Under the pieces are notes generated by a model. The model was not told the DNA's origin and made no database searches. It was given only the letters and a program-made list of their open reading frames with translations. This document shows positions 1 through 38,978 of a stretch of DNA of 38,978 nucleotides, one piece after another. Positions within the stretch are counted from its first letter, which is position 1. The number at the start of each line of letters is the position of its first letter. Both the position numbers and the translations under genes were made by a program. Origin of the DNA: Pseudomonadota bacterium (GTDB lineage: Bacteria > Pseudomonadota > Gammaproteobacteria > Burkholderiales > Rhodocyclaceae); the NCBI GenBank assembly GCA_018262095.1, contig JAGTRW010000039.1:1-38978 (forward strand), read 5' to 3'.

Positions 1-2
1 GC

Positions 3-134
3 CTCAAGGTCTTCCGGCGCGGCCGGCTGGTCGCCGAGACGCCGGCCGCGACCAGCGCGCTGCAGTTGCCGGGACGACCGGCGAGCACGTCGATGATGAC
101 ACGCACCGAGCAGACCTGGGGCATTGGCGAGTAA
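3..134 (+). CDS. 3' end of a possible amidohydrolase (cytosine deaminase-like)
   Basis: An open frame enters from the left edge and stops at the TAA at 132-134, giving 43 residues that begin LKVFRRGRLVAETP. This resembles the C-terminal beta-sandwich strand of cytosine deaminase/dihydropyrimidinase-type amidohydrolases, where a VxRxGxLVAxTxP stretch commonly closes the protein. No catalytic residues are inside the window, so the family call rests on one short motif. No start codon is visible because the gene is cut by the window edge. A pyrimidine link would fit the upp-uraA salvage genes at 27-29 kb, but these are far away and the connection is speculative. Confidence 0.4.
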   Translation, partial: LKVFRRGRLVAETPAATSALQLPGRPASTSMMTRTEQTWGIGE

Positions 135-250
135 GGTAGCCGACACCCGCTCCGGCTTTGTTGCCGAACACCCGAAACACGCCCACCCCGTCTTTCTGAA
201 GACGCCGCTATTGCCTCTAGTGCCCGTATCCTAGACAATGCGGAACCATT

Positions 251-1912
251 TTGAGCTGGCCCGCCGTGCTGCCTGCACCTCACAACGTGATCAATGAACG
301 CATCCACGTGTTGCAAACACGCTGGGAGAGCTATGTCACCGGCGGCGCCTTCGAGTGCTTTATCGAATTTGCCGTGGCCGTCAACTGCCTGACCGAGCAA
401 TTCAACCGAATGCGCTTGCCCGGCCTGGTGCGGCTCTGCGAGGGACTGGAAAATTCCACCTTGGCGCGCCTCGGCGTGCCGGCCTCGCATCCCATTGCCA
501 GAGAAGACATCACCGCACTGCAGCGGCAGGTCGACTCGCTGCTCGGCGCCGTGAGCAACTCCCGCCCGACAAGCCCCGAACGACGCATCAAGGAACGGGT
601 TCAGGAAACCCCCGACAGCGACTGGATCAAGCCGCGCTCGGTCTGGCTGGTCGTCGGTTCCGAGGCGCATGAGATGGTCGAGGCGCTCGGACAACAGCTC
701 AATTTCTTCGGTTTTCATACCCGAAAAATGGCCTGGGGAGAAAAACAGCCGGACGCCGATGTGCCGCTGGCGGTGCTGTTCATTCCGGCGGCGGATATGC
801 CGCGCACCGACGAGCACGCTTATATCGCCACCATGCGCTCGAACTGCGGGGCAAGTCAGCTGATCTACCTGGGTGTCCGTCCAGCGATTGAAGCCATCGT
901 CGCATTGATGCGATCGGGTATTGACCTGACGATCCCCCGCGAGGAAGGGTCGTCGATGGTACTCAATTGCGTCCTCGACCTCGTTCAAAACTTCGAGACT
1001 GAGAAGTATCGCGTTCTGGTCGTTGAAGACTCGCGCGTTGCCGTCGCCCTGATCCAGCGCACATTGACCGAAAATGGGATCGACAGTCATGCGATCCGCG
1101 ATCCCGCGACATTGCTCGACGTCCTTGAATCGTATCGCCCCGATTTGATCCTGATGGATATGTACATGCCCGGCTTCACCGGTGTCGAGGCAACACGAGT
1201 GCTGCGTCAGATATCGGCCTACAGCGCGCTGCCCATTGTCTATCTGTCAGGCGAATCCGATGTCGGCATGCAAGTCGAGGCCTTGCGCCTGGGCGGCGAC
1301 CAGTTTCTCAATAAGCCCTTCAACCCGGTCCTGCTCGCCGCGGTGGTCAAAACGAAGATCGAACGTTTCCGTGAAACCCAGCGCTCGACACGGCTTGATG
1401 GCCTGACCGGCCTGCTCAATCACACCGCCGCCAAATCCCGGCTGCAGATCATGGCGAAAAACATGACGGGGCATACGGCACTTACGGTGGCCATGATCGA
1501 CATCGATCACTTCAAGTCGGTCAACGACGCCTACGGCCACCCGGTGGGTGACCATGTCATCCGCGGCCTCGCCTGGCTGCTCAAGGGGCGCTTGCGCTCA
1601 TCGGACATGATCGGTCGCTACGGCGGCGAAGAGTTTCTGGTCGCCTTGCCCAACGTCACGCCAGACCAAGCCAAAGCGGTCATCGACCGCATCCGGGAAG
1701 ACTTTGCATCGCTGCCGCACGCCCATTCGACGGGTGCCGTGTTCGCCACGTTTAGCGCTGGAATCGCGTCCTATCCCTATTTTGACACGGCACAGAGCCT
1801 GACCGAGGCCGCCGACAACGCGCTCCTCGAAGCCAAGCGCCTGGGCCGAAACCGCGTAATCAAAGCGTCAGATTGTCGAAACGATCTGCAGTTCGGCGCC
1901 TGCACCGCCTGA
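251..1912 (+). CDS. Response regulator diguanylate cyclase (degenerate REC + REC + GGDEF)
   Basis: Predicted cytoplasmic signalling protein of 553 residues that makes cyclic di-GMP from two GTP. An N-terminal helical region (about 1-120) has no motif I recognise and no HPt histidine motif. Residues about 130-245 look like a receiver fold without a phosphorylatable Asp. A true receiver follows at about 254-370 (VLVVEDS, phospho-acceptor Asp303 in LILMDMYMPG, Lys355 in NKPF). The GGDEF domain covers about 382-545 with the active-site variant GGEEF at 458-462. An allosteric I-site RSSD (449-452) sits exactly five residues before it, so product inhibition is expected. The start is TTG at 251, since an in-frame stop lies at 218-220; a weak GGAA precedes it. 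GTG at 287 is an alternative. The cognate kinase is not nearby. Confidence 0.88.
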   Translation: MSWPAVLPAPHNVINERIHVLQTRWESYVTGGAFECFIEFAVAVNCLTEQFNRMRLPGLVRLCEGLENSTLARLGVPASHPIAREDITALQRQVDSLLGAVSNSRPTSPERRIKERVQETPDSDWIKPRSVWLVVGSEAHEMVEALGQQLNFFGFHTRKMAWGEKQPDADVPLAVLFIPAADMPRTDEHAYIATMRSNCGASQLIYLGVRPAIEAIVALMRSGIDLTIPREEGSSMVLNCVLDLVQNFETEKYRVLVVEDSRVAVALIQRTLTENGIDSHAIRDPATLLDVLESYRPDLILMDMYMPGFTGVEATRVLRQISAYSALPIVYLSGESDVGMQVEALRLGGDQFLNKPFNPVLLAAVVKTKIERFRETQRSTRLDGLTGLLNHTAAKSRLQIMAKNMTGHTALTVAMIDIDHFKSVNDAYGHPVGDHVIRGLAWLLKGRLRSSDMIGRYGGEEFLVALPNVTPDQAKAVIDRIREDFASLPHAHSTGAVFATFSAGIASYPYFDTAQSLTEAADNALLEAKRLGRNRVIKASDCRNDLQFGACTA

Positions 1913-2017
1913 CGCAGCGCCGGCACAAAGCTGAGCTCTGCCGTTTCCCGAAGAACGGTCGCCCCGGCTGATTAGAAGTTGCACCGCGTTTCTGCCTTGC
2001 CGCTCAGAACACCATCC

Positions 2018-3439
2018 TCACCGGATTTTCCTGGCGCGCGTGTGCCACATGAAGACAATGGCGACGACACTGATCGCCGTGCCCAGCAGAAAGGCGTTCG
2101 AAAATCCGGGGGCGAGTTCTTTGGCGTCGGTAATCACGGCCAGGTGGCTGTTGTTGATCGAAACGTGATGCGGAATTGAATCGGAGAAGATCGTTTCAAA
2201 GAAGAGGACGCCAAGCGCCATCGACAGGCTGCGGCACAAACTCATCAGGCTGGAAACCGAACTGCTGCCGCCGGCTGGCGCGCAAGACATGATCAGCGCG
2301 GTGTTGGGCGACTTGCTCAGTCCCTGGGACAGACCGAACAGCGCGAGGGAAACGACGATGGTGACGATCAGGCTCACCGGGTCGAGGTCGATAAAAATGA
2401 AGAAGGCACAAACGCCGACTGCCATCCCGGCCATGCACAGCGTCCAGGCACCAAACCGTTTGGCGATGCCGCCGGTGAACGGGCCGATGAATTGCCCCAA
2501 TGAGGGAAGCATCATGATCGCCCCCGAAACATGGGTGTCGAGCTGCCGATACTCTTCCAGATAAAAAGGAAAAATGAACATCACGCCGCCAACGGTGATC
2601 AGGCTGGCGGAGAAAGCCAGCATGCTGAAGAGCATCACCTTGTCGTTGAACAACTGGAGATTCAACAGCGGATGGTCGCACTTTCGTTGCTGAATGACGA
2701 AAAGAACGGTCAGCAGCGCAGACGATGCAAAGCAGGACAGGATGGTCGGCGACAGCCAGCCGAATTCCAGGCCCATGTTAACGGCAAACAGGAAAAGGAC
2801 CAGCGCGGCAAAGGAAATAACGGCCCCCTGGTAGTCAAACCGCGTATCAGAGGTTCGCGGATACGCTGAAGGGATCGACTGGCGGGTGGCAACGATGGCG
2901 GCCAGACAGAACGGGATATTGACGAAAAAGATCCACCGCCAGCCGATGAAAGCCGTGATCCAGCCGCCGATTGCCGGGCCGAGCGCCACGCCGGCGGCGG
3001 CCGCGGTGGTGACCAGGCCCATGGCCTTGATCCGGCGCTCGGGCGGCAAATAGATCGGCACGAAGGACATCATCACCGTAAATAGCATGGCTCCACCCAA
3101 GCCCTGCAATGACCTGAAGGCGATGAGTTCGTTGATGTTGGCCGAGGTGCCGCAGAGCAGCGAGCCGATCATGAAGACGACAAAGCCCGCCTGATAAACC
3201 AGCTTGATTCCCTTGATGTCCGCGAGCTTGCCAAAAGGCAGCATGAAACCGGCTTCGCAGAGCAGGTACGCCAAGACCGTCCAGGAAACCACGCTCGGAC
3301 TCACCTTGAACTCGGCCGAAAGCGTCGGCAGCGCGATATTGACGATCGTGGCGTCCAGATTGGCGATAAAAGCGCCGGCGCACACCAGCGCTATCAGCAG
3401 ATTCTGGTCCTTCGTTTTTTCGATGAGGTAACTGTTCAT
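2018..3439 (-). CDS. MFS multidrug exporter, DHA2 (EmrB/QacA) type
   Basis: Inner-membrane proton antiporter of about 473 residues with roughly 14 hydrophobic segments, as expected for the 14-helix DHA2 family. The first helix carries LDATIVNIALPTL, the DHA2 signature. The loop after helix 2 has LPFGKLADIKG (MFS motif A), and GVALGPAIGGWI is motif C of drug antiporters. I chose ATG at 3439 (MNSYLIEKT). The frame stays open to 3559, but that 40-residue extension is Arg/Trp-rich, hydrophilic and overlaps the neighbouring LysR gene. Substrates cannot be predicted. No membrane-fusion partner (EmrA-like) is adjacent, so it may work alone. It lies 112 bp downstream of the LysR gene on the same strand and could be cotranscribed with it. 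Confidence 0.88.
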   Translation of the reverse strand: MNSYLIEKTKDQNLLIALVCAGAFIANLDATIVNIALPTLSAEFKVSPSVVSWTVLAYLLCEAGFMLPFGKLADIKGIKLVYQAGFVVFMIGSLLCGTSANINELIAFRSLQGLGGAMLFTVMMSFVPIYLPPERRIKAMGLVTTAAAAGVALGPAIGGWITAFIGWRWIFFVNIPFCLAAIVATRQSIPSAYPRTSDTRFDYQGAVISFAALVLFLFAVNMGLEFGWLSPTILSCFASSALLTVLFVIQQRKCDHPLLNLQLFNDKVMLFSMLAFSASLITVGGVMFIFPFYLEEYRQLDTHVSGAIMMLPSLGQFIGPFTGGIAKRFGAWTLCMAGMAVGVCAFFIFIDLDPVSLIVTIVVSLALFGLSQGLSKSPNTALIMSCAPAGGSSSVSSLMSLCRSLSMALGVLFFETIFSDSIPHHVSINNSHLAVITDAKELAPGFSNAFLLGTAISVVAIVFMWHTRARKIR

Positions 3440-3551
3440 GGCGACTTGTCCACGTGGGCACGGCGACGTATTGAGCACCATCGAAAATGGCGAATGGTCG
3501 CACCACCATTCGCGGCGCCAAGTGCAGCGAATGCTATCCGACGCCAGCTGA

Positions 3552-4481
3552 TCACGCAATGAACGCAGGGCTATCGTCGCGTGCGCGCGCGCCCTCCTCC
3601 TGCGCCATCAATTCGCGGCAGGCAGCGCGCAGCCGTTCGGCGCCGGCGGTCAAACGCCTTTCGGCGTGCCAGACGAGGTAAAAGCGCCGCTCCAGCGTCA
3701 CTTCCGGGACCGCGATCGCGGCGAACTCGCCCGACTCGAGTTCGCGGCGCACCGCGCGGCGCGACGAGCAGGTGACGCCGCGGCCAAGCCGGATGATTTC
3801 GCGGATCGCTTCGCCGCTGCCCAGTTCGAGCGCCACATTGAAGCTGCCCAAGTACGGCAACAGGATCGACTCGAGCGTCTGGCGAACGCCCGAGCCGCTT
3901 TCGCGCAGGATCCAGGGCGCGCCGGCCAATGCCTCGCGGCTCGGCGGCTGGCGCGTAAACGGATGATCGGCGCGCGTATAGATCACCATCTCGTCGCGCA
4001 GCCAGAGTTCGGAAACCAGATGGCTGTCGGTCAGCGGCGCTTCGATCAGGCCGATGTCGGCGCGGCAGTCGAGCAACATGGCGACGACGCTGTGCGAGTT
4101 GCCGATTTCCACCTCGTAGCGGTGGCTCTCGTGCTCGGCCATCAGCGGCGCGAGCAAACCGGGCAAGACGTAGTTGCCGATGGTCAGGCTGGCGGCGATC
4201 CTGAGCCGGCTCGGCGGACCGGCGACGTAGGTCCGTTCTAGCTCGCCGGCCTGTTGCAGCAGATCGAGCGCCGGCGGCAACAGATAACGGCCGTGCTCGT
4301 TCAACACCACGCGCCGGCCGATCCGGTCGAACAGCGTGACGCCCAAGCGCCGTTCAAGTTCGGCGACGGCGCCGCTGGTCGCCGACTGCGACAAGCCCAG
4401 CTCGTCGCCGGCCGCGGTAATTTGCCCGGAGCGGCTGATCGCGGCGAAGACTTCGAGCTCTCTCAAGGTGATGCGCAGCAT
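3552..4481 (-). CDS. LysR-family transcriptional regulator, divergent from yeiH-like gene
   Basis: A 309-residue LTTR of usual family length. The N-terminal winged HTH (about 3-62) reads LRELEVFAAISRSGQITAAGDELGLSQSATSGAVAELERRLG, followed by a linker helix and a type 2 periplasmic-binding-like effector domain (about 90-295). Its sequence resembles the CysB/CbbR/YeiE branch more than the short-chain aromatic regulators. It is divergent from a YeiH-family membrane protein with 123 bp between the two starts, the classical LTTR layout. In enterobacteria YeiE sits beside YeiH in the same way, so regulation of that gene is the natural inference. The effector is unknown. The stop lies about 110 bp from the MFS start. 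Confidence 0.9.
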   Translation of the reverse strand: MLRITLRELEVFAAISRSGQITAAGDELGLSQSATSGAVAELERRLGVTLFDRIGRRVVLNEHGRYLLPPALDLLQQAGELERTYVAGPPSRLRIAASLTIGNYVLPGLLAPLMAEHESHRYEVEIGNSHSVVAMLLDCRADIGLIEAPLTDSHLVSELWLRDEMVIYTRADHPFTRQPPSREALAGAPWILRESGSGVRQTLESILLPYLGSFNVALELGSGEAIREIIRLGRGVTCSSRRAVRRELESGEFAAIAVPEVTLERRFYLVWHAERRLTAGAERLRAACRELMAQEEGARARDDSPAFIA

Positions 4482-4542
4482 GGCTGTTTCTTTCCTTTAC
4501 CGGTTTTTCCGATACGTATAACCCGCAAAATCAATTATTTCA

Positions 4543-4582
4543 ATAGATCTTCCGACGATATAGTTATTCCCAATTGATCTAT
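4543..4582. promoter_or_regulatory. Candidate LysR operator between lysR and yeiH-like genes
   Basis: The AT-rich divergent intergenic region holds a perfect 7-base inverted repeat, ATAGATC at 4543-4549 and GATCTAT at 4576-4582, separated by 26 bases. LTTRs bind dyads in such divergent regions, usually with a T-N11-A core. This dyad has a longer spacing, so it could be two half-operators or chance. A clear ribosome binding site GGGAG precedes the yeiH-like ATG at 4605. Confidence 0.3.
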
Positions 4583-4604
4583 AAACCACTTTGGGAGAAG
4601 CCAG

Positions 4605-5606
4605 ATGTTTTACAAGAGAACGATTCCCTTGCTTCCCGGCGTGCTGCTGGTGCTCGCGCTGGGCGGAGTCGCCGTCGTGCTGGGCCGGGCCTTCCCCTTG
4701 ATCGGCAGCGCCGTGCTGGGGATTTTCCTGGGCATCGTCGTGCGCTGGCGTTTCCCGCCCGCGGCGCGTTTTGCGCCGGGGATCGCGTTTTCATCGAAGC
4801 AGGTCTTGCAATGGTCGATCGTCGCGCTGGGCTTCGGCCTGCCGATCGCCGAGGTCGCGAAAACCGGGATCGATTCGCTGTCGATCACGCTGGCGACGAT
4901 CAGCGCGGCCTTCCTGAGCGCGCTCTGCTTCGGCAAGTTGCTGCGCGTTCCGGGCAAGCTGTGCGTGCTGATCGGCACCGGGACGGCGATCTGCGGCGGC
5001 TCAGCGATCGCCGCGATCACCCCGGTGCTCAAGCCCGACGCCCACGAAGCGTCGTTTTCGCTATCGACGATCTTCCTCTTCAACGTGCTCGCCGTCCTGC
5101 TCTTTCCGCTGCTCGGCCGCGCGCTGGGACTCAGTGATCATGGCTTCGGCCTGTGGGCCGGAACCGCGATCAACGACACTTCGTCGGTGGTGGCCGCCGC
5201 CTATTCGTGGAGCGAGAGTGCGGGAGAGTACGCAACCATCGTCAAACTGACGCGCGCCATGTTGATCGTTCCGGTCACGCTGGCGATCGGCGCCTGGGTC
5301 ATCGCCCGCCAGCGCAAGGACTCGCCGAACGGCCTGCTGTCGTCGATCGGCCAGGCCTTTCCCTGGTTCATCGCCTGGTTCGTCGTCGCTTCGGCCGGCG
5401 GCCGCTTTCTGCCGCCATCGATCAGCAGCGCGGCCAACGGCCTGGCGCCCTTGATGATCACCGCGGCGCTGACCGCCATCGGTTTATCCACCGATCTATC
5501 GAAAATGCGGCAAACCGGCTGGCGGCCCGTCGCTCTCGGACTCCTGGTCTGGATCAGCGTTGCCGGGACCAGCCTGCTGGTCCAGTCGCAGAGCGCACGC
5601 TGGTAG
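4605..5606 (+). CDS. yeiH: YeiH-family (UPF0324) putative sulfate exporter
   Basis: Inner-membrane protein of 333 residues with about ten hydrophobic segments and the family hallmarks ALGFGLP (about 77-83), GTGTAICGGSAIAA (about 125-138) and AGTAINDTSSVVAAAYSWS in the centre. The family is widely annotated as putative sulfate exporter, but direct transport data are scarce. The start is ATG at 4605 after GGGAGAAGCCAG. It is divergent from the LysR regulator, matching the yeiE-yeiH arrangement of enterobacteria, so expression is probably under that regulator. After the stop, a 148-bp spacer leads to the chemoreceptor gene. It contains a small GGACGC/GCGTCC hairpin at about 5616-5630 with no T-tract, so termination there is unclear. 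Confidence 0.85.
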   Translation: MFYKRTIPLLPGVLLVLALGGVAVVLGRAFPLIGSAVLGIFLGIVVRWRFPPAARFAPGIAFSSKQVLQWSIVALGFGLPIAEVAKTGIDSLSITLATISAAFLSALCFGKLLRVPGKLCVLIGTGTAICGGSAIAAITPVLKPDAHEASFSLSTIFLFNVLAVLLFPLLGRALGLSDHGFGLWAGTAINDTSSVVAAAYSWSESAGEYATIVKLTRAMLIVPVTLAIGAWVIARQRKDSPNGLLSSIGQAFPWFIAWFVVASAGGRFLPPSISSAANGLAPLMITAALTAIGLSTDLSKMRQTGWRPVALGLLVWISVAGTSLLVQSQSARW

Positions 5607-5754
5607 ATCCGATTTCGGACGCGACGCGTCCGGCGTTCGGTCGGCAACGCCGGCCGAATTTGGCGGCGAGCTTGTCATGCCGGAGCGCGCAGGGTAGATT
5701 GCGAGCACGCCCCTGACGCAGTCAGGCACGCGCCACCACGCAGACGGAGAGACC

Positions 5755-7461
5755 ATGGGCACAATAAACGGCTTGTCTTTGCGCAGCAAATTGAATGTCC
5801 TGACGGTGCTTACGGTGATCGCGCTCTGCCTGCTGGCGGCGATCGTTCTGATCGGAGAGAAGAGCCAGTTGCTGGCCGATCGCAAGGACAAGGTCCACAG
5901 TCTGGTCGAAGTCGCTCAGGCCACGGTGGCGCTCTACGAGAAGCAGGCGCGCGACGGCAAGATCAGCGTCGACGAGGCCAAGAAACTGGCCATCGACGCG
6001 GTCCGCGGCATGCGCTACGACCAATCCGAGTACTTCTGGATCAACGATCTGGGCAAACCGGCGCCGCGCATGATCATGCATCCGACGGTCCCGGCGCTCG
6101 ACGGCCAGGTCCTTGATGCGCAGCGCTTCAACAAGGCCACCGCGAAGCAGGCCGGCGTCGACGGCCCGACGCAGTCGCTCGACGGCAAGAACCTGTTCGT
6201 GACCTTCGTCGAAGTTGCCGAGGCCGCCGGCCAGGGCTACGTCGCCTACCTGTGGCCGAAGCCGAAGGCCGGAGGCGGTGTCAGCGAAGAGCTTTATCCC
6301 AAGCTCTCTTTTGTCCAGAAGTTCGAGCCCTGGGGCTGGGTGATCGGCAGCGGAATCTACATCGACGACGTCGATGCGCTGTTCCGTCAGAATGCGCTCA
6401 AGCTGCTCGCCTGGATCGTCGTGATCGGCGGCTTCATCGCCGTTTCGCTGACCATCGTTTCACGCCAACTGACCCGCACGCTGGGCGGCGACCCCAGTTA
6501 CGCTTCGCAGATCACCAAGCGCATCGCCGCCGGCGACCTGAGCGGCGAAGTCGCCTGCGCCCCCGGCAACAGCGTGCTGGCCGGGATGAAGGACATGCAG
6601 TCGACCTTGCGCACGATGGTCGAAGAAATCGTCGCCGACGCGCAGCAAATCGCGTCGGCGTCGGCCCAGATGCTGCAGGACTTCGAAGACGTTTCGCTGC
6701 GCACTCGTCAGCAGGGCGAATCGGCGTCGTCAATGGCCGCCGCCGTCGAGGAAATGACCGTCAGCATCGCCCAAGTCGCCGACAACGCGCACGAGGCGCA
6801 CGGCATCTCGGTCCAGGCCAGCGATCTGTCGGCGAGCGGAACGCAGATCATCGAGAATGCCGCAAACGAGATGCACAAGATATCGGAAGCCGTTCAATCG
6901 TCTTCGACGATCGTCGAAGACTTGGGACGCCAGTCCGAACAGATCACGTCGATCGTCAATACAATCAAGGAAATCGCCGACCAGACCAATCTGCTGGCGC
7001 TCAACGCCGCCATCGAGGCCGCGCGCGCTGGCGAACAGGGACGCGGCTTTGCCGTCGTCGCCGACGAAGTACGCAAGCTCGCCGAGCGCACCAGCCGGTC
7101 GACCAGCGAAATTGCCGAGATGGTCGAGAGAATTCAAGCCGGAACGCGCAATGCGGTGAGCAGCATGCAAAGCGGCGTCGCCCAGGCGGGCAAGAGCGTC
7201 GAACTGGCGAACCAGGCCGGCAGTTCGATCAACGAGATCCGGGCCGGCGCGCTGCGCGTCATGAACGTCGTGACCAGCATTTCCGACTCGATCCGCGAGC
7301 AGGGAACGGTGTCCAGCGAAATCGCCCGCAGCATCGAGCAGGTCGCGCAGATGTCTGAAGAAAGCGCGCGCGCCGTGCAAAGCACGACGCAGGCCGCGCA
7401 TCACCTTGCCGAGCTGTCGGCCTCGCTGCATCATTCGGTCAGCCGCTTCAAGCTGCACTGA
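5755..7461 (+). CDS. Methyl-accepting chemotaxis protein with sCache_2 sensor
   Basis: A 568-residue membrane chemoreceptor. A first membrane helix (about 14-34) is followed by a periplasmic single-Cache domain (about 36-213; [13 protein letters not shown] and [18 protein letters not shown] are typical of sCache_2). A second helix (about 216-237), a HAMP-like segment ending [14 protein letters not shown] and a long coiled-coil signalling domain follow. The hairpin tip has the near-invariant [20 protein letters not shown] and [18 protein letters not shown], which contact CheA and CheW. No CheR-docking pentapeptide ends the protein. Domains of this kind often bind short organic acids, but the ligand here is unknown. 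The start is supported by GGAGAG upstream. No che genes are nearby, so it is an orphan receptor. A strong terminator follows at 7465-7498. Confidence 0.95.
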
Positions 7462-7464
7462 CCC

Positions 7465-7498
7465 GCCCCGGCCGCTAATGCTAATGGCCGGGGCTTTT
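7465..7498 (+). terminator. Intrinsic terminator after the chemoreceptor gene
   Basis: A perfect 9-base-pair GC stem, GCCCCGGCC (7465-7473) with GGCCGGGGC (7486-7494), a 12-base loop and TTTT at 7495-7498. It starts three bases after the chemoreceptor stop and sits against the convergent clpB stop. There is no A-run on its left side, so it should act mainly on plus-strand transcription. Confidence 0.85.
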
Positions 7499-7500
7499 GC

Positions 7501-10092
<2,592 letters not shown>

Positions 10093-10129
10093 CGCTTATT
10101 CCTCGCTGGATGGCTTTTGAATAAACGGT

Positions 10130-10158
10130 AGGTGGGGCGAAGATGCGCCGTTTTCAAG
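10130..10158 (-). promoter_or_regulatory. Sigma-32 (heat-shock) promoter of clpB
   Basis: Read on the minus strand: CTTGAA (10158-10153), a 15-base spacer, then CCCCACCT (10137-10130). The heat-shock sigma consensus is CTTGAA with 13-17 bases to CCCCATNT, so this is nearly perfect. It lies 38 bases upstream of the clpB ATG. Heat-shock control of clpB is well established in proteobacteria, which supports the call. Confidence 0.85.
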
Positions 10159-10313
10159 AGCGTTCCGCTAATTGTCATAAGCGGCACCAGAGGAGATCGG
10201 CGCACGCATCAATTGCCAAGCGGCGTTGTCCGCGGTAGATTCGCGCACTCTCGGCCACGTCCAGCCGTAGCCGAGGCGAGTTGCGCGATAGTCGCCGTCT
10301 CTGACCCCATGGA

Positions 10314-11774
10314 ATGATTATGTCAGCCATCGATTTCCTCCGTGCCGCACCTGCCGATGCCGCGACGCCGCCGCGCTGCAAAAACAGGGCAGGCGGCCTG
10401 CTGGCCACGGCAATTCTGGGCGTTGCGCTGCTCTCAGGATGCGCTTCGACGATGGCGCCGCATAACGCGCCGTTTGCCGGCAAGGTCGCCGAGCACGGCT
10501 ACCGTGCCGGCGCCGCCCGCCCTGCCGCAGCGCCTGAGAGTCTGGTGTTCGGCCTGAGTTTTTCGGGCGGCGGAACGCGCGCTGCGGCGCTCGCCTACGG
10601 CGTGCTCGAAGAGCTGTCGCGCACCTCGGTGGCGATCAACGGCGAGAGCCACCGGGTGCTCGACCTCGTCGAAACGATCTCGGCGGTTTCCGGCGGCAGC
10701 TACACGGCGGCGTACTACGGCCTGTTCGGCGACCGCATCTTCAAGGACTTCGAGCCGCGTTTTCTCAAGCGCGACGTGCAGAACGAGCTGGCCACGACCT
10801 TCTTCTCGCCGACCAATCTCTTCAACATGTCGTCGCCGTATTACGGCCGCTCGGACGTCACCGCCGAATACCTCGACCAGATCCTGTTCGAAGGCAAAAC
10901 CTTCGCCGACCTTGACGCGGCAGTCCGTCAGCACGGCCGCCCCTTTGTGCTGATCAACGCCACCGACATGGCGCACACCAGCCGCTTCGAATTTTCGCAG
11001 GACCAGTTCGACCTGCTGTGCTCGGATATCGGAACGTACAAGGTGTCGCGCGCGGTTGCCGCGTCGAGCGCCATGCCGGTGGTTTTCAGCCCGATTACGC
11101 TCGCCAACTTCGCCGGGCAGTGCGGGTTCACTACGCCGCAGTGGATGACCCGCGCGTTGCTCGATCGCCACGATTACGTGCGGCGCTATGCCGTCGCAGC
11201 GGATCTATCGACCTATCTGGATGCCGACAAACGCAAGTACGTGCACCTGCTCGACGGCGGACTCTCGGACAATCTCGGCCTGCGCGCCATGCTCGATCGG
11301 CTGGCGCTCGCCGGCCCGGTCGAACTGGCCGACAATTATCAGCGCAAGAACCTGCGGCGGCTGGTGCGCATTGTGGTCAACGCGCAGGCCAGGCACGAAT
11401 ATCCGCAACTCGACCAATTCGCCGAGGTGCCGACGCTCAGCGCGATCGCTTTTGCCGTCGGCAATACCACCGACCGCTACACGGTCGAAACGCTGGCCTA
11501 CGCGCGCAGCAGCATGAACGAAGCGGCGCAAGCGATCGCCGCGCACCAGCGCGATCTCGGCGTTCCCGACGGCGGCGACGTGCAGGCGATGCTGATCGAA
11601 ATCAGCTTCGACGACTTGGAAAATGAAGACGAACGCGCCTACTTCAACGCGCTGCCGACGAGCTTCAATCTGCCGGCTGCTGACATCGACCGCTTGCGCG
11701 AAGCGGGCGGCCGCTTGCTCAGAGCCTCACCCGACTACCAGCGCCTGCTGCGCGACCTGCCGACGCTGCGCTGA
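10314..11774 (+). CDS. Patatin-like phospholipase lipoprotein
   Basis: Predicted membrane-anchored acyl hydrolase of 486 residues. A hydrophobic segment (about 28-42) ends in a lipobox LSGC with acylated Cys43. Patatin motifs follow: an oxyanion-hole loop GGGTRA (85-90), a nucleophile elbow AVSGGS with Ser126, and DGG with catalytic Asp314 (LLDGGLSDNLG). The elbow's first Gly is Ala here, while the SGGS form resembles the cytosolic phospholipase A2-like branch. Starts at 10314 (MIM) and 10320 are both possible; no strong ribosome site is seen. The signal sequence is unusually far from the N-terminus (basic residues about 21-25), which may mean a later true start, though no in-frame ATG follows before the lipobox. 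It stands alone between clpB and the RpiR operon. Confidence 0.85.
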   Translation: MIMSAIDFLRAAPADAATPPRCKNRAGGLLATAILGVALLSGCASTMAPHNAPFAGKVAEHGYRAGAARPAAAPESLVFGLSFSGGGTRAAALAYGVLEELSRTSVAINGESHRVLDLVETISAVSGGSYTAAYYGLFGDRIFKDFEPRFLKRDVQNELATTFFSPTNLFNMSSPYYGRSDVTAEYLDQILFEGKTFADLDAAVRQHGRPFVLINATDMAHTSRFEFSQDQFDLLCSDIGTYKVSRAVAASSAMPVVFSPITLANFAGQCGFTTPQWMTRALLDRHDYVRRYAVAADLSTYLDADKRKYVHLLDGGLSDNLGLRAMLDRLALAGPVELADNYQRKNLRRLVRIVVNAQARHEYPQLDQFAEVPTLSAIAFAVGNTTDRYTVETLAYARSSMNEAAQAIAAHQRDLGVPDGGDVQAMLIEISFDDLENEDERAYFNALPTSFNLPAADIDRLREAGGRLLRASPDYQRLLRDLPTLR

Positions 11775-12048
11775 GCTTATTTCCACGCCAAGGCGTTTAA
11801 GCCGCTTACCCGAACTCTTCTCGCGCCATCGATTCAATAGCGAGACGAACCAACACGCGCGCTTTTTTGCGCGAACGACGATCGACAGAATATTTTCTCC
11901 GCCGCCGACGCGCCGCACCAAAACAATGCGGAAAAATCGACAAATGCACCATAGCGGGTCACTATCCGCGCTCGAAAAACCCCGCTAATAACCAACATTC
12001 CCATTTGTTTACAAAGAAATACGATAAATACCAAGCACCACCGACGAT

Positions 12049-12084
12049 GTAAATATATTTACTTTACTTTACGAATCGATGTAA
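12049..12084. promoter_or_regulatory. Operator-like cluster: perfect palindrome, triple TTTAC repeat and TTAC/GTAA dyad
   Basis: GTAAATATATTTAC at 12049-12062 is a perfect 14-base palindrome. Its right arm is the first of three tandem TTTAC units (12058-12062, 12063-12067, 12068-12072). The last unit pairs with GTAA at 12081-12084 as a second dyad, TTAC-N8-GTAA. The cluster overlaps the -35 and spacer of the predicted promoter, a position suited to repression. RpiR-family regulators commonly bind such dyads near their own genes. Assignment to the adjacent regulator is an inference. Confidence 0.5.
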
Positions 12085-12091
12085 CTATCAT
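12063..12091 (+). promoter_or_regulatory. Predicted sigma-70 promoter of the RpiR-iaaA-gsiABCD-dmpA-dppA operon
   Basis: TTTACT (12063-12068), an exactly 17-base spacer, then TATCAT (12086-12091): four of six and five of six matches to the -35 and -10 consensus. Transcription would begin near 12098, leaving a leader of about 25 bases before the ATG at 12124. No good Shine-Dalgarno sequence is visible in that leader. Confidence 0.5.
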
Positions 12092-12123
12092 TTCAAGCGA
12101 CCTCTTTATCCGAACCTCAACGC

Positions 12124-13014
12124 ATGCCGCGCAAACCACGACAGCCGCAAACGATCACGATCAAGGACCGGATTGCCAAGGCGATGCCCGACCTGACTCC
12201 GGCCCATCGACAAATGGCCGACTATGTGCTGGCCAATTCGTTTCGTTCGGCCACCATGATGATCGACGAACTGGCCGCGGCCACCGGCGTCTCCGTCGCC
12301 ACCGCCAACCGCTTCGCGCATACGCTGGGCTTCAACGGATTCCCGGCTTTTCGCGCCGAACTCGTTCGCGGCTTCGAAAGCGCCCTGGCGCCGGTCGAAA
12401 AAATGCGCGACGAACTCACGCGCACGGCGACTTCGGCCGAGGTCATGTCCGCCGCCTTGGGCGACAACCTCAACAATCTCGAAATGATCAGGAAGAACCT
12501 GCCGGCCGACACCTGCGAGCAGATCGTCAGCGCGCTGCTCGGCGCGCGGCGCGTGCTGGTCGCCGGCTTCGGCACCAGCGGCTTTCTCGCCGGGGCGCTG
12601 GCGCACGGGCTTGAACTGCATTGCAACTATGTGCAGTCGCTGGCCGGCATCGGCGGACCGGCGCACGGCGCGCGAACGCTGTTCAAGTTGAGCGCCCAGG
12701 ACGTGGTGATCGTCATCTCATTCCCGCGCTACGTGCGCGACAGCATCACCATCGCCGCCAAAGCGCGCGAACGCGGCGCGCGCATCGTCGCGCTGACCGA
12801 CAAGCCGAGCTCGCCGCTCGCCGCGCTCGGCGACCTGACACTCTACCTGCAGACGGACAGCGGCTTTGGCGCCACCTCCGATGCGACCGTCTATGCCGTG
12901 ATCGAAGCGCTATGCGCCGCCGTCGCCCGACGCGCCAAAAACTCAGTCAAATCCGCCGCGGCGATGACCGAATTCGTCCTGCCCTGGCTGCACAACGAGG
13001 AGAAAACCAAATGA
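12124..13014 (+). CDS. RpiR/MurR-family transcriptional regulator (HTH + SIS domain)
   Basis: A 296-residue regulator of usual family length. The N-terminal HTH_6 domain (about 10-85) contains MADYVLANSFRSATMMIDELAAATGVSVATANRFAHTLGF. A SIS phosphosugar-binding domain covers about 125-270 (VLVAGFGTSGFLAGALAH and VIVISFPRYVRDSI). Known members sense sugar phosphates or MurNAc-6-phosphate, but the ligand is unknown here and the downstream genes are peptide rather than sugar genes. Its TGA overlaps the iaaA start (ATGA, 13011-13014), so it is the first gene of the operon and probably autoregulates through the dyads at 12049-12084. The ATG lacks a clear ribosome site. Confidence 0.9.
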   Translation: MPRKPRQPQTITIKDRIAKAMPDLTPAHRQMADYVLANSFRSATMMIDELAAATGVSVATANRFAHTLGFNGFPAFRAELVRGFESALAPVEKMRDELTRTATSAEVMSAALGDNLNNLEMIRKNLPADTCEQIVSALLGARRVLVAGFGTSGFLAGALAHGLELHCNYVQSLAGIGGPAHGARTLFKLSAQDVVIVISFPRYVRDSITIAAKARERGARIVALTDKPSSPLAALGDLTLYLQTDSGFGATSDATVYAVIEALCAAVARRAKNSVKSAAAMTEFVLPWLHNEEKTK

Positions 13015-13991
13015 CCGCTGTCATCGCCATTCACGGCGGCGCCGGAACGCTCACCCGCGGCGCGCTGTCCGCCGATCGCGAAAAGGACTACCTCGACGCG
13101 CTCGATCACGTGCTGCAAGGCGGCCAGGCCATCCTCGAACAAGGCGGCAGCGCGCTCGACGCGGTGACTGAAGCGGTCTTCCGGCTCGAGGAATGTCCGC
13201 TGTTCAACGCCGGCAAGGGCGCCGTATTCACCGAGCAAGGCGGCCACGAACTCGACGCGGCGATCATGGACGGGCGCACGCTGGCGGCCGGCGCCGTGGC
13301 CTGCGTCAAATCGCTGCGCAACCCGGTGCTGGCCGCGCGCGCGGTGATGGACGACGGTCGCCACGTGCTGCTGGTCGGCGACGGCGCCGAGGCTTTTGCA
13401 AAGAGCGCCGGACTCGAACTGGTCAGCGCCGACTACTATTTCACCGCCGAGCGCTACGCCCAGTGGCTGCGTTCGCAAGCGAACGGCTCGACCGACCTGC
13501 TCGACCACGATGCCCAGGCGATGCAGCACGAGGCGGCACCGATCGACGCCGAAAGCAAGCTGGGCACCGTCGGCGCCGTCGCCCTCGACAGACACGGCAA
13601 CCTCGCTGCGGCAACCTCGACCGGGGGACTCACCGGCAAACGCGCCGGGCGTGTCGGCGACAGCCCCCTGATCGGCGCCGGCTGCTACGCCAACAACCGC
13701 ACCGTCGCCGTGTCGTGCACCGGCTCAGGCGAAATGTTCATCCGTTCGCTCGCCGCCTACGACGTTTCCGCGCTCGTCGAATATCGCCAATTACCGCTCG
13801 ACGAAGCCTGCCGCATCGTGGTCATGGAAAAGCTGCCGATGATCGACGGGCGCGGCGGCCTCATCGCCGTCGATGCCCAAGGCAACGTTTGCCTGCCGTT
13901 CAACACCGAAGGCATGTACCGCGGCCAGGCGCGCGCCGGGGGACCGCGGCGCACGGCGATCTACCGCGAAGAAAACCGGAGAGCGAATTGA
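13011..13991 (+). CDS. iaaA: Isoaspartyl peptidase / plant-type L-asparaginase
   Basis: Ntn-hydrolase of 326 residues that removes beta-aspartyl (isoaspartyl) residues from dipeptides and has side activity on asparagine. The start [10 protein letters not shown] is typical. The autocleavage site that frees the nucleophile is [11 protein letters not shown], with Thr186 expected to become the N-terminus of the beta chain. [11 protein letters not shown] and [12 protein letters not shown] also match the family. ATG at 13011 overlaps the RpiR stop and has GAGGAG nine bases before it. In E. coli iaaA directly precedes gsiABCD, the same order as here. The mature enzyme is expected to be a cytoplasmic heterotetramer of two alpha and two beta chains. 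Confidence 0.95.
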
Positions 13992-15865
13992 ACAGCACCG
14001 CTGCCAGCGAACTGATCCTGCCCGACCACCGCGTCGTCGCCGTCGATCAGCTCACCGTCTCGTTTGCCACCAGCGAAAGAACGGTGGTTGCGGTGAACAA
14101 TCTGTCATTCCACGTCGATCGCGGCGAAACGCTGGCCATCGTCGGCGAATCGGGTTCGGGAAAATCGGTCACCTCGCTCGCGCTGATGCGCCTGGTCGAA
14201 CACGGCGGCGGCAAGATCACGCACGGCAGCATGCGGCTGCGGCGCAACAGCGGCGAACAGCTCGACCTGGCGCGCGCCGACAGCAGCGCGTTGCGCGGCG
14301 TACGCGGCGCCGACATCGCGATGATCTTTCAGGAACCGATGACCTCGCTCAACCCGGTGTTCACCGTCGGCGAACAGATCGCCGAGCCGATCCGCCTGCA
14401 CCAGGGCAAGGATCGCCAGGCGGCGCTCGCCGAGGCGCTGCGCATGCTCGAACTGGTGCGCATCCCGGACGCCCGCCAGGTATTGCAGCGCCATCCGCAC
14501 CAGTTATCCGGCGGCATGCGCCAACGCGTGATGATCGCCATGGCGCTGTCGTGCCGTCCGGCGCTGCTGATCGCCGACGAACCGACGACGGCGCTCGACG
14601 TCACCATCCAGGCGCAGATCCTGCAACTGATCCGCACGCTGCAACACGAGATGCAGATGGCGGTGATGTTCATCACCCACGACATGGGCGTCGTCGCCGA
14701 AGTCGCCGACCGCGTGCTGGTGATGTACCGCGGCGAGAGCGTCGAACAGGGCGAGACCGTCGCATTGTTCACGGCGCCACAGCATGCCTACACGCGCGCG
14801 CTGCTGTCGGCGGTACCCAAGCTCGGCGCGATGCACGGCGAGGATTACCCGGCCAAGTTCCCGCTGCTGCAGCTCGACGCCGACGCTCCGACGCCGCCCG
14901 CCGAGCCGCAAATGACCGTCGACCAGAGCGCCGGCCCGATCCTGCGCGTACGCGACCTCACTACCCGCTTCCCGGTGCGCAGCGGCCTGTTCGGCCGCGT
15001 CACCAAAGCGGTGCACGCCGTCGAGCGCGTCAGCTTCGACCTTTACCCCGGCGAAACGCTGGCGCTGGTCGGCGAGTCGGGTTGCGGCAAGTCGACCACC
15101 GGCCGCTCGCTGCTGCGCCTGGTCGACAGCCAGAGCGGCAGCATCGAGTTCGCCGGACAGCGCATCGACGCGCTGCAAGGTCCGACGCTGCAACGTCTGC
15201 GCCGCGATATCCAGTTCATTTTCCAGGACCCTTTCGCTTCGCTCGATCCGCGCGTCACCGTCGGCTTCTCGATCATGGAACCGCTGCTGGTGCACAAGCT
15301 GGCCGCCGGCAAGGACGCCGAGGCGCGCGTCGCCTGGCTGCTCGAAAAGGTCGGCCTGCCGGTGCAATTCGCGCAACGTTATCCGCACGAGTTTTCCGGC
15401 GGACAGCGCCAGCGCATCGCGATCGCGCGCGCACTGGCGTCCAACCCCAAGGTCGTGATCGCCGACGAATCGGTTTCGGCGCTCGACGTCACGATCCAGG
15501 CGCAGATCGTCAACCTGCTGCTCGACCTGCAAAAGGAATTCGGCCTCGCCTTTCTCTTCATTTCGCACGACATGGCCGTCGTCGAGCGCATCGCGCATCG
15601 CGTGGCGGTGATGTACCTCGGCCAGATCGTCGAAATCGGTCCGCGCCGCGCGATCTTCGAAAACCCGCAGCACCCGTACACGAAGAAGCTGATGGACGCC
15701 GTTCCGGTCGCCGACCCGGCCAAACGCCAGCGCCAGCGCGCTCTGCTCAGCGAAGAAATACCCAGCCCGATCCGTGCGCTGGGCGACGAACCCAAGCTCG
15801 CCCCCCTGTACGAGGTCGGCTCCGGGCATTTTGTAGCGCGCCATACGCTTTCCGGCGCTTTTTGA
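13988..15865 (+). CDS. gsiA: Glutathione/peptide ABC importer, fused double ATPase GsiA
   Basis: Two DppD/DppF-like ATPases fused in one 625-residue chain, matching GsiA (about 620). First half: Walker A GESGSGKS at 53-60, LSGGMRQR at 173-180, [12 protein letters not shown]. Second half: Walker A GESGCGKS at 362-369, FSGGQRQR at 469-476, [12 protein letters not shown]. The second Walker B carries DES rather than DEP, which is normal in this family. Each half ends with an oligopeptide-transporter C-terminal extension ([14 protein letters not shown] and [14 protein letters not shown]). The start is TTG at 13988, overlapping the iaaA TGA as TTGA with GGAG seven bases ahead, so translation is probably coupled. 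It powers the GsiBCD importer encoded next. Confidence 0.94.
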
Positions 15866-15906
15866 GTGCACCTGCCCTCGCGGGCTATTGATAAAGGACG
15901 TTTTCA

Positions 15907-17460
15907 ATGAAATCGACCCACCGCCTCATCAGCCTCCGGCACTTCCTGATCGCCGGAACGCTCGCCGCCACGGCGCTATCCACCGCGGCCTTGGCCGCCA
16001 AGGATGTCGTCCTGGCGGTCAATTCGACCTTCACCACGCTCGACCCCTACGACGCCAACGACACGCTGTCGATGGCCGTCGCCAAGTCCTTCTACCAGGG
16101 CCTCTACGGCTTCGACAAGGACTTGAAGCTCACCAATGTGCTGGCCGAGAGCCACCAGGTCAGCAAGGACGGGCTCGTCTACACCATCAAGCTGCGCTCG
16201 GGAGTCAAGTTCCACGACGGCAGCACCTTCGACGCCGCCGCAGTCAAGGCCAACTTCGACCGCGTCACCAACCCGGACAACAAGCTCAAGCGCTACACGA
16301 TGTTCAACCGCATCGCCAAGACCGAAGTGGTCGACGCGCACACCGTCAAGTTCACACTCAAGGAACCGTTCTCGCCGTTCATCAACGTTCTGGCACACCC
16401 GTCGGGCGTCATCATCTCGCCGACTGCGCTCAAGAAATACGGCAAGGACATCGCCTTCAACCCGGTCGGCACCGGCCCCTTCGCCTTCCAGGAATGGAAG
16501 CAGACCGACTACCTCAAGGTCAAGAAATTCGACGGCTACTGGAAAGCGGGCCTGCCCAAGGTCGATACGCTGACCTGGAAACCGGTCGTCGACAACAATA
16601 CCCGCGCCGCGGTGATTCAGACCGGCGAAGTCTCGTTTGCCTTCACGCTGCCGTACGAGCAGGCCGAGCAGCTCAAGACGAGCCCGAAGGTCGATATCGT
16701 CGCCGGCCCGTCGATCATCGCGCGTTATCTGTCGATGAACACCAAACAGAAGCCGTTCGACAACGTCAAGGTACGCCAGGCGATCAACTACGCGATCAAT
16801 AAAGAAGCGCTGGTCAAGGTCGCCTTCTCGGGCTACGCGGCACCGGCCGAGGGCGTCGTTCCGGAAGGCGTCGAATACGCGCAGAAATTCGGCGCGTGGC
16901 CGTACGACCCGGCCAAGGCCAAGCAGCTGCTGGCCGAAGCGGGCTATCCCAACGGCTTTGAAACGACGCTGTGGTCGGCGTATAACCACTCGACGGCGCA
17001 GAAGGTGATCCAGTTCGCCCAGCAACAACTGGCGCAGGTCGGCATCAAGGTCCAGATCCAGGCGCTCGAAGCCGGACAACGCGTCGAGCGCGTCGAAAGC
17101 CAGCCCAACCCCGATGCCGCGCCGGTTCGCATGTACTACATCGGCTGGTCGTCGTCGACCGGCGAAGCCGACTGGGCGCTGCGTCCGCTGCTGGCCTCCG
17201 AGGCCTTCCCGCCGAAGCTGCTCAACACCGCGTACTACAAGAACGAACTGGTCGATGGCAACATCGCCAAGGCGCTCAACACCACCGACGCGGCGGAAAA
17301 GGAAAAGCTCTACAAGGCTGCGCAGAAGCAGATCTGGGACGATGCGCCGTGGGCCTTCCTGGTCACCGAAAAGGTGCTCTACGCGCGCGCCAAGAACCTT
17401 TCCGGGATCTACGTGATGCCTGACGGCTCGTTCAACTTCGACGCCATCGAGCTCAAGTAA
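15907..17460 (+). CDS. gsiB: Glutathione/peptide ABC importer, periplasmic binding protein GsiB
   Basis: A 517-residue family 5 solute-binding protein. A Sec signal peptide covers residues 1-30 with a probable cleavage after ALA; there is no lipobox, so it should be freely periplasmic. The start of the mature domain ([34 protein letters not shown]) and the central NPVGTGPF and [20 protein letters not shown] match GsiB/DppA-type proteins. GsiB in E. coli binds glutathione; homologues of this length bind a range of di- and tripeptides, so the ligand is not certain. A ribosome site AAAGGA precedes ATG at 15907. A 225-bp gap with an inverted repeat separates it from gsiC. Confidence 0.93.
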
Positions 17461-17479
17461 GCGTTAAAACCAAGGGACA

Positions 17480-17638
17480 AACCACGGCGGCACGGCGTGC
17501 ACGGCGAAAAGCCACTATTTTCGGAGTCTTGTCGTACCCGCAGGGTGATTGATGCGGGCGCTACAAGTTATCGTTATTTCGCTGTCCCATAGGGATTTGC
17601 TTCGCGGCATGTTCGCTGTGTTCGCCGTGGTCAACTGT
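17480..17638. repeat. REP-like dispersed repeat with inverted ends, copy 1 (between gsiB and gsiC)
   Basis: The left end is built of ACCACGGCG, CACGGCG and CACGGCG units (about 17480-17508). The right end is its imperfect inverse, GTTCGCTGTGTTCGCCGTGGT (17611-17631, written here without flanks). About 100 bases lie between. The same architecture recurs at 27241-27364. It contains no open reading frame with a ribosome site. It may be an mRNA-stability element or a small non-autonomous mobile repeat. Confidence 0.6.
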
Positions 17639-17685
17639 TTCTTTTTGGCTCAACTGCTGTTTCAACGAATTTCTCCGGGTTCAAG

Positions 17686-18606
17686 ATGCTCAATTACGTT
17701 CTCAAACGTCTGCTCGGCCTGATCCCGACGCTGCTCATCGTCGCCGTGCTGGTCTTCCTCTTCGTCCACCTGCTGCCCGGCGACCCGGCGCGGCTGGCCG
17801 CCGGCCAGGAGGCCGACGAGGCGACGGTCGAACTGGTGCGCCAGGATCTCGGGCTCGACAAGCCGATCCACGTCCAGTTCGTCACTTTCTTCGGCAACGC
17901 GCTGCGCGGCGAATTCGGCAAATCGATGAGCAGCAAGCGCCCGGTCAGCCGCGAAATCGCCGAGCGCTTCATGCCGACCTTCTGGCTCACGCTGGCCAGC
18001 ATGGGCTGGTCGGTGCTGTTCGGCATGGGCATCGGCATCGTCTCGGCGGTCTGGCGCAATCGCTGGCCCGACCGCCTGGGAATGACGCTGGCGGTGTCCG
18101 GCATCTCGTTCCCGGCGTTCGCGCTGGGAATGCTGCTGATGCAGGTCTTCTCGGTCGGTCTCGGCTGGCTGCCGTCGATGGGCGCCGACTCATGGAAACA
18201 CTACATCCTGCCGTCGCTGACGCTCGGCGCGGCGGTCGCCGCGGTGATGGCGCGCTTCACGCGCGCCTCGTTCGTCGAAATCATGCAGGAAGACTTCGTT
18301 CGTACCGCTCGCGCCAAGGGCGTCAGCGAACCGCTGGTGGTGCTCAAGCACTGCCTGCGCAACGCCATGATCCCGGTCGTCACGATGATGGGGCTGCAAT
18401 TCGGTTTCCTGCTCGGCGGCTCGATCGTCGTCGAGAAGGTATTCAATTGGCCGGGGCTCGGACGACTGCTGATCGACGCCGTCGACATGCGCGACTATCC
18501 GATCATCCAGGCCGAAGTGCTGCTCTTCTCGCTCGAATTCATCCTCATCAACCTGATCGTCGACATGCTCTACGCCGTGATCAACCCGACCATCCATTAC
18601 AAGTGA
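17686..18606 (+). CDS. gsiC: Glutathione/peptide ABC importer, permease GsiC
   Basis: A 306-residue DppB-type inner-membrane permease with six predicted helices. It begins [36 protein letters not shown], the family start. The cytoplasmic EAA loop that contacts the ATPase reads [25 protein letters not shown]. The length matches E. coli GsiC (306). It pairs with GsiD, which starts seven bases after its stop. The Shine-Dalgarno sequence before ATG at 17686 is weak. It is separated from gsiB by a structured repeat, so it may be expressed below the binding protein or from its own start. Confidence 0.94.
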
Positions 18607-18613
18607 GCCAGCG

Positions 18614-19516
18614 ATGAGCACAAGTTCTTCCGCCAGCATCGCACCGATTGCCGCCAACGCCGACGACGTCCGCACGCCCTGGAGCGAGTTCTGCCGAAAA
18701 TTCCGCAAGCAGCGTCTGGCGATGATCGCCGGCGGCTTCGTCGTTTTTCTGGTGCTGGTCGCCCTCCTCGCGCCGTACATCGTTCCCTTCGACGCCGAGA
18801 ATTTCTTCGACTACGACGCGCTCAACGCGACGCCTTCGGCGAAGCACTGGTTCGGCGTCGACTCGATGGGGCGCGACATCTTCAGCCGCATCCTGATGGG
18901 CTCGCGCATCTCGCTCGCCGCCGGAATCGTCTCGGTCGCGCTCGGCGCGCTGATCGGCACCTCGCTCGGCCTGCTCGCCGGCTATTACGAGGGCTGGTGG
19001 GACCGCATCACGATGCGTCTGTCCGACGTGCTGTTCGCCTTCCCGGGAATCCTGCTGGCGATCGGCGTCGTCGCCATCCTCGGCAGCGGCATGAGCAACG
19101 TCATCGTCGCCGTCTCGATCTTCAGCATCCCGGCCTTCGCCCGGCTGGTGCGCGGCAATACGCTGTCGCTCAAGCACCTGACCTACATCGAAGCGGTACG
19201 CAGCATCGGCGCTTCCGACTGGACGATCATCACCCGCCACATCCTGCCGGGGACGATCTCGTCGATCGTCGTCTATTTCTCGATGCGCGTCGGCACCTCG
19301 ATCATCACCGCCGCCAGCCTCTCTTTCCTGGGGCTCGGCGCACAGCCGCCGACGCCGGAATGGGGCGCGATGCTCAACGAAGCGCGCGCCGACATGGTCA
19401 CCGCGCCGCATATCGCGATCTTCCCGAGCCTCGCCATCTTCCTCACCGTGCTCGCCTTCAACCTGCTCGGCGACGGTCTGCGCGACGCGCTCGACCCGAA
19501 GATCGAACGCCAATGA
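18614..19516 (+). CDS. gsiD: Glutathione/peptide ABC importer, permease GsiD
   Basis: A 300-residue DppC-type inner-membrane permease. A hydrophilic N-terminus (about 1-35) precedes the first helix ([21 protein letters not shown]). The region [24 protein letters not shown] is the DppC/OppC signature. The EAA loop reads [21 protein letters not shown], and [21 protein letters not shown] near the C-terminus is highly conserved. It forms the channel with GsiC. Its TGA overlaps the start of the P1 peptidase gene (ATGA, 19513-19516), so the peptidase is translationally tied to the transporter. Confidence 0.94.
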
Positions 19517-20553
19517 GTTGCCTCTCCGACGACGCACCGCGCGTCGGCTACCTGCCGAGCGGGCCGCGCGACGCGATCAGCGACGTCGGCGAAATTCGGG
19601 TCGGTCACTTCACGCTCGACCAAGATGCCGTGCAGACCGGCGTCACCGTGCTCGTGCCGCACGGCGGCGACCACTTCGTCGCCAAGGTTCCGGCAGCGAC
19701 GGTGGTGCTCAACGGTTTCGGCAAGAGCGTCGGGCTACTCCAGGTCGACGAACTCGGCGTGCTCGAGACGCCGATCGCACTGTCCAATACCTTTGCCGTC
19801 GGCCTGCTCGCGCAGGCGCAGATCCGCGCCGCGCTGGCCGCACACGCGCAGATCGGGCGCGACTGGCCGACGGTAAACCCGCTCGTTTTCGAGTGCAACG
19901 ACGGCTATCTCAACGACATCCGCGCGCTGGCGGTCACTGAGGCGCATTATGCCGAAGCGCTGGCCAAGGCCTCGCCCGACTTTGCCCAGGGCAGCGTCGG
20001 CGCCGGTCGCGGCATGAGCGCCTTCGAACTCAAGGGCGGCATCGGCAGCGCCTCGCGCCTCGCCGAAAAGTACACGGTCGGCGCGCTGGTGCTCGCCAAC
20101 TTCGGCAAGCTGCCGATGCTGACCATCGCCGGGCGAGCGCTCGGGCGCGAACTGGCCGACCGCCAAGAAGCCGACGAGACGCCCGAGCGCGGATCGATCA
20201 TCATGCTGCTGGCCACCGACGCGCCGCTCGACGCGCGCCAGTTGCACCGTCTGGCGCTACGCGCCGGCGCCGGACTGGCGCGCAGCGGATCGTCGTTCGG
20301 CCACGGCAGCGGCGACATCGCGCTGGCGTTGTCGACCGCCTATACGCTGCCGCATCTGGCGACGACGCCGATGCCGAGAATCGCGATGGTGCATGAAAGC
20401 CGCCTTGACCCCCTGTTCGCCGCCGCCGCCGAAGCCACCGAACAGGCCATCGTCAATGCCTTGTGGCACGCCACGGCGGTGAGCGGGCGTGACGGCCACC
20501 GCCGCCGCAGCTTGCGCGACGCGCTGCAACAGCTCGAAAGGAAAGACCAATGA
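19513..20553 (+). CDS. dmpA: P1-family self-processing aminopeptidase (DmpA/BapA type)
   Basis: A 346-residue enzyme of the DmpA fold. Family members cleave themselves before a Ser that becomes the N-terminal nucleophile; here the site is Gly227-Ser228 in [15 protein letters not shown]. Other family marks are [14 protein letters not shown] near the N-terminus, [18 protein letters not shown] and [16 protein letters not shown]. Characterised relatives release D-amino acids, glycine or beta-amino acids from peptides, activities that ordinary aminopeptidases lack. The ATG at 19513 overlaps the gsiD stop, and its own TGA overlaps the dppA start, so it is part of the operon. No signal peptide is seen, so it should act in the cytoplasm on imported peptides. 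The exact substrate is unknown. Confidence 0.9.
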
Positions 20554-21368
20554 AAATCCTGATTTCAACCGACATCGAAGGCGTTGCCGGCGTCGTCCAC
20601 CCGGACCAGACCCGCGCCGGGAACGCCGAATACGAGCGCGCCCGACGCTGGATGACGCAGGAAGCCAACGCCGCCGTGGTCGGCGCGTTTGCCGGCGGCG
20701 CGACGGCGGTGCTGGTCAATGACTCGCACGGCGGCTATCGCAACCTGCTGCCCGACGAGATCGATGCGCGCGCCCGCTGCGTGCTCGGCAAACCGCGCGC
20801 GCTGGGAATGATGTCGGGACTGGAAACAGGCTGCGACGCGGTAATGCTGATCGGCTACCACGCGCGCTCGCAAGCGGCCGGCGTGCTGGCGCATACGATC
20901 AACAGCTTCGCCTTTGCGCGTCTCTGGCTCAACGAGCAAGAGCTCGGCGAGGCCGGTCTCTATGGCGCGCTGGCCGGCGAAATGGGCGTTCCGGTGATTC
21001 TCGCGAGCGGCGACGATGCGTTCGCAGCGGAAACGCGCCAGTTGCTGCCGCACTGCGGCTTCGTCGTCACCAAGGAATCCGGCGGCCGCCACAGCGCCAT
21101 TTCGCTCTCGCCGCAAGCGTCATGCGCGGCGATCGCCGACGGCGCCCGACAGGCGATGGGCACGCTCGCGCAGGCGCAGCCGTACAGACTGCCGCCGCCG
21201 ATAAGCACCCGCCTGCAGGTGCACACGCCGGCGTTCGCCGACCTGTTCTGCCAATGGCCGACGCTCGAACGCGTCGATCCGGTCACGCTGCAGTTCACGT
21301 CGGCCAGCGTCGAACACGCGATACGCGTGCTCAACTGTCTCTCGGCAATGTCCTTCATGCTGCGCTGA
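20550..21368 (+). CDS. dppA: M55-family zinc D-aminopeptidase (DppA type)
   Basis: A 272-residue protein matching Bacillus subtilis DppA, a decameric zinc D-aminopeptidase that prefers D-Ala-D-Ala-like substrates. The family's metal ligands are visible at nearly the same numbering: Asp8 and Glu10 (STDIEG), His60 (NDSHGG), His104 (GYHA) and a Glu near 134 (LGEAGL). The candidate catalytic His115 (GVLAHT) is also kept. ATG at 20550 overlaps the dmpA stop (ATGA). In Bacillus, dppA also heads a dipeptide ABC operon, supporting a role in using D-residue peptides such as cell-wall fragments. This is not the dipeptide-binding protein that shares the name DppA in E. coli. Confidence 0.93.
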   Translation: MKILISTDIEGVAGVVHPDQTRAGNAEYERARRWMTQEANAAVVGAFAGGATAVLVNDSHGGYRNLLPDEIDARARCVLGKPRALGMMSGLETGCDAVMLIGYHARSQAAGVLAHTINSFAFARLWLNEQELGEAGLYGALAGEMGVPVILASGDDAFAAETRQLLPHCGFVVTKESGGRHSAISLSPQASCAAIADGARQAMGTLAQAQPYRLPPPISTRLQVHTPAFADLFCQWPTLERVDPVTLQFTSASVEHAIRVLNCLSAMSFMLR

Positions 21369-21377
21369 AAGCCCGGC

Positions 21378-22706
21378 CTAACGGCAATCGTCGGCGCCCG
21401 CGCAGCCGACCGCGAAGACTGCAGCGAAACCGCCGCCAGGGGTGCGGAAATTGGTCGTCTGGCCCTGATAGAGCCGCGCCGAGACGAGCTCTACGGCGCC
21501 GCGATAGACGTAGTTGCGCAGGTCGAGCTTGAGATTCTGTGGAGCGCCATCGACCAGCAGACGCCGTTCCGACGGCGTCACCAGCGCCTGCGCGACATAG
21601 CCGCCCTGCGAAATTTCAGCGAAGACGCGTTTGGTGAGCTTGTCGCCGCGATACGCGGCTTTGCTGCCGTAGCCCGCCGCCGGCTTGAAGAACCACTGCT
21701 TGCGACTGGCCCAGAACGACTCGGCGTGCTCGGGCAGCACTTCGACCGTCGGCGGAACGCCCGACTTGAGCAGTCGCCGGTCATCAATGCTGACGCCGGC
21801 CGCCTGCAGCCACGCTTCGTCGGTGAGCAGCGCGAGGTTGCGCTTGTCGGCGTAGAGCGCGTGCGCCTGCGGGTGCGGCGTTGCCACCACGGCGTCGGCC
21901 AGATACGCGGCGCGCAGCGCAGCGTTGGCCGGCTCGTCGAGCGCGAAGTCGGTGAGCCGGTTATAGACGAGATCGACGACCTGCCCGCGGCAGCACAGCG
22001 CCTTCCCGTCGAACGAGAGCTCGGCGGGGTCGGCGATCAGCGCCGCGATGCCGGCCTCCTCGAACAGCTGGCGGAAGAGCTCGAACTCGGGCGCCAGGAA
22101 CTGCGTCGCGGGCGTCTGATCGACGATGGCGATTCGCGTGAGAGGCGCCTCGCCGCGCGAGCGCGCCCATTCTTCGCGGAACATTTCGACGAAGCGCTCT
22201 TCCGGCGTCTTGTCGGGCTGCGGGACGGCCGGCGTGCAGCAGGCGGTCTGCGCGCGCAGCAGCTTGGCGTTAAGCAGCGCGCCGCCGGCGTTGGTATTGA
22301 TTTCGATCAGCCGCGGCCCGTCGGAGCCCAGATGAAAATCGTAGCCGAGGAAGACGCCGGCCGCCGCCGCACGATGGCCCGCGATTTCCGGCGCATGGCC
22401 GAGAACCCGTTGGCGCCAGGCGTCGGTCGCGACCACGCGTTCGATCGCGGCGATCAGTTCGGCCATGAAATCGAGGTGCGAGCGCGCGACATAGACCTGC
22501 GTCTGCGAAAAAAGATGCGGACGACCGTCCAGCAGTTCGGCGAGCGCAATACCGCCCCCGCCGCCACCCGCCAACGCCTGACTCAATCGTTCGCGATCGA
22601 CCGAATTGCAGACGCAGTCGCGATTGAGCTCCGCCGCAGCAGCGCGGCAGTCGGCCGGCAGGGTCGGGGCAGCGGGCGTCGTCGGCAAGTTGGTCATATG
22701 GGTCAT
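21378..22706 (-). CDS. ATP-grasp-like protein of unknown function (possibly circularly permuted)
   Basis: A 442-residue protein without signal peptide or membrane helix. Residues LIEINTNAGG (133-142) look like the metal-binding strand of ATP-grasp ligases, while the Lys/Gly-rich nucleotide-binding segment WFFKPAAGYGSKAAYRGDKL lies later at about 338-357. The order is reversed from classical ATP-grasp proteins, as in circularly permuted members. Conserved-looking VYNRLTDFAL (247-256) and LKLDLRNYVYRG (392-403) also fit a ligase fold. Substrates are unknown; relatives join amino acids or peptides. A six-Gly run at 47-52 and Cys20, 31 and 33 are notable. Its ATG overlaps the helicase TGA (22703-22706). 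It is convergent with dppA, with nine bases between the stops. Confidence 0.7.
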   Translation of the reverse strand: MTHMTNLPTTPAAPTLPADCRAAAAELNRDCVCNSVDRERLSQALAGGGGGGIALAELLDGRPHLFSQTQVYVARSHLDFMAELIAAIERVVATDAWRQRVLGHAPEIAGHRAAAAGVFLGYDFHLGSDGPRLIEINTNAGGALLNAKLLRAQTACCTPAVPQPDKTPEERFVEMFREEWARSRGEAPLTRIAIVDQTPATQFLAPEFELFRQLFEEAGIAALIADPAELSFDGKALCCRGQVVDLVYNRLTDFALDEPANAALRAAYLADAVVATPHPQAHALYADKRNLALLTDEAWLQAAGVSIDDRRLLKSGVPPTVEVLPEHAESFWASRKQWFFKPAAGYGSKAAYRGDKLTKRVFAEISQGGYVAQALVTPSERRLLVDGAPQNLKLDLRNYVYRGAVELVSARLYQGQTTNFRTPGGGFAAVFAVGCAGADDCR

Positions 22707-24640
22707 GGCTGCCGGAAGAAGGCCAGCACCTCGTCCAGCTCACGCGTGCGCTTCATCGGCGGCAGGCTGCGCCAGACTCGCTTGCCATACGGCTTGCTGA
22801 TCAGCCGCGGGTCGCAGATCATCAGCACGCCGCGGTCGGTCTCGTCGCGGATCAATCGGCCGGCGCCCTGCTTGACGTTGATCACCGCGCGCGGCAGCTG
22901 GTAGTCCATGAAGGCGTTGCGCCCATCCGCCTTCATCCGGTCCAAACGCGCCGAGAGCACCGGGTCGTCGGGCGGCGCGAACGGCAGCTTGTCGATCACC
23001 ACCAAGGACAAGGCCTCACCGCGCACGTCGACGCCTTCCCAGAAGCTCTGGCTGGCGACCAGGATGGCGTTGCCGAGCCGGCGGAAGCGTTCGAGCAGCT
23101 CGTTCTTGCTGCCCTCGCCCTGCAGCAGCAGCGGAAAATCGAGCCCGGCGAGCGCCAGCTGCTGACCGAGCAACTCGTGCGTGCGGCGCATCGCGCGCAG
23201 CGAAGTGCACAGGAAGAAAGCGCGACCGCCGCTCGCCTGCAGCACCGGAAAAGCGGCCATCACCACCGCCTCGATGTAGCCGTGGCTGTTCGGATCGGGC
23301 AATCCGGGCGGCGCATAGAGCAGCGCCTGCTGCGCGTAGTCGAAAGGGCTGTCCCAGCACGCCGAATCGGCGCCTTCGAGCCCCATTTCAGCGCAGTAGT
23401 GGCCGAAGTCCTTCTGCACGGCGAGCGTCGCCGAGGTGAAAATCCACGAGCGCGGGTGCGCGCCGTTGCCGCTCATCTGCTTCTGCATGATGCTGGCAAT
23501 GACCAGCGGCGTCGCGTTGAGCTGCAGCGAATGCGTATAGGTTTCGCCCCAGCGCACGTAATCAGCGTTGCTGCCGGCCTGCCAGCGGCGCAGCTGGGCG
23601 CAGAGCTCGCCGGCGCGGCGCCAGCAGTTCTCGAGCCCTTCGGAGCGCTGCGCCTGAGTTTCGAGCAGCGCGGTAAAGAGCTCGACCTCGCGCACCAGAC
23701 CGACCAGGTTGTTATCGAAGCCGCCGCGCGACTCAAGCTGAGCGAGCGAAAAACGCGCAGGTTCGATCGGCAGCGTCAGGCGCAAGTCCTTGGCCGCTTT
23801 TTCGAGCGTGCCGCAGAGCTTGGGCAGATCGAGGCAATCCTTGGCTGAAGAGAGGCCCTCGGCGCGAGCGTCGCGAGTCAGATCGAGGATCTGCGAGGTC
23901 GACACGTTGTCGCCGAAAAACAGGCTGGCGGTTTCGGGCAGCTGGTGCGCCTCGTCGAAGATCACCGTGTTGCACGCCGGCAGCAGCTCGGCGGTGCCTT
24001 CGTCGCGCAGCATGACGTCGGCGAAGAAGAGGTGGTGATTGACCACCACCAGGTCGGCGGCGAGCGCCTCGCGGCGCGCCGCGAGAACGAAGCATTCCTT
24101 GTGCTGCGGGCAGTCCTGACCCAGGCAATTCTCGCGCGTCGAGGTCACCAGGCCCCACACCGTCGAGTTCTCGGGAACGTCGCCGCAGTCGGCCTTGTCG
24201 CCGGTCTGGCTGGTCTTGGCGAAGCGCGCGATGCGCTGCGCGTAAGCGGCATCCTCGCGCGCGACGAAACGCCCGTCGGCCAGCGAGTTTTCGAGATGGT
24301 AATGGCAGATGTAGTTGGCGCGCCCCTTGAGCAGCGCGACCTTGACCGGCGAACCGAGCGCCTGGCGAACCGTCGGGATGTCGCGCGCGAAGAGCTGGTC
24401 CTGCAGGTTCTTGGTTCCGGTCGAGACGATCACCTTGCCGCCCGAGAGCAGCGCCGGAACGAGGTAGGCGAAAGTCTTGCCGGTGCCGGTTCCGGCTTCG
24501 GCGACGAGCACCTTGTTCTGAGCGATCGCTTCGCCGATGCGCTGCGCCATCTCGACCTGCTGCGCGCGCGCGCGGTAGCCCGGAATGCTCGCGGCGAGCA
24601 GTCCGCCGGGAGCGAAAACGTCGGAAAGCGGAATCGTCAT
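22703..24640 (-). CDS. DinG/YoaA-type Fe-S ATP-dependent DNA helicase
   Basis: A 645-residue XPD-like superfamily 2 helicase. Walker A EAGTGTGKT lies at 48-56 and the DEAH box (VIFDEAHQLPE) at 229-232. Four cysteines placed for a 4Fe-4S cluster are at 112, 172, 177 and 183. C-terminal motifs include SQSFWEGVDVRGEAL and QGAGRLIRDETDRG (motif VI). The length and motif spacing fit YoaA (about 636) better than DinG (about 716). Such helicases unwind damaged or structured DNA; YoaA works with the polymerase III chi subunit in E. coli. No LexA box is evident just upstream. It is the first gene of a two-gene unit with the ATP-grasp-like gene. Confidence 0.9.
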   Translation of the reverse strand: MTIPLSDVFAPGGLLAASIPGYRARAQQVEMAQRIGEAIAQNKVLVAEAGTGTGKTFAYLVPALLSGGKVIVSTGTKNLQDQLFARDIPTVRQALGSPVKVALLKGRANYICHYHLENSLADGRFVAREDAAYAQRIARFAKTSQTGDKADCGDVPENSTVWGLVTSTRENCLGQDCPQHKECFVLAARREALAADLVVVNHHLFFADVMLRDEGTAELLPACNTVIFDEAHQLPETASLFFGDNVSTSQILDLTRDARAEGLSSAKDCLDLPKLCGTLEKAAKDLRLTLPIEPARFSLAQLESRGGFDNNLVGLVREVELFTALLETQAQRSEGLENCWRRAGELCAQLRRWQAGSNADYVRWGETYTHSLQLNATPLVIASIMQKQMSGNGAHPRSWIFTSATLAVQKDFGHYCAEMGLEGADSACWDSPFDYAQQALLYAPPGLPDPNSHGYIEAVVMAAFPVLQASGGRAFFLCTSLRAMRRTHELLGQQLALAGLDFPLLLQGEGSKNELLERFRRLGNAILVASQSFWEGVDVRGEALSLVVIDKLPFAPPDDPVLSARLDRMKADGRNAFMDYQLPRAVINVKQGAGRLIRDETDRGVLMICDPRLISKPYGKRVWRSLPPMKRTRELDEVLAFFRQP

Positions 24641-24685
24641 GGGCGGTAACAGCCCGACGACAAAGCCGAGGACGGAGCAAAAGCA

Positions 24686-24774
24686 ACCCCTCCCAGCCTC
24701 CCCTTGTCAGGGGAGGAGCGGCTTGTCGCTCGCTGATGGCGTGCTCCCCCCTGATAAGGGGGGCTGGGGGGGTT
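24686..24774. repeat. Dispersed CCTCCCC/GGGGAGG intergenic repeat
   Basis: An 89-base element of two nested hairpins. CCTCCCC-N6-GGGGAGG is at 24697-24716, and CCCCCC-N6-GGGGGG is at 24746-24763. The outer arms CCCCTCCCAGCC and GGCTGGGGGGG also pair. Palindromic elements of this look are common between genes in proteobacterial genomes. It lies between the helicase start and the end of the ABC ATPase gene, and may act as a terminator-like structure for the latter. Confidence 0.6.
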
Positions 24775-24823
24775 GAGCGGAGGGATAGTCTTCATCAAGT
24801 GCCGGAAAAAACGCATTGCCGCA

Positions 24824-25589
<766 letters not shown>

Positions 25590-25597
<8 letters not shown>

Positions 25598-26243
25598 CGT
25601 AGACCGCATATTTCTTTTCCAGGTGCGCAAAACCCAGCGTCAGCACCAGCGTCATCAAGAGATAAAAGGCTGCGGCGACGACGAAGGGCGTGGTCGTAAA
25701 ATCGCGCTGGACGATTCCGCGCGCCGCGCGCAAGAGGTCGTTCATCGCCAGCACGTAGATCAGCGAAGTGTCCTTGACCAGCGTGATGGTCTCGTTGGAG
25801 AGCGGCGGCAGGATGCGCTTGACGACCTGCGGCAGCACAATGCGCCGCATCGTCTGCGGATAGGTCATGCCGAGCACGCGCGCGCCCTCGTACTGGCCGC
25901 GGTCGATCGACTGGATTCCGGCGCGGAAGATCTCGGCGAAATAGGCGCCGTAGTTGAGAACGAAAGCGACGATCGCCGACGGAAAATCGGGAAGACGAAC
26001 GCCGATCACCGGAACGAAGGGCAGCGCGAAGTAGATGAACAGCATCTGCAGCATCAGCGGTGTGCCGCGCATCAGCCAGATGTAGCCGTTGACCAGGCTG
26101 CTGACGAGACGAAAGCGCGAGATGCGCAGCAGCGCCAGACACAGGCCGAGCGGCGCCGCCAGCACCAGCGTGATCAGGAAGACCTGCAAAGTCACCGCCG
26201 TACCGGCGAGCAGCGGACCGAGGATGTCGAACACGTAATTCAT
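25590..26243 (-). CDS. Polar amino acid ABC transporter, permease
   Basis: A 217-residue inner-membrane protein of the HisMQ/GlnP family with about five helices. It begins MNYVFDILGPLLAGTAVTLQVFLITLVLAAPLGL, and YIWLMRGTPLMLQMLFIYFALPF is a family signature. The EAA loop reads EGARVLGMTYPQTMRRIVLPQVVKRILPPL. Only one permease is encoded, so the channel is probably a homodimer. The GlnP/TcyB-like size fits. It lies between the binding protein gene (154-bp gap holding a hairpin repeat) and the ATPase gene (8-base overlap). Confidence 0.92.
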
Positions 26244-26320
26244 GCGTTGGTTTTCAAAAACAAAACACTTTTCTCACGTTCAAAAATAGGGTCGTCCGTC
26301 GCCAAAGCGGTAAAGGAATC

Positions 26321-26356
26321 GTCATTCCGGGGCCGCGAAGCGGAACCCGGAATGAC
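26321..26356. repeat. GTCATTCC-type intergenic hairpin repeat
   Basis: A perfect 11-base inverted repeat, GTCATTCCGGG (26321-26331) with CCCGGAATGAC (26346-26356). It encloses a second small stem, CCGC (26333-26336) and GCGG (26340-26343). This matches the widespread GTCATTCC...GGAATGAC bacterial intergenic palindrome family. It lies in the 154-bp gap between the amino acid binding protein and its permease. Confidence 0.75.
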
Positions 26357-26397
26357 GGGCCGTACCATGTCGCCGACCACCTGCTGTCGAATGAGCT

Positions 26398-27204
26398 TTA
26401 CTTCTTGACGATGTCCTTGCCGAACCACTTGGTCGAAATCGCCGCCGCCGAGCCGTCCGCCTTCATTTCGTCGAGCGCCTTCTGCAGCTTGGCCATCAGT
26501 TCGGCATCGTCCTTGCGCGTGCCGACGCCGTAGTCCTCGGTGCCGAAATTCTCGTCGAGCACACGGTACTCGCCGGGCTTCTTGGCGGTGTAGTAGCGGC
26601 CGACCACCTCGTCGACGACCAGCGCGTCGAGACGCCCGGTCGACAGGTCCATCAAGGCGGTGACGTTGTCGGAAAATTTCTTGAGCTCCTTGAACGACTT
26701 GGCGGTCGCCTCGTCCTTGCCGATCGCCTCGATCGCGCTGCTGCCGTCCTGGACGCCGATCACCTTGCCCTTGAGCTCGGCCTTGGTCGCGATCGGCGAC
26801 TTCTCGAGCACCACGATGATCTGGTGATTTTCGAGATACGGCGTGGTGAACAGGATGTTGGCCTTGCGCTCTTCGGTGATGGTCAGGCCGTTCCACAGCA
26901 CGTCGACGCGCTTGCCGTTGAGCTCGGCTTCCTTGGCGTTCCAGTCGATCGGCTTGAACGTCACTTCGGCGCCCAGGCGCTTGCCGGCTTCCTTGGCGAG
27001 GTCGATGTCGAAACCGACGAGTTCGTTCTTCTCGTCGCGGAAACCCATCGGCGGGAAGTTGTCGTCGAGCCCGACGACGATCGCCGCGACCGGCGCCGCA
27101 GCCGGTACCGGCGCAGCGGCCGGCGCTTCTTCCTTCTTGCCGCAAGCGGTCAATAGAACGCCAGCGAGCAGCGCGGCGATCAGCAGTGATGATTTCTTGT
27201 TCAT
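26398..27204 (-). CDS. Polar amino acid ABC transporter, substrate-binding lipoprotein
   Basis: A 268-residue family 3 solute-binding protein. The signal peptide ends in lipobox LTAC with Cys21, followed by an Ala/Pro-rich linker (about 28-42) that tethers the domain to the membrane. The binding domain shows VGLDDNFPPMGFRDEKNELVGFDIDLAKE, the classical start for amino acid binders, and WNGLTITEERK. An AAGGAG ribosome site lies five bases before ATG at 27204. The amino acid cannot be named from sequence. It heads the three-gene unit, and a hairpin repeat separates it from the permease. Confidence 0.92.
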   Translation of the reverse strand: MNKKSSLLIAALLAGVLLTACGKKEEAPAAAPVPAAAPVAAIVVGLDDNFPPMGFRDEKNELVGFDIDLAKEAGKRLGAEVTFKPIDWNAKEAELNGKRVDVLWNGLTITEERKANILFTTPYLENHQIIVVLEKSPIATKAELKGKVIGVQDGSSAIEAIGKDEATAKSFKELKKFSDNVTALMDLSTGRLDALVVDEVVGRYYTAKKPGEYRVLDENFGTEDYGVGTRKDDAELMAKLQKALDEMKADGSAAAISTKWFGKDIVKK

Positions 27205-27240
27205 GGCAGCTCCTTGATAACGTTTAAACTAAAAGCAAGC

Positions 27241-27364
27241 TTAACCACGGCGAACACTGCGGGCACGGCGAAAAACGAGAGGAAAGTGCAAGCAAAAATC
27301 GTCCGATCTAGCGAACCATTTCAAATTCTGCTTCTCGCCGTGTTCGCCGTGCCCGTTGTGGTTA
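27241..27364. repeat. REP-like dispersed repeat with inverted ends, copy 2
   Basis: The left end TTAACCACGGCGAACAC continues as GGGCACGGCGAAAA (27241-27274). The right end, about 27332-27364, reads as its inverse (CTCGCCGTGTTCGCCGTGC then GTTGTGGTTA). The inverted ends match each other at most positions, with about 57 bases between. It shares CCACGGCG and CACGGCG units and overall layout with the element at 17480-17638. It lies between the amino acid binding protein start and the uraA stop. Confidence 0.65.
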
Positions 27365-27375
27365 GCTTTCTGAAT

Positions 27376-28608
27376 CTACTTGCTCGCCGCCGGTTGCGGC
27401 AGCAGCAGGTTGAGCAGCACGGCGAGAACGCCGCACAGGCTGATTCCCTGCAGCGAGAAGCTGCCGATGGTCACGCCGAGGCCGCCGATTCCGGTCACCA
27501 GCGTCACCGAGACGATGCACAGGTTGCGCGCGCTCGAAAGGTCGACGCGGCCGTCCATGATCGTCTTGAGGCCGATTCCGGCGATCGAGCCGAAGAGCAG
27601 CATCATGATGCCGCCCATCACCGGCATCGGAATCGTCTGCAGCAGCGCGCCGAACTTGCCGACGAAGGCCATCAGGATCGCGAAGCACGCCGCCCAGGTC
27701 ATCACCACCGGGTTGAAGTTGCGCGTCAGCATCAGCGCGCCGGTCACTTCGCCGTAGGTGGTCACCGGCGGGCCGCCGAACAGGCCGACGATATTGACCG
27801 CCAGCCCGTCGCCGAGCAGCGTGCGGTGCAATCCGGGCGACTCGGTGAAGTCCTTGCCGGTCACCGAGCCGATCGCCAGGATGCCGCCGACGTGTTCGAC
27901 GATCGGCGCGATCGCCACCGGAATCATGAAGAGGATCGCCGCGAGATTGAATTCCGGGCGGCCGAAGTCGGGAACCGCGAGCCACGCCGCCTGCGTCACC
28001 TTCGAGAAATCGACGATTCCGAGAAACAGCGAGACGACGTAGCCGACCAGCACACCGACCAGGATCGGCACCAGTTTCAGCAGGCCCTTGGCGCGAATCG
28101 CCGTGAGCATCGTCGCCAGCAAGGAAACCGCCGCCACCGCCAGCGCCGTGCCGTAGGGAACGACCTGCGCAGCGCCGGCCTTGCCGGTGGCCATGCTCAC
28201 CGCGACCTGCGCGAGGCCCAAGCCGATCACCATCACCACCGGGCCGATCACCACCGCCGGCAGCAGACGATGAATGAAGCCGACGCCGCGCCATTTGACG
28301 AGGCCGGCGGCGACGTAATAGAAGAAGCTCGCGCAGGCCAACGCGCCCATCGTCGCCGGCATTCCCCAGGTCTGCACCGAATAGATCACCGGCGCGATGA
28401 AGGCGAAGCTCGACCCCAGGTAGATCGGCACCTGGCGCTTGGTGCACAGCTGGAAGACGAGCGTGCCGATGCCGGCGCCGAGCAGCGCCAGGCTGGGGTT
28501 GAGCCCGGTCAGCAGCGGCACCAGCACGGTCGCGCCGAAGGCGACGAAAAGAATCTGCGCGCCTGAGAGCGCGGTGCGCCAGACGGGGTCTTTGCTTACA
28601 GTGCTCAT
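27376..28608 (-). CDS. uraA: Uracil permease (NCS2 family)
   Basis: A 410-residue nucleobase-cation symporter with about 12-14 hydrophobic segments that imports uracil. It opens with LSGAQILFVAFGATVLVPLLTGLNPSLAL. The binding-site region AFIAPVI and the later IAPIVEHVGGILAIG (with the Glu that contacts uracil in UraA) are typical. GLFGGPPVTTYGEVTGAL also matches. It starts seven bases after the upp stop on the same strand, the familiar upp-uraA salvage operon. No terminator is clear, but the repeat at 27241-27364 follows directly. Confidence 0.94.
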   Translation of the reverse strand: MSTVSKDPVWRTALSGAQILFVAFGATVLVPLLTGLNPSLALLGAGIGTLVFQLCTKRQVPIYLGSSFAFIAPVIYSVQTWGMPATMGALACASFFYYVAAGLVKWRGVGFIHRLLPAVVIGPVVMVIGLGLAQVAVSMATGKAGAAQVVPYGTALAVAAVSLLATMLTAIRAKGLLKLVPILVGVLVGYVVSLFLGIVDFSKVTQAAWLAVPDFGRPEFNLAAILFMIPVAIAPIVEHVGGILAIGSVTGKDFTESPGLHRTLLGDGLAVNIVGLFGGPPVTTYGEVTGALMLTRNFNPVVMTWAACFAILMAFVGKFGALLQTIPMPVMGGIMMLLFGSIAGIGLKTIMDGRVDLSSARNLCIVSVTLVTGIGGLGVTIGSFSLQGISLCGVLAVLLNLLLPQPAASK

Positions 28609-28615
28609 GGGAGTC

Positions 28616-29242
28616 CTATTTGGTTCCGAAAATCTTGTCGCCGGCGTCGCCCAGGCCCGGAATGATATAGCCGATCTCGTTCAAGTGGCTGTCGATCGCC
28701 GCGGTATAGATATCGACGTCGGGATGCGCCGCCTCGACCGCCTTGATCCCTTCCGGCGCGGCGACCATCACCAGCGCGCGCACCTGTTTGCAGCCGTTGC
28801 GCTTCAGCATGTCGATGGTGGCGATCAGCGAGCCGCCGGTGGCCAGCATCGGATCGATGATCAGCGCCATGCGTTCGTCGAGCTGGCCGACGAAGCGCTC
28901 GAAATAGGGTTCGGGCATCAGCGTCTCGTGGTTGCGCGCCATCCCGACGACGCTGACCTTGGCGCTCGGAATCAGGTCGAGCACACCGTCGAGCATTCCC
29001 AGGCCGGCGCGCAGGATCGGCACCACGGAAACCTTCTTGCCCTTGATCTGGTCGATTTCGACCGGACCGGCCCAGCCCTGGATCACGCAACGCTCGAGTT
29101 CGAAATCGCGGCACGCCTCGTAGGTCAGCAGGCGAGCGAGTTCGGCGGTCAGTTCGCGGAATTTCTTGGTACTGATATCGACCTCGCGAAGCAGGCCGAT
29201 TTTGTGCTTGACGAGCGGATGGCGTACTTCGATCACCGACAT
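28616..29242 (-). CDS. upp: Uracil phosphoribosyltransferase
   Basis: Cytoplasmic salvage enzyme making UMP from uracil and PRPP. The PRPP-binding loop [11 protein letters not shown] is at 128-138, and the uracil-binding C-terminus ends [18 protein letters not shown] chose ATG at 29242 ([14 protein letters not shown]), which gives 208 residues, the same length as E. coli Upp, and follows GGAGAACGCC. The frame is open 13 codons further to 29281, but those residues are not family-like. It is followed by uraA with a 7-base gap. Confidence 0.96.
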
Positions 29243-29347
29243 GGCGTTCTCCGAAAAAGTGGCGATAGGCAAAGACCGCAAGGTTATCGGATTCGGGTCG
29301 TCAGCGCACCCAAAACAAGCAAAAGAGATGAAAAACAGTCAAATCCG

Positions 29348-29372
29348 CCCCGCCGAGACGATCCCGGCGGGG
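29348..29372 (-). terminator. Terminator-like hairpin after dctP
   Basis: An 8-base-pair GC stem, CCCCGCCG (29348-29355) with CGGCGGGG (29365-29372), and a 9-base loop. On the minus strand it is followed by CGGATTTGACTGTTTTT, so the T-rich stretch is interrupted and lies a few bases late. It sits eight bases after the dctP stop and would close the TRAP operon before upp. Confidence 0.55.
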
Positions 29373-29380
29373 AAACGCAG

Positions 29381-30403
29381 TTATTTGATCTTGAGCACGC
29401 GGGCGATTTCCGACGCGTAAAGCTTCTGAATTGCTGGTTCGTAGCTGGCCATGAACTTGTCGATGGTCGGTTTGACCGCCGCGCGCATGCGCTCGATCTC
29501 GGCCGGCGAAACGTCGTTGTACTGCATTCCCGCCGCCTTGAGCTCGGCGACCGCCTGCTGCGCCGCATCGACGCTGACCTTGCGCTGGTAATCGCGAGCT
29601 TCGAGCGCGGCTTCGCGCAGGATCTTCTGCTCGGTCTTGGACAGTTTGTCCCAGAACACTTTGCTGATCAGGATGATGTTGGCGGCGTAAACGTGGTTGG
29701 TTGCGCTGACGTATTTCTGGACTTCGAAGAACTTGTTCGAGCGGATGACGGCGAACGGATTTTCCTGACCATCGACGGCTTTCGTTTCGAGCGCGGTATA
29801 AAGCTCGCTGAAGCTCAGCGGCAGCGGAACCGCTTTCAAGGCCTGGAAGGTTTCAAGAAAGACCGGGTTGGGAATGACGCGCAACTTCAGGCCGCTGAAA
29901 TCCTCGAGCTTGGCGATAGCATGCTTGCTGTTGGTGGTGTTGCGGAAGCCCAGGTCCCAGAAGGCCAGGCCGACCAGCCCCTTGGCCGGCAGTTTCTCGA
30001 GCAAGGCATTGCCGAGCGGGCCATCGACCAGCGCAAAGCCTTGCGGATAGGTGCTCACGGCAAACGGGAAGTCGATCACTCCGAGATCCTTGACCAGCCC
30101 GACGATCGAGGTCGTCGCCGGCGATTGCATCTCCTGCGTTCCGGCGCGCAGCGCCTGCGTCTGCTGCTGCTCGGTGCCGAGCATGTTCGACGGGTATTCC
30201 TTGACCTGCATCTTGCCGCCGCTCTTGGCCGCGATGATTTCGCCGAATTTCTTGACGCCGGCGCTGACCGGGTGGTCCGGGTTGTTGAGGTGACCGAAGC
30301 GGATTGTCCGCTCCTGGATCTCCTGTGCCGTAGCGGGCGACAGCGGCGCCAGGAAAGCGCCGGCAATGAGCAGCGAGAAAATGCTTAGGGATCTGATTTT
30401 CAT
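29381..30403 (-). CDS. dctP: TRAP transporter, periplasmic binding protein DctP
   Basis: A 340-residue DctP-type binding protein. A Sec signal peptide covers 1-26 (cleavage after ATA). The carboxylate-clamping arginine of the family is Arg175 in GLKLRVIPNP, followed by the conserved VPLPLSFSELYTALETKAVDGQENP. This suggests an organic acid ligand such as a C4-dicarboxylate, but DctP proteins also take sugar acids and others. The ribosome site GGAG lies seven bases before ATG at 30403. It is the last gene of dctQ-dctM-dctP and is separated from dctM by 145 bases, so it might have an additional promoter. Confidence 0.93.
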   Translation of the reverse strand: MKIRSLSIFSLLIAGAFLAPLSPATAQEIQERTIRFGHLNNPDHPVSAGVKKFGEIIAAKSGGKMQVKEYPSNMLGTEQQQTQALRAGTQEMQSPATTSIVGLVKDLGVIDFPFAVSTYPQGFALVDGPLGNALLEKLPAKGLVGLAFWDLGFRNTTNSKHAIAKLEDFSGLKLRVIPNPVFLETFQALKAVPLPLSFSELYTALETKAVDGQENPFAVIRSNKFFEVQKYVSATNHVYAANIILISKVFWDKLSKTEQKILREAALEARDYQRKVSVDAAQQAVAELKAAGMQYNDVSPAEIERMRAAVKPTIDKFMASYEPAIQKLYASEIARVLKIK

Positions 30404-30548
30404 AGTAATCTCCAGTTGTCCTTCGAACTTCAGGATATCGACGATTCGCTTGGACGCACTCGCCGATCCGGGCTAAATCACCCAAGCTTAAGGCTTGCGT
30501 GAAATCGGTTGGGGCCGCTCGCGCCGCCCGCAAGCTTGCTGCACATCG

Positions 30549-31829
30549 CTACGACAGCCACTTCATCGGCACCAGAACCAGCGCCGGGAAGAGCACCAGA
30601 ACGAACATCAGCAGCGTTTCCGCGAGCAAAAATGGCCAGACGCCCTTGACGACGTTGTCGAGCTTTTCCTTCGAGACGCCGGCGACGACGTTGAGCACGG
30701 TGCCGACCGGCGGCGTCAGCAAGCCGATGGCGTTGTTCATGATGAACAGCACGCCGAAGTAGATCGGGTCGATTCCGGCCTGCTTGACCACCGGCACCAG
30801 AATCGGACCGAGGATCAGAATCGTCGGCGTGATGTCGAGCGCCGTGCCGACGACGATCACGATCAGCATGATCACGAACATCAGCAGAATCGGACTGCCC
30901 ATGAACGGCGCGAGCATCGCGACGACCTGCGACGGGATGTCGGCGACGGTGATCAGCCACGCCGAGACCATCGCACAAGCGACCAGGAACATGATGCAGC
31001 TCGACGTCTTGAGCGCCGCCAGCGCCAAAAACGGCAGCTTGCGCAAATCGAGTTCGCGGTAGATGAAAGCGCCGGCGATGAACGAGTAGTAGACGGCGAC
31101 CGAAGCCGCTTCGGTCGGGGTGAACACGCCGGCCTTCATGCCGCCGATGATCACGAACGGCAGCACCAGCGCCCAGACGCCGTCGCGCAGCGCCTTGAGC
31201 AGGCGCGCAAGATCGAAGTGCTGCTTCGGAGCGTCACGAAACTCCTTGCGCGCGACGATCCACCAGGTCACGGCGAGCACCACGGCCATCATCAGACCGG
31301 GAAAAATCCCGGCGAGAAACAGCTTGGTGATCGACAGGCCGGTCGTCACCCCGAGGATGACCAGCGGAATCCCCGGCGGGATCACCGGCGCGATGCAGCC
31401 CGAGGCGGCGATCAACCCCGCCGAAGTCGGGACGTTATATTTGGCGTTGCGCATCATCGGGATCAACAGCGCCGCGACCGCGGCCGTGTCGGCGACGGCT
31501 GAACCTGAGATGCTGCCGACGATCACGCAGGCGATCACCCCGACATAGCCCAGCCCGCCGCGAACGTGGCCGACCAGCGCGTCGGCGACGTCGACGATGC
31601 GCTGCGACAGGCCGCCGGCGTTCATCAGTTCGCCGGTCAGCATGAAGAAGGGAACCGCCATCAGCGGATAGTTGTTGGCGCCTTCCATCAGGTTCTGCGC
31701 CAGGATTCCGGCGTCGAACATATTCATCTGGACCATCATCGCGACGGCGCAGATCAGCAGCGAGAAGGCAATCGGCGCGCCCAGCGCCATCGCGCCGAGC
31801 AACGCGATCAGAAAGGTGGCAACGGTCAT
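30549..31829 (-). CDS. dctM: TRAP transporter, large membrane subunit DctM
   Basis: A 426-residue inner-membrane protein with about 12 helices, the ion-coupled transport subunit. Marks are ALGAPIAFSLLICA near the start, YPLMAVPFFMLTGELMNAGGLSQRIVDVADALVGHVRGGLG, GSISGSAVADTAAV and IAPVIPPGIPLVILG. I chose ATG at 31829 with AAGGAG eight bases upstream; the longer open frame to 32096 overlaps dctQ and is not DctM-like. It follows dctQ by 23 bases. Confidence 0.95.
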   Translation of the reverse strand: MTVATFLIALLGAMALGAPIAFSLLICAVAMMVQMNMFDAGILAQNLMEGANNYPLMAVPFFMLTGELMNAGGLSQRIVDVADALVGHVRGGLGYVGVIACVIVGSISGSAVADTAAVAALLIPMMRNAKYNVPTSAGLIAASGCIAPVIPPGIPLVILGVTTGLSITKLFLAGIFPGLMMAVVLAVTWWIVARKEFRDAPKQHFDLARLLKALRDGVWALVLPFVIIGGMKAGVFTPTEAASVAVYYSFIAGAFIYRELDLRKLPFLALAALKTSSCIMFLVACAMVSAWLITVADIPSQVVAMLAPFMGSPILLMFVIMLIVIVVGTALDITPTILILGPILVPVVKQAGIDPIYFGVLFIMNNAIGLLTPPVGTVLNVVAGVSKEKLDNVVKGVWPFLLAETLLMFVLVLFPALVLVPMKWLS

Positions 31830-31852
31830 TGTTCTGTTCTCCTTGTTCTCAT

Positions 31853-32350
31853 TTACTCTTCGCCGTGCGGAACCAGTTCTTCGCGCGGCATGCGACCGCT
31901 CACTTGCCGCCACAACGAATGCGCCATGAACAACGCGATCCCGACGCTGGCAATGAGCAGCGACGACTGAATGATCCCGAGCGGGATACCGGTCACCGGC
32001 GCCATGTCTTCCATACCCAACTGCACATGCTGCCAGGAGCCCTTGACCAGCATCACGCAGCAGCCGAGCGTCAGCAGATCGGCGATGAAGCGGCAAACGC
32101 GTTGCCCCCGCTCGCCGAGCAAGGCGACGACGCTGCTCATGCCGAGGTGGCCGTTATCCTTCATGACCACCAGCGCACCGATCAGCGTGATCCACATGAA
32201 CATGAAACGCGACACTTCTTCCGAAAAAACGATGCCGTAGTTGAAGACGTAGCGCAGCAGTACATTGGCGAAAACCAGCGTCACCATCATCAGCAGCAGC
32301 GCGACCAGAAACCATTCGACGCCCTTTAGCAGCTTGTTGAAAAAATACAT
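31853..32350 (-). CDS. dctQ: TRAP transporter, small membrane subunit DctQ
   Basis: A 165-residue protein with four predicted membrane helices, the partner of DctM. FANVLLRYVFNYGIVFSEEVSRFMFMWITLIGALVVMKDNGHLGM is the DctQ signature region. I chose ATG at 32350 (MYFFNKLLKG) because GGGAGGG lies six bases upstream. An in-frame ATG at 32404 would add 18 non-family residues. It is the first gene of the TRAP operon and divergent from the two-component genes at 32581. Confidence 0.92.
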   Translation of the reverse strand: MYFFNKLLKGVEWFLVALLLMMVTLVFANVLLRYVFNYGIVFSEEVSRFMFMWITLIGALVVMKDNGHLGMSSVVALLGERGQRVCRFIADLLTLGCCVMLVKGSWQHVQLGMEDMAPVTGIPLGIIQSSLLIASVGIALFMAHSLWRQVSGRMPREELVPHGEE

Positions 32351-32449
32351 CGTTACCCTCCCGAAAAAAAAGTCGGCCGCTACCGCCACCGTTCGCTTGC
32401 TCAAAGCAACTGCTCACTGAAGCCTGTCAAGGCTATTTAAGCAACGCGA

Positions 32450-32525
32450 TGTATCGCCAATATGTCGATCGGCGCGCAGCTTGTATCGGCGTATGTCGAA
32501 TCCGCGAATGACACATTCGGATACA
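32450..32525. promoter_or_regulatory. Candidate response-regulator sites: repeated TGTATC...ATGT motifs
   Basis: Two direct repeats, TGTATC-N6-ATGTCGA at 32450-32468 and TGTATC-N5-ATGTCGA at 32482-32499, are spaced 32 bases apart, about three helical turns. A third, inverted and shorter copy (TGTATCCGAATGT on the minus strand) ends near 32525. All lie in the 230-bp divergent region between dctQ and the OmpR-type regulator gene. OmpR-family regulators bind tandem direct repeats, so these are plausible sites for that regulator. Confidence 0.45.
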
Positions 32526-32580
32526 AAGCAAAAGAAGATAAGGCTGGAAAAACAACCCGGGAAGACGTTAAATCGCGGCT

Positions 32581-33321
32581 ATGGATGAACAACGGCTGGC
32601 CCACATACTGGTGGTCGACGATGACCGGGGGATTCGCGAACTGGTCGGCGACTATCTCCAGCAGAACAGTTTTCGCGTCTCGACGGCCGCCGATGGCAGG
32701 CAAATGAACACCGTGCTGGCGGCCAAATCGCCGGTCGATCTGATCGTTCTCGACCTGATGCTGCCCGGCGAGGATGGCTTGTCGATCTTCCGCCGGCTGC
32801 GCAGCGACATCCGCCCGCCGATTCCGGTCTTGATGCTGACCGCGCGCTCGGACGATGTCGACCGCATCATCGGGCTCGAACTCGGTGCTGACGATTACCT
32901 CACCAAGCCTTTTGTGCCGCGCGAACTGGTCGCGCGTATCCGCGCCGTGCTGCGCCGCGTGCGCATGCTGCCGCCGTCGGCAGCGAGCGAACCGACGTGC
33001 CGCATGGTGAATTTCGGCGACTGGCGGCTCGACCTGCTGCAGCGCAACCTGATCCACTCGAATGGCGTGGTGACGCCGCTGGGCGGCGCCGAATACAGCC
33101 TGCTGCGCCTGTTTCTCGATCATCCACAACACATCCTGAGCCGCGACCAGTTGCTCACGCAGCTCGCGCACCGGGAGTTCGAGATCGAGGATCGATCGAT
33201 CGACCTGCGCGTCAGCCGCCTGCGCCGGCGCTTGGGTGATCACGCACGCGATCCGCGTTACATTCGCACGGTGCGCAATGAAGGTTACGTCTTCGCCCAA
33301 CCGGTCAACTACGAGGGCTAA
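32581..33321 (+). CDS. OmpR-family response regulator
   Basis: A 246-residue two-component regulator. Receiver (about 8-122): acidic pocket VVDDD (11-15), phospho-acceptor Asp58 in LIVLDLMLPG and Lys109 in LTKPF. The C-terminal winged-helix DNA-binding domain (about 143-240) contains LTQLAHREFEIEDRSIDLRVSRLRRRLGD and IRTVRNEGYVF. It starts at ATG 32581 with no strong ribosome site seen. The kinase gene begins two bases after its stop, so both are cotranscribed. It is divergent from the dctQMP TRAP operon, which is its likely target. Confidence 0.93.
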   Translation: MDEQRLAHILVVDDDRGIRELVGDYLQQNSFRVSTAADGRQMNTVLAAKSPVDLIVLDLMLPGEDGLSIFRRLRSDIRPPIPVLMLTARSDDVDRIIGLELGADDYLTKPFVPRELVARIRAVLRRVRMLPPSAASEPTCRMVNFGDWRLDLLQRNLIHSNGVVTPLGGAEYSLLRLFLDHPQHILSRDQLLTQLAHREFEIEDRSIDLRVSRLRRRLGDHARDPRYIRTVRNEGYVFAQPVNYEG

Positions 33322-33323
33322 TC

Positions 33324-34652
33324 ATGTTCCGTTCGCTCTCGGCGCGCCTGTTCGCCATCCTCACCGTCGGGCTGGGCGCCATTCAGGTCATCAGCTTCAT
33401 CGCCTTCATGAATTTCCGCGGCCAGGAGATCAAGGAGCAGATGACGCGTTTCCTCGGCGCCGATCTGTCGTTCGCCTACGACTTCATGCGTTCGCTGCCG
33501 CACGAACAGCGCCTCGCCTGGCTGGCCCGCCTCAACCAGGGCTTTCACTACCGCTTCTCGCTGGAGCCGGCCAAGGCTCAGCGCGATGACTTTCAAACCG
33601 TCGACCCGAGCCTCGCGACCTTGACGGCGATCCTCAAGGCTGACCTGCCGCCCGAGGCCAAGCTTTCGTTTCGACTACCGAACGATGTGCCGTCGTCGGT
33701 TCGCGACAAATCGATCCAGGCGGTGTTGGCGATCGATGACAACGAAGCGCTGGTACTGCACCTGTTCGACCCCTTCAGCATGCCGTCGGAAGGCTCGCTG
33801 CTGCTCTATCTGGGCGTGGTCTTGCTGGCCGTCAGCCCCTTCGTGTGGTGGGCGGTCCATTTGTCGACGCGGCAGATCGACCGCATGCTGGGCACCATCG
33901 AGCAGTTCGGGCGCAACCTCAATGCACCGCCGCTCCCCGAGACCGGCCCCGAGGAACTGAAAAAGGCCGCACAGGCGGTCAATGCCATGCGCGAGCGGAT
34001 CGTTCAGCATATCGAAGAACGCACGCAGATTCTGGCCGCCATCGCCCACGATTTGAAGACCCCGCTGACCCGCCTGCGCCTGCGCGCCGAAGCGGTAGAG
34101 AACAGCGCCCAGCGCGAACGCATCGTCAGCGAAGTCGAATACATGGCAAGTCTGGTCAGCGAAGGACTCGACTACGCGCGCAGCGCGCATCTGTGCGAAT
34201 CGTCCAGCCTCATCGAAGTCAATCACTGGCTCGAAGGCATGGTCGACGACGCCCAGGACGCCGGGGCGACCTGCCGCATCAAAGGCCAGGCACTCGCCCC
34301 CTACCGCGGCGCACTGCGCGCGCTGACGCGGGCGATGCAGAACCTGATCGAGAACGCGCTCAAGTTCGGCTCCGAGGCCGAAATCCAGATCGAGGACTCG
34401 ACCGAACGCCTGTTGATCCGCGTGCTCGACAACGGTCCGGGATTGAGCGATGCGCTGATCGAAAAAGTTTTCGATCCCTTTTTCCGCGCCGAAATGTCGC
34501 GCAATCGCGATACCGGCGGCAGTGGCCTGGGCCTGAGCATTGCCCGCAACATCGTTCGCGCGCACGGCGGAGAGATTCATCTTCACAACCGCGCCGGCGA
34601 CGGACTCGAAGTGCTCGTCGAATTGCCGCGCCATCGCGAAGACAGAAACTGA
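33324..34652 (+). CDS. Sensor histidine kinase paired with the OmpR-type regulator
   Basis: A 442-residue inner-membrane kinase. The first helix (about 9-29) is followed by a periplasmic sensor segment (about 31-150) of no recognised fold, a second helix (about 154-176) and a HAMP domain (about 178-230). Dimerisation/phosphotransfer domain: His242 in AAIAHDLKTPLTRLRLR. Catalytic ATPase domain: N box MQNLIENALKFG (about 336-347), G1 DNGPGLSD and G2 GGSGLGLSIA. It should sense a periplasmic or membrane signal and phosphorylate the regulator encoded just upstream. The neighbouring TRAP genes suggest the signal is the transported acid or a related metabolite, which is an inference. Confidence 0.94.
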   Translation: MFRSLSARLFAILTVGLGAIQVISFIAFMNFRGQEIKEQMTRFLGADLSFAYDFMRSLPHEQRLAWLARLNQGFHYRFSLEPAKAQRDDFQTVDPSLATLTAILKADLPPEAKLSFRLPNDVPSSVRDKSIQAVLAIDDNEALVLHLFDPFSMPSEGSLLLYLGVVLLAVSPFVWWAVHLSTRQIDRMLGTIEQFGRNLNAPPLPETGPEELKKAAQAVNAMRERIVQHIEERTQILAAIAHDLKTPLTRLRLRAEAVENSAQRERIVSEVEYMASLVSEGLDYARSAHLCESSSLIEVNHWLEGMVDDAQDAGATCRIKGQALAPYRGALRALTRAMQNLIENALKFGSEAEIQIEDSTERLLIRVLDNGPGLSDALIEKVFDPFFRAEMSRNRDTGGSGLGLSIARNIVRAHGGEIHLHNRAGDGLEVLVELPRHREDRN

Positions 34653-34728
34653 ACGAAGTTGTCGTCAACGGCCTCGTACTCGTCCGCATGCAGTCAACGA
34701 AACCTGGGGCCAAAGCTCAGTCCAGCGC

Positions 34729-35499
34729 TCAGCGCGGGTGATACGCGCCGTCGGCGAACAACGCGACGCGACCGACCGGCAACGGCGTCCATGTTTCGTT
34801 GTCGGTGAGCGGCAAGGTGGCGACCAGCACGACGCGGTCGTCGGGCGAGGTCACCTCGTTGAAATCGACCGCGACGTCCTGATCCTTGAGGTGGGCGACG
34901 GCGAACGGCGCCTGACGAACGATGTAGTGCAACTCGGTCGAGCGGTGCGCGAACAGGCAGTCGCCGTTCGACAGCAGGAAATTGAGCGGGCCGTGCGGCC
35001 GCACCTGCGCCGCGAAGTCCTCCAGCGCATCGCGCAGCGCACTGCGTTCGGGCGCGCCGTCGGGAAAGCGCTGGCGCAGTGCCTGCAGCAGCGCGCAGAA
35101 GACCCGCTCGCTGTCGGTCTGGCCGACCGGCAGGAAACTGCCGTCGAGCGTCGGCGAATAATCCTTGAGGTTGCCGTTGTGCGCGAAGATCCAGTAGCGT
35201 CCCCACAGTTCGCGCATGAACGGATGGGTATTCTCGAGACCGACCGGACCCTGCGTCGCCTTGCGGATGTGCGCGATGACGTTGAGCGAACGGATCGGAT
35301 AGTGGCGAACCAGTTCGGCGACCGGCGATTCGCACGACGGTTGCGGGTCGAGAAAGACGCGCACCCCGCGCCCCTCGAAAAAAGCGATTCCCCAGCCGTC
35401 GCGATGCACGTCGGTATTCCCGCCGCGCGCCTGGAATCCGGTGAAGGAAAAGCAGATGTCGGTCGGCACGTTGCAGTTCATCCCCAGCAACTCGCACAT
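34729..35499 (-). CDS. Class II glutamine amidotransferase (YafJ-like)
   Basis: A 256-residue protein that is a stand-alone Gn_AT_II domain. Cys2 directly after Met (MCELLGMN) is the expected nucleophile once Met is removed. Conserved blocks: GFQARGGNTDVHRDGWGIAFF, VIAHIRKAT, FAHNGNL and TDSERVF. The size and blocks match YafJ and the related EgtC-like hydrolases. Without a fused synthase domain it probably acts as an amidohydrolase, possibly on a gamma-glutamyl compound; the substrate is unknown. No ergothioneine genes are nearby, which argues against EgtC. It is convergent with the kinase gene. Confidence 0.88.
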   Translation of the reverse strand: MCELLGMNCNVPTDICFSFTGFQARGGNTDVHRDGWGIAFFEGRGVRVFLDPQPSCESPVAELVRHYPIRSLNVIAHIRKATQGPVGLENTHPFMRELWGRYWIFAHNGNLKDYSPTLDGSFLPVGQTDSERVFCALLQALRQRFPDGAPERSALRDALEDFAAQVRPHGPLNFLLSNGDCLFAHRSTELHYIVRQAPFAVAHLKDQDVAVDFNEVTSPDDRVVLVATLPLTDNETWTPLPVGRVALFADGAYHPR

Positions 35500-35572
35500 A
35501 GCGTCAACTCCAGCAGGTGGTTGTGCGCATTATCGGGCTCCCTGGCCGCGTTCTGAAACCACTGGCGACCGG

Positions 35573-36763
<1,191 letters not shown>

Positions 36764-36920
36764 GCTTTTTCCATAAGTGTTAAGAAAGCCAAAGAACTGT
36801 TGCCCATCGCCGAGGAGCAACCCTGCCGACAAGGATAGCAGATCATCGGCAAGGCTCTGACTGAACGCTGGCACTCATCTTGCTGTCAATACGGGCGAAC
36901 ACTGATCATCGGAGACCATC

Positions 36921-37079
36921 ATGGAATGCAACGAACTCTTTCTACTGCTGACGCTGGGCGCCGTAGCCCCCTATCTTGCCGAGGCGGCAAGCAGTTGGCT
37001 GGTGAGCACCGGGAGGCACAAAACAGGTGCGCATGCACCACGCGGGGTGCGCTGCTGCAACAGTCCGGCCAACGACTAG
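36921..37079 (+). CDS. Possible small protein of 52 residues
   Basis: A short frame with ATG at 36921, five bases after a GGAGA ribosome-like sequence, ending at TAG 37077. The N-terminal half (MECNELFLLLTLGAVAPYLAEAASSWLV) is hydrophobic enough for one membrane helix, while the rest is Arg/Cys/His-rich. It lies in the 348-bp gap between the divergent PLP enzyme and the convergent EAL-like gene. I recognise no family. Support is limited to the ribosome site and the amphipathic layout, so it may be chance. Confidence 0.35.
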   Translation: MECNELFLLLTLGAVAPYLAEAASSWLVSTGRHKTGAHAPRGVRCCNSPAND

Positions 37080-37111
37080 GCCAGCGCAGAGTGGGCGTGA
37101 TTCAGCAGGGC

Positions 37112-37897
37112 TCAGTCGCGCAGCGGGTTGCTCACCTGCAACAGGTCGACGCCGAGGACCTGCGCCCTTTCGCGCCGCGCCGCCGTATCGGCGCCCTCGA
37201 TCATCACCTGCGCGCCAAGCTCGTGCAGCCGGTCGACCAGACGTTGCGGCTGAGGCGTCGCAGCCAGTAGCAGCGGATCGAGCTTGACGATTGCCGGAGC
37301 GATTTCCTGCAGCAGCGCGAAGTTGACTTCGCGCCGACCGAAGCGGCCGACCGCAATACCGTAACCGCGTGACTTGTAATTGGCGACCGCGCCGACCAGT
37401 TGGGCTTGGTCATCGACGCCGTCGATCTCGATCTCCAGCGTGATCTGCGCCGGCATCAGCCCACAGGTGCGCAACACTTCCTCGAAAGCCAGACCGTGGT
37501 CGGCACTGACGCTCGCGACGTGGCGCGGATGAACGCGCAGCAACAGGCTGCCGCGCGAACGGCGCTGCGCATAGATCAGATAATTGAGCGCGTGCAGCGT
37601 GCGCACCAGCCGGTCAAGATAGGAGAACTCAGCGTCGTCGCTCGGCAACACGAACACGGCGTCGGGTTCGAGCAACTGACGATTGGCGATCCCGAAAGCG
37701 TTGAGGCCGGCGGCGTGGCCATGCAGTTCGCCATCGGCGATGGCGACGATCGGCGAATAGAAGGACTCGAGGCGCAACTTGGCAAAGTGCACGTACACTT
37801 GGCCGTTTTCGGCAACGAAAGGCGTGGTCGAGCGCCCCCCGGAGCCGGTCGGCGCTTTCTGGGCGTTGAGGTAGCGGACAAATTCGGACAGCGGCAT
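37112..37897 (-). CDS. Degenerate EAL-domain protein (probably not a phosphodiesterase)
   Basis: A 261-residue protein whose whole length follows the EAL fold. ESFYSPIVAIADGELHGHAAG (44-64) aligns with the start of EAL domains, LEIEIDG (154-160) with LELTE, IAVGRFGRREVNFALL (181-196) with IALDDFGTGYSSL, VKLD (204-207) with the LKID strand, and VMIEGADT (231-238) with VVAEGVET. Key catalytic groups are missing: the EAL glutamate position reads HAAG, the metal-binding DD is Gly184-Arg185, and the Asn of VNxS is not seen. Hydrolysis of cyclic di-GMP is therefore unlikely; ligand binding or a protein-interaction role is possible. No partner domain is fused. ATG at 37897 is used; no strong ribosome site was found. 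Confidence 0.75.
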   Translation of the reverse strand: MPLSEFVRYLNAQKAPTGSGGRSTTPFVAENGQVYVHFAKLRLESFYSPIVAIADGELHGHAAGLNAFGIANRQLLEPDAVFVLPSDDAEFSYLDRLVRTLHALNYLIYAQRRSRGSLLLRVHPRHVASVSADHGLAFEEVLRTCGLMPAQITLEIEIDGVDDQAQLVGAVANYKSRGYGIAVGRFGRREVNFALLQEIAPAIVKLDPLLLAATPQPQRLVDRLHELGAQVMIEGADTAARRERAQVLGVDLLQVSNPLRD

Positions 37898-38176
37898 GAC
37901 AGGGCCTTGATCAGGGTTGCGCGGTAGGCGTCAGCAGGCAAGGCATCTATGGTAAGCGAATCGACCGCGCATCGGAACGAACTTTTCTTGCGTGGCTTGT
38001 TTTTTTACAAGGAATGGCGGGTCAACGATTTCCCGCGAAACTTATTCGCTGCGCTGCTATCGATATGAAAAATAAGTCCTTGGTCGCCGCAGATTCGGCT
38101 GATAGATTGAATGGCTAGCGCGATTATTTTTTCCGAGCGCCCACCCTTCGCACCCGAACCTCACAGGAGAATCACC
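37898..38176. other. Intergenic region upstream of cysK
   Basis: A 279-bp divergent gap between the degenerate EAL gene and cysK. It includes a small CTTGT-T6-ACAAG hairpin near 37997-38012 and an AT-rich stretch around 38060-38130. A weak sigma-70-like pair, TTGGTC (38080-38085) and TAGATT (38103-38108) with a 17-base spacer, could drive cysK. No gene is apparent. Confidence 0.4.
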
Positions 38177-38978
38177 ATGAGCATCGCCAATAGCGTCACC
38201 GACCTCATCGGCAACACCCCGCTGGTGCGCATCAACCGCATCAACGACGGCGGGGTTGCGACGATCGCCGCCAAGCTCGAATACTTCAACCCGGCGCACA
38301 GCGTCAAGGACCGCATCGGCGAGGCGATGATCGCCGCCGCCGAAGCCGCCGGACAGATCAAGCCCGACACGATCCTGGTCGAACCGACCAGCGGCAACAC
38401 CGGAATCGCGCTGGCGATGGTCGCCGCAGCGCGCGGCTACAAGATCGTGCTGACCATGCCGGAAACCATGAGTAAAGAGCGCCGTGCCTTGCTGCGCGGC
38501 TACGGCGCCGAGCTGATCCTGACCCCGGGACCCGACGGCATGGGCGGCGCGATCAAGAAGGCCGAGGAGCTCGCCGCGTCCGATCCGCGCTACCTGCTGC
38601 TGCAGCAGTTCAACAACCCGGCCAACCCGGAAATCCACCGCCGAACGACCGCCGAGGAAATCTGGCGCGATACCGAAGGCAAGGTCGACATCCTGATCTC
38701 GGGCGTCGGCACCGGCGGAACGATCACCGGCGTCGCCGAAGTGATCAAATCGCGCAAGCCGTCGTTCAAGGCCATCGCCGTCGAGCCCGACGCCTCGCCG
38801 GTGCTTTCGGGCGGCGCCAAGGGACCGCATCCGATCCAGGGAATCGGCGCCGGTTTCGTTCCCAAGGTGCTCAACACCGAAATCTACGACGAGGTGATCC
38901 GCGTCAAGGCCGACGACGCCTTCGCCTACGCGCGCCGCGCCGCGCGCGAGGAAGGCCTGCTGGTCGGCATCTCGTCGG
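38177..38978 (+). CDS. cysK: Cysteine synthase A (O-acetylserine sulfhydrylase), 3' end outside the window
   Basis: PLP enzyme that makes cysteine from O-acetylserine and sulfide. The first 267 residues of about 305 are present; the window edge cuts the rest. The PLP lysine is Lys44 in [11 protein letters not shown]. The substrate loop TSGNTGIAL and phosphate-binding GTGGTITG are intact, and [14 protein letters not shown] is typical of CysK. The AGGAGA ribosome site lies six bases before ATG at 38177. No cysteine regulon genes lie next to it in the visible part. Confidence 0.95.

Follow-up and report, generated by a model that had tools for sequence, protein, structure and literature searches.

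The window, by which we mean the whole 38,978-nucleotide stretch of DNA that was analyzed, contains an eight-gene operon, probably for peptide import and digestion, whose genes, overlaps and catalytic residues all check out. We consider it reasonably probable that the eight genes make up a single catabolic operon for the use of short peptides that are poor substrates of common peptidases. The most likely function would be to take up glutathione-class or iso-linked/D-residue peptides and hydrolyze them in the cytoplasm. GsiB would capture small glutathione-class peptides in the periplasm, and GsiA, GsiC and GsiD would carry them into the cytoplasm at the expense of ATP. There, IaaA would cleave beta-aspartyl (iso) bonds, the P1 enzyme would trim peptides resistant to ordinary aminopeptidases from the N-terminus, and the M55 enzyme would take off N-terminal D-residues, with the released amino acids passing to general metabolism. 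The RpiR regulator would bind a palindrome before its own gene and control the whole operon.

Inspection of the coordinates confirms that all eight genes lie on the plus strand. The rpiR gene (12124-13014) is followed by iaaA (13011-13991), encoding an IaaA-type isoaspartyl aminopeptidase with Thr186 as nucleophile, and gsiA (13988-15865), encoding the importer double ATPase from a TTG start, with ABC_tran matched in two stretches. Next come gsiB (15907-17460; periplasmic binding protein, SBP_bac_5), the permease genes gsiC (17686-18606) and gsiD (18614-19516), both BPD_transp_1, and finally the genes for a P1/S58-family aminopeptidase (19513-20553) and a predicted M55 zinc D-aminopeptidase (20550-21368). 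Four-base overlaps are present at 13011, 13988, 19513 and 20550, as the first-pass annotation had stated. Its picture of a compact, chained operon holds at these four junctions but not at the others, where spacings of +41, +225 and +7 bases show that tight packing does not extend over the whole operon. The longest of these, the gsiB-gsiC gap (17461-17685, no strand assigned), matches a dispersed repeat with 44 genome matches including itself, mostly short, and contains hairpin-forming sequence that folds at -78 kcal/mol (z -2.16). G+C across the operon is 0.62-0.68 without a sharp step, and a tRNA scan of the whole window found none.

Three of the four importer proteins exceed the NCBIfam glutathione-importer cut-offs: GsiB at 838 bits (cut-off 594), GsiC at 616 (463) and GsiD at 580 (484). 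GsiA falls narrowly below its equivalog cut-off (1034 vs 1077 bits). The best solved-structure match of GsiB is 1uqw. An Asp of DppA, which we take to bind the peptide amino group, is replaced by Ser in GsiB in 80/80 operon-type and 12/12 enteric-type sequences, and alignment comparison of these two groups reveals 194 GsiB columns conserved alike alongside ten positions with fixed differences.

Each of the three peptidases retains the residues of its family. IaaA belongs to Asparaginase_2 (PF01112, 362.5 bits), keeps Gly185-Thr186 in 79/79 homologues from the fetched loci, and is aligned from residue 186, the alpha/beta junction, by beta chains such as 1jn9_B; its score lies below the NCBIfam PRK10226 equivalog cut-off (441.9 vs 567 bits). 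The P1 enzyme matches Peptidase_S58 (PF03576, 372.8 bits), and its Gly227-Ser228 self-cleavage site, already recognized in the first-pass annotation, is kept in all 88 homologues from the fetched loci. A search of P1 against NCBIfam gave no match at E 0.001. The closest solved structure is archaeal 2drh (291 bits) rather than DmpA 1b65 (178.5 bits) or BapA, such that the earlier label 'DmpA-type' is loose. For the M55 protein (PF04951, 329 bits), alignment to 1hi9 places the metal ligands at D8, E10, H60, H104 and E134; these and H115 are each kept in 86/86 homologues from the fetched loci, in agreement with the claim that all expected ligands are present. We presume that these M55 and P1 residues play the corresponding catalytic and ligand roles. 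By its score against the NCBIfam DppA equivalog cut-off (174.5 vs 430 bits), the M55 protein classifies as a Pfam family member outside that equivalog. N-termini of IaaA, P1 and M55, read by eye, show no signal peptide, as had been noted before. The missed equivalog cut-offs of IaaA and the DppA-like M55 protein, the narrow miss of GsiA and the ten fixed GsiB differences between enteric-type and operon-type sequences count against our preferred reading.

To place the operon in other genomes, we compared gene order across related loci. The complete eight-gene set occurs in the same order at 69 of the 80 best P1 loci, and this conserved order indicates more than a chance arrangement. Parts are missing or apart at five of the 80 (L007, L009, L011, L057 and L074), and locus L127 combines importer, IaaA and M55 but shows neither P1 nor a detected rpiR. 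A survey of 200 genomes of the order found M55 in nine and GsiB over the family cut-off in nine, with both present and adjacent in eight (hypergeometric 1.5e-12, uncorrected for kinship); P1 lies 1.9-2.2 kb from GsiB in 9/9 genomes with GsiB over the cut-off, and M55 adjoins P1 in eight. In G052, a relative from the same genus, the set is divided between two contigs, and iaaA has no adjacent rpiR match. Such departures from the full set count against our preferred reading. The expected co-occurrence in other betaproteobacteria is borne out, and family scores and gene order support the proposal of a GSI-type importer extended by P1 and M55 peptidases. On this comparative evidence, importer, IaaA, P1 and M55 behave as a single unit, an extension of the E. 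coli iaaA-gsiABCD operon. A coarse test of flanking stop-to-stop frames found no gene widely shared across genera among the groups listed, the largest covering 27/88 loci. The six ids listed from that group are Bordetella and Achromobacter.

The E. coli K-12 operon (b0828-b0832) shares the order iaaA-gsiA-gsiB-gsiC-gsiD, and its products are 60.5, 68.9, 62.1, 78.8 and 75.9% identical to those of the window, respectively. Unlike the window operon, the E. coli stretch compared has no rpiR, P1 or M55 gene. Matches to these three genes were likewise not found at the 13 loci of enteric type whose GsiB exceeds the cut-off, one of which (L138) ends at a contig end and is uninformative for P1/M55; three of the 13 (L123-L125) gave no iaaA match. 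In B. subtilis, the dppA-dppBCDE operon joins a D-aminopeptidase to a dipeptide importer. Both it and the window operon encode an M55 enzyme with a peptide ABC importer, and PDB 1hi9 ('dipeptide transport protein DppA') matches the M55 protein at 4.9e-35. The window operon differs in that its importer is of the GSI branch, IaaA, P1 and RpiR are additional, and M55 scores below the DppA equivalog cut-off. Among the matches listed from the open-access PMC literature, no description of the combined system as a whole was found. PMC5357869 reports that R. solanacearum RSc1377, RSc1378, RSc1381 and RSc1384 are all lower in roots than in rich medium; if RSc1377-1384 is taken to be the counterpart of the window operon, as its tag order and product names suggest, a shared response is seen for four of its eight genes, which fits co-regulation.

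Given the importer scores, one alternative is a plain glutathione (GSH/GSSG) importer that serves sulfur and amino acid supply as in E. coli, with the extra peptidases acting in general clean-up. E. coli GsiB is reported to bind GSH and GSSG (PMC6236770), and PMC5615195 describes an R. solanacearum delta-phcA strain that uses glutathione as a sulfur source and up-regulates gsiABCD, an observation that also favors our preferred reading. The two gamma-glutamyltransferases of the genome, however, sit on other contigs than the operon, and one of these loci holds family-5 binding proteins and sulfur-assimilation genes and could do the glutathione job. To our knowledge none of the three peptidases opens gamma-glutamyl bonds, and the tight linkage of P1 and M55 to the importer argues against their being mere passengers. 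We regard this alternative as possible but doubtful.

A second alternative starts from the cyanophycin utilization clusters described in PMC10206079, which set an isoaspartyl dipeptidase beside transporters, as does the window operon, and which also hold a cyanophycinase, as the window operon does not. The operon would then take up beta-Asp-Arg dipeptides released from cyanophycin by a secreted cyanophycinase, and IaaA would split them. The same genome does encode a cyanophycinase that scores 169.6 bits, above the TIGR02069 cut-off of 126.6, and whose N-terminus resembles a signal peptide when read by eye. This gene, however, sits on a different contig and has no iaaA next to it, and use of beta-Asp-Arg needs neither P1 nor M55. 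Because betaproteobacteria often have CphA1 and IaaA/IadA without a recognizable cyanophycinase (PMC10206079), this reading would not explain the operon generally, and we consider it improbable.

The region upstream of rpiR points to how the operon may be controlled. The motif GWAAATNNATTTWC (window 12049-12062) is exact in 55/78 regions upstream of rpiR against a shuffle mean of 0.02, and is absent even at one mismatch in 13/78, counts that come partly from the discovery loci themselves and from related loci. As GTAAATATATTTAC, it forms a perfect palindrome at 12049-12062 (no strand assigned), the only match in the window at up to one mismatch. Among 18 gsi loci without a detected rpiR, the palindrome occurs upstream once, at -566; it is linked to the presence of the rpiR gene. 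Two other RpiR-family members, RccR and SpNanR, are reported to have palindromic sites. The operon's own RpiR regulator probably uses the palindrome as its operator. A wider regulon was rejected; the sole other exact site in the genome lies on contig C17, within the initial codons of a reading frame. The cyanophycinase gene is ~4.5 kb from that site; no promoter link between the two was found. Directly 3' of the palindrome, weak sigma-70-like hexamers (TTTACT-17-TATCAT, 12063-12091, plus strand) mark a possible promoter that is not above chance (1 found vs 1.1 expected in shuffles), and promoter and terminator scans gave nothing above chance.

The regulator itself has the HTH_6 (52.5 bits) and SIS (67.6 bits) Pfam domains of its family, as do MurR, HexR, AlsR and NanR; unlike in those proteins, its phosphate-binding loop is replaced. 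Alignment reveals SHTGRT, SYSGSK and THSGRT in E. coli HexR, MurR and AlsR, respectively, versus [ASG]FPRYxxD-like sequences in the operon homologues (SFPRYVRD in the window), with Pro201, Arg202 and Asp206 invariant in 77/77 and no SxSGxT-kind loop. PMC12713135 gives Ser135, Ser179, Ser181 and Thr184 as phosphate ligands of SpNanR. Ser135 aligns with RpiR Ser152, kept in 76/77 homologues. At the other three positions, Ser179 aligns with position 199 (Ser in 7/77), Ser181 with Pro201 (Pro in 77/77) and Thr184 with position 204 (Leu in 40 and Val in 28 of 77). By these alignments, the regulator lacks the loop through which sugar-phosphate-sensing RpiR proteins bind phosphate.

It had been argued that a SIS domain suggests a phosphosugar signal such as MurNAc-6-phosphate, an argument that fails because this loop is lost. 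Scavenging of cell-wall peptides under such a signal, which the SIS-domain regulator and the action of M55 enzymes on D-residues would favor, is highly improbable: sensing via MurNAc-6-phosphate is rejected because of loop loss in 77/77 homologues, we know of no role for IaaA on the gamma-D-Glu bond, and the coarse flank test found no widely shared neighbor of any kind among the groups listed. Rather than a sugar phosphate, the regulator probably senses an imported peptide or its product. Overall, the earlier interpretation stands as to operon layout, extended GSI importer and co-occurrence, and falls as to the phosphosugar step, with the DmpA label loose.

A further and rather tentative reading is that the operon serves as a salvage route for chemically aged peptides containing L-isoAsp and D-residues from spontaneous Asp/Asn isomerization and racemization. 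Its regulator would then belong to a new RpiR class in which the SIS domain recognizes a peptide or an amino acid and not a sugar phosphate. Such aged residues block ordinary peptidases, and importer, IaaA, P1 and M55 together would recover just these peptides.

Conserved widely, this extended form of the glutathione importer operon would connect three 'odd-bond' peptidases with a single route of uptake and place IaaA, P1 and M55 in a physiological context. With an operator predicted and the SIS loop altered, both ligand and regulation can be put to a direct test. Should the ligand be something other than a sugar phosphate, the usual label 'MurR/RpiR' would be misleading for a whole branch of regulators.

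Inspection of the window places the eight genes of the operon where the first-pass annotation had put them (12124-21368, forward strand), in the order rpiR-iaaA-gsiA-gsiB-gsiC-gsiD-P1-M55, where P1 denotes the P1/S58 aminopeptidase gene and M55 the zinc D-aminopeptidase gene. The four 4-base overlaps claimed between genes are exact; gsiA starts with a TTG codon at 13988, and the remaining junctions measure 41, 225 and 7 bases. In order, the proteins belong to the families HTH_6/SIS, Asparaginase_2, ABC_tran (two stretches), SBP_bac_5, BPD_transp_1 (GsiC and GsiD), Peptidase_S58 and Peptidase_M55. The catalytic residues claimed are all present and invariant among the homologues compared, namely G227-S228 of P1 (88/88), T186 of IaaA (79/79) and D8, E10, H60, H104, H115 and E134 of M55 (each 86/86), where the fifth ligand is numbered E134 instead of E133, since the protein of the window is one residue longer there than the solved DppA (1hi9).

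To compare loci, contigs were scanned with the P1 protein as query, and the best 80 of 455 relatives were taken. The complete set occurs in the same order and on a single strand in 69 of these 80 loci, and a contig end interrupts it in six more (L010, L012, L038, L041, L052, L072). Five loci deviate: two hold P1 alone (L007, L011), one holds only P1-M55 (L009), and two lack an rpiR match (L057, L074). The P1 genes of L007 and L011, from a Propionivibrio and an Accumulibacter MAG, are 72-73% identical to that of the window and stand without importer or M55. Genera in the titles of the 80 loci include Cupriavidus, Achromobacter, Bordetella, Ralstonia, Paraburkholderia, Variovorax, Polaromonas and Ramlibacter, together with Accumulibacter MAGs, one Paramesorhizobium and one Budvicia.

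A sampling independent of P1 was based on GsiB, which exceeds the NCBIfam cut-off in 23 of 398 genomes sampled phylum-wide; the surroundings of all 22 non-window loci were fetched and compared. Thirteen of the 23 fall in one family, taken as enteric because its GsiB scores exceed all others and the control that passed is E. coli. These loci carry gsi genes with no rpiR, P1 or M55 match, one of them (L138) ending at a contig edge before P1 or M55 could show, and three of the 13 have no iaaA match. Within the window's own order, 9 of 10 GsiB loci (window counted) hold all eight genes; the tenth (L127) keeps M55, with no P1 or rpiR match. A survey of 200 genomes from the order gave nine with GsiB above the cut-off, nine with M55 and eight with both, a co-occurrence with a hypergeometric probability of 1.5e-12, uncorrected for kinship. 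P1 occurs in 21, among them all nine with GsiB, at 1.9-2.2 kb from it; in the other 12, no GsiB exceeds the cut-off. One genome (G663) carries M55 but neither P1 nor a GsiB above the cut-off, and another (G660) has GsiB and P1 without M55. A locus from another class and under the GsiB cut-off (L136:5327-13962) presents a divergent gsiABCD-P1 with iaaA and M55 on the opposite strand; its layout suggests that the importer-peptidase association may predate the operon described here.

Of 101 genomes from the window's family, two carry P1, both from a single genus of 68. In the same-genus relative (G052) the set is split, one contig (C62) carrying iaaA-gsiA-gsiB, an inserted gene and the beginning of gsiC, and another (C131) carrying P1-M55; no rpiR match lies within the 6 kb preceding iaaA. 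Trees of GsiA-D and of P1+M55, read as topology without support values from 47 loci hand-picked among those fetched, both group the window with MAG and environmental loci (L005, L006, L008, L013). The next neighbours disagree, being Ralstonia and Cupriavidus in the transporter tree versus Paraburkholderia-type loci in the P1+M55 tree. We tentatively infer that the operon was transferred as a block into the window's genus. The gsiB-gsiC gap (17461-17685) matches a dispersed repeat of the window's genome with 44 matches, own copy counted. In relatives this gap is occupied by restriction-modification genes, either for a type IIG enzyme (L144:10856-14131) or for a type II methyltransferase and restriction enzyme (L008:5797-7963, and the same pair, judged by eye, in L010:309-2421); the gap is a possible hot spot for insertions.

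The importer's binding protein, GsiB, shares 62.1% identity with E. coli GsiB, and among solved structures YliB (1uqw) matches it best. An Asp of DppA is replaced by Ser in both GsiB groups (80/80 operon-type and 12/12 enteric-type sequences), and ten further columns are fixed differences between the groups, such that their ligand ranges may differ. The window's genome encodes one cyanophycinase over the TIGR02069 cut-off (L151:6343-7278, contig C17), with an EamA transporter, a glycerate kinase and a GntP permease nearby. This enzyme, which has a signal-peptide-like N-terminus, makes imported beta-Asp-Arg a concrete candidate substrate in the window's organism, not for the operon generally. 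Two gamma-glutamyltransferases are also present, one at a locus (L152:1824-14326, contig C10) with two family-5 binding proteins, two homoserine sulfhydrylase-type enzymes and a serine acetyltransferase, which looks like peptide-sulfur scavenging.

For the regulator, the parts of the SpNanR report available describe phosphate contacts by Ser135, Ser179, the Leu180 backbone, Ser181 and Thr184 (PMC12713135). The aligned loop reads SHTGRTKN, SYSGSKKE and THSGRTSD in E. coli HexR, MurR and AlsR, versus SFPRYVRD in the window (residues 199-206 of the RpiR protein starting at 12124). Pro201, Arg202 and Asp206 are invariant across 77 homologues, and Ser152 of the first loop is retained in 76. Judged from these residues, window RpiR is unlikely to hold a sugar phosphate in the usual manner; the conserved Arg and Asp could accommodate a zwitterion or carboxylate. 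A solved regulator domain (3sho) carries a similar SVWRYLRD, so the loop type extends beyond the operon, which hints at a wider RpiR branch without the sugar-phosphate loop.

Published expression data exist for R. solanacearum. In potato roots versus rich medium, the accessible text of PMC5357869 gives log2 changes of -2.7 for the regulator RSc1377, -3.4 for the isoaspartyl peptidase RSc1378, -2.2 for GsiC (RSc1381) and -3.1 for the D-aminopeptidase RSc1384, which fit operon positions 1, 2, 5 and 8 by tag and product; a text search of that main text returned no mention of RSc1379, RSc1380, RSc1382 or RSc1383. A phcA mutant able to use glutathione up-regulates gsiABCD, according to the portion of PMC5615195 available. 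These data agree with an operon that responds to peptides, and they do not tell glutathione apart from other peptides.

An inverted-repeat search of rpiR upstream regions revealed a common palindrome, GWAAATNNATTTWC, at 12049-12062 in the window, the predicted operator of the regulator. It is exact in 55 of 78 regions (77 loci and the window) and present at up to one mismatch in 65, compared with averages of 0.02 and 0.38 over 50 dinucleotide-shuffle rounds, a figure that overstates independence because the motif was defined partly on the counted loci and the loci are related. All these loci (1.59 Mb) hold 56 exact matches, and therefore at most one lies outside rpiR upstream regions. GTAAAT..ATTTAC and GAAAAT..ATTTTC swap symmetrically between genera, with some mixed forms. 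Among 18 loci without detected rpiR, the 600 bases upstream of iaaA/gsiA yield one site when up to one mismatch is allowed, located at -566 in L124. In G052, which has no rpiR beside iaaA, two stretches scanned contain no palindrome at up to two mismatches, and the whole genome contains none exact and 16 at one mismatch (reversed control, 3). For the RpiR proteins RccR and SpNanR, the sections available of PMC5489143 and PMC12713135 describe binding to palindromes of roughly this size.

No characterisation of the combined set appeared among the matches listed from the open-access PMC literature. The operon is built of known families, and its eight-gene assembly, widespread and conserved, is as a whole uncharacterised in print as far as seen; its regulation is now newly predictable.
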